A stretch of DNA of 64,000 bases from Hoeflea ulvae (GTDB taxonomy: Bacteria; Pseudomonadota; Alphaproteobacteria; Rhizobiales; Rhizobiaceae), in NCBI RefSeq assembly GCF_026619435.1, contig NZ_JAOVZQ010000001.1:2301501-2365500 (forward strand). Direction: 5' to 3'. Positions 1 to 64,000 of this stretch are shown here, piece by piece (position 1 is the first letter of the stretch; every line of letters begins with the position of its first letter). The notes below the pieces were generated by a model. It saw nothing but the letters and a program-made list of their open reading frames with translations, made no database searches and was not told the origin of the DNA. A program made the position numbers and the translations under genes.

Positions 1-74
1 TAGATCACCCCGCCGTCGGTTTGCGCCGCGGCTTTGGATGGTTTCGAAGATGTCGGGTTTGGCGTGCGAGTCAT
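1..74 (-). CDS. 5' end of a CDS leaving the window, probably excinuclease subunit C
   Basis: An open frame starts at an ATG on the minus strand and runs off the left edge. The visible 24 codons read MTRTPNPTSSKPSKAAAQTD followed by GGVI. Rhizobial UvrC proteins often have a variable, Ser/Pro/Ala-rich leader before a conserved GVYRM-containing GIY-YIG nuclease domain, and uvrC commonly lies next to an SDR gene like the one at 203-967. The conserved domain is not in the window, so the identity rests on position and leader style only. No strong ribosome binding site is visible. Confidence 0.35.
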   Translation of the reverse strand, partial: MTRTPNPTSSKPSKAAAQTDGGVI

Positions 75-202
75 TGAGTGATCTTATCCACTTCCGGCGC
101 AATGCGGGCAAGAGAGTGTTTTGCTCATCATCCTGTCATCTGGCGTCAGCAGCCCGGTTTATCAAGCGGGCCGGCCGTTCTGTCGCGGTTGATGCTGGAG
201 GT

Positions 203-967
203 CTACTCGCCGACGTCAATGACATCCGGAGTCTGCCAGGCCAGATGCTGACCGCCGTCAAGCGCGATCATCTGGCCGGTGATCGAGCCGGCCTGGTGCA
301 GGTAACGGATGGTGGCGCCGAATTCGGCCAGGTCCGGCCCGTGGCCGAGAGGCACCGCCGCGGATTGCCGGGCGAAATCGCTTTCCTTCTGGCGCTCATT
401 GGCGAGCGTCGGGCCGGGACCGATGGCATTGACCCGGATGCGCGGCGCCAGCGCCTGGGCCATGGTCTGCGTCGCCGTCCACAAGGCCGTCTTCGACAGC
501 GTGTAGGAGAAGAAATTCGGCGTCAGCTTCCACACCCGCTGGTCGATGATGTTGACGATCAGGCCGTCGCGGCCTTCGGGCAGGCTTGCCGCCATCGCCT
601 CGGCAAGAATGACCGGCGCCTTGAGATGAATGGCGAAATGCAGGTCGAACTGTTTCTCGTCGAAATCGCGCACCGAATCGTCTTCAAACACCGAGGCATT
701 GTTGACGATGATGTCAGGGAAACCGAGCCGCGCGCAGACTGTGCCATGGAGCTTGCGGACTGCGTCGGCGTCGGTGAGATCGGCCAGGAATACTTCCGCC
801 ACGCCGCCGCTGTCGCGGATCGAAGCGGCCACGGCTTCGGCTTCCCTGCCGCTTGTATTGGCATGGATGGCGATGTGGTAGCCGCGCGCGGCCAGATCCA
901 TCGCGATGGCCTTGCCGATCCGGCGACCGGCGCCCGTCACCAGAACAGTCCCTGTCGCAGATGTCAT
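203..967 (-). CDS. SDR family oxidoreductase
   Basis: A 254-residue classical-length short-chain dehydrogenase. The Rossmann glycine motif TGAGRRIG is at residues 11-18, NNAS is near residue 90, and the YxxxK pair is Y155/K159 (YTLSK). The place normally held by the catalytic serine reads NIIDQRVW, as in pteridine-reductase or FolM-like members rather than typical sugar or fatty-acid SDRs. A NAD(P)H-dependent reductase of a pterin-like or unknown carbonyl substrate is therefore plausible. The C-terminus has the usual SITGQMIALDGGQHL segment. It is co-directional with the antiporter gene upstream (gap about 45 bp) and may be co-transcribed. The substrate cannot be assigned from sequence. Confidence 0.88.
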   Translation of the reverse strand: MTSATGTVLVTGAGRRIGKAIAMDLAARGYHIAIHANTSGREAEAVAASIRDSGGVAEVFLADLTDADAVRKLHGTVCARLGFPDIIVNNASVFEDDSVRDFDEKQFDLHFAIHLKAPVILAEAMAASLPEGRDGLIVNIIDQRVWKLTPNFFSYTLSKTALWTATQTMAQALAPRIRVNAIGPGPTLANERQKESDFARQSAAVPLGHGPDLAEFGATIRYLHQAGSITGQMIALDGGQHLAWQTPDVIDVGE

Positions 968-1012
968 GCTGTTTCCCGGGTTGCGCCTGCCGTCGGGGGC
1001 GGTCGGCTGGTC

Positions 1013-1951
1013 TTAGAACACTGAAAAGATATAGGCCGCAAACACCAGAAGCATAGCCGTGCCGCCAAGCTTTTTGATCGGCACGTTCCAATGCGCCAGT
1101 CCGACCACGAGCAAGCCGGCGGCGAGCATCACCCACATGTCGATCGAGGTGATGCGCGGATCCACCTGAAGCGGCAGGATCACCGAGGTGCCGCCGAGAA
1201 TCAGGCCGATGTTGAAAATGTTGGAGCCGACCACATTGCCGATCGCCACCGCACCGGATTTGCGCCAGGCGGCCATCACCGATGTCACCAGTTCCGGCAG
1301 CGAGGTGCCGATGGCGACAATGGTCAGCCCGATCACGGTTTCCGAGGCGCCGAGCATCCGCGCGATATGGGAGGCGCCGTTCACCGTCAGCCAGGCGCCG
1401 AGGGGCAGGCCGATCAGTCCGCCCAGGATGAAAGCAGCGGTCTTCCAGTTTTCCTGGGGAACATCGGCGACGTCATTATGATAGTCCGGCGCCGGGCCCA
1501 TGTCGCATTCCCGTGCTGCCTTGATCTGCCAGCCGAGATAGGAGCCCATCATGACCAGCAGGATGGCGCCGTCGAGCCGGCTGAGCGGACCGAACCACAT
1601 CATCACCATCAGCGTCAGCGTCATGAAGATCATCACCGCCAGCGACATGCCGATGCCCTTTTCGCGGCAACTGATGCTCATCAGCAAGGCCGGGCCGCCC
1701 AGCACCAGCAGCACATTGGCAATGTTGGAGCCAACCACATTGCCCAGGGCAATGCCGGAAACGCCGTCAAAGGCGGCCTGGAGCGAAACGAAAAGTTCCG
1801 GAGCCGAGGTTCCGAAGGCAACGATGGTCAGACCGATGATCAGCGGGTCGATTGACAGTTTCTCCGCAAGCGCCACAGCGCCTCGCACCAGATAGTCGCC
1901 TGCGAAGACAAGGACGATCAGGCCCGCGATCAGGGTCAAAATGCTCAGCAT
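1013..1951 (-). CDS. Calcium/sodium antiporter (CaCA family, YrbG-like)
   Basis: A 312-residue inner-membrane protein made of two homologous halves, as expected for the Ca2+/cation antiporter superfamily. Each half carries the ion-binding alpha repeat: GTSAPELFVSLQAAF and GNVVGSNIANVLLVLG in the first half, GTSLPELVTSVMAAW and GNVVGSNIFNIGLILG in the second. The acidic residue of each PEL motif is the expected cation ligand. About ten hydrophobic segments are visible. It probably exchanges Na+ or H+ for Ca2+ across the inner membrane. It precedes the SDR gene on the same strand, and its start codon faces the promoter region of the outer-membrane protein gene. Confidence 0.93.
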   Translation of the reverse strand: MLSILTLIAGLIVLVFAGDYLVRGAVALAEKLSIDPLIIGLTIVAFGTSAPELFVSLQAAFDGVSGIALGNVVGSNIANVLLVLGGPALLMSISCREKGIGMSLAVMIFMTLTLMVMMWFGPLSRLDGAILLVMMGSYLGWQIKAARECDMGPAPDYHNDVADVPQENWKTAAFILGGLIGLPLGAWLTVNGASHIARMLGASETVIGLTIVAIGTSLPELVTSVMAAWRKSGAVAIGNVVGSNIFNIGLILGGTSVILPLQVDPRITSIDMWVMLAAGLLVVGLAHWNVPIKKLGGTAMLLVFAAYIFSVF

Positions 1952-2259
1952 GCCGGGGAATCAACACTCTCGGTTTGGAATTGGGTGAGTCCACATATAG
2001 GCGACGCAATTCTGTAAGCAATGGATACAAGCAGATGCAGCCATTCGGGCAGAGCCGGGCGGCCCCGGCGGGCGCCGATTTTGTTGCACGAAAGCAACAG
2101 TCCGGACTGCCCTTTTTCTGCCGCTGTGTTTCCACATTCCCGCTTCGTCCCCGCCGCAATCGGTCTCCATCTTGTGGGCTGTCAGAGGCGACCTTCCCAC
2201 CCGTCTCGACATTTCAGGTCCACGGCCCGTTCGTGGCCGGAACAACCAAGGAGAATAAA
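1952..2259. other. Divergent intergenic region between antiporter and outer-membrane protein genes
   Basis: This 308-bp gap must hold the promoters for both flanking genes. I see one short inverted repeat, TGTTGC at 2082-2087 and GCAACA at 2094-2099, and an AAGGAG ribosome binding site at 2248-2253. I could not fix a convincing -35/-10 pair and see no coding capacity. Confidence 0.5.
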
Positions 2260-2898
2260 ATGCGTATTCGTAAACTGGCACTGCTGGCAGCAGCCTTTTC
2301 CGTGTCGCTCGCCGGCCCCGTGCTGGCCGCGGACGCGATCATGGAACAGCCCCCGGAAGCACCGATTGCTGAGATTGCACCCCAGACCTTCATGTGGTCG
2401 GGTGGTTACGTCGGCGGTTACGGTGAGTACAAGTGGGGCGAGTTCGACGCTGTTGCTGGCCAGAGCGCTGACGGTTTCGGCGGTGGCGTCTACGGCGGCT
2501 ACAACTGGCAGTCAGACAATATCGTCTATGGTGCTGAAGCCGACGTCGGCTATTCCGGCGCTGACTTCTCTGCTGGCGCCGCAAGCGGCGAGCAGGGTTT
2601 CAACGGCTCGCTGCGTGCCCGCATCGGTATGGATATGAACCCGTTCATGATCTATGCCACCGGCGGTATCGCTGCGACGGAAGCTGAACTCACCAATGCT
2701 GCTGGTTCCGACACCAACACGCATGTCGGCTGGACAGCCGGCGCCGGTGCAGAAGCCTTCGTCACCGAGAACATCACCACACGTATCGAGTATCGCTACA
2801 CCGATTATCAGTCGCAGGACTACAACCTCGGCGGCACCAATGTGTCGTCCGGTTTCGACGATCATTCGGTCCGTCTCGGCGTTGGCATGAAGTTCTGA
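2260..2898 (+). CDS. Outer-membrane beta-barrel protein (Omp25/RopB-like porin family)
   Basis: A 212-residue exported protein. The start at 2260 is chosen because AAGGAG lies 6 bases upstream and the encoded N-terminus is a textbook signal peptide (MRIRKLALLAAAFSVSLAGP, cleavage after VLA before ADA). The frame is open upstream, but that part is not export-like. The mature part alternates aromatic and glycine residues (WSGGYVGGYGEYKWGEF), contains GAEADVGYSGAD and RIEYRYTDY strands, and ends HSVRLGVGMKF with the terminal phenylalanine that directs Bam insertion. This fits the eight-stranded Omp25/Omp31/RopB family of Rhizobiales. Probably an abundant structural surface protein. It is monocistronic and followed by a strong terminator. 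Confidence 0.92.
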   Translation: MRIRKLALLAAAFSVSLAGPVLAADAIMEQPPEAPIAEIAPQTFMWSGGYVGGYGEYKWGEFDAVAGQSADGFGGGVYGGYNWQSDNIVYGAEADVGYSGADFSAGAASGEQGFNGSLRARIGMDMNPFMIYATGGIAATEAELTNAAGSDTNTHVGWTAGAGAEAFVTENITTRIEYRYTDYQSQDYNLGGTNVSSGFDDHSVRLGVGMKF

Positions 2899-2925
2899 TC
2901 CGTCAGAACCTGAAACTGAAAAAAC

Positions 2926-2960
2926 AGAAGCCCGGACGAGACATCGTCCGGGCTTCTTTC
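2926..2960 (+). terminator. Rho-independent terminator of the outer-membrane protein gene
   Basis: A perfect 14-bp stem (arms 2926-2939 and 2944-2957) with a GACA loop is followed by a short T-rich tract. It lies 28 bases after the stop codon. Confidence 0.92.
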
Positions 2961-3029
2961 GTTGTGGAATGTCTTGCAAGCACAGCCCCACCGCCTGCCG
3001 GTCCGGAGGTGGCGCCTGTGTGCTCGGTC

Positions 3030-3683
3030 TCAGCCACGCATCTGCGTCAGCTGCTTGAGGATGCTGGTGTAGTTCTCGGTGCCCTGGGCGCCGGTGACCA
3101 GGTGCTTGCGGTCAAACACCACCGCTGGCACGCCGGAAATGCCCTGCTGGACCCAGAAGCTTTCCTTCTGCCGCACCTCTTGCGCATAACGCTGGTCTTC
3201 CAGCACTGCCCTTGCTTCTGCAGCATCCAGGCCGATGCTCTCTGCCACATCGACCAGCACGGCGATGTCGGAGAGATCGCGGCGGTCGGTGAAATGGGCG
3301 GCAAACAGTGCCTGTTCCAGATCATGGCTGCGGCCCTGGGTTTCCGCCCAATGGATCAGTTGGTGGGTGTTGAAGGTGTTGTGCATTCGCATGTCGTCGG
3401 CAAAGTTGAACGCGAATCCGAGGTCCTTGCCAAGTTCGGTCAGCCTGGCGCGGCTTTCCAGCGACTGCTCGCGCGTGCTGCCGTATTTCTCGGTGATGTG
3501 CTCGCCGAGATTCTGGCCCTCGGGCGGCATTTCGGGATTGAGCTCGAACGGGTGCCAGTGGATTTCATGGGCGATGCCGGTGTCTTCCAGCGCCTGCGCC
3601 AATTGCCGGTAGCCGACGATGCACCAGGGGCAGACAACGTCTGAGACGATGTCGATCCGCAGCGGCTGGGTTTGGTCTGTCAT
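3030..3683 (-). CDS. DsbA family oxidoreductase (FrnE-like)
   Basis: A 217-residue thioredoxin-fold protein with an inserted helical domain. The redox site is C18-P-W-C21 immediately after the first strand (RIDIVSDVVCPWC). The cis-proline segment GISGVPAVVFDRKHLVTGAQ lies near the C-terminus. There is no signal peptide, so unlike periplasmic DsbA it should act in the cytoplasm, as FrnE does in stress-linked disulfide chemistry. Length and motif order match the FrnE/2-hydroxychromene isomerase-like branch, and presence of both cysteines favours oxidoreductase over isomerase. It converges on the outer-membrane protein gene and stands alone. The physiological substrate is unknown. Confidence 0.9.
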   Translation of the reverse strand: MTDQTQPLRIDIVSDVVCPWCIVGYRQLAQALEDTGIAHEIHWHPFELNPEMPPEGQNLGEHITEKYGSTREQSLESRARLTELGKDLGFAFNFADDMRMHNTFNTHQLIHWAETQGRSHDLEQALFAAHFTDRRDLSDIAVLVDVAESIGLDAAEARAVLEDQRYAQEVRQKESFWVQQGISGVPAVVFDRKHLVTGAQGTENYTSILKQLTQMRG

Positions 3684-3761
3684 GTTCGGTCCTGTCGTCT
3701 GAAGTTTGATTGGTGATTGCTGTCTCAGGTAATGCGTGAATTCGAAAATTCCAGCGCTGCC

Positions 3762-4178
3762 CTAGCGCCCGGCAACGCCGCGCTCGCCCCGCCACCATTT
3801 GACCGCGTCGGGATAGTCGAACATCAGCGACAGCAGATCGGTGGCAAACAGGCCCCATAGATAGAGCCCATAAGCGCCCGCAAGCGGCTGGATCCAGATG
3901 ATGAGCACCAGAAGCGCGCTCCACGGCAGCAGATGCGGCACGGCCATCAGCTTGGAAAAGCCCCGCTCGTGCAGCATCACCGGCAGATTGGCGAGCATGG
4001 CGCCATTGGCGAGCATGGCCACCCAGACGCCCATCGGCTCATCCATGAAGGCGACGCTGGCCGCATTGACCGGCACCAGCACGAAAGCCACCCAGATCTG
4101 CACCCAGCCGGGCAGGGACCGGTAGGAATGCCAAATCTCCGCGATCAGCGATTTCGGCCGGGCGGATGCTGAGCGCAT
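3762..4178 (-). CDS. Small integral membrane protein of unknown function
   Basis: A 138-residue protein with about four hydrophobic segments (WVQIWVAFVLVPVNAASVAF, MGVWVAMLANGAML, LLPWSALLVLIIWI, YGLYLWGLFATDLLSLMF). The start at 4178 is preferred over one 20 codons upstream because AAAGGA lies about 8 bases before it and the upstream extension (GPGPTGSAHPG) is not membrane-like. The C-terminus is basic and tryptophan-rich (DAVKWWRGERG). It lies 65 bp downstream of the AhpD-like gene on the same strand and may be in its TetR-controlled transcript. I do not recognise the family. Confidence 0.75.
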   Translation of the reverse strand: MRSASARPKSLIAEIWHSYRSLPGWVQIWVAFVLVPVNAASVAFMDEPMGVWVAMLANGAMLANLPVMLHERGFSKLMAVPHLLPWSALLVLIIWIQPLAGAYGLYLWGLFATDLLSLMFDYPDAVKWWRGERGVAGR

Positions 4179-4243
4179 GGACTTGATCCTTTGCTTGGTT
4201 CCAGGATGCGCGGACCCGGTCGGTCCGGGCCCGCGCAATCAGG

Positions 4244-4798
4244 TCAGGCGGCTTTCTGCCAGCCGAATTTCTCGAACGGCGCGTCGACCGGCGTCTGCGC
4301 CAGATGGTTGGTGTAGTTCGACATCACCTTCTGGGCGACACCCAGAACCACTTCGAGAATATGACGCTTGCTGAAGCCGGCATCAAGGAAAGCCTGCACT
4401 GCCGCTTCGTCGACATTGCCGCGGCCGCGCACAACGCTGAGCGTGAAGCTGCGCAAGGCTTCCAGATGCGCGTTGGGCAGCGGCGTTTCATTGCGCAGCG
4501 CCTCGGTGATCGCGTCATCGACCTTCATGCTCTTGGCGATGCCGGTATGGGCCGGAACGCAATAGTGGCAGGCATGCTCGACATTGACGGTCTGCCAGAC
4601 GACGGTCAGCTCGTCCTTGTTGAAGCTCGAATTGAGGAACTGCTCGTGCAGGAACTGGTAGCCGGCAAGAAGGCCGGGGGCTTCGGCCATCGTTGCATGC
4701 AGTCCGGGGATCATGCCGAACTGTTTCATCGAATTGGCAAGCAGGGGCTTGCTGTCTTCAGGGGCTGTGGTCTCGGTGTGAAGCGGAAAGTCGGTCAT
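4244..4798 (-). CDS. Carboxymuconolactone decarboxylase (AhpD-like) family protein
   Basis: A 184-residue helical protein of the CMD/AhpD superfamily. The signature EHACHYCVPAHTGIAK carries a CxxC pair plus downstream His, the arrangement used by AhpD-type alkylhydroperoxidases for thiol chemistry. The start at 4798 is chosen for the GAGGAGAT ribosome binding site just before it, not the in-frame ATG 24 codons upstream, which lies inside the operator region. It is divergently transcribed from a TetR regulator with two palindromes between them, so induction by a small molecule relieving TetR repression is likely. The role may be peroxide or electrophile detoxification; the actual substrate is not evident. 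Confidence 0.87.
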   Translation of the reverse strand: MTDFPLHTETTAPEDSKPLLANSMKQFGMIPGLHATMAEAPGLLAGYQFLHEQFLNSSFNKDELTVVWQTVNVEHACHYCVPAHTGIAKSMKVDDAITEALRNETPLPNAHLEALRSFTLSVVRGRGNVDEAAVQAFLDAGFSKRHILEVVLGVAQKVMSNYTNHLAQTPVDAPFEKFGWQKAA

Positions 4799-4858
4799 CA
4801 CTATCTCCTCGGGAGTAAAGGTTGCGCCCGGTTCGGACGTCGCCTCTATATGTTCGCT

Positions 4859-4898
4859 TTGAGTGATCACTCAATAGCTGAATTGAGCGATCACTCAA
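4859..4898. promoter_or_regulatory. Twin TetR operators between the AhpD-like gene and tetR
   Basis: Two 16-bp palindromes lie in tandem: TTGAGTGATCACTCAA at 4859-4874 is perfect, and TTGAGCGATCACTCAA at 4883-4898 differs at one base. They are 24 bp apart centre to centre, a spacing that puts two TetR dimers on nearly the same DNA face. They sit in the divergent promoter region, so autorepression plus repression of the AhpD-like gene is the natural reading. Confidence 0.85.
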
Positions 4899-4962
4899 AG
4901 TTGATTAGCGGCCGATCGGGGAAGGGCGGGACAAATCGCGAAAAAATGCCTATCTAGGAAGC

Positions 4963-5589
4963 ATGAAACGCGCACGACCATATGACCGCGACACCGCACT
5001 GGATGCGGCGGTTGAGCTGTTCTGGACCAAGGGCTATCACGCCACCTCGCTGAAGGATCTCGAGGTGGCGCTCAACATGAAGCCGGGCAGCATCTATGCG
5101 GCCTTCTCCAGCAAGCAGGCGCTCTATCTGGCCGCGCTGGAGCGCTATTTCGAAACATCCCGCACCGCGTTTGCGTCCGGGCTGCAAAACCAGATGTCGC
5201 CGCTCAAGGCCCTGTCCGATTACCTGCTGCAGCTTGCCCGTTCGCGCTCGGAGGATCCGAAGGGCCGCGCCTGCATGCTGATCAAGACGCTGATTGATAC
5301 GGGTTCGACCGACGCCACGATCTCCGGCAAGGCCAATGCCTATCTCGAGGACATCCAGGCTGATTTCGCCGCGGCGTTCGACCGCGCCAAGCAAATCGGC
5401 GAACTTCCCCAGGAACTCGATTCAAGGCGTCTGGCCCGGCGCTACCAGTCGAATATCAACGCGCTCAGGATCGAACTGCATCGCGGAATGCCGCAAGACG
5501 AGATCCTGGCCCTGGCCGAGGATATGGTCGATGATCTCGAGCGGCTGCGGCCAAAACCGGCCCAGCCCCGGATCAGCACGCCGGTCTGA
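4963..5589 (+). CDS. TetR/AcrR family transcriptional regulator
   Basis: A 208-residue regulator. The N-terminal helix-turn-helix domain is clear: ALDAAVELFWTKGYHATSLKDLEVALNMKPGSIYAAFSSKQALY, about residues 10-55. The all-helical C-terminal half is the ligand-binding and dimerisation domain and includes GRACMLIKTLIDTGSTDATI, which resembles the TetR_C groups around NemR and AcuR. It is transcribed away from the AhpD-like gene with twin palindromic operators between them, so it should repress both promoters until an inducer binds. The cysteine in the ligand domain could sense electrophiles, but that is only an inference. Confidence 0.93.
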   Translation: MKRARPYDRDTALDAAVELFWTKGYHATSLKDLEVALNMKPGSIYAAFSSKQALYLAALERYFETSRTAFASGLQNQMSPLKALSDYLLQLARSRSEDPKGRACMLIKTLIDTGSTDATISGKANAYLEDIQADFAAAFDRAKQIGELPQELDSRRLARRYQSNINALRIELHRGMPQDEILALAEDMVDDLERLRPKPAQPRISTPV

Positions 5590-5601
5590 CCCGCCGACGC
5601 A

Positions 5602-5988
5602 TCAAAATTGAGCAGGCGCCCATCGGGTCCACAGCACGAAGCCGGCCCAGATCGCATTGGCCACCAGCAGGCAGAAAACCGCGAAGGATCCAAGGTCCTT
5701 GGCGTGTTTTGCCATGATCGAATAGTCAGGCGAGGCATGGTCGGTGATTTCTTCGATCGCCGTGTTCAGCGCCTCGATCGAGACGGTCAGCAAATAGAGC
5801 AGGATCGCCCCGACAAAGCCCCAGAGCGGCGCACCGGCAAACCCAAAAACCACGAGGACGAGCGAAAAGGCCAGCGTCTCGTGCTGGAACGCGGTCTCGC
5901 GCCACAACCGCCGGACCCCGCCCAGGGAGTAACGGGCGGCCGCAAACACATGGCCGATTCCGCCCTGTTTTTGCGGCCGTTCGCTCAC
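5602..5988 (-). CDS. dgkA: Diacylglycerol kinase
   Basis: A 128-residue prokaryotic DagK-family enzyme that phosphorylates diacylglycerol to phosphatidic acid in the inner membrane, recycling lipid released by envelope biosynthesis. The catalytic signature EALNTAIEEITD is at residues 72-83, with hydrophobic helices around it (LAFSLVLVVFGF, WGFVGAILLYLLTVSI and a C-terminal one). I place the start at a GTG that overlaps the stop of the upstream GST gene in a GTGA arrangement. That gives the normal family length; a longer frame running to an ATG at 6075 lies wholly inside the GST gene. Translational coupling to the GST is likely. Confidence 0.9.
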   Translation of the reverse strand: MSERPQKQGGIGHVFAAARYSLGGVRRLWRETAFQHETLAFSLVLVVFGFAGAPLWGFVGAILLYLLTVSIEALNTAIEEITDHASPDYSIMAKHAKDLGSFAVFCLLVANAIWAGFVLWTRWAPAQF

Positions 5989-6581
5989 GCCTTTGGCCGC
6001 ATCGCGTCCAGTTCCGGAAAATTGCCGGCGAATTTCGCGTTCCAGCGTTTGAGCTTGGGGCGGCCGCGTTCCCATTGCCCGGCAAAGCGCAGGCCGAGAT
6101 AGGCCATCAGCGCTGCCAGCGCAAAATGCCCGCCATTGAGGGATTTTGTCGTCCGCGGCAGGTTGGCTTCGAGGTAATCAAGCCCGCGGGTAACCTTGGT
6201 CCACTGCCTGTCGATCCATTCCTGGTGGATTTTTTCTTCCGGCCGGAAGCGGCGCTCATACATGATCACCAGCAGGCAATCGCAGATGCCGTCGCACAGC
6301 GCTTCCAGAACCTCGACATCGGTGCGCTTGGCCGCATTGCGCGGGTAAAGCCGCTTGCCGCCGGCGCGGTCGAGAAACTGCATGATCGCCCGGCTGTCAT
6401 AGATCGACTGGCCTTCATCGGTGATCAGGGTCGGTATCTTGCCCAGCGGATTGCTGTCGATCAGCTCGCCTTCGAGCGCATTGGTGTCGGTGAGCACGCC
6501 GTCGGCGTCGATGCCCGCGAACTTGGCAGCCATCCGCACCTTTGCGGAATAGGGCGAGGCGGGGGAGTAAAGGATTTTCAT
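5985..6581 (-). CDS. Glutathione S-transferase family protein
   Basis: A 198-residue two-domain GST. The thioredoxin-like N-terminal domain begins MKILYSPASPYSAKVRMAAKFAG, with the SPYS segment where the glutathione-activating Ser/Tyr/Cys lies, and the ligand motif PLGKIPTLITDEGQSIYDSRAIMQFLD around residues 47-73 has the cis-proline and the ES-like SIYDSR. The C-terminal half is helical. It conjugates or handles glutathione-linked small molecules in the cytoplasm; the substrate is unknown. Its last codon overlaps the dgkA start, so the two form an operon. Confidence 0.9.
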   Translation of the reverse strand: MKILYSPASPYSAKVRMAAKFAGIDADGVLTDTNALEGELIDSNPLGKIPTLITDEGQSIYDSRAIMQFLDRAGGKRLYPRNAAKRTDVEVLEALCDGICDCLLVIMYERRFRPEEKIHQEWIDRQWTKVTRGLDYLEANLPRTTKSLNGGHFALAALMAYLGLRFAGQWERGRPKLKRWNAKFAGNFPELDAMRPKA

Positions 6582-6620
6582 GGATCAGGTCTTTCGTGGT
6601 TTTCAAACAGGCGGCGCTGG

Positions 6621-7325
6621 TCAGTCGGGCTCGGGAACCTCGAGATTGGTGGCCCTGCAGCCACCCCGGTCGACATCGCCGCAGGCGCGGAAATCCAGCG
6701 ATGGCGTCAGGCATATGCGGACTTCGCGCAGCATCCCGCGCGTACATGATATGGCAATGCCGTCGCCCGCCATGCCGGGATTGGCCCCGACAAAGGCTGC
6801 TTCCGCCTCCATCGCGTCCATCTGCGCCGGCAAATTGCTCATCGAAAACTCTGCCGGGACCCTCACCCGGTCGCTGGCGGCGCGCAGCACGCGGAAATAA
6901 TCCTTTTGCGACAGGCCGGAGCAGGAGCCGTGCTTGCGCCACTGGTGCCCGATCAGGCCCATCGAAGGGACGATGTCGGTGTAGTCGCGCCCCAGGCTGG
7001 ACGGCACCCTGTCGGGCTCGCCGGTCGCGCAGAATTCGGGGTAGCCCTTCTCGAATTGCGGCCACAGCCCGTGAATGACGAACCGCAAGTCGCGATCCTC
7101 GTCACATTGCTGCTGATTGGCGCCTGCGCCCTCGATCTCGCAATAGGCCGGCGACCATGACATGGCCAGCACGTAGAAATCGAACCCGGTGCCCAGCGGC
7201 AGATCCGCAGGCACTGAAACCGCCGCCCCGGTGTCGGCCTGCGCCGGCGGGGCGCCATCGTCGGAGCAGGCGGCAAGCACGAGCACCGCCAAAACCAGGA
7301 TCGATCTGATCAGCATGGCGTGCAT
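6621..7325 (-). CDS. Ribonuclease T2 family protein, probable lipoprotein
   Basis: A 234-residue secreted ribonuclease. Both catalytic boxes are intact: CAS1 FVIHGLWPQF with its histidine, and CAS2 GHQWRKHGSCSG with the His/Lys/His cluster. The N-terminus is a signal sequence ending in a lipobox (LVLAACSDDG, Cys20), so the enzyme is probably anchored on the periplasmic side of a membrane. T2 enzymes cleave single-stranded RNA through 2',3'-cyclic phosphates and in bacteria serve RNA scavenging. Starts at 7355, 7325 and 7316 are possible; none has a good ribosome binding site. I use 7325 because it avoids overlap with the gene upstream, on the same strand, while keeping the full signal. Confidence 0.9.
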   Translation of the reverse strand: MHAMLIRSILVLAVLVLAACSDDGAPPAQADTGAAVSVPADLPLGTGFDFYVLAMSWSPAYCEIEGAGANQQQCDEDRDLRFVIHGLWPQFEKGYPEFCATGEPDRVPSSLGRDYTDIVPSMGLIGHQWRKHGSCSGLSQKDYFRVLRAASDRVRVPAEFSMSNLPAQMDAMEAEAAFVGANPGMAGDGIAISCTRGMLREVRICLTPSLDFRACGDVDRGGCRATNLEVPEPD

Positions 7326-7336
7326 CAGGCGTGCAA

Positions 7337-7759
7337 TCAGCGGACCGAGCGGCACCAGGCGCCGTAAACCTTGAGCGGATCAAGCCCGGAGATGCAGAAT
7401 TCCAGATTGTCGCGCAGGCCGGCAAATCCCATGCCGCCTTCGATCAGCCACCAGATCGGGCGCTTGCTGCCGTCATTCATGCGCGCGGTGCCGTGGCAAT
7501 AGAGCCGCGGGATCGACCAGTACTGGTCACCGATGCGGCTCTTGTTGCGGTGCGGCTGTTCGATCTGCTCGATGGCGAGACCGCGCTGCAACACATGGGT
7601 GTCGGTCCAGACAAAGCGCTTCTGGATATGGGTGAGTACCTGTGGCGCATCGCAAGACGGGAAATTGCCGCCGGTGAAGGCCGCAGCGGGGCTGACAAAG
7701 CCCGAAAGCGACATGCCGAAGGCCACGGTGAATGCAAGGATCAAGCTCTTCATGGTCAT
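7337..7759 (-). CDS. Secreted protein of unknown function
   Basis: A 140-residue protein with an N-terminal signal peptide (MTMKSLILAFTVAFGMSLSG, cleavage probably after PAAA). The start at 7759 follows GGAGAA at good spacing. The mature part contains five cysteines and a tryptophan-rich stretch (RPIWWLIEGGMGFAGLRDN), which suggests a disulfide-stabilised periplasmic protein. It is directly upstream of the RNase T2 gene on the same strand with a gap of only about 11 bp, so the two are likely co-transcribed and may act in the same compartment. I do not recognise a named domain. Confidence 0.82.
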   Translation of the reverse strand: MTMKSLILAFTVAFGMSLSGFVSPAAAFTGGNFPSCDAPQVLTHIQKRFVWTDTHVLQRGLAIEQIEQPHRNKSRIGDQYWSIPRLYCHGTARMNDGSKRPIWWLIEGGMGFAGLRDNLEFCISGLDPLKVYGAWCRSVR

Positions 7760-7828
7760 AACGGTTCTCCAAACGGGATGCGAGTCACGGTATAAGGCGT
7801 GCCACCGCCTTTGGGCAAGCAGCAAGGC

Positions 7829-8680
7829 TCAGGTCTCGCCAACAAGCATCTTCATGTCCGACACGGCGCCCGGGCCCTGGGCCAGCAGGCGGGCAAGTTC
7901 GGGCAGGATTTTTTTGAGCTCGGCTTCCAGCGTGAACGGCGGATTGACGATCACCAGTCCGGATCCGTTCAGCCCCGGCGCGGTCCGGTTGTCGCGCGTC
8001 AGCAGCCGCACCGAGAGCGTGCGCGGCCGGCCGAGCGCGACCAGTTTCTTGTCGAAGGCGGTCAACTGGCTGTCGGCCTTGATCGGGTGCCACAGCATAT
8101 AGGTGCCGCCGGGAAAACGCCGCGTGGCGCGGGCCAGCCCGTCGACCATCCGGTCATATTCGCCATCCTCTTCGAAGGGCGGATCGATCAGCACAAGGCC
8201 GCGCTTTTCCTTGGGCGGCAGATGACCGCCCAGCGCCAGCCAGCCGTCAAGTTCGATCACCCGCACCTGGTGGTCGCCCGCAAAAACCTTGCGAAGCTGG
8301 GTGGCGTCGGCGGGATGAAGCTCTATTGCCGTCAGCCGGTCCTGCTTGCGCATCAGCATGCGTGCAAGTTTCGGCGATCCGGGGTAGTGGCGAACGCCGC
8401 CCTCGGGATTGAGCGTCTCGACCGCTTCCAGCCAGGGCGCCAGGAAAGCCTTGAGTTCGTCCGACATCGCCGCCTTCGTCAGCCGGCCGATGCCTTCGCG
8501 CCATTCACCGGTCTTTTGCGCCTCGTTCGACGACAGATCATAGACGCCGATGCCCGCATGGGTGTCGATCACCCGGAACGCCTGATCCTTGTGTTTGAGG
8601 TAATTGACGATCTGGGCCAGCACCGTGTGCTTGAGCACATCGGCGAAATTGCCTGCATGGTAGCTGTGACGGTAATTCAT
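7829..8680 (-). CDS. rlmJ: 23S rRNA (adenine(2030)-N(6))-methyltransferase
   Basis: A 283-residue N6-adenine methyltransferase of the RlmJ family. The family-typical start MNYRHSYHAGNFADVLKHTVL fixes the initiation codon at 8680; the frame stays open far upstream, but only as a shadow of the opposite-strand oxidoreductase. The SAM-binding segment is FRVIDTHAGIGVYDL near residues 36-49, and the catalytic DPPF motif is at residues 166-169. The enzyme modifies A2030 of 23S rRNA during ribosome maturation. It is divergent from the molybdopterin oxidoreductase gene, with about 84 bp between the starts. Confidence 0.95.
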   Translation of the reverse strand: MNYRHSYHAGNFADVLKHTVLAQIVNYLKHKDQAFRVIDTHAGIGVYDLSSNEAQKTGEWREGIGRLTKAAMSDELKAFLAPWLEAVETLNPEGGVRHYPGSPKLARMLMRKQDRLTAIELHPADATQLRKVFAGDHQVRVIELDGWLALGGHLPPKEKRGLVLIDPPFEEDGEYDRMVDGLARATRRFPGGTYMLWHPIKADSQLTAFDKKLVALGRPRTLSVRLLTRDNRTAPGLNGSGLVIVNPPFTLEAELKKILPELARLLAQGPGAVSDMKMLVGET

Positions 8681-8764
8681 CGTTTGACGTAATCTGTCCC
8701 TGAATTGATCTGATGAAGCCGGGCGGGCGTGGCGCGGTGTCGCGATTTCTCTTATAGAGAAAGC

Positions 8765-10909
8765 ATGAACGACGCGACCCCCATTGATTCCGCCCTCATC
8801 GATTCCGGTGCAGTTGCCGCCATCGGCCATTCCGCCTGTCCGCATGATTGCCCGTCCACCTGCGCGCTGGAAGTGGAGCTGCTGTCGCACAACCGCATCG
8901 GCCGGGTGCGTGGCGCGGCCGGCAACAGCTATACCGCCGGCGTGATCTGCGCCAAGGTGGCGCGCTATGCCGAGCGGATCAACCATCCCGGCCGGCTGCT
9001 CAAGCCGCTGATCCGCGCCGGCGCCAAGGGCGAGGGGCAGTGGAAGGATGCCAGTTTCGAGGCAGCGCTCGATCTCATCGCCGAGAAATTCGACCGCGCG
9101 GAAAGCAAATTCGGCTCCGAGACCGTCTGGCTCAACTATTACGCCGGCACCATGGGGCTTGTGCAGCGCGACGGCATCCACCGGCTGCGCCACGCCAAGC
9201 GCTACTCGAACCAGTTCGACAGTTTCTGCACCAACCTGGCCTGGACCGGCTTCACCATGGGCGCAGGTGCGCTGCGTGGTTCTGACCCGCGCGAGATGGC
9301 CAAATCCGACTGCGTGGTGATCTGGGGCACCAATGCGGTCTCCACCCAGGTCAATGTCATGACCCACGCCATGCGCGCCCGCAAGCAGCGCGGCGCCAAG
9401 ATCGTCGTCATCGACATTTATGACACGCCGACGATGAAACAGGCCGACATCAAGGTGCTGCTGAAGCCCGGCACCGATGGTGCCTTTGCCTGCGCGGTGA
9501 TGCATGTGCTGTTTCGCGAGGGCCTGGCCGATCGCGATTATCTCAACAAATACAGCGACGACCCGGCAGGTCTTGAATCACATCTGCAGGACCGGACGCC
9601 ACAATGGGCCGAGGCGATCTGCGGTGTGCCGGTGGCCGAAATCGAAGCTTTTGCGCGTCTGGTCGGCACCACCAAGCGGAGCTTTTTCCGGCTCGGTTAC
9701 GGCTTTACCCGCCAGCGCAATGGTGCTGTCAACATGCATGCAGCGCTGTCGCTGGCGGTGGTGACCGGCAGCTACCAGTATGAAGGCGGCGGGGCGTTTC
9801 ATTCCAATTCCGATATTTTCCGGCTCGACAAGACGCTGCTCGAGGGCCGCAAGCATTTTGACCCAAGCCTGCGCTGGCTCGACCAGTCCAAGATCGGCCG
9901 GGTGCTGACCGGCGAGGCCGAGGCGCTTAATGGCGGTCCGCCGATCACCGCCATGCTGATCCAGAACACCAATCCCGCCAATGTGACGCCCGAGCAGCGC
10001 AAGGTCATTGAAGGCTTCAAACGCGAGGATCTGTTTGTCGCCGTGCATGAGCAGTTCATGACCGACAGCGCAAAACTCGCCGACGTGGTGCTGCCCGCCA
10101 CGATGTTTCTCGAGCATGACGACATCTATCGCGGCGGCGGCCATCAGCACATTGTTCTGGGCCCAAAGCTGGTCGATCCGCCTGAAGGGCCAAAGCCCAA
10201 CCATCACGTGATCGAAGGGCTGGCCAAGCGGCTGGGCGTGAGCGACCGCGAAGGCTTCGGCCTGACCGAACGTGAGCATATCGACATCATGCTGAAAAAA
10301 CGCGGCATGGGTGATTTCGACAGCTTCAAGGCCGACAAATGGGCCGATTTGCAGCCCGATTTCAACACCGCGCATTTTCTTGACGGCTTTGGCCACAAGG
10401 ACGGCAAATTCCGCTTCCGGCCCGACTGGACCGGCACCCCGGCCGCCAACAAGCCGCCCAAACGCATGGGTCCGCAGGGGCCGGTGGACCAACTGCCTGA
10501 GTTTCCCGATCATGTCGACCTGATCGAGAGCGCAGATGCCGACCACCCGTTCCGGCTGGCAACCTCGCCGGCGCGGTCGTTTCTCAATTCGACCTTTGCC
10601 GAAACGCCGTCTTCAACGGCCAAGGAGAAACGGCCCGAGCTGATGATCCATCCGGACGACGCGGCCGCACTCGGCATCGCTGATGGCGACCGGGTGCAGC
10701 TCGGCAATGGCCGGGGCGAGGTTGCAATGCATGCCGGGCTCGATGCCGGCCAGCGTCGCGGCGTCGTCATCCATGAAGGTCTCTGGCCCAATTCCGCCTT
10801 TGAAGCCGGCGAGGGCATCAACACGCTCACCGGCGCGGATTCCTGCGCCCCCTATGGCGGCACCGCCTTTCACGACACCAAGGTGTGGCTGCGACGGGCA
10901 GAGGTCTAG
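8765..10909 (+). CDS. Molybdopterin oxidoreductase family protein with a replaced 3' end
   Basis: A 714-residue MopB-superfamily enzyme. The 4Fe-4S site uses C25, C29, C33 (CPHDCPSTC) and C62 (GVICAK). Molybdopterin-binding segments follow (VIWGTNAV, QNTNPANVTPEQ, MTDSAKLADVVLPATMFLEHDD), and the C-terminal molydop-binding domain begins near FRLATSPARSFLNST. There is no twin-arginine signal, so it is cytoplasmic; the redox substrate is unknown. The start at 8765 follows AGAAAG and removes 12 unlikely residues. The last codons lie in a 42-bp sequence (10858-10899) repeated exactly at 11706-11747. Here the protein ends RRAEV; in the distal copy the same frame ends RRA plus TGA, which I take as the ancestral end. 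Confidence 0.92.
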   Translation: MNDATPIDSALIDSGAVAAIGHSACPHDCPSTCALEVELLSHNRIGRVRGAAGNSYTAGVICAKVARYAERINHPGRLLKPLIRAGAKGEGQWKDASFEAALDLIAEKFDRAESKFGSETVWLNYYAGTMGLVQRDGIHRLRHAKRYSNQFDSFCTNLAWTGFTMGAGALRGSDPREMAKSDCVVIWGTNAVSTQVNVMTHAMRARKQRGAKIVVIDIYDTPTMKQADIKVLLKPGTDGAFACAVMHVLFREGLADRDYLNKYSDDPAGLESHLQDRTPQWAEAICGVPVAEIEAFARLVGTTKRSFFRLGYGFTRQRNGAVNMHAALSLAVVTGSYQYEGGGAFHSNSDIFRLDKTLLEGRKHFDPSLRWLDQSKIGRVLTGEAEALNGGPPITAMLIQNTNPANVTPEQRKVIEGFKREDLFVAVHEQFMTDSAKLADVVLPATMFLEHDDIYRGGGHQHIVLGPKLVDPPEGPKPNHHVIEGLAKRLGVSDREGFGLTEREHIDIMLKKRGMGDFDSFKADKWADLQPDFNTAHFLDGFGHKDGKFRFRPDWTGTPAANKPPKRMGPQGPVDQLPEFPDHVDLIESADADHPFRLATSPARSFLNSTFAETPSSTAKEKRPELMIHPDDAAALGIADGDRVQLGNGRGEVAMHAGLDAGQRRGVVIHEGLWPNSAFEAGEGINTLTGADSCAPYGGTAFHDTKVWLRRAEV
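10858..10899. repeat. 42-bp direct repeat, proximal copy (att-like)
   Basis: Identical to 11706-11747. It encodes the final residues GTAFHDTKVWLRRA of the oxidoreductase in frame. Flanking bases differ from those of the distal copy on both sides. Confidence 0.95.
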
Positions 10910-11604
10910 TTCAAGACATAGCCATCGAAAGTTTTCCCCGGATCGCTTTTAACGAAATTGAACGGATTGAGTTGAGCCGCATTGGAATAGCCGCCGCTCA
11001 CCGCTCCAAGGAAAACGTCTATGTGGTTGCCGGTGATTTTTCCGCCCACATCGCCGCATTCAAAAATACCGTCATGTGTCTGGCCGTTGGGTAGCGCTAT
11101 GCCTTTTGCGGCTGGGATGTAAATTCTTTGCCCAAATTTGGCATAGCCGCCATTGAGCCATGGTTCCGAATTTTCCACCGTGCCCAGATCACATGCCAGT
11201 GTCTTGAAAGGGAGCAGGGGGTTGCCTCTTGATCCGTCTCCATAGGGATGTTTTGCCAATGTCCACCGGACTCTGGAACTGGACTTATGAGGGCAATCTG
11301 CCTGTTTCGGATTGCGGACGCCTGCATAGTTGAAGACCTGAGATGCCACATGTATTGTACCCTCGATGGCGCCCTTGCACCAGTCGGACGCCTGGATCTT
11401 GGGCCCGATGACTTGATCCTGCATGTTCCGGATTGGAACCGCGTCGTCTTGTGTGTATTCCTCAAGCTTGAGAGCGTAGTAGAATGTTGCCCAAAGCTTT
11501 ACTTTGGTGCTATTTGAGATATCGAAATCCTGAGAATGCGAAGCGTATGGGTTAGTTATAAAAAGGATAATTGCAATAAGAATAGCTGATCTATATTTAT
11601 ACAT
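10906..11604 (-). CDS. Secreted 3D-domain protein carried by the insertion
   Basis: A 232-residue exported protein. The signal peptide is MYKYRSAILIAIILFITNPY with cleavage near residue 24. The C-terminal half matches the 3D (Asp-Asp-Asp) domain of MltA-like and Rpf-associated double-psi barrels: D139 (TLACDLGTVE), then GQRIYIPAAKGIALP, then D185 (GDVGGKITGNHID) and D196 (HIDVFLG). That fold usually acts on peptidoglycan; the N-terminal half, with four cysteines overall, is unassigned. AAGGAG precedes the start, and a good promoter lies further up. Codon use is AT-richer than in neighbouring genes. Its stop overlaps the convergent oxidoreductase stop by four bases (CTAG). It is the only gene in the insertion. 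Confidence 0.85.
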   Translation of the reverse strand: MYKYRSAILIAIILFITNPYASHSQDFDISNSTKVKLWATFYYALKLEEYTQDDAVPIRNMQDQVIGPKIQASDWCKGAIEGTIHVASQVFNYAGVRNPKQADCPHKSSSRVRWTLAKHPYGDGSRGNPLLPFKTLACDLGTVENSEPWLNGGYAKFGQRIYIPAAKGIALPNGQTHDGIFECGDVGGKITGNHIDVFLGAVSGGYSNAAQLNPFNFVKSDPGKTFDGYVLN

Positions 11605-11640
11605 AATTGATTCTCCTTATTTATTTTCTGCGGAAAGGTA

Positions 11641-11669
11641 ATTTTATACATATTGTAATTCTAGTTCAA
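11641..11669 (-). promoter_or_regulatory. Sigma-70-type promoter of the 3D-domain gene
   Basis: On the minus strand TTGAAC (11664-11669) and TAAAAT (11641-11646) are separated by exactly 17 bp, in a strongly AT-rich stretch inside the insertion. The start codon is about 37 bp downstream. Confidence 0.6.
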
Positions 11670-11705
11670 TTGATTATATGGGCAAAATGTACATTAGGTA
11701 TTGGC

Positions 11706-11747
11706 CGGCACCGCCTTTCACGACACCAAGGTGTGGCTGCGACGGGC
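11706..11747. repeat. 42-bp direct repeat, distal copy (att-like, ancestral gene end)
   Basis: Identical to 10858-10899. Read in the oxidoreductase frame it encodes the same C-terminal residues and is followed directly by TGA at 11748-11750 (arginine-arginine-alanine-stop), then by the terminator at 11769-11799. Confidence 0.95.
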
Positions 11748-11768
11748 CTGACGCTTTCATGACTGCCA

Positions 11769-11799
11769 AAAGCCTGCCGACGCAGCGCCGGCAGGCTTT
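11769..11799. terminator. Terminator between the insertion and the SDR gene
   Basis: An 11-bp stem, AAAGCCTGCCG at 11769-11779 and CGGCAGGCTTT at 11789-11799, has A-rich and T-rich flanks and can work in both directions. It serves the leftward SDR gene and, before the insertion, probably ended the oxidoreductase transcript. Confidence 0.8.
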
Positions 11800-11803
11800 C
11801 GCA

Positions 11804-12553
11804 TCAGGTCTTGTTGATCGAGTTGCCGCCGTCGGCCAGCAGCGCGCTGCCGGTCACGAATGACGATTCATCGGACACCAGAAACAGCGCCGCGCGCGCG
11901 ATTTCTTCGGGCTCTGCCATCCGCTTGAGCGCATGCAGCCCCTTCACCCAGTCATGAAACGCCGGATCGTCGCCCGCCATTGCGGTCCTGGTGCCGCCCG
12001 GCAGCAGCGCGTTGGCGCGAATGCCGTCTGCACCATGTTCGGCTGCCAGCACCTGGACAAGGCCGATCAGCCCTGCCTTTGAGGCGGCATAGGCGCCCAT
12101 GCCGGGAAGTCCGATGGTGTGGCCGACAAAGGACGAGGTAAAGACAATCGACCCGCCGCGCTGCTTCATGGCCGGAATCTGATGCCGTGCGGCATGAAAC
12201 CCGCCGGTCAGGTTGGTGGCAATGACCATTTCCCATGTTTCGGGCGACATGTCCGGGATCGGGCCCATTTCCCCGGTTGTTCCGGCATTGTTGAAGGCGC
12301 CGTCAAGTCCGCCAAATTCTGCCGTCGCCAGATCGACCAGCGCCTTGTGGTAGGTGCCGTCTGAGATGTCGCCGGCGAGCCATTTTGCCTTGCGGCCGGT
12401 CTCGCCGATTTTCCCGGCGATCAGCGCCAATTCGGTGTCCCGGCGTGCGCCCAGAACCAGATTGGCGCCTTCGGCGGCAAAAAGTTCGGCGGCCGCCGCG
12501 CCGATGCCGCTGCTGGCGCCAGTGATGATGATGGTTTTTCCCTCAAGTCGCAT
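11804..12553 (-). CDS. SDR family oxidoreductase
   Basis: A 249-residue classical short-chain dehydrogenase. TGASSGIG is at residues 12-19, FNNAGT near residue 90, the catalytic serine in VFTSSFVGHTIG, and YAASK supplies the Tyr/Lys pair. The C-terminal FVTGSALLADGGNSI segment closes the fold. All canonical catalytic residues are present, unlike the SDR at the left end of the window. It probably reduces or oxidises a carbonyl/alcohol pair with NAD(P). It is convergent with the insertion locus, with a shared terminator between. The substrate is unknown. Confidence 0.92.
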   Translation of the reverse strand: MRLEGKTIIITGASSGIGAAAAELFAAEGANLVLGARRDTELALIAGKIGETGRKAKWLAGDISDGTYHKALVDLATAEFGGLDGAFNNAGTTGEMGPIPDMSPETWEMVIATNLTGGFHAARHQIPAMKQRGGSIVFTSSFVGHTIGLPGMGAYAASKAGLIGLVQVLAAEHGADGIRANALLPGGTRTAMAGDDPAFHDWVKGLHALKRMAEPEEIARAALFLVSDESSFVTGSALLADGGNSINKT

Positions 12554-12691
12554 GCTGCTCTCCTGTGTTGCGAGAGCCGATGCTTAGGCAGAGGAGAGCG
12601 AGGCAGCCACCCGATTTGAGCACCCGAAACCAGCCGCTGCCGTTGCAGTGAAGCCAGCTTCCAGCATTGAGATCTGCCCGGTTCGCACGCT

Positions 12692-13162
12692 TTACTGCGC
12701 CGGTTCTGTTTGCCGGGACAGCAGGGCGGCGCGGACGGTGCCGAGCACATCGTGCAGTTTGACCAGATCGGCAAGCGGCAGACCGAAGGCCTCCATGATG
12801 CAGTCGGGAATGTGCCGCGCGGCCTGATGCAGCTCTGCGCCCTTTCCGGTCAACGTTACCCGCACCTTGCGTTCATCCGCCGCATCGCGCTTGCGCGTGA
12901 CCAGGTCCTGTGTTTCCAGCCGCTTGATCAGCGGCGTCAGCGTCGAGGATTCCAGATACAGCCGCTCGCTGATGGCGCCGACGGTGAGGTTGTCGCTGGC
13001 CCACAGGATGGTCAGCACCAGATATTGCGGATAGGTCAGCCCCAGCGGCGCCAGCAGCGGCTTGTAGACCTGGCCGACGGCGTGGTGGGTCGAATAGAGG
13101 TCAAAGCAGAGCATTTCCTCCACCGCCATGCTGCGGTTGCCGGCCTCGGGCTGTTCAGTCAT
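12692..13162 (-). CDS. ohrR: Organic hydroperoxide-sensing MarR family repressor, two-cysteine type
   Basis: A 156-residue winged-helix repressor. The peroxide-sensing cysteine is C19 in the family motif LCFDLYSTHHA, and a second cysteine, C121 (HIPDCIMEA), is placed as in two-Cys OhrR proteins that form an intersubunit disulfide on oxidation. The DNA-binding part is LTVGAISERLYLESSTLTPLIKRLETQDLVTRKRDAADERKV. It is divergent from ohr, its usual target, with about 125 bp between. Oxidation by organic hydroperoxides should release it from the operator and induce ohr. Confidence 0.94.
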   Translation of the reverse strand: MTEQPEAGNRSMAVEEMLCFDLYSTHHAVGQVYKPLLAPLGLTYPQYLVLTILWASDNLTVGAISERLYLESSTLTPLIKRLETQDLVTRKRDAADERKVRVTLTGKGAELHQAARHIPDCIMEAFGLPLADLVKLHDVLGTVRAALLSRQTEPAQ

Positions 13163-13218
13163 CGTCGAAACTCCATTGCGCAGGCCTTTTATTTCGCGGG
13201 CCGGTCAATCGCAAGCAG

Positions 13219-13248
13219 TTGACACTCCGCCGGCACAGGGATTAATAT
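13219..13248 (+). promoter_or_regulatory. Promoter of ohr
   Basis: TTGACA (13219-13224) and TAATAT (13243-13248) are separated by 18 bp, a close match to sigma-70 consensus, 40 bp before the ohr start codon. Confidence 0.7.
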
Positions 13249-13253
13249 CGCAC

Positions 13254-13266
13254 ACGATTTAATCGT
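13254..13266. promoter_or_regulatory. Candidate OhrR operator
   Basis: An inverted repeat, ACGATT-T-AATCGT, lies just downstream of the -10 hexamer and before the ribosome binding site (AAGGAG near 13276-13281). Position and symmetry suit a MarR-type repressor that blocks transcription start. Confidence 0.55.
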
Positions 13267-13287
13267 AAGCAATATAAGGAGCTCTCC

Positions 13288-13716
13288 ATGCCGACCAAGA
13301 TTGTCTACTCCACAAATGCCACGGCCACCGGCGGCGGTCGCGACGGTCATTCCAGCACCCATGATGGCGCCGTTGACGTCAATCTGGTGGTTCCCAAGGA
13401 AATGGGTGGCCCGGGTGGCGACGGCGTCAATCCCGAGCAGCTCTTTGCCACCGGCTATGCCGCCTGCTATCTCGGCGCGCTGCGTTTTTACGCCGCTCAG
13501 AAGAAGGTCGATGTGCCTGACGACACCACCGTCAATGTGACGGTCGGCATTGGCCCGCGCGAGGATCTGGGCTTTGGCCTCGACGTCAAGATCAAGGTGT
13601 CGTTGCCCGGTGTCGAAAAATCGGTCGCCGAAGATCTGATCGCCGGCGGACACAAGGTCTGCCCCTATTCGCATGCCACGTCCGGCACGCTCGACATCAC
13701 GCCCGAGCTCGTCTGA
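13288..13716 (+). CDS. ohr: Organic hydroperoxide resistance protein
   Basis: A 142-residue Ohr/OsmC-fold thiol peroxidase. Its two redox cysteines are C60 (FATGYAACYLGALRF) and C125 (GGHKVCPYSHATSG), the pattern that separates Ohr from OsmC. It reduces organic and fatty-acid hydroperoxides to alcohols, using lipoylated proteins as reductant in known family members. It is divergent from ohrR with a promoter and operator visible between them, and is followed by its own terminator. Confidence 0.96.
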   Translation: MPTKIVYSTNATATGGGRDGHSSTHDGAVDVNLVVPKEMGGPGGDGVNPEQLFATGYAACYLGALRFYAAQKKVDVPDDTTVNVTVGIGPREDLGFGLDVKIKVSLPGVEKSVAEDLIAGGHKVCPYSHATSGTLDITPELV

Positions 13717-13746
13717 CCCGACACGTAGATCTGACGAATGAACGAC

Positions 13747-13778
13747 AAAAGCCCGGATCGATCATGGTCCGGGCTTTT
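13747..13778 (+). terminator. Rho-independent terminator after ohr
   Basis: An 11-bp stem (AAAAGCCCGGA at 13747-13757, TCCGGGCTTTT at 13768-13778) with a 10-base loop. The flanks allow bidirectional use with the convergent decarboxylase gene. Confidence 0.88.
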
Positions 13779-13822
13779 GCGTATTCAGTCGCCCGTCAGG
13801 CGCATGGCCTCAGGCCTAAGCT

Positions 13823-16117
13823 TCAGGCCGCCACGCAGTCGGCATAATAGGCCACCACCCCGTCGTCGCCGGCCTCCTGCACCAGGCCGTGGATGTCGGT
13901 TTCGAAACCGGGGCATTCATGCGCGAATTCGCGGTTGAACTTGAGATATTCCACGATCTTGGTGTTGAACACCTCACCCGGGATCAACAGCGGAATGCCG
14001 GGCGGGTAGGGGGTCACCAGGCTGGTGGTGATGCGGCCCTCAAGCTCGTCGATCGGCACCCGCTGTGTCGTGCGCTGGGCAATATGGGCGAATGCATCAC
14101 TCGGCTTCATCGCCGGTGTGTGATCGCTCAGATACATGTCGGTCGACAGGATCGCCACGTCATATTTGGCGTAGAGCGCGTGCACATGCTGGCACAGATC
14201 GCGCAGGCCCATCTTCTCGTAGCGAGGCTGCTTGGCGCAGAACTCGGGCATCACCCGCCACATCGGCTGGTTCTGGTCGTAATCGTCCTTGAACTGCTGC
14301 AACTCGGTCAGCAGCGAGTTCCAGCGGCCCTTGGTGATGCCGATGGTGAACATGATGAAGAAGCTGTAGAGGCCGGTTTTTTCGACCACCACCCCATGCT
14401 CGGCCAGGTATTTGGTCACGATCGAGGCGGGGATGCCGGTGTCTTCAAACCGCCCGTCGAGATTGAGCCCCGGCGTGATCAGCGTCGCCTTGATCGGGTC
14501 GAGCATGTTGAAGCCCGGCGCCATGTCGCCGAAGCCGTGCCAGGAATCCTCGCCGTCTGACTGGTGCACGCCATCGGCATCGGTCCTCTTGAGCACCCAG
14601 TCCTTGGTGCGGCCAATGCCTTCTTCGGCCAGTTCGAGCGGCGGTCCCCAGACCTGGAACCACCAGTCGTCATCGCCGAATTCGTCGTCGACCTTGCGCA
14701 TGGCGCGGCGGAAATCCAGTGCCTCGGCGATGCTTTCCTCCACCAGCGCGGTGCCGCCGGGAGGCTCCATCATTGCTGCCGCCACATCGCAGCTGGCGAT
14801 GATCGAATATTGCGGGCTGGTCGAGGTGTGCATCAGATAGGCTTCGTTGAACAGATGCCGGTCGAGCTTGGTGTCCTGGCTGTCCTGCACCAGCACGTGG
14901 CTGGCCTGGCTGATGCCGGCCAGCAGCTTGTGGATCGATTGCGTCGCATAGGTGACCGAATGCATCGGCCGGGCACGTTTGCGGCCCATCGCGTGGTAAC
15001 TGCCGTAAAACGGGTGGAACGAAGCGTGCGGCAGCCAGGCCTCGTCGAAATGCAGGTTCTCGACATAGCCGTCGAGCAGGTCCTTGATGGTTTCGGTGTT
15101 GTACAGCACCCCGTCATAGGTCGATTGCGTCAGCGTCATGATCCGCGGCTTGACCGTGTCTGCGTCAACGCCTTCGAGCAGCGGATTGGCGCGGATCTTG
15201 GCCTTGATGGATTCGATCTCGAACTCGCTCTGCGGGATCGGGCCGATGATGCCGTAATGGTTGCGGGTCGGCTTGAGAAACACCGGCACCGCCGCCGTCA
15301 TGATGATCGAGTGCAGGATCGACTTGTGGCAATTGCGGTCCACCACCACCACGTCGCCGGGCGCCACAGTATGGTGCCAGACCATCTTGTTCGAGGTCGA
15401 GGTACCGTTGGTGACGAAGAAGCAATGGTCGGCGTTGAAGATCCGCGCGGCATTGCGCTCCGACGCCCCGATGGCGCCGTTGTGATCGAGAAGCTGGCCG
15501 AGCTCTTCCACCGAGTTGCAGACATCGGCGCGCAGCATGTTCTCGCCGTAGAACTGGTGATACATCTGCCCGATCGGGCTCTTGAGAAACGCCACGCCGC
15601 CCGAGTGCCCGGGGCAGTGCCAGGAATAGGAGCCGTCCTCGGCATAGTTGAGCAGGGCCTTGAAGAAAGGCGGCTTGATGCCTTCGAGATATTTCTTGGC
15701 TTCCCGGATGATGTGGCGCGCCACGAATTCCGGCGTGTCCTCGAACATGTGGATGAAGCCGTGCAGCTCGCGCAGGATGTCGTTGGGCAGATGCCGGCTG
15801 GTCTTGGTCTCGCCATAGATGTAGATCGGGACATCAGCGTTCTTCCAGCGCACTTCCTCGATGAAATTGCGCAGATTGAGCACTGCCGGATCAAGATCCG
15901 GTCCGGGGCTGAACTCCTCGTCATCGATCGACAGCACGAAGGCGCTGGCGCGCGACTGCTGCTGCGCAAACTGCGACAGATCCCCATAACCGGTCACGCC
16001 CAGAACCTCGAACCCTTCGTTTTCAATGGCTTGCGCCATGGCCCGGATGCCGAGCCCCGACGAGTTTTCAGAGCGGAAATCTTCGTCGATGATGACGATG
16101 GGAAAGCGAAACTTCAT
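13823..16117 (-). CDS. Orn/Lys/Arg decarboxylase (inducible-type, class I)
   Basis: A 764-residue PLP enzyme of the large bacterial basic amino-acid decarboxylase family. Residues 1-130 form the receiver-like wing domain (VIIDEDFRSENSSGLGIRAM). The PLP core follows, with the Schiff-base lysine K397 in ATQSIHKLLAGISQASH and D358 in FDEAW holding the pyridine nitrogen. The C-terminal domain carries VTPYPPGIPLLIPGE. It decarboxylates arginine, lysine or ornithine to a diamine or agmatine, giving polyamines and consuming protons; the sequence alone does not say which substrate. It stands alone and converges on ohr. Confidence 0.93.
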   Translation of the reverse strand: MKFRFPIVIIDEDFRSENSSGLGIRAMAQAIENEGFEVLGVTGYGDLSQFAQQQSRASAFVLSIDDEEFSPGPDLDPAVLNLRNFIEEVRWKNADVPIYIYGETKTSRHLPNDILRELHGFIHMFEDTPEFVARHIIREAKKYLEGIKPPFFKALLNYAEDGSYSWHCPGHSGGVAFLKSPIGQMYHQFYGENMLRADVCNSVEELGQLLDHNGAIGASERNAARIFNADHCFFVTNGTSTSNKMVWHHTVAPGDVVVVDRNCHKSILHSIIMTAAVPVFLKPTRNHYGIIGPIPQSEFEIESIKAKIRANPLLEGVDADTVKPRIMTLTQSTYDGVLYNTETIKDLLDGYVENLHFDEAWLPHASFHPFYGSYHAMGRKRARPMHSVTYATQSIHKLLAGISQASHVLVQDSQDTKLDRHLFNEAYLMHTSTSPQYSIIASCDVAAAMMEPPGGTALVEESIAEALDFRRAMRKVDDEFGDDDWWFQVWGPPLELAEEGIGRTKDWVLKRTDADGVHQSDGEDSWHGFGDMAPGFNMLDPIKATLITPGLNLDGRFEDTGIPASIVTKYLAEHGVVVEKTGLYSFFIMFTIGITKGRWNSLLTELQQFKDDYDQNQPMWRVMPEFCAKQPRYEKMGLRDLCQHVHALYAKYDVAILSTDMYLSDHTPAMKPSDAFAHIAQRTTQRVPIDELEGRITTSLVTPYPPGIPLLIPGEVFNTKIVEYLKFNREFAHECPGFETDIHGLVQEAGDDGVVAYYADCVAA

Positions 16118-16378
16118 GGCAGCGTCCTAACGGGAAAACAGTGTCTGCGTTCCTACAGCATAAGCCCTGCAACCGGAATCGATTTGACGGCTTGTGCGCA
16201 ACATTTAAGGCCGAATGCGTTCCTGGTGTGATGCTGCATGGGAATCCGCTCGTTGAGGTCACGGGACGCCTGCGGCGGGGCAGGGCGCAGAGCGGCAAGC
16301 GCTCACACCCGGCTGGCCCAATTCATGGCTGGAGACAGGAGGCGCGCGCGGTCCTGTGCGGGCAGGCTGAGGCGGACA
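16118..16378. other. Intergenic region between decarboxylase and CFA-type methyltransferase
   Basis: About 260 bp that must contain the decarboxylase promoter on the minus strand. I see no ORF with coding character, no clear terminator for the methyltransferase gene and no repeat. Confidence 0.4.
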
Positions 16379-17650
16379 TCATTCGTCGAGCGCCTGCTTC
16401 GCGCTGGCCGTGACGCGGCCCAGAAATTCTCTCTCGCGGTCCGCAAGACGCGCTTCCTCCGCACCGATATAGTCGCGGGTGATCGGCACGACGTCGCGTT
16501 CACGACCGATCTGCAGCTGGAACACATTGCTCGAGCCCTGCAGGAAGACGCATTCGGCAATCGACAGATAGAGCTCCCACATCCGGCAAAAGCGTTCGCC
16601 CATGATCTCCACCGCCGCCTCGCGGTTGTCGAGAAAGCGATGGCGCCAATGCTGCAATGTATAGCCGTAATGACAGCGCCAGATCTCGCAATCGAGCAGC
16701 CACAGGCCAGTGGGTTCAAGGGCTTCCACCGTTTCCGACAGCGACGGGGCATATCCGCCGGGAAAGATGTATTTGCGGATGAAGGGACCGGTGACGCCGG
16801 GCGGCGCCTTCGACGAGATCGAATGGATCAGCGCCACGCCATCCGGGCTGAGCCGGTCGCGCACGGTGAGGAAATAGGGAGCCAGAAACTGCACGCCGAC
16901 ATGCTCGAGCATGCCGACCGACACCACCCGGTCAAAAGTGCCCTCGACTTCGCGGTAGTCGATCAGCTCGAACTTGACCCGGTCGCTGACCCCAAGGATT
17001 TCGGCGCGCCGGCGGGCGACTGTCAATTGCCGTTCCGACAGGGTGACGCCCAGCACTTCGACATCGGCGACATGGGCGAGGTAGAGCGCCAGCCCGCCCC
17101 AGCCGCAACCGATATCGAGCACCCGCTGACCGTCCTTGAGGTTGAGCTTGGCCGCGATATGCCGCTTTTTCAGCGTCTGCGCCTGTTCGATTGTCGCGGT
17201 GCCTTCGGGGAAATAGGCGCAGGAATATTGCATGTCGCTGTCGAGAAACAGCCGGTAGAGATCCTCGCCGATATCGTAATGCGCCTTGACGTTGGCGCGC
17301 GCCCGCGAGAGCACATTGTTTTGCTGGAACCGGCGGATCTTGCGGGACAGTCCGCGCCAGAATATCTGGCTGGGCGTGAGGTCAAAATGGCGCTTGTTGG
17401 CGTAAAACAGCGTGATCAGATCATGGATGCTGCCGCGGTCCACCACCAGGTCGCCATCCATATAGGCTTCTGCGGCATTGAGCTCGGGATTGAGAAGGAT
17501 TTTCCATTCCGCGGCCTTTGAGGTGAAGCGGATGGCGGCCTCGGGGCCGGGTTCCTTGCCGCCGAATTCATGCACCACGCCCCTGGCGTCAGTCAGTGTC
17601 AGCCGGCCTTTCTGGATTGCCTTGTCAAGAAGTCTGTATAGCGAAAACAT
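16379..17650 (-). CDS. Cyclopropane-fatty-acyl-phospholipid synthase family protein (first paralogue)
   Basis: A 423-residue SAM-dependent methyltransferase of the Cfa/mycolic-acid synthase family. Motif I, VLDIGCGWGGLALYL, starts near residue 177; the N-terminal lipid-binding part precedes it, with AHYDIGEDLYRLFLDSDMQYSCAYF at about 123-147. The start at 17650 follows CGGAG and removes 29 residues that do not belong. It likely methylates cis double bonds of membrane phospholipids into cyclopropane rings, or is one of the related lipid methyltransferases. A second family member lies at 30647-31942, so the two may differ in substrate or timing. Confidence 0.9.
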   Translation of the reverse strand: MFSLYRLLDKAIQKGRLTLTDARGVVHEFGGKEPGPEAAIRFTSKAAEWKILLNPELNAAEAYMDGDLVVDRGSIHDLITLFYANKRHFDLTPSQIFWRGLSRKIRRFQQNNVLSRARANVKAHYDIGEDLYRLFLDSDMQYSCAYFPEGTATIEQAQTLKKRHIAAKLNLKDGQRVLDIGCGWGGLALYLAHVADVEVLGVTLSERQLTVARRRAEILGVSDRVKFELIDYREVEGTFDRVVSVGMLEHVGVQFLAPYFLTVRDRLSPDGVALIHSISSKAPPGVTGPFIRKYIFPGGYAPSLSETVEALEPTGLWLLDCEIWRCHYGYTLQHWRHRFLDNREAAVEIMGERFCRMWELYLSIAECVFLQGSSNVFQLQIGRERDVVPITRDYIGAEEARLADREREFLGRVTASAKQALDE

Positions 17651-17924
17651 GGCGACTCCGATGAAATCTGAGGTTAACGAGAGCCAGTCACCACCGGCGC
17701 TAGATATGGAATTACAACTCCTCGCCATTCTTCGCAATCGGAGTCTGAATCTTCGCTATCCAGTTCGCCGGTATAGATAAATCGGATCTTCCGTATCAGG
17801 TGTTAGACCTGAGCCTGCAAGCAAGGCCGTGACGAATTCCATTCAGGCAGGCAAGCGAAGGTGGAGATGCTGGAGCGGATCCTGCGTGTTGCCATTGAAA
17901 AGCAATGAAGGCTCTCACCGCGAG

Positions 17925-18245
17925 ATGCCGCGGGCAGGGCGGTACAAATCATCCCGCTCATTTCCACCAAAGTCGCTTCCGCGGCGCGAACGGTTCCGTC
18001 AATGTCTGCTTCGGTCATGGCCGCGCAGATAAACCGGCGATGGGCCGGCGTGATCAGATGCCAGTAGTCGAGCATGCCGTTGCAAAACAGCCGCATGGCG
18101 CGGTCGCAATCGGCCTCCCGCTCATGATCGAAGCGGATGAAGGTGGTTGCCGGAAACCCGGTGGATCTGGCGGGAACCCCCGACCGGCGCGCGGCCTTGT
18201 CCAGCCCGGTCATCAGTCGCCGGCCCGGTTCACGAGCCGCGCCGA
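17925..18245 (-). pseudogene. Remnant of a class III (GSA-aminomutase-like) aminotransferase
   Basis: On the minus strand an open segment reads REPGRRLMTGLDKAARRSG, then GFPATTFIRFDHEREADCDR, RLFCNGMLDYWHLITP and RRFICAAMTEADIDGTVRAA. This matches the C-terminal end of class III aminotransferases, whose last segment is typically FLSAAHTEADIDRT. The frame begins just after a TAA with no start codon, and the PLP-lysine domain is absent from the preceding sequence. It continues past the homologous part into unrelated residues. I read it as an eroded gene tail between the methyltransferase and purN. An ATG at 18213 would give a 136-residue ORF, but it is unlikely to make a working enzyme. Confidence 0.6.
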
Positions 18246-18279
18246 TAACGAAGATGAAGACTTTGCGGGGCTGGTTTAC

Positions 18280-18912
18280 TTAAGTAATGCTGTCCTTGAA
18301 CAGCGCCCGCCCGTCGCGGCTCATGCGGACATCGCCCCGGGCCAGCATGGCCAGTGCCTTGGGGTAGATCCGGTGTTCGGCTTCGAGCACGCGCTGGGAC
18401 AGCGTGTCGGGCGTGTCGTCATGGGCCACCCGCACGGCTTCCTGCTCGATGATCGGCCCTTCATCCATCGCCTCGGTGACAAAATGGACGGTGCAGCCAT
18501 GCACCCGGCAGCCCGCCGACAGCGCCCGGCTGTGGGTTGCAAGGCCGGGAAATGCCGGAAGCAGGGAGGGATGGATATTGATCATCCGCCCCGAATAGCG
18601 CTGGACGAACTCGCCCGACAGCAGCCGCATATAGCCGGCCAGGGCAATGATCTGCGCGCCCGAGGCGGCGATGGCGGCGCTCACGGCGGCCTCATGGTCG
18701 GGCTTGCTGTCATAGTCGGAGCGCGGAATGGCCACGGCCTCGATGCCGAAGTCGCGGGCGTGTTCGAGGCCCTTGGCGTCCGGCTTGTCGGAAATCACCA
18801 GCACGATTTTAGCCGGATAGTTTTTCTCCAGCGATGCGGCGATCAGCGCGCCCATATTCGATCCGCGGCCGGAAATCAGCACCGCGACAGGGACTTTGGT
18901 CTTGTCGCTCAC
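18280..18912 (-). CDS. purN: Phosphoribosylglycinamide formyltransferase
   Basis: A 210-residue GAR transformylase that adds the formyl group from 10-formyl-THF in the third step of purine synthesis. Visible sites are the phosphate loop [11 protein letters not shown] near residues 14-24, the catalytic [12 protein letters not shown] with Asn and His, and the conserved [22 protein letters not shown] carrying the catalytic Asp. Length is typical. It overlaps the upstream purM by four bases (ATGA), so the pair is translationally coupled. Confidence 0.97.
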
Positions 18913-19979
18913 AGCGCCAGGGTTCCCGTATAGGTGACGCCCGGCGCGCCTTCCGCGCGGGCGATCAGCCGTCCGAGCCGGACCACGCTTTCGCCCTCGG
19001 CCTCAAGCGCGCGCGTCACCTGGTCGGCGTCCGTCGCCCGGACCACGGCGATCATGCCGATGCCGCAATTGAAGGTGCGCAGCATTTCCTGCGGCGCGAC
19101 GCCGCCGGTCTTGGCGATCCATGAAAACACCGCCGGTGCGGAAATGGCGTCGAGATCGACCTCGGCGGCAAGCCCCTGCGGCAGCACGCGCGGCAGGTTT
19201 TCCGGAAATCCGCCGCCGGTGATGTGGGCCAGAGCCTGGATCGCGCCGGTGGACCGGATCACGGCAAGCAGCGATTTGACATAGATGCGGGTCGGCTCCA
19301 GCAGCGCGGCGCCAAGGCTGACCGATGGGTCGAAGGGGGCCGGCGCGTCGTAGCCGAGACCGCTCAGCTCGACAATGCGGCGCACCAGCGAATAGCCGTT
19401 GGAGTGGACGCCGGAAGAGGTCAGGCCCAGAACGACGTCGCCCTCGGAAATCTCGCCGGCGGGCAGCAACTGGCCGCGTTCGGCGGCGCCCACGGCAAAT
19501 CCGGCCAGATCATAGTCGCCATCGCGGTACATGCCGGGCATTTCGGCGGTTTCCCCGCCGATCAGCGCGCAGCCCGACAGCAGGCAGCCCCCGGCGATGC
19601 CGCTGACAATCGCTGCGCCCTGGTCCGGGTCGAGTTTGCCGGTGGCGAAGTAATCGAGAAAGAACAATGGCTCGGCGCCCTGGACAACCAAGTCGTTGAC
19701 GCACATGGCGACGAGGTCGATGCCGACGGTGTCATGCAGGCCGGCTTCGATCGCCACCTTGAGCTTTGTGCCGACACCGTCATTGGCCGCCACCAGCACC
19801 GGGTCAGTAAATCCGGCCGCCTTGAGGTCGAACAGGCCGCCGAAGCCGCCGATTTCGCCATCCGCGCCGGGACGCCGCGTCGAGCGCACCAGCGGCTTGA
19901 TGCGGTTGACCATCTCGTTGCCGGCATCGATGTCGACGCCTGCCTGGGCATAGGTGAGGCCGTTTTTCGGATCCGCCAT
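18909..19979 (-). CDS. purM: Phosphoribosylaminoimidazole synthetase (AIR synthetase)
   Basis: A 356-residue PurM that closes the imidazole ring from FGAM using ATP. Conserved segments include [22 protein letters not shown] near the N-terminus, [26 protein letters not shown] and [13 protein letters not shown]. The start at 19979 is preferred because AGGAGG precedes it; an upstream in-frame ATG would add 18 residues with no family similarity. It is coupled to purN in one leftward operon. Confidence 0.97.
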
Positions 19980-20171
19980 GGTGGCTTCGCCTCCTGGGTG
20001 TCTAAGGAGCTTCGGATGCGCCGGAAATGACATTTTGTTGGCAATTCCGCAAGTCGGGGCAGGCGGCGCAGGGTGACAAAAACGGGATAACCGGGTGAAT
20101 TTGCCCTGATTGGCGGCAAGGCTGTTGGAAAAGCGCTATTCAATCGCCATATCCGGGCCACTCAGGATACT

Positions 20172-20726
20172 GTGCCGCCAATGACATTGCCCAATTACAT
20201 CACCATTGCCCGCTTCCTCATGGTTCCGCTGATCGTTCTCGTGATGATCGACGGTCACATGCTGGCAGCCCTTGTGCTGTTCGTGCTGGCGGGCGTGTCG
20301 GACGGCATTGATGGTTTCATTGCCCGCCAGTTCGACCAGACGTCAGAGCTCGGCGCCTGGCTCGACCCGATCGCCGACAAGTTCCTGCTGGTCAGCGTCT
20401 TCGTCGTGCTGGGATGGCTCGCCGTGCTGCCGACCTGGCTGGTCATCCTGGCCGTGTCCCGCGACGGGCTCATCATCGGCGCGGTGGTGCTGTCGAGCCT
20501 GATGGACAACCCGGTCCAGATACGCCCGCTGATGGTGTCCAAGGCCAACACCATGTTCCAGATCCTGCTGCTCATCCTGGTGCTGGCCGATCTCGCCGGC
20601 CTGGCCGATCTTGACGCTGTGATCGGATGGATGATCTATGCGGTCGCGGGCTTGACCATCGCTTCGGCGACCGCCTATCTCGTCCCCTGGCTCAGGCACA
20701 TGGCCGGTGAGGCAAATTCCGATTAG
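20172..20726 (+). CDS. CDP-alcohol phosphatidyltransferase family protein
   Basis: A 184-residue inner-membrane enzyme. The full signature is present: D44-G-x-D47-G-x-x-A51-R52, then G61 and D65-x3-D69 (DGIDGFIAR...GAWLDPIADK). Four or five membrane helices follow. It transfers a phosphatidyl group from CDP-diacylglycerol to an alcohol and is closest in style to PgsA-type phosphatidylglycerophosphate or cardiolipin synthases; the acceptor is not decided by sequence. The start may be the GTG at 20172 or the ATG at 20181. It is divergent from purM and heads a rightward series with the permease and hdaA. Confidence 0.9.
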   Translation: MPPMTLPNYITIARFLMVPLIVLVMIDGHMLAALVLFVLAGVSDGIDGFIARQFDQTSELGAWLDPIADKFLLVSVFVVLGWLAVLPTWLVILAVSRDGLIIGAVVLSSLMDNPVQIRPLMVSKANTMFQILLLILVLADLAGLADLDAVIGWMIYAVAGLTIASATAYLVPWLRHMAGEANSD

Positions 20727-20771
20727 AATGCCGTTGAACACAAGGCGTTGAAGCGTCGGCAAGAGGTGATC

Positions 20772-21893
20772 ATGACAATGAAAATCGACCGATCGGCGCT
20801 GCGGCGGCAGATCTTCTTCTGGTTGCTGGCCTTCGCTGTCTTTGTCGGCTTTCTGATGGTGTTCAGCTCCATCCTGCTGCCTTTCATCGCCGGCATGGCG
20901 CTGGCCTATTTCCTTGATCCGGTGGCCGACTGGTTTGAGCGCCGCGGCCTGTCGCGGCTGATGGCGACGCTGGTGATCCTGGTTGCCTTTGTCGGCATCT
21001 TCGCGATCTCGCTGGTCGTGCTGATTCCGGTCCTGGTCACACAGGCTGCCGATCTGGGCGGGCGCATTCCGGGCTATATTTCCCAGCTTCAGACATTGCT
21101 GACTTCGGAATCGACCCTGCTGCCCGACTGGATCAGCGGCCAGCTTGCCCAGATCAAGGAGAGCTTTGCCGCCCTGTTGAAGGAAGGCGCTGGCTTTGTC
21201 GGCACCATATTCCAGCAGATCTGGAATTCCGGCATGGCCATTCTCGACATCGCCGCGCTGTTCGTGGTGACTCCCGTGGTGGCGTTCTATCTCCTGCTCG
21301 ACTGGGACCACATGGTTGAAAAGGTCGACAGCTGGGTGCCGCGCGACCATGTCGACACAGTGCGGTCGCTGGCCAAGCAGATCGACCGCTCGATTGCCGG
21401 TTTCGTGCGCGGGCAGGGCAGTGTCTGTCTGATCCTCGGGCTTATCTATGCCATCGGCTTGTCGATCGTCGGGCTCAATTTCGGTCTGCTGATCGGCCTG
21501 TTTGCTGGCCTGATCAGCTTCATTCCCTATGTCGGCTCGCTGGTCGGACTGGTGCTGGCGCTGATTGTCGCCATCGTTCAGTTCTGGCCGGATTTCGTCA
21601 TGATCGGCGCAGTCGTCGCGGTCTTTGCGGTGGGGCAGTTCTTCGAAGGCAACATCCTGCAGCCGCGGCTGGTCGGCAAGTCGGTGGGGCTGCATCCGGT
21701 CTGGCTGATGTTCGCCCTGTTCGCCTTCGGGGCGCTGTTCGGCTTTGTCGGCATGATGATCGCGGTGCCGGCGGCGGCGTCCGTCGGCGTGCTGGTGCGG
21801 TTTGCCATTTCCCGCTATCTCGACAGTGACCTCTATCATGGCCACCAGCGCCCGGAGCGGCCGGGTGTGGAAACCGGGGCTGCGCCTGAATGA
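20772..21893 (+). CDS. AI-2E family transporter (PerM-like permease)
   Basis: A 373-residue membrane protein of the AI-2E/PerM family with the usual pair of N-terminal helices, the central amphipathic region (LQTLLTSESTLLPDWISGQLAQIKES) and the C-terminal helices with FAGLISFIPYVGSLVGLVLAL and EGNILQPRLVGKSVGLHP. The last two are strong family markers. Function in this family ranges from signal export to Na+/H+ exchange, so no substrate is assigned. ATG codons at 20772 and 20778 are both possible behind AAGAGGTG. The stop overlaps the hdaA start (ATGA), indicating coupling. Confidence 0.9.
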   Translation: MTMKIDRSALRRQIFFWLLAFAVFVGFLMVFSSILLPFIAGMALAYFLDPVADWFERRGLSRLMATLVILVAFVGIFAISLVVLIPVLVTQAADLGGRIPGYISQLQTLLTSESTLLPDWISGQLAQIKESFAALLKEGAGFVGTIFQQIWNSGMAILDIAALFVVTPVVAFYLLLDWDHMVEKVDSWVPRDHVDTVRSLAKQIDRSIAGFVRGQGSVCLILGLIYAIGLSIVGLNFGLLIGLFAGLISFIPYVGSLVGLVLALIVAIVQFWPDFVMIGAVVAVFAVGQFFEGNILQPRLVGKSVGLHPVWLMFALFAFGALFGFVGMMIAVPAAASVGVLVRFAISRYLDSDLYHGHQRPERPGVETGAAPE

Positions 21894-22597
21894 TGCCCAA
21901 GCCGCCCTTCACTCGGCAATTGCCGCTGGAATTCAACCACGACCCGGCAACCAGCCGCGACGCGCTGATCGTGTCGGACCGTCTCAACGCGGCGGTGGCG
22001 ATTGTCGACCGCTGGCCCGACTGGCCCTCACCGGTGGTGATTCTCGCCGGACCGACCGGGTCGGGGAAATCCCATCTCGCCGCGATCTGGGCTTCCCGCG
22101 TCGGCGCCACAGCGGTGAGCCTCGTCAAGCCAGACCCGATGGTGCTCGAACTTGCGGCTCAGGGACCGGTGCTGATCGAGGATATCGACCGGCAGGGCTT
22201 TGATCAGACCACATTGTTTCATCTCATCAACACCGTCCGCGAGCATGGCACCGCGGCGCTGATCACCACCCGGCTCTGGCCTGCCGGCTGGAGCGTCACA
22301 TTGCCGGATCTGGCCTCGCGGCTGAAGGCTGCGACCGTGGTCGAGATCGCCGAGCCCGATGAGGAACTGCTGGCCCAGGTGCTGGTCAAACTGTTTGCCG
22401 ACCGACAGGTGGCCGTCGATGACCGGATCATCACCTGGCTTGTTGCGCGGATGGAACGCTCGCTGGCCGCCGCGCATGCCATTGTCACCCGGCTCGACCA
22501 GCTTTCGCTGGCCCGCGGGTCGAAGATCACCCGGGCCATGGCCGCCGAAGTGATGGCCGAGATGGATGGAAGTCAGGACGACATCGAACTGTCATAG
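21890..22597 (+). CDS. hdaA: DnaA-related regulatory ATPase (Hda homologue)
   Basis: A 235-residue protein resembling the AAA+ part of DnaA without its DNA-binding domain. QLPLEFNHDPATSRDALIVSDRLNAAV is the typical N-terminus of alphaproteobacterial HdaA and includes the QLPLEF-type clamp-binding motif. GPTGSGKSHLAAIWA is the P-loop, PVLIEDIDR the Walker B region, and TLPDLASRLKAATVVEI the sensor region. With the sliding clamp it stimulates ATP hydrolysis by DnaA to limit re-initiation of replication. It is translationally coupled to the permease and followed at 58 bp by ppk. Confidence 0.92.
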   Translation: MMPKPPFTRQLPLEFNHDPATSRDALIVSDRLNAAVAIVDRWPDWPSPVVILAGPTGSGKSHLAAIWASRVGATAVSLVKPDPMVLELAAQGPVLIEDIDRQGFDQTTLFHLINTVREHGTAALITTRLWPAGWSVTLPDLASRLKAATVVEIAEPDEELLAQVLVKLFADRQVAVDDRIITWLVARMERSLAAAHAIVTRLDQLSLARGSKITRAMAAEVMAEMDGSQDDIELS

Positions 22598-22655
22598 TTC
22601 CTTCGTTCTTGTGCTATAGAGGGTGACAACCTGAAGCAGGGCGTTGGAGTTGGGC

Positions 22656-24890
22656 ATGGAAGAGTTTGAGGGCGTCGAGATGAACGGTGGAAGCGCGGAG
22701 ATGAGCGGAGCCGGCATCGATCCCGTACCGGAAGCAGCGCCCGCGCTCGATCTCCTCGACAGCCCCGACCGCTTCATCAACCGCGAGTTTTCCTGGCTGC
22801 AATTCAACCGCCGTGTTCTCGACGAGACGCTCAATGTCAGCCATCCGTTGCTCGAGCGGGTGCGGTTCCTGTCGATATCGGCCGCCAATCTCGACGAGTT
22901 CTTCATGGTTCGCGTCGCCGGACTTGAAGGGCAGGTGCGCGAAGGCATCACCAATCGCTCGGCCGATGGGCTGTCACCGAATGAACAGCTTGATCAGATT
23001 CTTGACGAGATCGACGGGCTGCAGCTTGAGCAACAGGCGTCACTGGCGATCCTGCAGCAAAATCTGGCCGCCGAGAACATCTATATCGTGCGCCCCTCGG
23101 TCCTGACCGCGGCGGACATGGTCTGGCTTGAGGACGAGTTCCTGCAATCCATCTTCCCGGTGCTCACCCCGCTTGCGATCGATCCGGCGCACCCGTTCCC
23201 GTTCATTCCCAATCTTGGATTTTCCATCTGCCTGCAGCTTGCGTCCAAGGCCGCCAACGAGCCGATGACGGCGCTGATCCGCCTGCCGGTTGCGCTCAAC
23301 CGCTTTCTGCGACTGCCCGACCTGGACGGCGCCATCCGCTACATCACGCTCGAAGATGTGGTGAGCCTGTTCATCAGCTCGCTCTATCCCGGATACGAGG
23401 TGCGCGGCTCCGGCACATTCCGCATCATCCGTGATTCCGATATCGAGGTGGAGGAAGAGGCCGAGGATCTGGTCCGGCTGTTTGAAAGCGCGCTCAAGCG
23501 CCGCCGTCGCGGCTCGGTCATCCGCATCGAGTTCGATTCGGAACTGCCGCAAAGCCTGCGGGAATTCGTGGTGCACGAGACCAATGTTGCCGAAAACCGC
23601 ATCGCGGTGCTGCCGGGCCTGCTGGCGCTCAACACATTGTCCGAGATCACCAAGGCGCCACGCGACGATCTCAAGTTCGAGCCGTACAACGCCCGGTTTC
23701 CCGAACGCATCCGCGAGCATATGGGCGACACCTTTGCCGCCATCCGGGAAAAGGACCTGGTGGTTCACCACCCGTATGAATCTTTTGACGCGGTGGTCCA
23801 GTTCCTGTTTCAGGCCGCGCGAGATCCCGATGTGCTGGCGATCAAGCAGACGCTGTACCGGACCTCCAATGACAGCCCGATCGTCCGCGCATTGGTCGAT
23901 GCCGCCGAGGCCGGAAAATCCGTGACCGCGCTGGTCGAACTCAAGGCCCGCTTCGACGAGGAGGCCAATATCCGCTGGGCCCGCGATTTGGAGCGTGCCG
24001 GCGTGCAGGTGGTTTTCGGCTTCCTCGAGCTCAAGACCCACGCCAAGATGTCGCTGATTGTCAGGCGCGAGGAGGGCAAGCTGGTGTCCTATTGCCACCT
24101 GGGCACCGGCAATTACCACCCGGTCACCGCCAAGATCTACACCGATCTGTCCTATTTCACCTGCGATCCGCTGATCGCCCGCGACATGGCCCATGTGTTC
24201 AATTTCATCACCGGTTACGGCGAGCCGGAGGGGCTGTTGAAACTGGCGGTGTCGCCGCTCAATCTGCGAACCCGGATTCTCGAAAACATCGAGGCTGAAA
24301 TCGCCCACGCCGCCGCGCACAAGCCGGCAGCGGTGTGGATGAAGATGAACTCGCTGGTCGATCCCGAAATCATCGACGCGCTGTATCGTGCCAGCCAGGC
24401 TGGCGTCGAGATCGACCTGGTGGTGCGCGGCATCTGCTGCCTGCGACCGCAGGTTCCCGGGCTTTCCGAGCACATTCACGTCAAGTCTATCGTCGGCCGG
24501 TTCCTCGAACACAGCCGCATCTACTGTTTCGGCAATGGCCACGGCCTGCCATCCTCGGAAGCGCTGGTCTATATCGGCTCGGCCGATCTGATGCCGCGCA
24601 ATCTCGACCGGCGGGTCGAAACCCTGGTGCCGATCGTCAACAAGACCGTGCATGAACAGGTGCTCTCGCAAATCATGCTGGGCAACATGATCGACAACCA
24701 GCAGAGTTACGAAATCCTGCCCGACGGCACTTCGCGCCGGATCGAACCCGGCAAGGGCGAGGAGCCCTTCAATGCGCAGGTCTATTTCATGACCAACCCG
24801 AGCCTGTCGGGCCGCGGAGAGGCGCTCAAATCCAATGCCCCGAAGCTGATCGCCGACCGATTGGCCCGCACGACACGCAGCAAGCGGTGA
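22656..24890 (+). CDS. ppk: Polyphosphate kinase 1
   Basis: A 744-residue PPK1 that polymerises the gamma-phosphate of ATP into polyphosphate. The N-terminal domain starts [17 protein letters not shown]. The autophosphorylated histidine is in [20 protein letters not shown], and the second conserved His is in [32 protein letters not shown] near the end is also a family marker. The ATG at 22656 behind GGAG is preferred to a TTG 12 bases earlier. It is followed by ppx, so synthesis and breakdown of polyphosphate are encoded side by side. Confidence 0.97.
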
Positions 24891-25086
24891 GGCAGGACGC
24901 CTGTGCTGGCCGGGGCCCGGGCCGGGCGGATCGGCCCGTCAGTCCTGTGGACAGAGCAGTCAAGTGCAAGGTTTAGCGGGTTCCGGATTGGCGCCGATCA
25001 ATATATAAACACGCAAGCCTGTTGTCCCTGAACCCGCTTTTGGCTCGCGCCGAACGGGTCGTCCAAACCGCGAAGTGCACGTAGCA

Positions 25087-26613
25087 ATGGTGGAATCGGA
25101 AGCCCAGGGGCGTTTGCCAGGTATTCATCCTGTGTCCGTTGTCGATATCGGCTCCAACTCGGTTCGCCTTGTCATTTACGAGGGGCTCAGCCGGGCGCCG
25201 TCGGTGCTGTTCAACGAGAAGGTTCTGTGCGGTCTGGGCAAGGGTCTGGTGGCCACCGGGCGGATGGATGATGCCGGCATTGCCCGCGCGCTGGCCGCGC
25301 TCAAGCGGTTCCGCGCCCTCTCCGAGCAGGCCCGCGCTTCTGAAATGCATGTTCTGGCCACGGCGGCTGCCCGCGAGGCCGAAAACGGCGCCGCTTTCGT
25401 TGCCGATGCGGAAGCGATTCTGGGCTGCCGCATCCGGCTGCTGACCGGCGAAGAGGAAGCCCGGTTCTCGGCACTGGGCGTGATCTCGGGCTATTTCCGG
25501 CCCGATGGCATTGCCGGCGACCTTGGCGGTGGGTCGCTTGAACTCGTCGACGTCAGCAACACCACCCATTCGGGCGAGCAAACCTTGCCGCTTGGCGGTC
25601 TGCGCCTGTCGGAAATGTCCGGAAATTCGATTTCCAAGGCCCGCGTCATCGTCAAGCGCGAACTGGCGAAATCGCCGGTGCTGAGCGGCGGGGCAGGGCG
25701 GACCTTCTATGCGGTGGGCGGCACATGGCGTAACATCGCCAAGCTGCACATGGAGATAAACAACTATCCGCTGCACATGATGCAGGCCTACGAGATCAAT
25801 GCCCAGCCGGCGATCGACTTTCTGGGCGAAGTCGCTGCGATGAAGCAATCCAAGATCAATGCGATCAAGGCGATCTCGAGAAACCGCCGCGGCCTGTTGC
25901 CCTATGGCGCGGTGGCGCTGCAAGAGACGCTGATTGCCATGAAGGCTGCGCGGGTCAGCTTTTCGGCGCTCGGTGTGCGCGAGGGCTATCTCTATTCCCT
26001 GCTGGGCCCGGCGGAAGCGGCGCGCGACCCGCTGCTGACCGCCGCCGGTGAACTGGCGATACTGCGCGCCCGCTCGCCCGAGCATGCCCGCGAACTGGCC
26101 GCCTGGACCGGGCGCATGTTCCCTGTCTTCGGCGTGCATGAAACCGAGGAGGATGCGCGTTACCGTCAGGCCGCATGCCTGATGGCCGACATTTCCTGGC
26201 GTGCCCATCCCGATTACCGCGGCCTGCAGGCGCTCAACATCATCGCCCACGGCACCTTCACCGGCATCACCCATGGTGGGCGCGCCTATATCGCGCTGGC
26301 CAATTATTTCCGCTTTGAAGGCCTCAACGAGGACGGCGCGTCCTCTGGTCTCGCCGCCATTGCCGGTCCAAAATATCTCGATTATGCCAAATTGCTCGGC
26401 GGCATGTTGCGCGTGGTCTATCTGTTTTCAGCCTCGATGCCGGGAATGGTGCCGCAGCTTTCCTTCGCACCGGCCGAACCCGCCGATGGCGATGTCGATA
26501 TCGTCCTGCTGGTGCCGCGCTCCTGCGAGGCCTTTGTCGGCGAGCGGCTGGAAGGCCGGTTGCAGCAACTCGCCAAGCTGACCGGCAAGCGTCTCGGTTT
26601 TCGGGTCGGCTGA
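25087..26613 (+). CDS. ppx: Exopolyphosphatase (Ppx/GppA family)
   Basis: A 508-residue ASKHA-fold phosphatase. The phosphate-1 motif is SVVDIGSNSVRLVIYEG near residue 20, the catalytic-glutamate region is LLTGEEEARFSALGV, and the phosphate-2 motif is IAGDLGGGSLELVDV. The remaining C-terminal helical part includes an HD-like region as in longer Ppx proteins. It removes terminal phosphate from polyphosphate, or from pppGpp in GppA-like members. A GTG at 25075 is an alternative start. It follows ppk after about 196 bp in which I see no gene. Confidence 0.94.
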   Translation: MVESEAQGRLPGIHPVSVVDIGSNSVRLVIYEGLSRAPSVLFNEKVLCGLGKGLVATGRMDDAGIARALAALKRFRALSEQARASEMHVLATAAAREAENGAAFVADAEAILGCRIRLLTGEEEARFSALGVISGYFRPDGIAGDLGGGSLELVDVSNTTHSGEQTLPLGGLRLSEMSGNSISKARVIVKRELAKSPVLSGGAGRTFYAVGGTWRNIAKLHMEINNYPLHMMQAYEINAQPAIDFLGEVAAMKQSKINAIKAISRNRRGLLPYGAVALQETLIAMKAARVSFSALGVREGYLYSLLGPAEAARDPLLTAAGELAILRARSPEHARELAAWTGRMFPVFGVHETEEDARYRQAACLMADISWRAHPDYRGLQALNIIAHGTFTGITHGGRAYIALANYFRFEGLNEDGASSGLAAIAGPKYLDYAKLLGGMLRVVYLFSASMPGMVPQLSFAPAEPADGDVDIVLLVPRSCEAFVGERLEGRLQQLAKLTGKRLGFRVG

Positions 26614-26988
26614 AACCCGGTCTTTGCGTCGGTTTGAGCCAACACTCGCTGGTCTGCTGATCACAATGCTTGGGGGGCTGTCCGACGCTGCTGGTGAGGG
26701 CACTGCTTCCGGCGACTGGACAAAGAAAAAGGCCGGGCGAAATTCGCACCGACCTTCCTGACTTGCCTCAACACACACTGCCAGTACATCCGTGGTCAGG
26801 GTGGAGACAAATTTCTTTGTTAATCTCAATATGGGGTATCCTTTCCCCATTGCAAGGGCCAGCGCTCAAAGTTTTTATGAGGCCGCAGACAAAATGATAG
26901 TTCCGTAAGGCATCATCATCCCGGGATAGGGCCTGGAGGGGTAGCCGCATCCCGGGATGGCAAGGCCCAAAAGGCTTTGCACTTGATC
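26614..26988. other. Convergent intergenic region with a leftward terminator and two identical palindromes
   Basis: This 375-bp gap separates ppx from the convergent DUF1428 gene. It holds a hairpin with a minus-strand T-run (26726-26755) and two copies of the palindrome ATCCCGGGAT at 26918-26927 and 26949-26958, the second extending to the 12-base CATCCCGGGATG. Short frames inside lack ribosome binding sites and family resemblance, so I call no gene. Confidence 0.5.
26726..26755 (-). terminator. Leftward terminator, probably of the TetR-headed operon
   Basis: On the minus strand an imperfect GGTCGG/GGCCGG stem around the palindrome GCGAA-T-TTCGC is followed by TTTTTCTTT. It lies about 235 bp beyond the DUF1428 stop codon, and no closer leftward terminator is visible. 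Confidence 0.5.
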
Positions 26989-27342
26989 CTAAACGTCAAG
27001 AATGACCTCGAAACCGCCGTAGATCATGCGCTTGCCGTCAAACGGCATGGTTGCCGGATCGTAGTTCATCCGCGAATCCTTCATCACCTTTTCCATGCCT
27101 GCCGTCTGGGTTGCCTTGTCGGGCCACCAGACCCAGGAGAAGACCACGGTTTCGTTGTCTTTGGCCTGGACCGCCAACGGCATCGAGGTCAGTTTACCGT
27201 CAGGGACGTCGTCGCCCCATGCCTCGACCACCTGGGTGGCGCCGTGATCCTTGAATATCGCAGCTGCGATATTGGCCATATCGAGATAATCCTGCTTTTT
27301 GTCATTCGGCACCGCCGCCATGAACCCGCTCACATATGCCAT
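26989..27342 (-). CDS. DUF1428 domain-containing protein
   Basis: A 117-residue protein matching DUF1428 over its whole length: MAYVSGFMAAVPNDKKQDYLDMA at the start, HGATQVVEAWGDDVPDGKLTSMPLAV, and ETVVFSWVWWPDK, ending KRMIYGGFEVILDV. The fold is a dimeric alpha/beta ferredoxin-like barrel and no activity is established. It is the last gene of the leftward operon that starts with tetR at 30443, 18 bp after a VOC-protein gene, and so is probably regulated by that repressor. Confidence 0.9.
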   Translation of the reverse strand: MAYVSGFMAAVPNDKKQDYLDMANIAAAIFKDHGATQVVEAWGDDVPDGKLTSMPLAVQAKDNETVVFSWVWWPDKATQTAGMEKVMKDSRMNYDPATMPFDGKRMIYGGFEVILDV

Positions 27343-27360
27343 GCTACTCTCCTCTCTGGT

Positions 27361-28287
27361 TTAACCTCTGGCTGCCGCTTCCAGTGCGGCGATATCGAAT
27401 TTGCCCATGGTCAGCATTGCTTTCATCAACCGGTCGGCTGTGGCCTGATCATTGGACGCCATCAGCCGCTCCATGACGGTCGGGGTGATTTGCCAGGAGA
27501 CGCCGAACCTGTCTTTCAGCCAGCCGCACCGGCTCTCCTGTCCACCCTCTGCCGTAAGCTCGTCCCAGTAGCGGTCGATCTCGGCCTGGGTCTCGCAAGA
27601 CACCATCAGCGACACGCCTTCGGTGAAGCCGAACCCGTGTGATCCAGGACCGTCCATGATGATGAAGTCCTGACCGAACAGGGTGAAACGGCCAAACAGC
27701 ACCGTGGCCGCGTGCTCGCCCTCCGCCGCGTCGCGATATTGCACCGGCCCTGTCGCGGACCCGGGGAAGGTGTGCGTGTAGAGCGCGATCGCCTCTGCGG
27801 CGCGGCCGTAAATGCCCTCGGTAAACATCAGCGCCGGTGTGATCGCCGGGCCGTTGCCTGGTTGCCTGCGCAGCATGATCTGCCAGGACACGCCGTAGCG
27901 GTCATTGAGCCAGCCATAGCAATCGCTCCACGGATAGCTGTCGAGCGGCATCAGCTCCGAGCCGCCGTCGCTGAGCGCGGCCCACAGGGCCTTGACCTCG
28001 GCTTCGGTGTCGAATTCGACGAACAGCGAGATGGACGGGGTCGGCTTGAAGGCCGGTCCGCCATTGAGGCCGGAAAAGCGCCGGCCGGCGAGTTCGAAAC
28101 CCGCCACCATCACCTTGCCTGCCGGCTGGCCGTGCACCTCGCGGCCTTCCTCGCCGTAGTGGCTCAAGTGAGTGATGCGGCTGTCTGCAAAAAGGCTGGT
28201 GTAAAACATCGCTGCCTCCTCGGCCTGGCTGTCAAACCAGATGAAGGGGGTGATGATCTGCCTGGAATCTCCGTTGGGTTTTCCCAT
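27361..28287 (-). CDS. Tandem VOC-superfamily (PhnB-like) protein
   Basis: A 308-residue protein with two PhnB-like 3-dmu-9_3-mt domains. The first is residues 8-150 (ITPFIWFDSQAEEAAMFYTSLF ... DRYGVSWQIMLRR) and the second about 155-290 (ITPALMFTEGIYGRAAEAIALYTHTF ... KDRFGVSWQITPTVM). The repeated YGVSWQI/FGVSWQI segment marks each domain. The start at 28287 follows GGGAGGA. Such proteins often bind or modify small hydrophobic compounds; none is assigned here. A single-domain VOC relative occurs at 29386-29811 in the same operon. Confidence 0.9.
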   Translation of the reverse strand: MGKPNGDSRQIITPFIWFDSQAEEAAMFYTSLFADSRITHLSHYGEEGREVHGQPAGKVMVAGFELAGRRFSGLNGGPAFKPTPSISLFVEFDTEAEVKALWAALSDGGSELMPLDSYPWSDCYGWLNDRYGVSWQIMLRRQPGNGPAITPALMFTEGIYGRAAEAIALYTHTFPGSATGPVQYRDAAEGEHAATVLFGRFTLFGQDFIIMDGPGSHGFGFTEGVSLMVSCETQAEIDRYWDELTAEGGQESRCGWLKDRFGVSWQITPTVMERLMASNDQATADRLMKAMLTMGKFDIAALEAAARG

Positions 28288-28309
28288 GATAGTCCTCCCG
28301 TTAGCCTGG

Positions 28310-28540
28310 CTACTTGGCCGGCATCTGCTTGATGTTGGTAAACAGCGCCCAGATCGCCATGGCGTGGCCCCGGCCGAGATCAAAATCCTGTTTCAGCCAT
28401 GCGACCACGTCACCGGCCTTCACTCCCTTTGCGACCTTGCCGTCTTCGAGCAGACCGCGGGTTTCCGCGAGCTGGCGGAGCTGGTCCGGGGTCTTTCCCG
28501 TTTTTGCCTTGATGGTATCAAGATAGGCCTGAAAACTCAT
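28310..28540 (-). CDS. DUF4287 domain-containing protein
   Basis: A 76-residue small protein matching DUF4287: MSFQAYLDTIKAKTGKTPDQLRQLAETRGLLEDGKVAKGVKAGDVVAWLKQDFDLGRGHAMAIW is split over residues 1-65 with the characteristic KTGK, GVKAGDVVAWLK and LGRGHAMA segments. No function is known for the family. It frequently accompanies VOC and SRPBCC-type proteins, as here. Its ATG overlaps a TGA that ends the open frame running on from the upstream DUF899 gene. A VOC gene follows after 22 bp. Confidence 0.87.
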   Translation of the reverse strand: MSFQAYLDTIKAKTGKTPDQLRQLAETRGLLEDGKVAKGVKAGDVVAWLKQDFDLGRGHAMAIWALFTNIKQMPAK

Positions 28541-28662
28541 GCTTGTGCTCCTCGAGGTTGGTGTTCCGTGCCACGCAGGACCAGCGGCGGCGTGACGGGT
28601 GTGATGGTGTCGAAGTTCGGTGCCGCATCGGCTTTGGCCTGGTTCTGCGCCCACCCCTTCTG

Positions 28663-29358
28663 TCAGGCCTGCGCTCGTGCAAGCCGGCGCGCGGCACTCG
28701 GCGCGGATGGCTGCGCATCATATTCGTCGTGGCGCCGCCACCATTGATAGGGCGCGTCCTGAGGCACGCCCTCTGGCGCATCCTGCCAGGTCTCCTGCCG
28801 GCCATAGGGGGTGATGTCGAGCAGCGCCATCGGCGTGCCCAGCGTCTCCACGCCACGGTAGCTGGTGTAGTAGGTCCGCATGATGCCGTCGTCCGTGCGC
28901 AGGAAGACATTGAGGCCGAAACCTCGGTCGATTCCGAAATCATCGCCGAAGCTGTCAATGCTCTGGTAGAACGGCATGCTCCAGCCCATGCGCCGCTTGT
29001 AGCGTTCGATTTCCGGCGACGGAGCCCGGGCAACGAAGGCGAGTGTCACGTCGCGGGCATTGAGATGGGCCAAATGCGGAATGTGATCGCCGAACATGCT
29101 GCAGCCGGCGCACGGCGCAGGGTCGGCCGGCTTGAGCATGTGATGATAGACGATCAGCTGGCTGCGGCCCTCGAACAGACCTTCAAGATCGGTGTCTCCG
29201 GCCGGGCCGGTGAAGCGGTAGTCCGTTTTCACCCTGAGCCATGGCAGCCTCCGGCGATCGGCGGCAATGCGGTCCAATGCCTCGGTGGCGGCCTTTTCCT
29301 GTGCCAGTTGGCGCGCATGGGCCTCCATCCATTCGGCCTCGTCGACAATCCTGTTCAT
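28663..29358 (-). CDS. DUF899 family thioredoxin-like protein
   Basis: A 231-residue protein of the DUF899 family. Markers are LPWLRVKTDYRFTGPAGDTDLEGLFEGRSQLIVYHHMLKP at residues 38-77, the cysteine pair in PAPCAGCSMFGDHIPHLAHLNARD (CxxC, thioredoxin-like), and MPFYQSIDSFGDDFG. The fold resembles thioredoxin or AhpC, so a redox role is plausible but not shown. It sits in the TetR-headed operon between two VOC-type genes. After its TGA the same frame stays open for 41 codons until a TGA overlapping the DUF4287 start, which may mean an ancestrally longer protein. Confidence 0.9.
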   Translation of the reverse strand: MNRIVDEAEWMEAHARQLAQEKAATEALDRIAADRRRLPWLRVKTDYRFTGPAGDTDLEGLFEGRSQLIVYHHMLKPADPAPCAGCSMFGDHIPHLAHLNARDVTLAFVARAPSPEIERYKRRMGWSMPFYQSIDSFGDDFGIDRGFGLNVFLRTDDGIMRTYYTSYRGVETLGTPMALLDITPYGRQETWQDAPEGVPQDAPYQWWRRHDEYDAQPSAPSAARRLARAQA

Positions 29359-29385
29359 GTCATCCTCCCTTGAAATGACCGGTGC

Positions 29386-29811
29386 TCAACCGGCCCGTTG
29401 CTTCTCGATTGCTGGTTCGTTGAAGGCCCATTCCAGTCCGAACGGGTCGTGGACGCGGCCGAACCGGTCGCCCCAGAATTCAAGCTTGAGCGGTGAGAGC
29501 ACCTCGCATCCGGCCCCGACCGCGCGGTCCCACCAGAGATCTCCATCGGCGATCACCAGTTGCAGCAGAAAATTGCTGCCCGACGAGGGGGCGCTTCCGT
29601 GATCGGGGAAGGGGTCCATCATCATCACCATGCCGTCATTGATTTCGATGCTGGCATTGAGCACCCGGCCGTCCTCGCTGCGGGCCACCTCGCCACGCAG
29701 CACGGCGCCGAAGGCACGGGTGTAGAACTCGATGGCCTTGTCGGCACCCTCGACGGTGACGTAGGGGATCACGCCTCGCATCAGGCGCTTGTAATCGGAA
29801 GGACTGCTCAT
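29386..29811 (-). CDS. VOC family protein (glyoxalase/bleomycin-resistance-like)
   Basis: A 141-residue single VOC domain. MRGVIPYVTVEGADKAIEFYTRAFGAVLRGEV opens the domain, LNASIEINDGMVMMMDPFPDHGSAP is the central part, and FGRVHDPFGLEWAFNEP is the typical closing segment with the metal-ligand-like HDPFG..W. The start at 29811 overlaps the stop of tetR by four bases (ATGA), so it is the first structural gene of the operon and translationally coupled to its regulator. The substrate is unknown; resistance to, or isomerisation of, a small molecule is possible. Confidence 0.92.
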   Translation of the reverse strand: MSSPSDYKRLMRGVIPYVTVEGADKAIEFYTRAFGAVLRGEVARSEDGRVLNASIEINDGMVMMMDPFPDHGSAPSSGSNFLLQLVIADGDLWWDRAVGAGCEVLSPLKLEFWGDRFGRVHDPFGLEWAFNEPAIEKQRAG

Positions 29812-30443
29812 GCGGCTTTCTCCTCTGGCTGGTTGAACAACAGCGTCACGTAACGCTTGAGATGCGCGACACTGTCGATGGCGACCGACATGGAATCCTC
29901 TGCCTTGGCGAGGATGAATGCACCCTGCAGCACAGCCTGGGTGTGCAGCGCCAGGCTCTCGGCGGTCCACCCGGCATCGCTCATGCCGCGCGCGTCCATC
30001 GCCGCCTGGATGTCGGGCGCCAGCGTGTGCGCATGGCCGGCAATGGAGGCATGGCAGGCGTCACGGATCGCCGGCGCTGTCAGATAGGTCTCCTGCACCA
30101 TGGTGCCGACCAGGCAGGTGTAGTCCGGCAATTCTCCGGCCAGCAATTGGCGGCGGAAATCGATATAGCCCAGCACCCGGTCGAGCGGATCGGCGTGGTC
30201 GTGATAGGGCGCCGCGGCAAACAGTTCACTGGTGAATTCCGACCAGTATTCGGCAGCGGCAACGCCCAGCGCTTCCTTGCTCTTGAAGTGATGAAAGAAC
30301 GCGCCCTTGGTCACCCCGGCTGCGGCGCAGAGCTCGTCAACGCTCGTGCCGGAATAGCCCTTGGACCGGATCACGGCAAAACCCGCGGCCAACAATTTGT
30401 CGCGGGCGGATTGCGGCGGTGGGGCGGTCTCGCGGTCGGTCAT
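29808..30443 (-). CDS. TetR/AcrR family regulator heading the VOC/DUF operon
   Basis: A 211-residue repressor. The helix-turn-helix part is DKLLAAGFAVIRSKGYSGTSVDELCAAAGVTKGAFFHHFKSKEAL, about residues 15-58. The C-terminal domain (YTCLVGTMVQETYLTAPAIRDACHASIAGHAHTLAPDI) is of the TetR_C type common in AcuR- and YcdC-like proteins. ATG codons at 30446 and 30443 are adjacent; the second is better spaced from GGAG. A 28-bp operator with 10-bp arms lies 20 bp upstream, so it should repress its own operon. It is divergent from the second CFA-type gene, which may share the control region. Confidence 0.93.
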   Translation of the reverse strand: MTDRETAPPPQSARDKLLAAGFAVIRSKGYSGTSVDELCAAAGVTKGAFFHHFKSKEALGVAAAEYWSEFTSELFAAAPYHDHADPLDRVLGYIDFRRQLLAGELPDYTCLVGTMVQETYLTAPAIRDACHASIAGHAHTLAPDIQAAMDARGMSDAGWTAESLALHTQAVLQGAFILAKAEDSMSVAIDSVAHLKRYVTLLFNQPEEKAA

Positions 30444-30462
30444 CATCGGCTCCAGATTTGCA

Positions 30463-30490
30463 CCAACATACCGACTGGTTGGTATGTTGG
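30463..30490. promoter_or_regulatory. TetR operator of the VOC/DUF operon
   Basis: A perfect inverted repeat with 10-bp arms, CCAACATACC at 30463-30472 and GGTATGTTGG at 30481-30490, surrounds the 8-bp spacer GACTGGTT. It lies just upstream of the tetR start, where a bound dimer would block leftward transcription. Confidence 0.85.
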
Positions 30491-30646
30491 CAAGAGGCTT
30501 TGCACCGGCTTGCGTAACAAGGGTTCTGTGGCATTCGAGGTTGCCTTGGCGGGCAGGTGGCCTACAAGGGGGCGAACTGATTGAAGACCGGACCCAGAGC
30601 CGGTTCGCTGTCGCCCGGGCGATGGTATTTTGAGGAGCAAGTGTCG

Positions 30647-31942
30647 ATGAGCGCCAAGGGCCGTCTGAAAAGTTTCCGCAAACTCCTGGCTCATGCGCGC
30701 AAGGTTCTGGAACTCGACATCGCATTCAGGCTCTGGGACGGCTCCACCGTGCCCGAAAGCGCCGAGCCCGGCGGCTTTACGATTGTTCTGGCCGACGAAG
30801 GCCTGGTTGCGGCGCTGATGCGCTCTCCCAATCCCGAAACCCTGCTCAATCTCTGGGTGTCCAGGCGCATCGATTTTGAAAATGGCGACATGTTCGATCT
30901 GGTCGCACGCCGGCCCAAGGTCCGCACCCGGCAGATCCGGGCGCAGCTCAGCAAGTTTCTCGTTTTCAACACGCTGCGCAAATTCATGTTTGTCGGCAAG
31001 GGTGGACCATGGCCGCTGAGCGATCAACCCGACGAGAAACCGTCCGACGGCAATGCCGAGGAAAACCAGAAGAACATCGCCTACCACTACGATGTCTCCA
31101 ACGCGTTCTACCAGCTCTTCCTCGACGAGCAGATGGTCTACACCTGCGGTTACTGCACCCTGTGGGACAATGACATTGACCAGATGCAGCGCGACAAGCT
31201 GGAGATGATCTGCCGCAAGCTGCGGCTGCAGCCGGGCGACAGGATGCTCGACATCGGCTTTGGCTGGGGCTCGCTGGCGCTCTATGCGGCGGCCAATTTC
31301 GGCGTGCATGTCACCGGCGTTACCCTGTCCGAGCGGCAGCTGGAATTTGCCACGGCCAGGGCCGAAAAGCTCGGGCTGTCGGACCGGGTCGATTTCGTGC
31401 TGCTCGATTATGCCAAGGTGGAGGGCGAATTCGACAAGATCTCATCGATCGGCATGCATGAAGCCATCGGCATCGACAACTACCCGACCTATTATTCAAC
31501 CATTGCCAGGGTGCTCAAGCCCGGCGGTATCTATCTGCATCACGCCATCACCCGGCCCGCCAAGAAGGACGCCAAGACCTTCCGCAAGAAGAACAAGGAG
31601 TTTGCGCTGCTGACCAAATACATTTTCCCCGGCGGCGAGCTCGATCACATCGGCAACACGGTGATGAACCTGGAGCAGCATGGCTTCGAGGTGCATGATG
31701 TCGAGAACTGGCGCGAGCATTACCAGCGCACCTGCAAGCTCTGGCATGACCGGCTGCTGGCCAATTACGACGCGGCAGTGGCCGAGGTCGGCGAGGTCAA
31801 GACACGGCTGTGGCTGGTCTATCTCGGCGGCTGTTCGATTGCGTTTGAGCGCAACACCGTGCGGCTCTACCAGACTGTGACAACCAAGGTCCGTCGCGGA
31901 CCGGCGGGACTGCCGCCGACCCGGGCTGATTTGTACCGATAG
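30647..31942 (+). CDS. Cyclopropane-fatty-acyl-phospholipid synthase family protein (second paralogue)
   Basis: A 431-residue SAM-dependent lipid methyltransferase. Motif I reads LDIGFGWGSLALYAA at residues 201-215, with Phe where the first paralogue has Cys. AYHYDVSNAFYQLFLDEQMVYTCGYC at about 145-170 and SIGMHEAIGIDNYPTYY are further Cfa features. The start at 30647 follows GAGGAG; a GTG six bases earlier is the alternative. It is divergent from tetR, but I see no second operator near its own start. The sequence differs widely from the first paralogue, so they are unlikely to be recent duplicates. Confidence 0.92.
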   Translation: MSAKGRLKSFRKLLAHARKVLELDIAFRLWDGSTVPESAEPGGFTIVLADEGLVAALMRSPNPETLLNLWVSRRIDFENGDMFDLVARRPKVRTRQIRAQLSKFLVFNTLRKFMFVGKGGPWPLSDQPDEKPSDGNAEENQKNIAYHYDVSNAFYQLFLDEQMVYTCGYCTLWDNDIDQMQRDKLEMICRKLRLQPGDRMLDIGFGWGSLALYAAANFGVHVTGVTLSERQLEFATARAEKLGLSDRVDFVLLDYAKVEGEFDKISSIGMHEAIGIDNYPTYYSTIARVLKPGGIYLHHAITRPAKKDAKTFRKKNKEFALLTKYIFPGGELDHIGNTVMNLEQHGFEVHDVENWREHYQRTCKLWHDRLLANYDAAVAEVGEVKTRLWLVYLGGCSIAFERNTVRLYQTVTTKVRRGPAGLPPTRADLYR

Positions 31943-31950
31943 GCGGAAGC

Positions 31951-32060
31951 CCTAAAGCACGTTGCATTCAATCGTATTCATGCAATGTGCTTTAGGTTTT
32001 TGTCTTGACGCGTGTTTTTTCACGAAAACCGGTTCCCACTTTTCGGAACACGCTTTAAAG
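31951..32060. repeat. RIME-like two-hairpin intergenic repeat
   Basis: Two palindromes sit in tandem between the CFA-type gene and rnd. The first has arms CCTAAAGCAC (31951-31960) and GTGCTTTAGG (31987-31996) followed by TTTTT. The second has arms GCGTGTT (32010-32016) and AACACGC (32047-32053) with inner CGAAAA/TTTTCG pairing and the core AAAACCGGTTCCCACTTTTC. That core is characteristic of the RIME/mosaic repeats scattered through Rhizobiales genomes. The first hairpin with its T-run can end the CFA-type transcript. The rnd stop codon lies inside the right edge. Confidence 0.75.
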
Positions 32061-33206
32061 CTCTACCGCTTCGACCTTCTTGTCGGCGAAGCGGAGCGCC
32101 ACTTCACCGCGAATGAGCTTGAGCGCGCGGTCGCCGAACAGTTCCCGGCGCCAGCCTTTCAGCGCACCGACATCGGCAGCTTCGCCGTCAATGGCAATGG
32201 CTTCGAGATCATCGGAGGTGGCGATGATCTTGGCGGCAACATTCTCTTTTTCGACCGTCAGCTTCAAAAGCACCCGCAACAGTTCCACCGCCGCCTGAGC
32301 ACCCTCGGGCGCCTGTCTCTGGCGCGGCAGCCGCGGCATCTCGTCCTTTGGCGTTTCCAGCGCTTCCTTGACGATCTCGACGATCGTGGCGCCTTGTTGC
32401 GAGCGCTCCCAGCCGCGCGGAATGGTCCTGAGCCGCGACAGCGCCTCGCTGTCCTGCGGCTGCTGTTGCGCGATCTCGTAGATCGCTTCGTCCTTGATCA
32501 CCCGGCCGCGCGGCACGTTGCGCGCCTTGGCTTCGCGTTCGCGCCAGGCTGCCACATGCTGCAGCACGCACAGCTCGGCGGGCTTCTTCACCCGCATCTT
32601 CAGCCGCCGCCAGGCATTTTCGGGCTCGACCTCATAGGTGGCGCGCGATTCGAGAATGGCCATTTCGTCGGTCAGCCAGTGGGCGCGGTTTTCCGCTTCC
32701 AGCCGCGAGACAAGCTCGAGATAGACATCGCGCAGGTGGGTGACGTCGGCGAGCGCATAATCGAGCTGCTTGTCGCTGAGCGGCCGGCGGCTCCAGTCGG
32801 TGAACCGCGAGGACTTGTCGATCGGTGCGCCGGTGATCCGCGAGACCAGCTGGTCATAGGAAATTGATTCGCCGAAACCGCAGACCATGGCGGCCACCTG
32901 GGTGTCGAAAATCGGATGCGGAACAAGATCGCCGAGCTTGACCACGATTTCGATGTCCTGGCGCGCGGCGTGGAACACCTTGATCACCGACGCATCTGCC
33001 ATCAGGTCGAAAAATGGTTTGAGATCAATCCCTTCCGCCTGAGGGTCGACGATACCTTCATCGTCCGGACCTGCCATCTGGATCAGGCAGAGCTCGGGCC
33101 AATAGGTGGTCTCACGCAGGAACTCGGTGTCAACAGTGACAAAGTCGTGGCTGGCAAGGCGGGCGCAAAAGGCGGCAAGCGCCTCGGTCGTTGTAATCAT
33201 GTCCAT
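32055..33206 (-). CDS. rnd: Ribonuclease D
   Basis: A 383-residue 3'-5' exoribonuclease of the DEDDy family that trims tRNA and other stable RNA precursors. Exo I is VTVDTEFLRETTYWP with the Asp/Glu pair, Exo II is VFHAARQDIEIV, and Exo III is YALADVTHLRDVY with the tyrosine. An HRDC-type helical region follows near AWREREAKARNVPRGRVIKDEAIYEIAQQQP. Initiation may be at residue 1 or 3 (ATGGACATG). Its 3' end runs into a RIME-like repeat that supplies the stop codon. Confidence 0.95.
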   Translation of the reverse strand: MDMITTTEALAAFCARLASHDFVTVDTEFLRETTYWPELCLIQMAGPDDEGIVDPQAEGIDLKPFFDLMADASVIKVFHAARQDIEIVVKLGDLVPHPIFDTQVAAMVCGFGESISYDQLVSRITGAPIDKSSRFTDWSRRPLSDKQLDYALADVTHLRDVYLELVSRLEAENRAHWLTDEMAILESRATYEVEPENAWRRLKMRVKKPAELCVLQHVAAWREREAKARNVPRGRVIKDEAIYEIAQQQPQDSEALSRLRTIPRGWERSQQGATIVEIVKEALETPKDEMPRLPRQRQAPEGAQAAVELLRVLLKLTVEKENVAAKIIATSDDLEAIAIDGEAADVGALKGWRRELFGDRALKLIRGEVALRFADKKVEAVEL

Positions 33207-33215
33207 GATTGGCCT

Positions 33216-34499
33216 TTAGCGGGATTTTTCCGGTTTGTCTTGCCCTGGAATCGCATTTGGATCATCCGGGGCCGGCTTTCGGCGCAGCGGCTGTGCCGCC
33301 ATGCGCGCAAAAACCGGGGAGGTGCGCAGCAATCCGGTGAAACGGCCGCGGTCGGGTTCGTCGGGCGCTCCGCGGATGATCCGCACGATGGTGTAGACGA
33401 CGAAGGCGCCATGCATGGCGCAGATGAAGGCGAAAAACGCCACCGGCCCAAGCCAGTCGACCAGCACCGCCGACAGGAGCGGGCCAATCGAGGCGCCGAT
33501 GGCCCAGAAGAACATCAGGCCCGAGGCGATCTGCACGAATTCACCATCCTTGGCCCGGTCATTGGCATGCGCCGCCGACAGCGAGTAGAGCGGCATGGTA
33601 AACGCCCCCCACAGGAATATGCCGGCGAGGTTGAGCGCCACATCGCTGCCCGCGAACCAGACCATGAACAACCCGCACAGGGTCGATCCGGTGGTGGCCA
33701 TCAGCAGCACCGAGCGGCGGCCGATCTTGTCGGAGAGATAGCCGAGCGGATATTGCAGCATGATGCCGCCAATGATGCCCGCACTCATGAAGGAGGCGAT
33801 GTCGGAGACCTGCAAGCCCAGGCTTTCAGCATAGAGTGGCCCCACCGAGCGGAACGAGGCCGTGGTCAGGCCCACCGTGATGGCGCCGGCCGAGGCCAGC
33901 GGCGAGACCAGCCACAACCGTTTCGGGCTGAAGGAAAACGGTGCAGGCGGGGCAGGGTTGGAGCGATCCGCCAATGACACCGGCACGATCGACAGGATGA
34001 TCAGCATGGTCATCACCGCAAAGATCTCGAAGCCGCCAATACCGAAGATCGGCAGCAGATATTGCGAGGCGGTGACGGCGCCCAGATCGACAAACCGGTA
34101 GATCGCCAGGGTTCTGGCCCGGTTTGTGTTGGTGATCTGCGCGTTGATCCAGCTTTCCACATTGGCAAACAGCGAGGCGAAGCAGAGCCCGGTGACCAGC
34201 CGCATCAGGAACCAGAAGAACGGGTCAATCACCATCACCATGGCAAGCGAGGCGCAGGCTGCAAGTGCGGCCATGGCGGCAAAGGCGCGAATGTGGCCGG
34301 TGGTCCGCAGCAGCCAGGGCGTCATCCAGCAGCCGATGATGAAACCGAAATAATAGCCGGCCCCGGCAAGTCCGATGACGGTGGGCGAAAACCCTTCCGC
34401 CGAGCCGCGCAGGCTGATCAGCGTGCCCTGCAGGCCATTGCCGGCCAGCAGCACGCCTGCGGTTGTCAAAAGCGGAATGAGCGGACGAAGCGAATGCAT
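33216..34499 (-). CDS. MFS transporter
   Basis: A 427-residue major facilitator with twelve predicted membrane helices in two halves, starting [29 protein letters not shown]. The cytoplasmic loop motif between helices 8 and 9 reads [14 protein letters not shown], a classical MFS signature. Phylogenetic style is that of YcaD/putative drug efflux members common in Rhizobiales, but the substrate is unassigned. The C-terminal 40 residues are hydrophilic and proline-rich. It is 9 bp upstream of rnd on the same strand, so the two are probably co-transcribed, and divergent from aspS. Confidence 0.9.
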
Positions 34500-34733
34500 G
34501 ACGGGCCGATACGAGAAACAGGAACCCGAGTCCTACACCGGATTTGCCTGCCCGTCGTGGCGAAATCCCGCCAATGCACAGTGCGATTGCGCCGTTTCAC
34601 CTTGACAAAGAGGGTGGGTCATGCGCTTTTCCGCGCGATTTTTACCGTGCGCCGAGGCGGCGATGCGAACCTCTTTTTGCACTCCGCCAATCCGCCGATT
34701 CCACCCATTGGTCCCAGCCATCGAGGATATGCC

Positions 34734-36521
34734 ATGCATCCCTACCGTTCCCATACCTGCGCCGCGCTTCGCAAGAGCGACACCGGCGCCACCGTTCGTC
34801 TTTCGGGCTGGGTGCACCGTGTCCGCGACCATGGCGGTCTGCTGTTTATCGACCTGCGTGACCATTACGGCCTGACCCAGATCGTCGCCGATCCGGATTC
34901 GCCGGCCTTCAAGACCGCTGAAAAGGTTCGCGGCGAGTGGGTGATCCGCATCGACGGCGTGGTCAAGGAACGCATGGCCGACACCATCAACGCCAATCTC
35001 GGCACCGGCGAGATCGAGGTCTTCGCCCAGGAAATCGAAGTTCTGTCCGCGGCCAAGGAACTGCCGCTGCCGGTCTTCGGCGAGCCCGAATATCCCGAAG
35101 ATGTTCGCCTCAAATACCGCTTCCTCGATCTGCGCCGCGAGACCCTGCACAAGAACATCGTCACCCGCACCAAGGTGATCGCCGACATGCGCAAGCGGAT
35201 GACGGATATCGGCTTTGCCGAATATGCGACGCCGATCCTGACCGCGTCCTCGCCCGAAGGCGCGCGCGACTTCCTGGTGCCGAGCCGCATTCATCCCGGC
35301 CAGTTCTACGCTCTGCCGCAGGCGCCGCAGCAGTACAAGCAGTTGCTGATGGTGGCGGGCTTCGACCGTTATTTCCAGATCGCCCCGTGCTTCCGCGATG
35401 AAGACCCGCGCGCCGACCGCCTGCCGGGCGAATTCTACCAGCTCGACCTCGAAATGAGCTTTGTCACCCAGGAAGATGTCTGGGACACGATGGAGCCGGT
35501 GATGCGCGGCGTCTTCGAGGAATTTGCCGAAGGCAAGCCGGTGACCCAGAATTTCCGCCGTATCCCGCATGCCGAGGCCATTCGCAAATACGGCTCCGAC
35601 AAGCCCGATCTCAGAAACCCGATCGAGATGCAGTCGGTGACCGAGCATTTCGCCGGTTCCGGCTTCAAGGTCTTCGCCGGCATGATCGCCAACAACCCCA
35701 AGGTCGAGGTCTGGGCAATTCCGGCCAAGACCGGTGGCTCCCGCGCATTCTGCGACCGGATGAATTCCTGGGCGCAAGGCCAGGGCCAGCCCGGCCTGGG
35801 CTATATCTTCTGGCGCAAGGAAGGCGACACCATCGAAGGCGCCGGCCCGATCGCCAAGAACATCGGACCGGAGCGCACCGAGGCGATCCGCATCCAGATG
35901 GGCCTGGAAGACGGCGACGCCTGCTTCTTCGCAGCCGGCGACCCGGCCAAGTTCGCCCGCTTTGCCGGCGACGCCCGCACCCGCGCAGGCGAGGAACTCA
36001 ACCTGGTTGACGAAGACCGTTTTGAGCTCTGCTGGATCGTCGACTTCCCGTTCTACGAATGGGACGAGGACGCCAAGAAGGTGGAATTTGCCCACAACCC
36101 GTTCTCGATGCCGCAGGGCGGCATGGAAGCGCTCGAGACCCAGGATCCGCTGTCGTTGAAGGCCTACCAGTATGACCTGGTCTGCAACGGCTTCGAAATC
36201 GCTTCGGGCTCGATCCGGAACCAGTCGCCGGAGCTGATGGTCAAGGCCTTCGAGAAGGTGGGTCTCAGCCAGACCGATGTCGAGGAACGCTTCGGCGGCC
36301 TCTACCGCGCCTTCCAGTATGGCGCACCGCCACATGGCGGCATGGCGGCCGGGGTCGACCGGGTGATCATGCTCATCGTCGGCGCCAAGAACCTGCGCGA
36401 AGTGGCGCTGTTCCCGATGAACCAGCAGGCCCAGGATCTTTTGATGGGCGCTCCGAGCCCGGCTTCGCCGGCGCAGTTGCGCGATCTTTCGATCCGCCCG
36501 ATTCCGCCCAAGCCTGAATAG
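34734..36521 (+). CDS. aspS: Aspartate--tRNA ligase
   Basis: A 595-residue class II aminoacyl-tRNA synthetase of the bacterial AspRS type. The N-terminal OB anticodon-binding domain is [26 protein letters not shown]; motif 2 is [30 protein letters not shown]; the bacterial GAD insertion occupies about residues 290-420; motif 3 is [18 protein letters not shown]. The start at 34734 is fixed by the family N-terminus MHPYRSHTC; the frame is open much further upstream without similarity. It charges tRNA-Asp, and in organisms lacking AsnRS also tRNA-Asn, which is not decidable here. A terminator follows. Confidence 0.98.
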
Positions 36522-36544
36522 GGCTCATCCGGAATCAAATCATC

Positions 36545-36581
36545 AAAAAGCCCGGGTAAACTGATGCTTCCCGGGCTTTTT
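36545..36581. terminator. Rho-independent terminator after aspS
   Basis: A 12-bp perfect stem, AAAAAGCCCGGG at 36545-36556 and CCCGGGCTTTTT at 36570-36581, lies 23 bp after the aspS stop. Flanking A and T tracts make it bidirectional with the small minus-strand gene beyond. Confidence 0.92.
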
Positions 36582-36611
36582 CTTGAGGTTTCGGCAGGTC
36601 CGAAGTGTCTC

Positions 36612-36773
36612 TCAATCCTTGTCGTCGGTGGTGTCCGGCTCAATGTCGAGCAGGTCTTTCTTCGGCGCTGCAGCAGCTTTTGTTTTGGTCGGGGCCTTGG
36701 CTGCGGTCTTGGCAGTCTTGGCGGCAGGCGTTTCCGCCGGCTTCTTTTCCGGTGTGGCTTTGTAGCGAATCAT
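36612..36773 (-). CDS. Small Lys/Ala/Pro-rich protein, 53 residues
   Basis: A short minus-strand frame reads MIRYKATPEKKPAETPAAK, continues with KTA and AKAPTK-type repeats, and ends KKDLLDIEPDTTDDKD. The composition is a basic, disordered Ala/Lys/Pro/Thr tract capped by an acidic tail, like histone-H1-like or ribosome-associated tails. The compositional order argues for a real product even though the ribosome binding site (GGAA) is weak. It lies between the aspS terminator and the secreted-protein gene. I do not recognise a family; nucleic-acid binding is only a possibility. Confidence 0.55.
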   Translation of the reverse strand: MIRYKATPEKKPAETPAAKTAKTAAKAPTKTKAAAAPKKDLLDIEPDTTDDKD

Positions 36774-36967
36774 GCGGGGAATTCCGATGCGGGTGCGAGG
36801 GTGGTGACTGGTGCGAAGGGGCGCGCCAAATCACTCAGTGTCTGGTCTCATCCTGCGCCCGCAGCCGCCAACAAGCAACATCGCCCGCACCGCAATACAG
36901 CGCTTTGCGGCGGCGGCGAAGCGCCGCAGCCCGAACCGGATGGAAACAGCCAAGCGCCTGCCGCCCG

Positions 36968-38188
36968 CTATTCATTGCAGCAGACCTCGACCGGATCATT
37001 GGCGGTGACCTGCACATTGAGCAGGTCCACCAGCGATTTCGGATCGCCCATGCCCGCACCCATGATCACCGGCACCGCCACCGGCGAGGCAGGCCGGGCC
37101 GAGATGGTGATGCTGCCGGGATCGTCGAGATAGACATTGGCGGCGGCGGAAATCTGCTGTTGCAGGGCGGGCAGGCCCAGTTGCCCCAGCATCAGCGGCA
37201 TCATGCCCTTGATCGCCATGCGCATCTGGTCGCCGGAAATGCCCTGGCCCTTGCCGGCAAAGTCCAGCGCCTTTTCGGTCACCGAGTCGTCATCAAAGCG
37301 GATGGCGGCTGAGTTGAAGCTGAGTTGCTGCAGCATGCCCAGCATGGCAAACCCCAGGGCCTGCTGCGCGGCTTCCGGGTCGGGATTGGCAGCGGCGGCG
37401 TTCTGTGCCTGCTGCATCGCCCTGATGAATTCCATCGTGTAGCCGGAGATTTCCATCGACATGGCCAGGCGGCCGATATCGTCGAGGCTGAGGGAATATT
37501 CGCGCAGGTTGAACGTGCCCGGTTCCACATCCCATATGCCGTCGAATGTGACGTCGCCGGTCACGGTTGTGTAGCCCAGCGCCGAAAGCGCCTGCTTGGC
37601 CTTGGGGTTCCTGATCTCGCTGAGATCGATGGACATGCCGGAGCCGTTCATCAGCAAGCTGACACGGGAATCATCGTCGCTGCGGTCGACATCCAGGTCC
37701 ACCCCGGTCATGGAGAAGATCTCCTTGCCGCCTTTGTCGACCACGATCCGGCCCGTCGAGAAGCCTTCGTAAAAGGTAACGTCGGCGATCGTTTCATAGA
37801 CCGGATCCGCGGGAACCGTCAAACCGGACAGCTCGATGTCGACAACCGAGACGCTGATGCCGTCCCCGGTGATGTTGACGTCATCGAATTGCATCTGATC
37901 GACATGATAGCTGCCGTCATTTTCATCCTTGACCCCGTTGAAGGTGAGGTCGCCGATGTCGACCGCCGCCTCGCCGGGGGACTGGACGCGCGCCGATTTC
38001 AACACGATCGTGTCGCCATCCGGCTCCACCGATGCAAAGCTCACCTTCACGCCGCCCTGGCTGGCTATCGCGGCGACCTTGGTGGCGAAATCATCCGCGT
38101 CCAGCGCCAGCGCCGGACCTGACACGGCGAGGGAGCCCAAAACAGAGGACACAATTAGCTTTTGCATGAAGCGGGGATGGAAATTCAT
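36968..38188 (-). CDS. Secreted protein of unknown function
   Basis: A 406-residue exported protein. The start at 38188 follows AAGGA, and the N-terminus MNFHPRFMQKLIVSSVLGSL is a signal peptide cleaved near ALA-LDA. The mature chain consists of regularly spaced beta-like segments (VKVSFASVEPDGDTIVLKSARVQ, YHVDQMQFDDVNITGDGISVSVVDIELSGLTVP), an AsmA/LolA-like look, with a helical Met/Gln/Ala-rich part in the middle (AMQQAQNAAAANPDPEAAQQALGFAMLGML). It ends with a Cys-Cys pair. I do not recognise a named family. A periplasmic or outer-membrane-associated lipid-handling role is possible but unproven. It is divergent from parC. Confidence 0.85.
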   Translation of the reverse strand: MNFHPRFMQKLIVSSVLGSLAVSGPALALDADDFATKVAAIASQGGVKVSFASVEPDGDTIVLKSARVQSPGEAAVDIGDLTFNGVKDENDGSYHVDQMQFDDVNITGDGISVSVVDIELSGLTVPADPVYETIADVTFYEGFSTGRIVVDKGGKEIFSMTGVDLDVDRSDDDSRVSLLMNGSGMSIDLSEIRNPKAKQALSALGYTTVTGDVTFDGIWDVEPGTFNLREYSLSLDDIGRLAMSMEISGYTMEFIRAMQQAQNAAAANPDPEAAQQALGFAMLGMLQQLSFNSAAIRFDDDSVTEKALDFAGKGQGISGDQMRMAIKGMMPLMLGQLGLPALQQQISAAANVYLDDPGSITISARPASPVAVPVIMGAGMGDPKSLVDLLNVQVTANDPVEVCCNE

Positions 38189-38409
38189 TTGACTGTCCTT
38201 TGATGGCCGGGCGGATGCGGCTTGCCGGGAGGTGTGCACGAATTCGCGTGAAACGTTAGTTTGGTCACGTCACACCGTCCAGCCATGATCCCGCGATAAG
38301 CGGCGGAAAAATGGCGTGGACGGCATTAATGTGTGGGAACCTGGCTGCACGACGGGGCTTGACGCTGCCGCCCCTTGCCCCGAATCAGTGCTTCCGTTAA
38401 CCCGTGCCC

Positions 38410-40656
38410 ATGGGAAAAAGCCTGCTTCCGCCCGGTGGGGGCGACCACATTCAAGCCGTTGACCTGAAGAAAGCGCTCGAGGAGCGCTATCTGGCCTATG
38501 CATTGTCGACCATCATGCACCGGGCGCTGCCCGATGTGCGCGATGGCATGAAGCCGGTGCATCGCCGCATCGTTTATGCCATGAGCGAGATGGGGCTGAA
38601 ATCAGCCGGGTCCTTCAAGAAAAGCGCCAAGATCGTCGGTGAGGTGATGGGTAACTTCCATCCGCACGGCGACCAGTCGATCTATGATGCGCTGGTGCGC
38701 CTGGCGCAGGATTTCTCGGTGCGCTATCCGCTGGCCAATGGTCAGGGGAATTTCGGCAATATCGACGGCGATAGCGCCGCTGCGATGCGTTACACCGAAT
38801 CGAAGATGACCGCGGTCGCCGAACTGCTGATCGAAGGCATCAATGAGGATGCGGTCGATTTCCGCGACACCTATGACGAGGAAAACAGCGAGCCGGTGGT
38901 GCTGCCCGGCGCCTTTCCGAACCTGCTCGCCAATGGCTCGACCGGCATCGCCGTGGGCATGGCGACGTCGATCCCGCCGCACAATGCAGCAGAACTCTGC
39001 GACGCGGCACTGGCGCTGATCCGCCGGCCGGACGCGACAGTGGAAGACCTTCTGCAATATGTCGAGGGGCCGGATTTCCCCACCGGCGGCGTCGTCATCG
39101 ACAGCCGCGAATCCATTCTCGAATCCTACCGGACCGGCCGTGGCGGCTTCCGGGTCCGGGCCAAGTGGGAGACCGAGGACACCGGCCGTGGCGGCTACCA
39201 GATCGTCATCACCGAGATGCCCTACCAGGTGCAGAAATCGCGCCTGATCGAAAAGATCGCGGAACTGCTGATCGCCCGCCGGCTGCCCTTGCTCGACGAT
39301 GTCCGTGATGAATCCGCCGAGGACGTCCGCCTGGTGCTGATTCCCAAGAGCCGCACCGTCGATCCCACCTTGCTGATGGAATCCCTGTTCAGGCTGTCGG
39401 ACCTGGAAAACCGCATTCCGCTCAATCTCAACGTGCTGTCGATGGGCAAGGTGCCCAAGGTGATGAATCTCGCCGAGGTGCTGACCGAATGGCTGGCGCA
39501 CCGCCGCGAGGTGCTGCAGCGCCGGTCACGCCATCGCCTGGCGGCAATCGAACGGCGGCTGGAACTGCTGTCCGGTTTCCTCATTGCCTATCTCAATCTC
39601 GACGAGGTGATCCGCATCATCCGCGAGGAGGACGAGCCGAAACTCGAACTGATGAAGACCTTCGAGCTCAACGACGTCCAGGCCGAGGCGATCCTCAACA
39701 TGCGGCTGCGCTCGCTGCGCAAGCTCGAGGAAATGGAAATCCGCAAGGAATTCGGCAATCTGACCGGCGAGAAGGCGGATATCGAAGCGCTGCTCGCCTC
39801 CGATGCCAAGCAATGGCAGACGGTGGCCTGGGAAGTCGGCAAGGTGCGCGAGACCTTCTCCAAGGAGACCGAGCTTGGCGCCCGCCGCACCCGCTTTGCG
39901 GAGGCTCCGGTGGCTGACCTCGCGGCGATCGAACAGGCGATGATCGAGAAGGAACCGATCACCGTGGTGATTTCGGAAAAGGGCTGGATCCGCGGTATGA
40001 AGGGTCACATGGCCGATTATGCCGGGCTGCAGTTCAAGGATGGCGATCAGCTCAAGATCGCCTTCCATGCCAACACCACCGACAAGATCGTCATCGTCAC
40101 CACCGGCGGCAAGGCCTATACGCTGGGCGCCGACAAGCTGCCCGGCGGCCGCGGCCATGGCGAACCGCTCAGGATCATTGTCGATATGGACAATGACCAG
40201 GCGGTGCTGACCGCCTTTGTCCACGATCCGGCGCGCAAGCTGCTGCTTGCCTCGACCGTCGGCAACGGCTTCATTGTCGCCGAGAGCGACATGGTGGCCA
40301 ATACCCGCAAGGGCAAGCAGATCATGAATGTCAGCCTGCCGGTCGAAACCCGGCTCTGCGTGCCGGTGACGGGTGATCATGTCGCCATCATCGGCGAAAA
40401 CCGCAAGATGCTGATCTTTCCGCTGACGCAGCTGCCGGAAATGAGCCGCGGCAAGGGCGTGCGCCTGCAGCGCTACAAGGACGGCGGCGCCGCCGACGTG
40501 CGCTGTTTTGCCATGGAGGACGGGCTGACATGGGAAGACAGCGCCGGCCGCATGCACAACCGCAAGAAGGACGAGCTGACCGAATGGATCGCCGACCGCG
40601 CCCAGGCCGGCCGCCTGGTGCCCAAGGGCTTCCCGAGATCCGGCAAGTTCAGCTGA
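38410..40656 (+). CDS. parC: DNA topoisomerase IV subunit A
   Basis: A 748-residue ParC, the breakage-reunion subunit that decatenates daughter chromosomes with ParE. The catalytic tyrosine is Y128 in [10 protein letters not shown]; the DNA gate motif is [43 protein letters not shown] forms the helix that contains the quinolone-interaction positions, with Gln where E. coli ParC has Ser80. Beta-pinwheel repeats occupy the C-terminal third. The ATG at 38410 fits the rhizobial N-terminus [11 protein letters not shown]; a GTG two codons earlier is possible. It is convergent with the DUF3750 gene. Confidence 0.96.
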
Positions 40657-40682
40657 TCAGCCGAGGCATTTTTCGGTCCGCC

Positions 40683-41408
40683 TCAAACGCCGATCCGTCC
40701 AAATCCCGGCAGCTTGATCCCCGGGCGTGCTACATCTATTCCGAATACCAGTCCGCCAAGCCGCAGTTCGACGCCGTAGAGGGTGCCGACCGCAAACCCG
40801 GCATAGCCGCCGAGCGAGAGTTCGAGATTGCGCCAGTCGGGTGACAGGGTGACAAATTCCCCAAACGGCCGGAAATCGCGACCCACCGCTTCGGGCGGCA
40901 GGGATATCCCCAGTTCCGGCACGTTTCTGAGAACATGGGCGACGAAGGAGTTCGAATTCGGACCCGGCCACAAGGTATAGTCGCCACGCCCGGAAAATGG
41001 ATATGTCCTGACCGCGTCCTCGATGCTGGGGATCAGGCGTGCCGCATCTTCGCCGTGCAGCGCCACCAGAATGTCGGGATCATTGGAATACCAGCGGCCG
41101 TCGGCAGGGTAGCCATTGATGCGGATCGGGCTGCCCCAGCCCACCTTGTCATAGCGGGTGTAGCCGCCATTCCTGGTCTTGGTGACTATCCAGCTGTGCA
41201 CCGCCAGCGCGCCCTTGAGCCCGCCGGTTCTGGCGGTCATCACATACAGCGCGGCGTCAGGATCGCTGCCCGCCTCCGGCAACTGGCCCGACGACGACCA
41301 GTCGGCGCTGCGCCAGGACCCCGGTTGCGAGCCGGCTGCCCGCACGCCGAGCGAGGCCAGGGCAGGGACGATGAAACACAAAAACACAAGCAGCAGGATT
41401 TTCTTCAT
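40683..41408 (-). CDS. DUF3750 domain-containing protein
   Basis: A 241-residue exported or membrane-anchored protein with an N-terminal hydrophobic segment (MKKILLLVFLCFIVPALASL). The DUF3750 part is easily seen: ALYVMTARTGGLKGALAVHSWIVTKTRNGGYTRYDKVGWG, then DILVALHGEDAARLIPSIEDAVRTYPF and YTLWPGPNSNSFVAHVLRNVPELGISLP. The Trp/His/Ser and Asn/Ser segments look catalytic, as in NlpC-like thiol or amide folds, but no activity is established. The start at 41408 is preferred to an ATG 14 codons upstream because it begins the hydrophobic segment. Confidence 0.88.
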   Translation of the reverse strand: MKKILLLVFLCFIVPALASLGVRAAGSQPGSWRSADWSSSGQLPEAGSDPDAALYVMTARTGGLKGALAVHSWIVTKTRNGGYTRYDKVGWGSPIRINGYPADGRWYSNDPDILVALHGEDAARLIPSIEDAVRTYPFSGRGDYTLWPGPNSNSFVAHVLRNVPELGISLPPEAVGRDFRPFGEFVTLSPDWRNLELSLGGYAGFAVGTLYGVELRLGGLVFGIDVARPGIKLPGFGRIGV

Positions 41409-41507
41409 GCGTGACGGCAAGCCTCGGAACGATCGGACAGGCCTGTTCAAGCACGGCCTTGCGACGTTTCTGCGGCAGCAGCTCCGGACAGGAGGGCTTT
41501 TGCCGAT

Positions 41508-42419
41508 TTACACCGGATGCCGCGGCGCCAGGCTGCGCGCCTTGCGCCGGTGATGCAACAATTGCCACACCGAATGGGCCACCAATGCGGTGACAATGAT
41601 GGCGCCGCCAACCAGACCGGTCGGGGTTGGCGCTTCGGCAAAGATCATCCAGATCCAGATCGGGGTGAGAATGGTCTCGAGCAGATAGAACATCGCCACT
41701 TCCGGGCCCGAGATATATTGCGGCCCGGTTGCCAGGCACCAGAACGCGATCGGGATGATGATCAACCCGTTGAGCACCAGCCAGACCGGTTCGCCCAGCA
41801 CCAGGCCCGCCGGGCCGCCGGCCATTGCCAGTCCGATCAGTGCCGGCACCACGGCGGCAAACAGCGGTGCAAAGCCCATGCTGGTGCGCGCCTTGCGGCT
41901 GGCGGTGATGGCGCCGGCCAGAATGAAGCTCGAGGCCAGTCCGTAGAGGTCGCCGGTGATGTTGCCCGCCTTCAGGCCGTCAAAGACGATCAGCAGCACG
42001 CCGACGATCATCACCGCCATGGCCAGCAAGGTTTGCGGTTTTGGCCGTTCACCGATCAGCCACCAGGCAAGAAGTGCCGAAAACATCGGATTGAACGCCA
42101 GGATGAACACCAGGTTGGCGGTTGTCGTGTTGAACACCGCCAGCATGAAGGTGATCGAGGCAATGCCGTAAAGCGTCACCACCACAAGCCCGGCCTTGCC
42201 CGGAATGATCGGCACATGTTTCTTGAACACGAAGCGGAGCACGCTCCAGGCAAACAGCGCTGCCAGGAAGGTCAGCGCGCTGCGCATTGCCAGCGCCGAC
42301 CAGGCATCGCTTTCCGACAGCCGCAGCAGCGGAATGTCGATGGTCAGCATCAGGCCGCCAAAGGCGGTGATCAGCAGGCCCTTGCGATGGCTCGCCGCAG
42401 CGGTGATTGGGTCTTGCAT
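41508..42419 (-). CDS. DMT family transporter (EamA domains)
   Basis: A 303-residue inner-membrane protein with ten helices made of two EamA repeats. The first includes LLITAFGGLMLTIDIPLLRLSESDAW and the N-terminal half ending NPMFSALLAWWLIGERPKPQTLLAMAVMIVGVLLIV; the second ends YLLETILTPIWIWMIFAEAPTPTGLVGGAIIVTALVAHS. The conserved GE(R/A)P segment appears in both halves. Drug/metabolite exporters of this type carry amino acids, nucleosides or metabolites outwards; the cargo is unknown. It lies between DUF3750 and bpt on the same strand. Confidence 0.92.
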   Translation of the reverse strand: MQDPITAAASHRKGLLITAFGGLMLTIDIPLLRLSESDAWSALAMRSALTFLAALFAWSVLRFVFKKHVPIIPGKAGLVVVTLYGIASITFMLAVFNTTTANLVFILAFNPMFSALLAWWLIGERPKPQTLLAMAVMIVGVLLIVFDGLKAGNITGDLYGLASSFILAGAITASRKARTSMGFAPLFAAVVPALIGLAMAGGPAGLVLGEPVWLVLNGLIIIPIAFWCLATGPQYISGPEVAMFYLLETILTPIWIWMIFAEAPTPTGLVGGAIIVTALVAHSVWQLLHHRRKARSLAPRHPV

Positions 42420-42567
42420 GGCGGAACTGGCCTTGAGCGGATTGCATGAAACCGGAGAGTGCCGGACATCCGGTGGAGCAGGGATTGCCCGTGGTCGTCA
42501 AGCGCAAAGCCTGGAGCGAAACGGATGCGCGTGTGCCCGCCGGCGCGCGGCCGTGCCGGAAGCGTTC

Positions 42568-43314
42568 CTAGGGGGCGAAGCGCTGCCAGCCCTGGGCTCT
42601 GAGATGTTCCTGAGGCTGGAACCGGGTCTTGTATTCCATCTTGCGCGATCCCTTGACCCAATAGCCGAGATAGACATGCGGCAGCCCCAGCGCCTGGGTC
42701 CGGGCGATGTGATCGAGGATCATATAGGTGCCCAGCGAACGGCCGGTTTCTTCGGGCTTGTAGAAGGAATAGACCATCGACAGCCCGTCGCTCATGTAAT
42801 CGGTCAGCGCCACGCCGATCAGCTCTCCAGCCGGGACTTCCAGCAATCCATCGCCCTCGGTCTTGATGCGGTATTCGATGATTCGGGTGTCGACATGCGA
42901 ATCCTCCACCATCATGGCGTAGTCGCCGATGCTCATGTCGGCCATGCCGCCGCGCTGGTGGCGGTCGTCGAGATAGCGACGGAACAGCTTGTATTGCTCG
43001 CTCGACGGTTCGGCGTGATATTCGGTGGCGACCACATCGGTATTGGCCGCGCGGTTGCGGCGCATCGACCGGGTCGGCTGAAACTCGGAAGCCAGAATGC
43101 GCACCGAAACGCAGGCGCGGCAGGCTTCGCAGGCCGGACGATAGGCAATATTCTGCGAGCGCCGGAAGCCGCCCTGGGTCAGAAGATCATTCAGCGCAGG
43201 CGCCTTGCCGCCGACCAGATGGGTGAACACCTTTCTCTCGCTCTCGCCTTCCAGGTAGGGGCAGGGCGAGGGCGCGGTCAGAAAAAACTGCGGTGAGTTG
43301 ACGTTCTGGTTCAT
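42568..43314 (-). CDS. bpt: Aspartate/glutamate leucyltransferase
   Basis: A 248-residue Bpt/ATE-family aminoacyl-tRNA-protein transferase, which adds leucine from Leu-tRNA to proteins starting with Asp or Glu and marks them for ClpAP via ClpS. Markers are the N-terminal [27 protein letters not shown], the cysteine cluster [16 protein letters not shown], and the C-terminal [27 protein letters not shown] codons at 43317 and 43314 are adjacent; the second suits the AAGG site better and the family N-terminus. It starts 22 bp after the SLC13 permease gene, suggesting co-transcription. Confidence 0.94.
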
Positions 43315-43336
43315 CATGCCTTGGTGTCGAAGCGGG

Positions 43337-45157
43337 TCACAGTCCGTAATACCATGGCGCAAGTAATGAAAAGGTCAACCAGATGATGATCACAAGCGGG
43401 GTGCCTGCGCGCAAAAAATCGCTGAACCGGTAGTGACCGGGGCCCATCACCAGCAGGTTGGTCTGGTAACCGATCGGGGTGGCAAAGGACGCGTTGGACG
43501 CGAAAATCACCGCGGCGATGAACGGTTCGGGTGAAACACCCATGCCCTTGGCGATGCCCAGCGCAATCGGCGTGAACAGCACGGCGGTGGCATTGTTCGA
43601 CAGCACATTGGTCAGCGCCGCCATCACCAGGAACAGGCCCGACAGGATCACGCCGGGCGGCGCGCCCTCCAGCAGCGACAGCGAGCTCGAGGCAATCAGT
43701 GCCGCACCGCCGGTTGACTCAAGCGCGGTCGCCAGGGCCACCGAGGATCCGACCAGCAGAAATATCTGCCGGTCAAAGGCACGTGCGGCCTGCAGGATCG
43801 ACAGGCAGCCGGTCAGCAGCATCAGCACCGCGCCGCAGATTGCCGCCACCACGATCGGCACCAGCGAAAACGCCGAAACCAGCACGATGGCCGCAAAGAT
43901 TGCCACCGCGATGCGGGCCTTGCGCGATTGCGGCACGGCCTGGGCCGAGTGTTCAAGCAGCAGGAGGTCGTGATTGCCGCGAAGCCGCTGGATCGCATCC
44001 ACCGGGCCGCCGATCAGCAGCGTGTCGCCGGGTTCAAGCCGGATGTCGGACAGCGCCGAGCGCGCCATGCGGCTCTTGCGCTGCACACCCAGTACCGAAA
44101 TGCCGAATTGCGGCCTGAGCCCGGAAAGCTGGATGGTGCGCCCGGCATAGCGCGAGCCCGGTGCGATCACCGCTTCGGCCAGATGGTAGTCCGGACCTGG
44201 CGGCAGGTCCTGCGGGGTCTCGTCGGACTGGCCGTCATCGGCTTCCAGACCGGCGCGGCCGCGCGCCAGCACCTTGGAAAAGGCCTTGCGGGTGCCCGTC
44301 ACCACAAGCGTGTCGCCGACCGACAGCGTCATGTCTTCAAAGGGCGGCAACACCGGCACGTCGCGCCGCTGCAGCATCCTGAGCGTCAGGTCGCCAAGAC
44401 CGGGAAACATGCCGGCCTTGGCCGAAATGCCGACAAAGGGATGGTCGCGCGACAGGGTGATCTCGCCGATGAACTGCGCACCGGATTTGGCGCCCACCGA
44501 AAGTTCCGCATCGCGCTCGGGCAGCAGGCGCGGCAGCACGCCCAGCACATAGGCGCCGCCGACCAACGCCAGGATCACGCCCATGCCGGTGATGTCGAAA
44601 AAACCGATTTCATAGCCATAATCGCGCACCACGCCGGCCACCAGAAGGTTGGTCGACGAGCCGATCAGCGTGGTCATGCCGCCCAGGATGGTGATGAAGG
44701 ACAGCGGAATGAACACCCGGCTCGGCGAGATCGAGCGCTGTGCGGCAATCACCACCAGGATCGGGATGAAGATCACCACCACCGGCGTGTTGTTCAGGAA
44801 TGCCGAGATCACCGCGGCGCCGACCAGGATGAACAGGATCGGCCGGAAGGTGCTGGAGCCGCCCATGCGGCCGAGCTTACGTGCCGGCAGCTCCATCGCA
44901 TCGGTGGCAAACAGGCCCTGACCGACAATCAGCAGCGCAATGACGGTGGCGAGCGCGGGGTTGGAAAATCCGGCCAGCAACTGCTCGGGTTCGAGCACCG
45001 CGCCATCGATGCCGGAATAGGGCACGATGCCGAAGACGATCAGCACGGCCGCCAGTGAAACCAGCGAAACGCCCTCCATGGCCCAGCGTTCGGAGGCATA
45101 GGCGATGATGGTTGCCACGATGATGACGAACGTCGCAATGAGATGAAAATCGGGCAT
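43337..45157 (-). CDS. SLC13/DASS-type permease with central TrkA-C domains
   Basis: A 606-residue membrane protein. Transmembrane halves at about 1-200 and 400-606 surround two soluble RCK/TrkA-C domains ([42 protein letters not shown] and the repeat [34 protein letters not shown]). The two substrate-site loops are visible as [12 protein letters not shown] and [20 protein letters not shown]. Such divalent-anion:Na+ family proteins carry sulfate, dicarboxylates or related anions, and the TrkA-C domains usually regulate gating. The substrate is unknown. bpt follows in the same direction. Confidence 0.93.
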
Positions 45158-45412
45158 GAATGCGTGGTGACCTGTTGGCGCGGGCGTGCAACCACTTTAC
45201 CGCGCCGCACACTGCCAAGCCTAGGGCTAAATTTTCCAGCGGGGCCGCTGCGGCGAAACGCCCGGTGCGGGGCGTGACGGCATCGGGAAACGGATTTGCG
45301 AAAAAATGCGCGGCGTTCCCGTCAGGGAATCGCCGTCATTCGGGACATGATCCGCGACGACGAGAGGCGAGGGGGCGTCAGTCCTGACAGGATGGGACCG
45401 GCTCCGGAAAAC

Positions 45413-45883
45413 CTACCCGCGCACCACCACGGTGCCGAGCAGCCAGTCGTGCACGGTCTGCTTGCGGTCGAGCACCAGGGTGGCGAGCAGGATCAGCGGG
45501 GTCAGCACGGCGTTGAGCGCCCAGAACAACACGCCATGGACAACAGCGAGCGTGAAATCGACCGGCCGGCCATCGAGGCGGACGACGCGAATGTTCATCA
45601 TCCGCATGCCCGGTGTGGCCTGGTTGGGACCACCCATCGACAGGCCGATATAGGGGACGGCGACCAGCAGGAACAGGATCGGATAGAGAAAGAAACCGAG
45701 ACCCAGAGTGAAAATGCCGATGAAGAACACCAGCACCGCCACCGGCACGCACAGCGCCAGCACGATGGCGTAATCGATGAAGAACGCCATGATCCGCCTG
45801 CTCCGCACGCCGTCATACAGCGCGATGTCGTCATAGGCGCCGGTTGCCTGCTCTGGCGCGCTGTCTGGGAACGGTTGGCTCAC
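45413..45883 (-). CDS. RDD family membrane protein
   Basis: A 156-residue protein of the RDD family. The eponymous segment VRSRRIMAFFIDYAIVLALCVPVAVLVFFIGIFTLGLGF has the Arg and Asp in the first helix, and two more hydrophobic segments follow (FFLYPILFLLVAVPYIGLSM, VVHGVLFWALNAVLTPLILLATLVL). GPNQATPGMRMMNIRVVRLDGRP is the conserved loop. Function of the family is largely unknown; some members are transporters or antiporters. It lies downstream of hemB on the same strand, separated by a 321-bp gap. Confidence 0.9.
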   Translation of the reverse strand: MSQPFPDSAPEQATGAYDDIALYDGVRSRRIMAFFIDYAIVLALCVPVAVLVFFIGIFTLGLGFFLYPILFLLVAVPYIGLSMGGPNQATPGMRMMNIRVVRLDGRPVDFTLAVVHGVLFWALNAVLTPLILLATLVLDRKQTVHDWLLGTVVVRG

Positions 45884-46204
45884 GGGTCTCTCCTGTCAAA
45901 GGTTGCGGGCAAAACGGCCGCGCTCGAGCAAATGTAGGAAGTGAGGCGCCACAGTTAAAGGGTTGGAGCCGGGCTGAACGGGCGAAGCGCACATTTTGGC
46001 GCAAGAATTTGCGGTGCTGCAGGACGCTATCTTACACCACCATCATCGGATCGGGGCGGCCACCCGATCCGACACCAGCATTATCAATGCCAGCACGCCA
46101 TTATTACCAGAAGTCAAACAGACAATGCCGGACTTGATCCGGTATGACGGGGGCTTGGGAGTTAGCATCCCCAGATGGATCAGTGAACCGGCACAACCGC
46201 CCGC
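45884..46204. other. Intergenic region with two palindromic units
   Basis: This 321-bp gap between RDD and hemB contains an inverted repeat CGGATCGGG/CCCGATCCG (46047-46055 and 46063-46071, 7-base spacer) and a second unit, TGCCGGACTTGATCCGG with its TATGACG tail, near 46125-46148. The second resembles REP-like units common in alphaproteobacterial genomes. I see no gene and no T-run that would make either a strong terminator. Confidence 0.45.
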
Positions 46205-47260
46205 TCAGCCGCCGCCCTTGGCGATCAGCCTTGCCGCTTCCGGCGCGAAATAGGTCAAAATCCCGTCGCAACCGGCGCGTTTGAAGGCCAGCAGCTTTTC
46301 CATCATGATCCGCTCTCCGTCGATATAGCCCGCCGCGTGACCGGCCTTGATCATCGAATATTCGCCTGACACCTGATAGGCGAAGGTCGGGAGGCCATAA
46401 GTGTCCTTCAATGCCCGGCAGATGTCGAGATAAGGCAGGCCGGGCTTGACCATCAGCATGTCGGCACCCTCTTCGACGTCCATTCCGGCGTCGCGGATGG
46501 CTTCCATGGCGTTGGACGGATCAAGGTAATAGGTGCGCTTGTCGCCTTTCAACAATCCCGAGGTGCCGATCGCCTCGCGATAGGGTCCGTAGCACGCCGA
46601 GGCGAATTTGGTCGCATAGGACATGATCGCCACATTCTGGTGGCCTGCCGCGTCAAGCGCCCGGCGGATCGCGCCGATGCGGCCGTCCATCATGTCGGAC
46701 GGCGAGATGATGTCGGCCCCGGCATCGGCCTGATGGACGGCTGCTGCGGCGATGGCGCGCACGGTCTCGTCATTAATGATCTCGCCGTCGCGCAGAATTC
46801 CGTCATGACCGTGGCTGGTAAAGGGATCGAGCGCCACATCGGTGATGATGCCGATATTCGGCACGGCCTGCTTGATGGCGCGGGTTGCCTGGTTGATCAG
46901 ATTGTCCGGATCGAGCGCGTGCGAACCGGTGACGTCGCGTTTGTCCATCTCCACATTGGGGAAGGTGGCAAGTGCGGGGATGCCCAGATCGGCAGCCATC
47001 CTGGCCGCTTCCACCGCCCTGTCGACGCTCATCCGGTTGACTCCGGGCATGGCGGCGATCGGTTCGGCGATGTTGGTGCCGGGGACGATGAAGAGAGGCC
47101 AGATCAGGTCGTCCACGGTCAGCCGGGTCTCGCGCACCAGCCTGCGCGACCAGTCGGCCACCCGGGTGCGGCGCATGCGGCGGTGCCCGGTGATCTCGTC
47201 GACATCGATTGCGGCTGCGGCTGCCAGGCCGGCCGCCGTGTTCTTGGAATCTTTGCTCAT
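46205..47260 (-). CDS. hemB: Porphobilinogen synthase (delta-aminolevulinic acid dehydratase)
   Basis: A 351-residue HemB that condenses two ALA molecules to porphobilinogen for heme, siroheme and cobalamin. Active-site lysines are K218 (SYATKFASACYGP) and K272 (MLMVKPGLPY). The metal loop reads DVALDPFTSHGHDG (141-154): the three cysteines of zinc-type enzymes are replaced by Ala143, Asp145 and Asp153, which marks the magnesium-dependent type found in Alphaproteobacteria. ATG codons at 47269 and 47260 are both possible; spacing from GGGGATGAG favours the second. Confidence 0.95.
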   Translation of the reverse strand: MSKDSKNTAAGLAAAAAIDVDEITGHRRMRRTRVADWSRRLVRETRLTVDDLIWPLFIVPGTNIAEPIAAMPGVNRMSVDRAVEAARMAADLGIPALATFPNVEMDKRDVTGSHALDPDNLINQATRAIKQAVPNIGIITDVALDPFTSHGHDGILRDGEIINDETVRAIAAAAVHQADAGADIISPSDMMDGRIGAIRRALDAAGHQNVAIMSYATKFASACYGPYREAIGTSGLLKGDKRTYYLDPSNAMEAIRDAGMDVEEGADMLMVKPGLPYLDICRALKDTYGLPTFAYQVSGEYSMIKAGHAAGYIDGERIMMEKLLAFKRAGCDGILTYFAPEAARLIAKGGG

Positions 47261-47486
47261 CAGTCTCATCCCCGGGCTTGCATTCGCGTGGCGCCGTTGC
47301 CGGATTGATTGCACGCGTGTCCGAAGCTTTAGACCGCACCGGAGGCCGGCCGGTCAAGCCGGACAAATGACCTCACCAGGGCCGAGGCCACGCTGCGGCT
47401 TGCATGCCGGACTGCGGATTGGCTATGACTGCGCCTCGACAGTGAGCGCGCAAGTGTCTCCTGTCCTGAAAAAGGAGACGCCGTTC

Positions 47487-47933
47487 ATGGCGATACTGCA
47501 GATCGGCGCCGCACCAGAGCTCGGCACAGGTGCCCTTGAAGCCAGTTTCCGGCTGTTCATGCGGCTGGTGGCGTTAAGCTGCCTGCTGGCCGGGCTGCAA
47601 TATTGGGGACGGCTGATCGGCTACTCGGATGGCGGCATGTCGCGTTTCGACCTGATTCCCTCCTATTGGCAACTGGCCGCCGCCTCGCTGGCGGTGCTGC
47701 TTCCGGTGGCGGCCGTCGGCCTGTGGATGCATGTGCCCTGGGGGCCGGTTATCTGGGTGGCTGCGGCCGGAGCGGAAGTGACGATGCACAAGGCCTTGCC
47801 GCAGTGGTTCGGCGAGCGCCCGCTGCTGATGGTGGCCCATGCGGTGGTTGCCCTGGTCTATGTCGGTTTCCGCATCGCGCTCTTCATCAAGCGCCGCCAG
47901 GATGCCAAGCAGGTAAGACATGATTCACTCTAA
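47487..47933 (+). CDS. Small integral membrane protein (DUF6163-like)
   Basis: A 148-residue protein with four hydrophobic segments (FRLFMRLVALSCLLAGLQYWGRL, WQLAAASLAVLLPVAAVGLWM, GPVIWVAAAGAEVTM, LLMVAHAVVALVYVGFRIALFI) and a basic C-terminus. AAAGGAG precedes the ATG by about 10 bases. Length and layout agree with the DUF6163 family found beside ldtR in Rhizobiales; I name that family from memory of context and am not certain. Function unknown. It is divergent from hemB and 124 bp upstream of ldtR. Confidence 0.82.
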   Translation: MAILQIGAAPELGTGALEASFRLFMRLVALSCLLAGLQYWGRLIGYSDGGMSRFDLIPSYWQLAAASLAVLLPVAAVGLWMHVPWGPVIWVAAAGAEVTMHKALPQWFGERPLLMVAHAVVALVYVGFRIALFIKRRQDAKQVRHDSL

Positions 47934-48057
47934 TGCGCGGTCGCTCCCGGGTAACCCGCTGTTAAGCCTACAGTTTAAGTAGAATTTTATGGGTATTCGA
48001 TAGTGTCTGTCTCAAGGCGGGAACAATAACCGCCACCACAACAGTGAGGCAGTCATC

Positions 48058-48582
48058 ATGTCATATACCAATTCCGCACTTGCCGCGGCACCGAAGAATA
48101 CAGCGGCCAACGACGAGTCCGAAGGCCTGCGCGATCTCTACCTGGAATCGCTTCAGTTGGTCGAGCGGCTTCACCGCCGTCTGCTCGATGTCATCAAGGA
48201 CGAGTTCGACCGCGCCAACCGCACCGACATCAATGCCATCCAGGCGCTGCTGTTGTTCAATATCGGCAATTCGGAGCTCACCGCCGGCGAATTGCGCAGC
48301 CGCGGCTACTATCTCGGCTCCAACGTCTCCTACAATCTCAAGAAGCTGGTCGATCTGGGCTACATTAACCACCAGCGCTCACGCGTCGACCGCCGCGCAG
48401 TGCGCATCAGCCTGACCGAGCACGGCACCGAAATCGCAGAAATCGTTGCAGGTCTTTATGACCGCCACATCAATTCGATCGCCAAGGTCGGCGGCATTGG
48501 CGCCAGCGAGTTCGAGGAACTCAACCGTCTGATGCAGCGTCTTGACCGGTTCTGGAACGACCAGATCCTCTATCGCCTCTGA
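48058..48582 (+). CDS. ldtR: MarR family regulator LdtR
   Basis: A 174-residue winged-helix protein. The DNA-binding part is INAIQALLLFNIGNSELTAGELRSRGYYLGSNVSYNLKKLVDLGYINHQRSRVDRRAVRISLTEHG, about residues 55-120, matching the LdtR regulator described in Liberibacter and Sinorhizobium, which activates the neighbouring L,D-transpeptidase gene and motility or stress genes. The GYYLGSNVSYNLKKL recognition helix is distinctive. A terminator follows, and ldtP lies 331 bp downstream in the same direction, the usual pairing. Confidence 0.92.
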   Translation: MSYTNSALAAAPKNTAANDESEGLRDLYLESLQLVERLHRRLLDVIKDEFDRANRTDINAIQALLLFNIGNSELTAGELRSRGYYLGSNVSYNLKKLVDLGYINHQRSRVDRRAVRISLTEHGTEIAEIVAGLYDRHINSIAKVGGIGASEFEELNRLMQRLDRFWNDQILYRL

Positions 48583-48600
48583 ATCGAACGCGATCTGTGA

Positions 48601-48636
48601 AAAAATGCGGCGGGCTCGGCTCTGCCGCTTTTTTGT
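48601..48636 (+). terminator. Rho-independent terminator after ldtR
   Basis: An A-run leads into GCGGC (48608-48612), a 12-base loop, GCCGC (48625-48629) and six Ts (48630-48635), 18 bp after the stop codon. Confidence 0.8.
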
Positions 48637-48913
48637 GTCTGGTCTTGCCCGGATCGGATCATGGCCTCCGGCAACCGCAGATGCCGCATTCGGCTGCGGA
48701 CCATGAATTGGCCATATTGCCGTGCGAGCGGTGAAAATGGGCATCAATGTGGCGGCGGGAAACCGGCCCATCCGGTTTGGCTCTTGTCGCGTGCTCACGC
48801 AAATGTGTCGCGACCGGCTTGACGGATCGCTTCTGGTTCCGAATTTTAAACATTAGCATGATAGACAAATTCGCAACTCTCAACGTCAGCTTCGAATGCA
48901 TGGTGGATTACGC
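48637..48913. other. Control region of ldtP
   Basis: About 277 bp between the ldtR terminator and the ldtP start. It becomes AT-rich near 48838-48870 (GAATTTTAAACATTAGCATG), where a promoter and LdtR site would be expected, but I cannot fix the hexamers or an operator. I see no coding frame with gene character. Confidence 0.4.
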
Positions 48914-50182
48914 ATGACAAAATCCGGACTAGACAAGCTTTCCCGGCGCCGGTTCATCGGCCGCGCGGCAGGCATGGCAGCCGCAGCGATGGCCGCTGGC
49001 CCGGCCTTGGCCCAGTCGACAATCCAGGACATCATCAGTTCACCCCGGCGCGGCTCCTGGGACGACCAGTTCGACGCCAAGAGCTCGCGCTCTGTGGCCG
49101 AAACGGCGACCCGCTATCCGATCGCCAGCGCCGACACGATTGCCTATGTCGAGCGCGCGATCTTCGATTATCAGGGGCTGATTGCCCGCGGCGGCTGGCC
49201 GATGGTGCCGGCAACCAAGAAATTGCGCATGGGCGTGTCCGATCCCGACGTGCGGGTCCTGCGCCAGCGGCTGATCGCCTCCGGCGACATGGACCGCAGC
49301 GCCGGCCTGTCCAACGAATTCGATTCCTATGTCGATGGCGCCGTCAAGCGCTTCCAGGCGCGCCACGGCCTTCCGCCGGATGGTGTTCTGGGCAGCTTCA
49401 CCTATCAGGCGCTCAATGTTTCGGCCGATGTGCGGCTCGGACAGCTCGAAACCAATCTGGTGCGGTTGCGCTCGATGTCGGGTTTCCTCGGCGACCGCTA
49501 TGTGATGGTCAATATTCCAGCGGCTCAGATCGAGGCGGTGGAAAATGGCAGCGTCGTGCTGCGCCACACCGCGATTGTCGGCAAGATCGACCGTCAGACG
49601 CCGATTCTCAATTCCAAGATCCACGAGATCATTCTCAATCCGTACTGGACCTCGCCGCGCTCGATCATCGAGAAGGACATTGTGCCTCTGATGCGCAAGG
49701 ACCCGACCTATCTGACGCGCAACAATATCCGGTTGTTTGACAATCAGGGCAATGAAGTCGCGCCGGAAATGGTGGACTGGAATGCCGAGAAGGCGCCGGC
49801 CCTGATGTTCCGCCAGGATCCGGGCAAGGGCAACGCCATGTCCTCGACCAAGATCAATTTCCACAATCCGCATGCTGTCTACATGCACGACACGCCACAG
49901 CAGGGTGTGTTCAACCAGCTTTTGCGGTTTGAATCCTCGGGATGCGTCCGGGTGCAGAATGTGCGCGACCTCAACACCTGGCTGCTCCGCGACACGCCGG
50001 GTTGGGATCGCCAGAGAATGGAAGCGACCATCGCCTCGCGCGAAAACACCGAGATCCTGCTGTCGACCCCGGTGCCGGTGTACTTCACCTATTTCACCGC
50101 CTGGGCCTCGCAGGATGGCGTTGTCCAGTTCCGCGACGATGTCTATCAGCGCGACGGTGTGGAAGAACTCGCACTGCGCTGA
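48914..50182 (+). CDS. ldtP: L,D-transpeptidase, Tat-exported
   Basis: A 422-residue periplasmic YkuD-family enzyme making 3-3 peptidoglycan crosslinks or attaching proteins to the wall. The N-terminus is a twin-arginine signal (SRRRFIGRAAGMAAAAMAAG). A PG_binding_1 domain covers about 105-170 (VRVLRQRLIASGDMDRS ... VKRFQARHGLPPDGVLGSFTYQAL). The catalytic domain has H325 in YMHDTPQQGVF and the nucleophile C344 in SSGCVRVQN. The start at 48914 follows GGTGGA; an ATG six codons upstream is possible. Its partner regulator ldtR is upstream, and a strong terminator follows. Confidence 0.95.
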   Translation: MTKSGLDKLSRRRFIGRAAGMAAAAMAAGPALAQSTIQDIISSPRRGSWDDQFDAKSSRSVAETATRYPIASADTIAYVERAIFDYQGLIARGGWPMVPATKKLRMGVSDPDVRVLRQRLIASGDMDRSAGLSNEFDSYVDGAVKRFQARHGLPPDGVLGSFTYQALNVSADVRLGQLETNLVRLRSMSGFLGDRYVMVNIPAAQIEAVENGSVVLRHTAIVGKIDRQTPILNSKIHEIILNPYWTSPRSIIEKDIVPLMRKDPTYLTRNNIRLFDNQGNEVAPEMVDWNAEKAPALMFRQDPGKGNAMSSTKINFHNPHAVYMHDTPQQGVFNQLLRFESSGCVRVQNVRDLNTWLLRDTPGWDRQRMEATIASRENTEILLSTPVPVYFTYFTAWASQDGVVQFRDDVYQRDGVEELALR

Positions 50183-50207
50183 GGTCTGCCTGCCGGACAC
50201 ACACTTT

Positions 50208-50235
50208 AAAAGCCGCCCCGACACGGGCGGCTTTT
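50208..50235 (+). terminator. Rho-independent terminator after ldtP
   Basis: An 11-bp perfect stem, AAAAGCCGCCC (50208-50218) and GGGCGGCTTTT (50225-50235), with further Ts, 25 bp after the stop codon. Confidence 0.92.
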
Positions 50236-50426
50236 TTGTATGGAGGGTGTGATTGGTGCTCACAATGACGCATTTGAGCCTGCGGATATTGCCCTTGTGA
50301 TGCGACAGGGGTAAACAGCCGCTTCCGGGTCGACACGCCTCGCACCGGAGTCGAGCCGATTTCCAGAGCGCCTCCGAAACCAGGCAGGCGTTCTGCCAGA
50401 CCCGAGCCACACAAGGAACCTGGAAC

Positions 50427-51740
50427 ATGTCCAACGCGACTTCTGCCGCCAGCCTGGCGGACGCCTTTTTCAACAAGCCATTGGCCGAAGCCGATCCGGA
50501 CGTGTTTGGTTCGATCCAGAGTGAGCTGGGTCGTCAGCGGCATGAAATCGAGCTGATCGCTTCCGAAAACATCGTGTCGCGCGCTGTGCTCGAGGCCCAG
50601 GGCTCGATCATGACCAACAAATATGCCGAGGGCTATCCGGGCAAGCGCTATTATGGCGGCTGCGAATTTGTCGACATCGCCGAAACCCTTGCCATTGAGC
50701 GCGCCAAGAAGCTGTTTGGCTGCGACTTCGCCAATGTGCAGCCCAATTCCGGCTCGCAGATGAACCAGGCCGTGTTTCTGGCTCTGCTGCAGCCCGGCGA
50801 CACCTTCATGGGTCTCGACCTCAATTCCGGCGGACATCTCACCCATGGTTCACCCGTCAACATGTCGGGCAAGTGGTTCAAGGTGATTTCCTATGGCGTG
50901 CGCGAAGATGACAATCTTCTCGACATGGACGCGATTGCCGAAACCGCCGAACGCGAACGCCCCAAGCTGATCATTGCCGGCGGTACCGCCTATTCGCGCA
51001 TCTGGGACTGGAAGCGGTTCCGCGAAATTGCCGATTCCATCGGCGCCTATCTGATGGTCGACATGGCCCATATCGCCGGTCTGGTGGCCGGTGGCCAGCA
51101 TCCCTCGCCAATCCCGCATGCCCATGTCGTCACCACCACCACCCACAAATCACTGCGCGGCCCGCGCGGCGGCATGATCCTGACCAATGACGAGACCATC
51201 GCCAAGAAGGTCAATTCGGCCGTTTTTCCGGGCCTGCAGGGCGGTCCCCTGATGCATGTCATCGCCGCCAAGGCCGTTGCCTTTGCCGAAGCGCTGACGC
51301 CGGAATTCAAGATCTATGCCGAAAACGTCGTTGCCAATTCCCGCGCCCTTGCAGCCTCGCTCAAGGACAATGGTCTCGATATCGTCTCCGGCGGCACCGA
51401 CAACCATTTGATGCTGGTCGATCTGCGGCCGAAAAACGCCACCGGCAAGCGCGCTGAAGCAGCCCTTGGTCGCGCCAACATCACCTGCAACAAGAACGGC
51501 ATTCCGTTTGACCCGGAAAAGCCCTTTGTCACCTCCGGTGTCCGGCTCGGCAGCCCTGCGGGCACCACCCGCGGTTTCGGCGAGGCGGAATTCCGCGAGA
51601 TCGGCAATCTCATTTCCGAGGTTCTCGACGGTCTCAAGATGGCCAATTCCGAAGATGGAAATGCCGCTGTCGAGGCCGCGGTGAAGAAGAAGGTCATGGC
51701 GCTCACCGACGGTTTCCCTCTCTACCCCTATCTCGGGTAA
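50427..51740 (+). CDS. glyA: Serine hydroxymethyltransferase
   Basis: A 437-residue PLP enzyme converting serine and THF to glycine and methylene-THF, the main one-carbon source. The Schiff-base lysine is K241 in [19 protein letters not shown]. Other markers are [34 protein letters not shown], and the C-terminal [27 protein letters not shown] precedes the start. About 190 bp separate it from the ldtP terminator; I see no recognisable riboswitch there. It leads the glyA-nrdR-ribD-ribE series. Confidence 0.98.
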
Positions 51741-51746
51741 CGGCGG

Positions 51747-52229
51747 ATGCGGTGTCCCTATTGCGGTTCTGAAGACAGCCAGGTGAAGGATTCGCGGCCC
51801 GCCGAAGATGGCGCCGCGATCCGCCGGCGTCGGGTATGCCCCGATTGCGGCGGTCGCTTCACCACCTTCGAACGGGTGCAGCTGCGCGATTTGCAGGTTT
51901 TGAAAAAGACCGGCCGCAAGGTGCCGTTCGACCGTGAAAAACTGGCCAAGTCCTTCCAGATCGCGCTGCGCAAGCGGCCGGTCGATCCCGAGCGGATCGA
52001 CCGTGCGGTTTCGGGCATTGTTCGTCGCCTGGAAAGTTCCGGCGAAACCGAGATCGCCACCGACGGGATCGGCCTCCTGGTGCTCGAAGCGCTCAAGGCG
52101 CTCGATGATGTCGGCTTTGTCCGCTATGCGTCGGTCTACCGGGACTTTACCGGCCCGGAGGATTTCGAGCGGACCATTTCCGAACTGACCGCGCGGATTG
52201 CCGGCGATACCACTGCCGGGGATATCTGA
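51747..52229 (+). CDS. nrdR: Transcriptional repressor NrdR
   Basis: A 160-residue regulator of ribonucleotide reductase genes. The zinc ribbon uses C3, C6, C31 and C34 ([18 protein letters not shown] and [19 protein letters not shown]). An ATP-cone follows from about residue 46 ([39 protein letters not shown]), with [12 protein letters not shown] near its end. It senses ATP/dATP and represses nrd promoters through NrdR boxes, none of which lies in this window. It starts 6 bp after glyA and 4 bp before ribD, so it is clearly within that operon. Confidence 0.98.
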
Positions 52230-52233
52230 CACC

Positions 52234-53337
52234 ATGACGGCGAGCGCGCTTGACCGTCGCTACATGGCGGCGGCGATCCGTCTGGCACGCTGGCACGAGG
52301 GCCGCACCGGCTCCAATCCCTCCGTCGCCACGCTGATCGTTCGCGAGGTCGACGGCGCCAATGTGATCGTCGGACGCGGCGTCACCGCCATTGGCGGGCG
52401 CCCGCATGCCGAGGCGCAGGCGCTGGCCGAGGCCGGCGACCTGGCGCGCGGCGCAACTGCCTATGTCACGCTCGAACCCTGCGCTCATCACGGCCGCACA
52501 CCGCCATGCGCCGAAGCGCTGGTCACATCCGGCATTGCGCGCGTGGTCGCCGCTGCCACCGATCCGGACGAGCGGGTTTCGGGCCGGGGCTACGCGATAC
52601 TGCGCGCGGCCGGCATCGAGGTGGAGGAGGGGGTGCTTGCCGCCGAGGCCGAACGCGGTCTCGCCGGCTACCTGACTCGACGCATGAAAAACCGCACGCA
52701 TGTGACTCTGAAACTTGCTGTTTCCGCCAATGGCAAGATCGGCCGCCGCGATGGCGAGCAGGTGCTGATTACCGGTGAAGTCTCGCGCAATCAGGTCCAT
52801 GCCCTGCGCGCGTTGTCGGATGTGATCCTGATCGGCGCTGGCACCGCCATCAATGATGATCCGGAACTCACCTGCCGGCTTCCGGGCCTGCAGGATCGCT
52901 CTCCGATCCGGCTGGTGCTCGATACGCATTTGAGATTGCCGCTCGGTTCTCGGCTGGTTCGCTCTGCGCGCGAAGTGCCGTTATGGATCGCCACTGCCGC
53001 TGCACAGGACGATCCGCGGCGCGCCGAGCTTGCGGCCTGCGGAGCGGAGTTCATCGCTTCCGATGCGCATGACGGCCGGCTGGCGCTGCCCGAACTGCTG
53101 GAAGACCTGGCGGCGCGCGGCCTCTCCACCGTCTTTGTTGAAGGCGGTGCCGCGGTGGCCCACGCATTCCTCGCCGAGGGGCTCGTCGATCGCCTCGTGC
53201 TGCTGACCGGCCCGTCTGATATTGACGGCGATGCCGTTGACGCGCCGGTCACGCGCCTGACTGTCCCGTCTGCTTTCCGTCCGGTCGCCTCCATGATCTG
53301 TGGAGACGACCGGATCGATGAATATGAAAGGGTTTGA
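52234..53337 (+). CDS. ribD: Bifunctional riboflavin biosynthesis deaminase/reductase
   Basis: A 367-residue RibD. The N-terminal cytidine-deaminase-like domain has the zinc site H58-A-E60, C83 and C92 (GGRPHAEAQAL, TLEPCAHHGRTPPCAEAL). The C-terminal NADPH-dependent reductase begins near TRRMKNRTHVTLKLAVSANGKIG and includes VFVEGGAAVAHAFLAEGLVDRL. It carries out steps two and three of riboflavin synthesis, from diaminohydroxypyrimidine ribosylamino phosphate to the ribityl compound. The ATG at 52234 is chosen, since an earlier start would overlap nrdR without family similarity. ribE follows at 4 bp. Confidence 0.97.
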   Translation: MTASALDRRYMAAAIRLARWHEGRTGSNPSVATLIVREVDGANVIVGRGVTAIGGRPHAEAQALAEAGDLARGATAYVTLEPCAHHGRTPPCAEALVTSGIARVVAAATDPDERVSGRGYAILRAAGIEVEEGVLAAEAERGLAGYLTRRMKNRTHVTLKLAVSANGKIGRRDGEQVLITGEVSRNQVHALRALSDVILIGAGTAINDDPELTCRLPGLQDRSPIRLVLDTHLRLPLGSRLVRSAREVPLWIATAAAQDDPRRAELAACGAEFIASDAHDGRLALPELLEDLAARGLSTVFVEGGAAVAHAFLAEGLVDRLVLLTGPSDIDGDAVDAPVTRLTVPSAFRPVASMICGDDRIDEYERV

Positions 53338-53341
53338 AACC

Positions 53342-53956
53342 ATGTTTACCGGCATCATCACCGATATCGGCCGGGTGGCCGCCGTGACACCGCGCGACCA
53401 GGGCGTCAGCTTGCGAATCGAGACCGCCTGGGATCCGGCCGGGATCGACATCGGCGCATCGATTGCCTGTTCCGGCGTGTGCCTCACCGTCACGGCACTG
53501 CCGCAACATGGCGACAATGCACGCTGGTTCGAGGTCGAGGCCTGGGAGGAGGCGCTGCGGCTGACCACGATTGCGACCTGGGCGCAGGATCAGCGGATCA
53601 ATCTCGAGCGCTCGCTGAAGATCGGCGATGAACTCGGCGGCCACATGGTCTCAGGCCATGTCGACGGGCAGGCCGAGATCATCGCGATCAAGGACGAGGG
53701 CGAAGCCCGCCGCTTCACATTGCGGGCGCCGATGGAACTGTCTCGGTTCATCGCACCCAAGGGGTCGGTGGCGCTGGACGGAACCTCGCTGACCGTCAAT
53801 GCGGTCAATGGCGCCGATTTCGACGTGCTCCTGATCCGGCATTCCCTGTCCGTCACCACCTGGGGCGAGCGGGGCGAGGGCGATCACGTCAATCTCGAGG
53901 TGGACCAGATGGCCCGCTATGCGGCGCGCCTGGCCGAAACTGCCGCCCAGTCCTGA
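53342..53956 (+). CDS. ribE: Riboflavin synthase alpha chain
   Basis: A 204-residue lumazine-binding protein made of two similar barrels. MFTGIITDIGRV opens the first and GGHMVSGHVDGQAEI the second; SIACSGVCLTVTAL and GSVALDGTSLTVNAV are the paired ligand loops. It disproportionates two dimethyl-ribityllumazines to riboflavin. The start at 53342 is set by the invariant MFTGII N-terminus. Its last 40 bp overlap the 3' end of the convergent O-antigen-ligase-like gene. The next riboflavin gene, ribH, is 2.5 kb further on. Confidence 0.97.
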   Translation: MFTGIITDIGRVAAVTPRDQGVSLRIETAWDPAGIDIGASIACSGVCLTVTALPQHGDNARWFEVEAWEEALRLTTIATWAQDQRINLERSLKIGDELGGHMVSGHVDGQAEIIAIKDEGEARRFTLRAPMELSRFIAPKGSVALDGTSLTVNAVNGADFDVLLIRHSLSVTTWGERGEGDHVNLEVDQMARYAARLAETAAQS

Positions 53957-55344
53957 CGGGCTGAAGGCGCGGTTCGGCCTGCGAATGGATTTCCCATGCT
54001 GAACCGGGCCAGCAATTGCAGCCCGAACACTGCCAGGACATGCATAAGCCACAGCGCACTGTTGCGGGCCAGGAAGAAGGTCTCGAGGAATGACAGCAGG
54101 CTGGCAAAGACAATGATCATGAAGAACATGTCGGCCAGCCTGGCATTGCCGGGGATCCGCCGCGCCTTGGCATAGTTGAACATCGGACCGATGAACAGGA
54201 ACCAGATCACCACAGATCCGCCGATCACGCCCAGATTGAGGAGGATATCGACGTAATTGTTGTGGCCATGCACAATGAAGCGGTAATCCCAGGCGGATTC
54301 GAACGGCTTGTCGAGCAGGAAGACGGTGTCGGTGCCCCAGAAATTGTAAAGCCCGTATCCGAGCCATGGCTGCTCCGGGATCTTTGACAGGCCGAATGCC
54401 CACAACGTGGTGCGGCCGGTATAGGTCTCGTCGGTCAGCAAAGCGGCAGCCAGGCTGGACAGTTCCTGGCTGTAGAGCGATCCCAGCGTCAGCAGGCCCA
54501 CAGCCGCGAGCGCGGCCAGATGAACCAGGATGGCTGCGGAACTGCGGCCGAAGAGGCTTGCCATGAACACGATCAGGATCGACAGCGGGAAGAAGCCGCT
54601 GGTGGTCTTGGACCCGGTCTGCAGCACGAACACGGTGGCGGCGACGAAGATGATCAGTCCGGCCAGACGGTGGCCGCTGCGCATCAGATAGACCCCGAAG
54701 ATGGCGATGATGCACATCACCGGTCCGGCGACGTTCTTGTGGCTGAAATGGCCGCGCCACAACCCGGCATGTTGCGGTTCATAGACATCATAGCCATGTG
54801 TCGCCAGGCCGGGCGCGAGAACAAGCCCGCCATAGGACATGGCCAGCGCCGCCGTCGCGCCGAGCATCAGCGCGATCTGGAAATCCTTCTCGCCGCGGGG
54901 CAGAACGATGGTCGAAAATGCGATGAACATGCCGATGACGGTGAACACCACCGCGCGCAAGGTGGTATCGGAATCCGGCGCGGTTGCCACATTGTAGCCG
55001 AGCACCACGCACAGCAGCAGCAGGCTTGGACTGAGCAGGCTGGCAAGCACCCGGCGGCTGACCATGCTCAGCATTGCCAGCGCAAACACCAGCCCCGCCG
55101 CCAGAAAACCGACCTGATTGACCAGACTTCCCTCCGTGGCAACGGCTTCGTTGACCATGCTCTCAATGGCAAAGGGCTGCAGCGAAATCAGCATCAATGC
55201 AAGCCCGAGCGCCGACAGCGTAATTGCCAGGCCGCGCACCAGCCGCACCGACAGCGCGGGCTGTCGCATCGGATGCGCGCTGTCTTGCAGCGGGGACCAT
55301 GCCGCAGCGGGCTGTCCGTAAAAGCTGTGTGATGGGTGGCGCAT
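53917..55344 (-). CDS. O-antigen ligase family protein (Wzy/ExoQ-like)
   Basis: A 475-residue polytopic membrane protein with about eleven hydrophobic segments and a large periplasmic loop typical of Wzy_C proteins. The family segment is GLWRGHFSHKNVAGPVMCIIAIFGVYL, with the conserved HKN, and PWLGYGLYNFWGTD followed later by HGHNNYVDILLNLGVIGG, with the conserved HNxY(V/L) segment. It likely polymerises or ligates exopolysaccharide or O-antigen units. The start at 55344 is one of several; the next ATG is 55269. It is on the opposite strand to the rib genes around it and overlaps ribE by 40 bp at the 3' end. Confidence 0.87.
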   Translation of the reverse strand: MRHPSHSFYGQPAAAWSPLQDSAHPMRQPALSVRLVRGLAITLSALGLALMLISLQPFAIESMVNEAVATEGSLVNQVGFLAAGLVFALAMLSMVSRRVLASLLSPSLLLLCVVLGYNVATAPDSDTTLRAVVFTVIGMFIAFSTIVLPRGEKDFQIALMLGATAALAMSYGGLVLAPGLATHGYDVYEPQHAGLWRGHFSHKNVAGPVMCIIAIFGVYLMRSGHRLAGLIIFVAATVFVLQTGSKTTSGFFPLSILIVFMASLFGRSSAAILVHLAALAAVGLLTLGSLYSQELSSLAAALLTDETYTGRTTLWAFGLSKIPEQPWLGYGLYNFWGTDTVFLLDKPFESAWDYRFIVHGHNNYVDILLNLGVIGGSVVIWFLFIGPMFNYAKARRIPGNARLADMFFMIIVFASLLSFLETFFLARNSALWLMHVLAVFGLQLLARFSMGNPFAGRTAPSARQDWAAVSARRAA

Positions 55345-55465
55345 GCCATTGCCTGGGCAAGAGATGTGAAGCGGCAAGCATCCGCATTTATGGTTAAGCA
55401 ACCGTAAAAATCGCCCGCGCGCAGCGGGGAAGAGCGGGTTCACCGGTGTCGAAGGTGGTCGTGGT

Positions 55466-56194
55466 TCAATTCGGTGTGTCGCCCGGATCGGCAATCTCTG
55501 CCGGACTGTCCGGATCGCCATGAAATACCAGCGCTTCGCTGCCCTTGTCGCACAGCCCATAGATGCCGGTCGCCACCCGCTCGAACCAGCCGTAATGATT
55601 GTCCGCCATCAGCGCGCGCGCCCTGTCGACGCCGGAGGCCTTGGCCACCAGCGCCGCCTTGGTCGGTCCCAGCTCGGCCAGGATACGGGCGCAGCGCAGG
55701 GCGTCCTGGCGATAGGCCGTCATCAGGCCCTGCCGCGTGGCGCCGCCTGAATTGGGGTCTCCTGTCCGTCGGGCAAATTCTTTCAGCAGCCGCGCCTTCT
55801 TGATGTTAGATTTTCTCGGCCTGTAGGGCGCGGGATCGGCATGAACCTCGACCAGCCCGTCCTTGAGCCGGACGGTCATCAGGCCCAGACCCAGCCGGCG
55901 GCACAGCGAGGTGTTGGCGGCAATGGCTTTGAGGAACGCCCGTCCGGTGCCGCGCGGCACGGCGATATAGACCTGATCGGTGATCGCCTGGCGTTCGATG
56001 CCCTGATGAAACAGCGACAGCGAAAAACCGGTCTTCAGTTCGACGACGACCGGATCCTCGTCCCCGCGGACGGCAACGATGTCAGCCGCGCCGATCTCGC
56101 CCTTGACCGTATAGCCCTGGCCTTCGAGCAGCGTCTTGACCGGCAGGTAGAGATCCGTTTCCTTGGGTTTGGGTGCGCGCATGCCTGCCTGCAT
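55466..56194 (-). CDS. DUF2161 family PD-(D/E)xK phosphodiesterase-like protein
   Basis: A 242-residue protein with a nuclease-like core near its N-terminus: LYLPVKTLLEGQGYTVKGEIGAADIVAVRGDEDPVVVELKTGFSLSLFHQG, where the ADIVAV Asp and VVELK Glu/Lys form the PD-(D/E)xK pattern. The rest is a helical, winged-helix-like region (RQDALRCARILAELGPTKAALVAKASGVDRARALMADNHYGWFERVATGIYGL). It fits DUF2161, which has no proven function; DNA cleavage or repair is possible. Starts at 56194 or 56182 are equivalent. It is upstream of the O-antigen-ligase-like gene on the same strand and divergent from ribH. Confidence 0.82.
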   Translation of the reverse strand: MQAGMRAPKPKETDLYLPVKTLLEGQGYTVKGEIGAADIVAVRGDEDPVVVELKTGFSLSLFHQGIERQAITDQVYIAVPRGTGRAFLKAIAANTSLCRRLGLGLMTVRLKDGLVEVHADPAPYRPRKSNIKKARLLKEFARRTGDPNSGGATRQGLMTAYRQDALRCARILAELGPTKAALVAKASGVDRARALMADNHYGWFERVATGIYGLCDKGSEALVFHGDPDSPAEIADPGDTPN

Positions 56195-56454
56195 AGCGGA
56201 GTCGCACCGCCGCGCAAAGATCCTGTTCGCCCGCCGTGAGCTGGTGATTGTCCTGGCTGCCGGTGCCGCGTGCCGGCCGGGCAGGTTTAACCATTCGCGC
56301 TGACAAAAGGTCGCTGAGCCGCCGCAGACGTCCTTTTGTGCTTGCCAAGCGCCGGACAAAGTGTTTTGACCGCGCTCTGATCCGACCTGTTTTTATGGTT
56401 CCTGCCTGGAACCCGTGATGCGTGGCAAAGCCGCACGCAAGAAGGAATTCCGTC

Positions 56455-56910
56455 ATGGCCAAGTCCAAGACACCGCATTTGATGATTGTTGAAGCGCGGT
56501 TTTATGACGATATGTCCGACGCGCTTCTCGACGGCGCCACATCCGCGCTCGATGCGGCAGGCGCCACCTATGAAGTCGTGACGGTGCCGGGCGCGCTGGA
56601 AATTCCGCCGGCCATCGCCATGGCGCTGGATGCGATGGATGAGGGCGGGGTCGAATTCGACGGCTTTGTCGCGCTCGGCGTCGTCATTCGGGGTGAGACC
56701 CATCATTTCGACATCGTCGCCAACGAGTCCGCGCGCGGCCTGATGACCTTGTCCGTGTCTGAATCGCTGGCCATCGGCAACGGCATCATGACCACTGAAA
56801 ATGCCGACCAGGCCTGGGAACGGGTCAAGAAGGACCGGCTCGACAAGGGCGGCTTCGCAGCGCGTGCGGCGCTGTCGATGATCACGCTGAAAAGCCAGCT
56901 GGCAGGGTGA
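56455..56910 (+). CDS. ribH: 6,7-dimethyl-8-ribityllumazine synthase
   Basis: A 151-residue lumazine synthase, the penultimate riboflavin step. Substrate segments are [60 protein letters not shown] with the catalytic His, and [25 protein letters not shown] precedes the ATG. It starts a second rightward cluster with nusB and an MFS gene, separated from ribE by two opposite-strand genes. The overlap style with nusB (GTGACCATG) suggests coupling. Confidence 0.97.
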
Positions 56911-56912
56911 CC

Positions 56913-57407
56913 ATGACTACTGACCAACCTTCATCGCCGGAAATCAAGGTCGCCAACCAGCGCGGCGCCGCTCGGCTGGCTGCCGTCCAGGCGCTGTACC
57001 AGATGGATATCGGCGGGGCAGGCGTTCTCGAAATCGTCGCCGAATACGAAGCCCATCGCCTCGGCAACGAGATTGACGGCGAACAGTACCGGCCGGCAGA
57101 TCCGGCCTGGTTCCGCGCCGTTGTGTCAGGCGTGGTCGAAAACCAGCGGGCGCTCGATCCGGAAATCCGTACCAGCCTGAACGAGGACTGGCCGCTGTCG
57201 CGGCTCGACGCCACTTTGCGCGCGATCCTGCGGGCAGGGGCCTGGGAGCTGACCACCAAGAAGGACGTGCCGATCGCCGTCATCGTCAATGAATATGTCG
57301 ATGTGGCGCGGGCGTTCTTCGAGGGCGACGAGCCGAAGATCGTCAATGCGGTGCTTGACCGCCTGGCGCGCAAATATCGTGGTGAGCAAAAACCCAACAA
57401 GGGCTGA
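56913..57407 (+). CDS. nusB: Transcription antitermination factor NusB
   Basis: A 164-residue all-helical NusB that binds boxA RNA with NusE/S10 and supports rRNA antitermination. Markers are [47 protein letters not shown] and [31 protein letters not shown]. The ATG at 56913 is preferred; a GTG two codons earlier overlaps ribH. ribH-nusB adjacency is the common bacterial arrangement. The MFS gene begins 6 bp after its stop. Confidence 0.97.
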
Positions 57408-57412
57408 CCGGC

Positions 57413-58651
57413 ATGGCTTTTCTCGACAAGGTTGGATTGGCCGGGACGACCGATGCCGAGAATCTGGCGCGCCGCAACGCGCTGCTGCTGTCCGCATCGC
57501 AGGCCTTTGGCGGTGCCGCCGCGCCGATCGCCATTTCGATGGGCGGCCTTGCCGGGTTCTACCTGCTGGGCGCCGACAAGTCGCTGGCAACGGCACCGGT
57601 TACAGGTTTCAACCTCGGCGTTGCCGTCGGAGCGCTGCCTGCGGCCTGGCTGATGCGCCAGATCGGCCGCCGCTACGGTTTCCTGTCGGGCATGGCCATG
57701 ACGGCGCTGGGCGGCCTGCTCTCGGCGATTGCCCTGTTCCGTCATGAATTCTGGTTCTTCGCCTTCGGCATGGCCTTTATCGGCCTGGGTGGCGCCTTCG
57801 TGCAGCAATACCGCTTTGCCGCCGCCGACGGATCTCCGTCCAGTTTCAAGGCGCAGGCCATTTCCTGGGTGCTGGCCGGTGGCGTTTTCGCCGCCATCAT
57901 CGGGCCGCAGACCGTGATCTACACGCGCGAACTGTTCGCGCCTGTGATGTTTGCGGGATCCTTCGTGGCGCTGCTGCCGCTGGCGCTGATCACCATGTCG
58001 ATCCTCTGGTTCCTGCGCGTCCCCAATGATTCCAGGCCCGGTGATGCCGGACATGACGAAACGCCGGCACGGCCGCTGTTTGAAATCATCAGCCAGCCAC
58101 GCTTCGTCACCGCCATGATCTGCGGCGTCGGCTCCTATGCCCTGATGACCTTCATGATGACCGGCGCCCCGCTGGCGATGGTCGGATGCGGTTTCTCGCC
58201 GGAACTCGCCACGCTGGGCATCCAGTGGCACGTGATGGCGATGTTCGCGCCGAGCTTTTTCACCGGCAAGCTGATCGCCCGCTTCGGCCGCGACACCATC
58301 ACGGCGACCGGGCTGTTCATTCTGCTCGGCTGCGCCGTCGTCGCCCATATGGGGATCGAACTGTGGAACTTCTGGCTGGCGCTGGTTCTCCTGGGCATCG
58401 GCTGGAATTTCGGCTTCATCGGCGCCACCACCATGGTGACCATGACCTACCGGCAGTCGGAAAAGAACAAGGTTCAGGGCTTTCACGATGTCACCCTGTT
58501 CGGCATTGTCGCCTTTTCCTCGCTGATGTCGGGCAAGGTGCTCAATGCCTGGGGCTGGGACGCGCTCAACAGCCTGTTCTGGCCTGTGGCGCTGTTTTGC
58601 CTGCTGGCTCTGGCTGCCCAGAACATCTGGGAGCGCCGTCAGGCACTTTGA
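57413..58651 (+). CDS. MFS transporter
   Basis: A 412-residue twelve-helix major facilitator. MRQIGRRYGFLSGMAMTALGG is the loop 2-3 signature (RxGRR). Helical halves are joined by a short hydrophilic linker around LRVPNDSRPGDAGHDETPARPLFEI. It resembles the uncharacterised MFS group that follows nusB in Rhizobiales rather than a defined sugar or drug carrier. Its close linkage to nusB suggests co-transcription; a riboflavin-related cargo would be speculative. Confidence 0.92.
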   Translation: MAFLDKVGLAGTTDAENLARRNALLLSASQAFGGAAAPIAISMGGLAGFYLLGADKSLATAPVTGFNLGVAVGALPAAWLMRQIGRRYGFLSGMAMTALGGLLSAIALFRHEFWFFAFGMAFIGLGGAFVQQYRFAAADGSPSSFKAQAISWVLAGGVFAAIIGPQTVIYTRELFAPVMFAGSFVALLPLALITMSILWFLRVPNDSRPGDAGHDETPARPLFEIISQPRFVTAMICGVGSYALMTFMMTGAPLAMVGCGFSPELATLGIQWHVMAMFAPSFFTGKLIARFGRDTITATGLFILLGCAVVAHMGIELWNFWLALVLLGIGWNFGFIGATTMVTMTYRQSEKNKVQGFHDVTLFGIVAFSSLMSGKVLNAWGWDALNSLFWPVALFCLLALAAQNIWERRQAL

Positions 58652-58895
58652 TCCTTTTTGCGCAAGTATCGGTCCGGTCAGGCCGGATCAATTCTGCCAA
58701 ATAAGCAAGCTTTCCCTGAGCTTATTGCAGGTGTCCGGGCAATTAGCCTATCGACGCTCTTGACGTCACCCCACCTCTGTCGCAATCATCCGCCGCGATG
58801 CGGCATGGTCCGGACGCGTGGTCCGGGATCCTTGGCCGCGCGTTATCTGGCCGGGGGAGATCATCTGATTCCGGCCAAATTGGAGGGATATCAGC

Positions 58896-61049
58896 ATGAC
58901 AATTCTTTTTGCTGTGATCGCCTGTGGATTGCTTTCCATTGTCTACGCCGTCTGGGCGACCAAATCGGTGATGGCAGCCGACCAGGGCAATGCACGCATG
59001 CAGGAAATCGCAGGCTACATTCGTGAAGGCGCTCAGGCCTATCTGAACCGTCAGTACACAGCCATCGCCATCGTCGGCGCCGTGGTTGTGGTCGTCACCT
59101 ATCTGCTGCTCGGCGCCACCGCCGCCATCGGCTTTCTCATCGGCGCAGTTCTGTCGGGTGCGGCCGGTTATATCGGCATGCACGTCTCGGTGCGCGCCAA
59201 TGTGCGCACGGCGCAGGCTTCCTCCGTCAATCTTGCAAGCGGTCTCGACATCGCCTTCAAGGCGGGCGCCATCACCGGCATGCTGGTCGCTGGCCTCGCG
59301 CTGCTGGGTGTTGCGGTCTATTACTACCTGCTGACCGGCCCAATGGGTCTGGCTTCCGACAGCCGTCAGGTCATCGACGCCCTGGTGGCGCTCGGCTTCG
59401 GCGCATCGCTGATCTCGATCTTTGCCCGTCTCGGCGGCGGCATCTTCACCAAGGGTGCCGATGTTGGCGGCGATCTCGTCGGCAAGGTTGAAGCCGGTAT
59501 CCCGGAAGACGATCCGCGCAACCCGGCCACCATCGCCGACAATGTCGGCGACAATGTCGGCGACTGCGCCGGCATGGCTGCCGACCTGTTTGAAACCTAT
59601 GCGGTGACCGTTGTCGCAACCATGGTTCTGGCAGCGATCTTCTTCGGCGGCATGGATATCCTCGGATCGGCCATGCTCTACCCGCTGGCCATTTGCGGCG
59701 CCTCGATCATCACCTCGATCGTCGGCACCTTCTTCGTCAAGCTTGGCCAGAACGGCTCGATCATGGGCGCGCTCTACAAGGGCCTGATCGTCACCGGCGT
59801 GTTGTCGATTGTCGGTCTTGCCGGCGCTACCCAGATGACCATCGGTTGGGGCGAAATCGCCGTCATCGACGGCAAGTCGATCACCGGTTCGGGCCTGTTT
59901 GCCTGCGGCGTTGTCGGCCTCATCGTCACCGCGCTCATCGTTGTGATCACCGAGTACTATACCGGCACCAACAAGCGTCCGGTCAACTCGATCAGCCAGG
60001 CTTCGGTCACCGGTCACGGCACCAACGTGATCCAGGGTCTTGCGATTTCGCTTGAATCCACCGCATTGCCTGCGATCGTCATCGTCGGCGGCATCATCTC
60101 GACCTACCAGCTTGCCGGTCTGTTCGGCACCGGCATCGCGGTTACCGCCATGCTCGGCATCGCCGGCATGATCGTCGCGCTCGACGCCTTCGGCCCGGTC
60201 ACCGACAATGCCGGTGGCATCGCCGAAATGTCCGGTCTTCCGCCGGAAGTGCGTCAGGCCACCGACGCGCTCGACGCGGTCGGCAACACCACCAAGGCCG
60301 TCACCAAGGGCTACGCCATCGGGTCTGCCGGTCTCGGCGCGCTGGTGCTGTTTGCGGCCTATTCGAACGACCTGAAGTTCTTTGCCGCCAAGGCAAATGC
60401 GGAAGGCTCGACGCTCTATCCCTACTTCAAGGACATGGGCGAGATCTCGTTCGATCTGTCCAACCCCTACGTCGTTGCGGGCCTGATCTTCGGCGGTCTG
60501 ATCCCCTATCTGTTCGGCGGCATTGCCATGACAGCCGTGGGTCGCGCTGCGGGTTCGATCGTGGAAGAAGTCCGCGCCCAGTTCAAGGCCAAGCCGGGCA
60601 TCATGGCCGGCACCGAAAAGCCTGACTATGGCCGTGCGGTGGACATCCTGACCAAGGCCGCGATCAAGGAAATGATCGTGCCGTCGCTGCTGCCGGTGCT
60701 GGCGCCGCTGTTCGTCTATTTCGGCGTGCTGCTGATCTCCGGTTCGAAGGCCTCGGCCTTTGCTGCACTCGGGGCGTCGCTTCTGGGCGTGATCGTCAAC
60801 GGCCTGTTCGTCGCCATCTCGATGACCTCGGGTGGCGGTGCATGGGACAACGCAAAGAAATCCTTCGAAGACGGCTTCGTCGACAAGGATGGCGTCAGGC
60901 ACGAAAAGGGATCCGAGGCGCACAAGGCTTCGGTGACCGGTGATACCGTCGGCGATCCCTACAAGGACACCGCCGGTCCGGCCGTCAACCCGGCCATCAA
61001 GATCACCAACATCGTGGCGCTGCTGCTGCTGGCCGTGCTCGCGCACTAG
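58896..61049 (+). CDS. hppA: K+-insensitive pyrophosphate-energised proton pump
   Basis: A 717-residue membrane pyrophosphatase with about sixteen helices that couples PPi hydrolysis to H+ export. The substrate site is [45 protein letters not shown], split over residues 190-235, with the aspartates that bind Mg-PPi. In [18 protein letters not shown] the first lysine sits at the position that is alanine in K+-dependent pumps, so this is the K+-independent class. It stands alone with a strong terminator. Upstream at 58652-58895 I see only a weak AATAAGC/GCTTATT hairpin. Confidence 0.96.
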
Positions 61050-61080
61050 GCCGACAGTCAGGCACATCGCCTTTGAAACG

Positions 61081-61116
61081 AAAAACCCCGCGGAGAGCGA
61101 TCTCCGCGGGGTTTTT
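61081..61116. terminator. Terminator after hppA
   Basis: A 16-bp perfect stem (arms 61081-61096 and 61101-61116) with a GCGA loop, A-run and T-run on either side. It can serve hppA and the convergent lipoprotein gene. Confidence 0.95.
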
Positions 61117-61159
61117 GATCTGGTGTGCGACTGAGGGTCAGCTCAGGCCGGGGATCGGA

Positions 61160-61657
61160 TCAGTTGCCGCCACCCAGGATAGACCGGGCCACCGCGTTCC
61201 GGGTCGCATCCGGTGTCGAGCCGGACAGCACCTGTGCCAGGAAGGGCTTGTCAAGTCCGCCGGTCGGCGTGGTGCGGGAGATCATGTCGAACACCTGACC
61301 ATCCTGCAGCGTGTAGTTGGCAATGTTGGTGACGATGCCTTCGTCGTCGAAATAGACCGCCAGCACCGATTGCCCGACAAGCTTCTGTTTCATGAAGCTC
61401 GCGGCACGGGTGCGCTTTTGTGAAATATAATAGAAAACTTCGTTGTCGAAGGTGGCCGTCGTCGACGGCGTCCCCAGCGACAGCAAGACCTGCTCGCGGC
61501 TGGAACCGACGGGCGTCAGGTCCAGGGCGGTCTGGTCGACGACATAGCCCTGATTGAACACTTCACCGGTTGAACAGCCAGTCAGCGCGAGCGTTGAGAC
61601 GACCGCAACTGCGGCGCCGAGACGTAAAACCCGTCCGGTTGCCTTGAAAACTCTCAT
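61160..61657 (-). CDS. bamE: BamE/SmpA-family outer-membrane lipoprotein
   Basis: A 165-residue lipoprotein. The signal sequence ends LTGC with Cys28 as the lipid site. The SmpA/OmlA domain is visible as GYVVDQTALDLTPVGSSREQVLLSLGTPSTTATFDNEVFYYISQKR, with the conserved (V)G(S/M)(S/T)xxQVLxxLGxP turn, and LAVYFDDEGIVTNIANY. BamE supports folding of beta-barrels by the Bam complex. The start at 61657 gives a sensible signal length. It is divergent from the cytochrome chaperone gene. Confidence 0.9.
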   Translation of the reverse strand: MRVFKATGRVLRLGAAVAVVSTLALTGCSTGEVFNQGYVVDQTALDLTPVGSSREQVLLSLGTPSTTATFDNEVFYYISQKRTRAASFMKQKLVGQSVLAVYFDDEGIVTNIANYTLQDGQVFDMISRTTPTGGLDKPFLAQVLSGSTPDATRNAVARSILGGGN

Positions 61658-61805
61658 CGTCAACGACATCTCCCTTTGGCATGCGAGCGTGAATGCTGCG
61701 GCCATTGCGTTTTGTGTTCCATTCGGTAAACCAGCTTCCACACGGATGCAACACGCCAGTCTATCGCAGTTGCGATGATACCCATCCGCCATTGAAGGCA
61801 TTTTC

Positions 61806-62342
61806 ATGATCTGGAACCTGTTCAAACGAAATAAAGCCAATCAGGCTCTGGTCGAGAGTCAATATGAGCGGATTACCCAGTCGGCCCGTTCTCCGGTGTT
61901 CTACGCGGAAATGGGCGCTCCTGATACGGTGATGGGCCGATTCGAGATGATCAGCATCCATCTCGTGCTGTATCTGCGCCGGACCGGCACCGCCAACGAG
62001 GCAGCGCAGGGCATCGCCCAGGAAATCGTGGATGCCTTTTTCGAGGACATCGACCATTCGATGCGTGAACTTGGCGTGGGCGACACCAGCGTGCCCAAGC
62101 GCATGAAGAAATTTGCCCGGATGTTTTACGGCCGCGCCAAGTCCTACGGTCTGGCGCTTGCCGAAGGTGACCGCGATGCCCTGGTCGAGGCCTTGCGGCG
62201 CAACCTGCACCCAGATCAGCCTGACAATGCCCCGTCGATGCAGGCCTTGTCGGAATGGATGATCGAGACCGCCCGGAACCTTGAAGCGGTTTCCGAGGAA
62301 ACACTGGCGGCGGGTCAACTGGCCTTTCCGGAAACCCATTGA
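61806..62342 (+). CDS. Ubiquinol-cytochrome c chaperone family protein (CBP3-like)
   Basis: A 178-residue protein of the ubiquinol_cyt_C_chap family. Typical segments are YAEMGAPDTVMGRFEMISIHLVLYLRRTG at residues 33-61 and DAFFEDIDHSMRELGVGDTSVPKRMKKFARMFYGRAKSYGLAL. In mitochondria CBP3 assists cytochrome b assembly; the bacterial protein is thought to help bc1 complex biogenesis. It lies 13 bp upstream of the DUF177 gene, and this pair ahead of plsX is a common alphaproteobacterial order. Confidence 0.92.
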   Translation: MIWNLFKRNKANQALVESQYERITQSARSPVFYAEMGAPDTVMGRFEMISIHLVLYLRRTGTANEAAQGIAQEIVDAFFEDIDHSMRELGVGDTSVPKRMKKFARMFYGRAKSYGLALAEGDRDALVEALRRNLHPDQPDNAPSMQALSEWMIETARNLEAVSEETLAAGQLAFPETH

Positions 62343-62355
62343 GAAAGAAGATCCG

Positions 62356-62919
62356 ATGACACAGCCAGACAACGATCTGTTTTCCTATCCGGTCAAGGTG
62401 AGCAACATCTCCGCCAGCGCGGTGACCGTTCGCATCTCTGCCGATGCAGCCGATCTCAAGCGGCTGGAAAGACAGTGGGGTGTGTCGCAGGTGCTCAACT
62501 TCGAGGCGGAAGTGGTGCTCAGCCGCTGGAAGCGCGACGGCGTGCGGCTCACCGGCCATATCAGCTCTTCGGTCGTCCAGCCCTGTGTGGTGACGCTTGA
62601 ACCGGTCACCCAGCAGATAGAAGAGGATTTCGAATCCATTTTCCTGCCCGAGAACTCACGGCTCGCAAGCCGCATGCTGGACAACAATGGCGAGATGTTT
62701 CTCGACCCGGAAGGCCCGGATTTGCCCGAAACGTTTACTGGCGACACGATCGATTTCGGCGCCGTGGTTGCCGAGTTCGCAGCGCTCGCGATTGATTCCT
62801 ATCCCCGCAAACCGGGTCTTGAATTCGGTGACCGGATCGAGAGCGATCCGTCGCAGGACAAAAAACCGTCACCTTTTTCGGTTTTGCAGTCTTTGAAGCG
62901 GGAAGATTCCAAGGGTTAG
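62356..62919 (+). CDS. DUF177 (YceD-like) domain-containing protein
   Basis: A 187-residue protein. The YceD core includes AADLKRLERQWGVSQVLNFEAEVVLSRWKRDGVRLTGHISSSVVQPCVVTLEPVTQQIEEDFESIFLP in parts, where the usual second cysteine site is reduced to a single C in VQPCVVTLEP, and DLGAVVAEFAALAIDSYPRKPG-like sequence near the C-terminus (FGAVVAEFAALAIDSYPRKPG). YceD in other bacteria is linked to 23S rRNA metabolism and often encoded next to rpmF and plsX; no rpmF is seen here. Start at 62356 after AGAAAGAAG. Confidence 0.9.
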   Translation: MTQPDNDLFSYPVKVSNISASAVTVRISADAADLKRLERQWGVSQVLNFEAEVVLSRWKRDGVRLTGHISSSVVQPCVVTLEPVTQQIEEDFESIFLPENSRLASRMLDNNGEMFLDPEGPDLPETFTGDTIDFGAVVAEFAALAIDSYPRKPGLEFGDRIESDPSQDKKPSPFSVLQSLKREDSKG

Positions 62920-63015
62920 CCGCATCTGCGGTGACAAAGCAGTTGTGCCCCGTGCGAAAACGGGTATTTTCTGCCCACAAATCCGGCCCGTAGAGCCGGG
63001 GATAAAGGATGGGGT

Positions 63016-64000
63016 GTGATCAGAATAGCGGTGGACTTAATGGGGGGCGATCATGGCCCCAAGGTGATTGTGCCCGGCGTCGCCAAGGCGTTGGAACGAC
63101 ACCCGGAAATCCGCTTCACTCTGTTCGGTCTCGAAGCCGAGTGCCTTGCCGTGCTCAAGAATTTCCCGGCTCTGCTCGAGGCCTCGACCTTCGTGTCGTG
63201 CGAAATCGCCGTAAGCATGGATGACAAGCCCAGCCAGGCGCTGCGGCACGGACGCTATCGCTCATCGATGTGGCGCTCCATCGAAGCCGTCAAGACCGGT
63301 GACGCCGATGTCTGCGTCTCGGCCGGCAATACCGGCGCATTGATGGCCATGTCGCGATTCTGCCTGCGCACCATGGCCAATATCGACCGGCCCGCCATCG
63401 CCGCGATCTGGCCAACCCTGCGCGGCGAGAGCATTGTGCTCGATGTCGGCGCCACTATCGGCGCGGACGCCCAGCAACTGATCGACTTCACCATGATGGG
63501 TGCCGCGATGGCGCGAGCCCTGTTCGAGATCGAAAAGCCCACCGTCGGCCTGCTCAATATCGGCGTCGAGGAAGTCAAGGGCATGGAAGAGATCAAGGAG
63601 GCCGGTCGTCTGATCCGCGAGGCCGCCATGCCGAGCTTCGACTATTACGGATTTGTCGAGGGCGGTGACCTGGGCAAGGGAACGGTCGACGTCGTTGTCA
63701 CCGAAGGCTTCGTCGGAAATGTCGCCCTGAAGACCGCGGAAGGCACCGCCCGCCAGATCGGCGGCTATCTGCGTGCCGCGATGTCGCGCACCCTGATGGC
63801 GCGGATCGGTTATTTCTTCGCCAAGGGCGCCTTCGACCTGCTGCGCGAGAAAATGGATCCAGGCAAGGTCAATGGCGGCGTGTTTCTCGGCCTCAACGGG
63901 ATTGTCATCAAGAGCCATGGCGGCGCCGATATTGACGGCTTCGCAGCCGCGGTGGATGTCGGCTATGACATGGTCCGCAACGGTTTGAAGTCAAAGATCG
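63016..64000 (+). CDS. plsX: Phosphate acyltransferase PlsX, 3' end outside the window
   Basis: 328 codons are visible and the frame is still open at the right edge. It starts at a GTG 6 bases after [22 protein letters not shown] is the family N-terminus. Further markers are SRQ-like [39 protein letters not shown] (residues about 75-120), [19 protein letters not shown], and [19 protein letters not shown]. PlsX makes acyl-phosphate from acyl-ACP for PlsY in phospholipid synthesis. The GTG start is unusual but the only one that keeps the conserved DLMGGDHGP. In many relatives fabH follows; it is not in the window. Confidence 0.96.

Follow-up and report, generated by a model that had tools for sequence, protein, structure and literature searches.

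A foreign single-gene insert behind a duplicated oxidoreductase gene tail in Hoeflea ulvae, with similar scars in relatives, looks more like rare recombination than a classical integrating element

In conjugation experiments with E. coli, a product that marks a duplicated lacZ end was obtained from 56 of 60 clones, and duplications of 109–950 bp were confirmed in 14 sequenced clones, according to the accessible part of PMC3240628. The authors concluded that a circle lacking part of the homologous end had integrated by a single crossover, and four clones resembled homology-facilitated illegitimate recombination. The latter process is reported from S. pneumoniae, A. baylyi, and P. stutzeri in the accessible parts of PMC3240628 and PMC2884548. 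It uses one-sided homology to place foreign DNA beside a conserved gene, and it generally deletes a similar-sized piece of recipient DNA. The accessible part of PMC2884548 cites a reported threshold of 30 bp for RecA in E. coli. A natural arrangement is described in PMC5361080, whose accessible part deals with displacement arrays of T6SS effector genes in Vibrio cholerae and mentions orphan Rhs 3' regions. There, a conserved upstream anchor is proposed, new cargo arrives, and the old 3' end is shifted downstream. The accessible part of PMC3784515 contained nothing bearing on tail-duplication architecture, and our literature search, which left subscription journals mostly outside its coverage, returned no title that deals with duplicated gene tails around single-gene islets.

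We analyzed a 64-kb stretch of the Hoeflea ulvae genome (genome G000), hereafter the window, whose numbering is used for all positions. An initial annotation had described a single-gene insert between perfect 42-bp direct repeats, and this anatomy was borne out. The two copies are identical, are spaced 848 bp apart, and form the sole direct repeat in the window by our criteria (at least 28 bp, at least 88% identity, and 0.25–7 kb spacing). Exact repeats in the window reach a length of 42 bases, compared with maxima of 14–20 in 20 first-order Markov simulations, and the maximum falls to 19 when the second copy is masked. Between the copies lie 806 bp with a GC content of 46%, flanked by DNA of 63% GC, and this insert holds exactly one complete gene, on the minus strand, whose product matches the Pfam 3D domain; the annotation had likewise read it as A+T-richer DNA with one 3D-domain gene. 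The 3D gene is convergent with the molybdopterin oxidoreductase gene whose tail forms the repeat. The two stop codons overlap in CTAG, and that of the 3D gene is 6 bases from the left repeat copy. CTGA stands directly after the right copy, and a terminator-like hairpin and the end of an SDR gene come next (Table 1). The open reading frame of the oxidoreductase runs through the left copy, confirming that the host gene was kept at full length with an RRAEV end. The AEV ending was absent from all 16 further Hoeflea oxidoreductases that were examined.

Table 1. Features of the insertion locus in the 64-kb window of Hoeflea ulvae
Feature	Position	Strand	Basis or remark
Methyltransferase gene, presumably RlmJ-like	7829..8680	-	conserved upstream neighbour; adjoins the oxidoreductase gene in 17/17 Hoeflea loci
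Molybdopterin oxidoreductase gene	8729..10909	+	726 aa, ends RRAEV*
Left copy of the 42-bp repeat (gene tail)	10858..10899	+	repeat search
Foreign insert, 806 bp, 46% GC	10900..11705	none	GC content and alignment to empty sites
3D-domain gene, 232 aa, predicted MltA-like cell-wall enzyme	10906..11604	-	Pfam, structure model, Foldseek
AAGGAG, likely ribosome-binding site of the 3D gene	11613..11618	-	read from sequence
Right copy of the 42-bp repeat, abutting the native flank	11706..11747	+	repeat search and alignment to relatives
CTGA, last base of the final codon plus stop codon, as at the empty site	11748..11751	+	alignment
Native terminator-like hairpin	11769..11799	+	inverted repeat I8; aligned in relatives
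SDR-family gene, native downstream neighbour	11804..12553	-	ORF, Pfam, neighbourhood comparison

A full-length oxidoreductase gene was found in 17 of 18 Hoeflea genomes, the exception being G008, whose genome is 75% complete. The empty site that the annotation had predicted exists in five relatives (G007, G014, G002, G001, and G010), in which the gene end, stop codon, terminator, and SDR end align with the right repeat copy and its flank in G000. Compared with these five sites, no recipient DNA was lost at the insertion, the tail, stop codon, terminator, and SDR end all being intact, and the insertion was therefore additive. The annotation had also raised the case in which all relatives carry the 3D gene and both repeat copies; besides the five empty sites, the 3D gene was present in only one of the 18 Hoeflea genomes. 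Its distribution and its GC content mark the insert as foreign. The upstream side of the locus is conserved and the downstream side varies: the oxidoreductase gene is followed in different Hoeflea genomes by SDR or MarR directly, VOC, VOC and CYTH, CYTH, 3D, or DUF2272.

The protein encoded by the insert matches Pfam 3D (PF06725) with an E value of 1.8e-5 and 25.3 bits (cut-off 23.8). Its AlphaFold model has a pLDDT of 85, and all 13 Foldseek hits with E ≤0.001 were lytic transglycosylases, with MltA first (E 2.3e-7), at modest TM-scores by query of at most 0.48. A sequence search of the PDB gave no match. The protein is likely a cell-wall enzyme, predicted to be MltA-like, and its hydrophobic N-terminus suggests that it may be secreted. 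A search of 5.8 billion proteins listed 26 sequences including the protein itself, and the best other relative among them (69% identity) was on a 1,092-bp contig. Among its 25 relatives, 20 were put into an alignment, and the protein aligns with them to its C-terminal end, suggesting a gene that is complete to within 6 bases of the junction. A profile search matched 6 of 394 family genomes, five of these being distant and confined to one other genus. The seven relatives from genome contigs (mostly Nioella and kin) have 66–71% GC, and no convincing repeat was found around the gene at these seven loci. A phage origin of the gene was considered and rejected, as the protein had no match in phage records or PHROGs; viral contigs held three distant relatives with at most 40% identity. 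A plasmid origin was likewise rejected, the only match (29%) being in Pantoea.

The same gene end has been used in other species with other passengers, as the annotation had expected. In Hoeflea marina (G009), a second copy of the oxidoreductase tail (101 bp, 97% identity) flanks a DUF2272 gene in DNA of 50% GC, compared with 67% in the flanks. Genome G006 probably carries a decayed second copy, 52 bp at 77% identity, between a CYTH gene and the native terminator. Local searches found this copy with E values of 9.5e-8 and 2.0e-6; in a 1.64-Mb profile scan it scored E 0.01 and an unrelated locus scored slightly better (E 0.0076), and we therefore grade it as probable. A second tail copy is thus present in 3 of 17 Hoeflea genomes (G000, G009, and probably G006), and the passengers are unrelated. 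The oxidoreductase gene tree needs three changes, two of which are forced by well-supported branches; the long branch of G009 leaves its position unsure.

In a search of the family genomes, 346 of 394 had the tail at E ≤0.5. Eighty genomes were re-searched, namely 78 hand-picked from rows with at least two matches plus G009 and G006; six further hand-picked genomes were left out. Among the 80, only G000, G009, and G388 had two nearby copies on one contig, in a survey that could miss copies as short as 42 bp in distant genomes. G213 had two tail matches on different contigs, and G190 had a weak match elsewhere. G388 was considered as another insertion and turned out to be a plain 298-bp tandem duplication of the tail. 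The DUF2272 cargo of G009 has a weak match to phage endolysins and one plasmid match (62%, on a Rhizobium leguminosarum plasmid). By the islet-scan criteria, no direct repeat was found at this plasmid stretch or at the DUF2272 locus of G200. A further repeat of 28 bp and 93% identity was seen in G009, with copies 24 kb apart and near two ORF ends. Taken at the size of a small and biased sample, the oxidoreductase gene end looks like a preferred site.

A comparable case involves another gene. In G016, the final 80 bp of the ppx gene are repeated at 95% identity ~3.2 kb downstream, the copies agreeing over 61 bp and showing five differences in the last 19. The distant copy keeps the glycine of the 16 other Hoeflea ppx ends compared, and alanine takes its place in the copy attached to the gene. 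Starting ~390 bp beyond the distant copy, the sequence corresponds to what follows ppx in several relatives. The islet starts with a small 119-aa gene, which is also found behind ppx in G007 (~350 bp) and G013 (~600 bp). It ends in a truncated gene, which we take to be cfa-like, with relatives downstream of ppx in G001, G015, G017, and the window. Recombination with the ppx neighbourhood of a relative would produce this pattern.

Such arrangements were rare. No tail-flanked islet of up to 25 kb other than a tRNA-Pro island was found in 800 kb of further G000 DNA. In total, ~1.67 Mb was scanned (the window, selected loci, and G000 tiles, with slightly different cut-offs), giving three clear cases, two of them at the oxidoreductase gene, for which the scanned loci had been chosen. 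Relative to the last base of the stop codon, the 3' limit of the repeat was at -4 in G000, +2 in G009, and 0 for ppx in G016. The 5' limits were scattered among the three cases.

Among the three options of the annotation, the one that fits best is a cassette acquired through recombination in the shared bases; the annotation described the anatomy well, but its reading leaned to att sites. We favor, with about an even chance of being right, the integration of a short DNA by one crossover in the gene tail. The incoming DNA would have carried the end of an oxidoreductase gene with the foreign 3D gene behind it, perhaps as a circle or in recircularised form. A single crossover in the conserved tail, presumably by RecA-type recombination, or a one-sided equivalent with homology on the left and illegitimate joining on the right, would leave the host gene with a complete end and the foreign gene directly behind its stop codon. 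A tail copy and the native terminator would be left 848 bp downstream, the former as a 42-bp scar. The 3' limit of the repeat would then mark where donor and recipient diverge, and the 5' limit where the incoming piece was cut or recircularised. Repeats ending near the stop codon, with varying 5' limits, would be expected because donor and recipient share the gene and not what follows it. Given the 30-bp threshold cited in the accessible part of PMC2884548, 42 bp could suffice.

Two cases place the cargo near the same anchor gene in sister species: the CYTH gene lies near the oxidoreductase gene in G011 and G013, and the 119-aa gene lies near ppx in G007 and G013. For the 3D and DUF2272 genes, an oxidoreductase gene was beside none of the relatives at 12 loci, a count that leaves aside the distant 3D loci L183–L187. 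Sliding identity and a comparison of C-terminal ends revealed no donor stretch in the oxidoreductase gene of G000, and its last 60 alignment columns are closest to sister G003. It should be noted that comEC lies in two reading frames in G000 and in one frame in four relatives, suggesting that transformation may not work in G000 today.

The crossover reading finds its likeness in the E. coli clones described in the accessible part of PMC3240628, which also have an insert between gene-end direct repeats, one crossover, and a variable duplicated length. However, those clones involved a laboratory plasmid and duplications of 109–950 bp, whereas the Hoeflea insert is natural, its repeat is shorter at 42 bp, and its donor was not found. 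Homology-facilitated illegitimate recombination, as presented in the accessible parts of PMC3240628 and PMC2884548, resembles the locus in its one-sided homology. However, in Hoeflea nothing was deleted and the tail was duplicated, and the strict deletion-forming type is disfavored because no recipient DNA was lost. The displacement of T6SS effectors in Vibrio, as far as the accessible part of PMC5361080 describes it, is the nearest natural parallel that we found. Those arrays replace effectors and keep immunity genes, whereas in Hoeflea a metabolic gene stays intact and lends its tail to unrelated cargo. The locus is best seen as the scar of a one-gene acquisition at a recurrent site, produced by chemistry that is probably ordinary.

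A somewhat unlikely alternative is that a foreign fragment was captured during repair of a break or a stalled fork at the gene end, duplicating 42 native bases by staggered-end fill-in or template switching. The outcome would be like a long target-site duplication, and the incoming DNA would need no oxidoreductase tail. The identity of the 42-bp copies and the lack of a donor stretch in the gene agree with this route, and, with just 3 of 101 positions differing between them, both copies in G009 may be native. Plain gene-tail duplications also occur in these genomes, at the oxidoreductase gene of G388, at coaBC (in G000, with no gene between the copies), and at tuf. Survivors would cluster at gene ends because duplications there leave the gene whole. 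However, random duplications would not end at the stop codon as the repeats of the three clear cases do, and the presence of the ppx and CYTH cargo near the same anchor genes in relatives also speaks against capture during repair.

The crossover reading has also to be weighed against recombinase-driven integration. The annotation had noted the absence of an integrase, and indeed none of the PF00589 (tyrosine recombinase) or PF00239 (resolvase) matches of G000 (8 and 2, respectively) lies within the window. The nearest tyrosine recombinase is ~74 kb away, within the tRNA-Pro island, an element of 14.7 kb with a 51-bp tRNA repeat. On the contig that carries the gene in G003, G006, G009, and G016, no PF00589 match was found closer than 200 kb, and no tyrosine or serine recombinase was close to the site in the five genomes tested. 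A transposon was also considered and rejected, as the 14 inverted-repeat pairs of at least 14 nt at positions 9500–13500 include none that joins the insert ends and the duplication is 42 bp long.

It is quite unlikely that the 848-bp unit is a very small satellite that uses the gene 3' end as an att site and was moved by a tyrosine or serine recombinase acting in trans. The perfect repeat does restore the 3' end of the oxidoreductase gene, as repeats of integrative elements do, and the use of one gene end with different cargo in up to 3 of 17 genomes, together with the recombinases elsewhere in G000, would suit such a satellite. The tRNA-Pro island likewise restores its host gene, but it has a tyrosine recombinase inside, whereas the 848-bp unit has none. 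The att reading is further weakened by the distance to the nearest recombinase and by repeats that end at the stop codon and start variably: those of G000 and G009 share the last part of the gene, but their starts differ (42 versus 101 bp), giving no clear sign of a constant core. In addition, a degenerate tail pattern was not found in viral contigs. That the oxidoreductase 3' end serves in Hoeflea as an addressed docking site for recombinase-less single-gene cassettes moved in trans is a decidedly improbable extension; if true, it would define an extremely small class of satellites spreading lytic enzymes gene by gene. The two youngest cases each carry a lone predicted cell-wall-cutting enzyme (3D/MltA-like and DUF2272/endolysin-like).

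Very improbable is a scar of a larger phage or island, whose interior was deleted so that attL, one end gene, and attR remain. Gene-end repeats resemble those of islands, phages often carry cell-wall enzymes, and the DUF2272 protein of G009 resembles phage endolysins weakly. However, the 3D protein is without a match in the phage collections, the 806 bp amount to one complete gene with no remnant ORF recognised, and no larger version was seen within up to 20 kb downstream of the gene in 20 genomes. It is extremely improbable that a tandem duplication of the tail came first and that foreign DNA was later inserted between the copies: insert-free tail duplications exist at the same gene in G388 and at coaBC in G000, but two rare events would be required, no uninserted tandem form was seen at the oxidoreductase gene in Hoeflea, and, although the annotation had asked after a tandem scar with intermediate forms, none of the known tail duplications, including that of tuf, is an intermediate here.

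The locus bears on how single foreign genes enter chromosomes without the machinery of mobile elements. With similar scars around other passengers in relatives, it looks more like the product of rare recombination than like a classical integrating element. Tail duplications ending at the stop codon would identify the anchor gene, show how far the incoming DNA reaches, and give an age through their decay. If a recombinase were found instead, the unit would be an extremely small satellite. Should the scar prove common, a screen of genome collections could measure one-gene acquisitions and the sites that they prefer.

The locus is variable at one flank of the oxidoreductase gene only, the one behind it, where some Hoeflea species carry VOC-like and CYTH genes and others none (loci L043, L044 and L048, from G011, G013 and G004, respectively).

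Duplicated gene tails were also found elsewhere. In Hoeflea genome G016, the ppx tail is duplicated over 80 bp (95% identity), and the copies enclose a 3.1-kb islet of small genes with a truncated gene at its end, an architecture identical in kind to that of the oxidoreductase/3D insert of H. ulvae (G000). Three further tail duplications hold no inserted gene; two of them lie in genes that are presumably coaBC and tuf. H. marina (G009) has a 28-bp direct repeat (93% identity), with copies 24 kb apart, each near an ORF end.

Coordinates of features in Hoeflea genomes and family-survey genome G388
Feature	Location	Remarks
Oxidoreductase tail duplication, G009	L018, about 3566-3668 and 4655-4755	101 bp
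ppx tail duplication, G016	L045 2900-6174	
coaBC tail duplication, G000	G000:C1 759555-760165 (L156, L157)	no gene inserted; palindromic repeat element present
tuf tail duplication, G016	L112 19589-19919	no gene inserted
Oxidoreductase tail duplication, G388	L092 3004-3615	no gene inserted
Direct repeat, G009	G009:C1 141431-141457 and 165583-165610	
Island in tRNA-Pro(ggg), G000	G000:C1 2372830-2387614 (L124, L125)	14.7 kb
Rfam ar35 small RNA, G000	window 26722-26824	51.1 bits; immediately downstream of ppx
ComEC gene, G000	G000:C1 2640829-2643425 (L137)	

The tRNA-Pro(ggg) island of H. ulvae, 7 kb past the window, has a perfect 51-bp repeat and a tyrosine recombinase. Within the window, the DNA around the ar35 match shows good conservation across several genomes of Hoeflea. 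The ComEC competence gene, a single reading frame in G003, G006, G009 and G016, is split over two overlapping frames in H. ulvae, reflecting either a broken gene or an assembly error.

Between the oxidoreductase tail copies of H. marina lies a single DUF2272 gene with weak similarity to endolysins. Both young inserts at this site, in H. ulvae and H. marina, carry predicted cell-wall enzymes as cargo.
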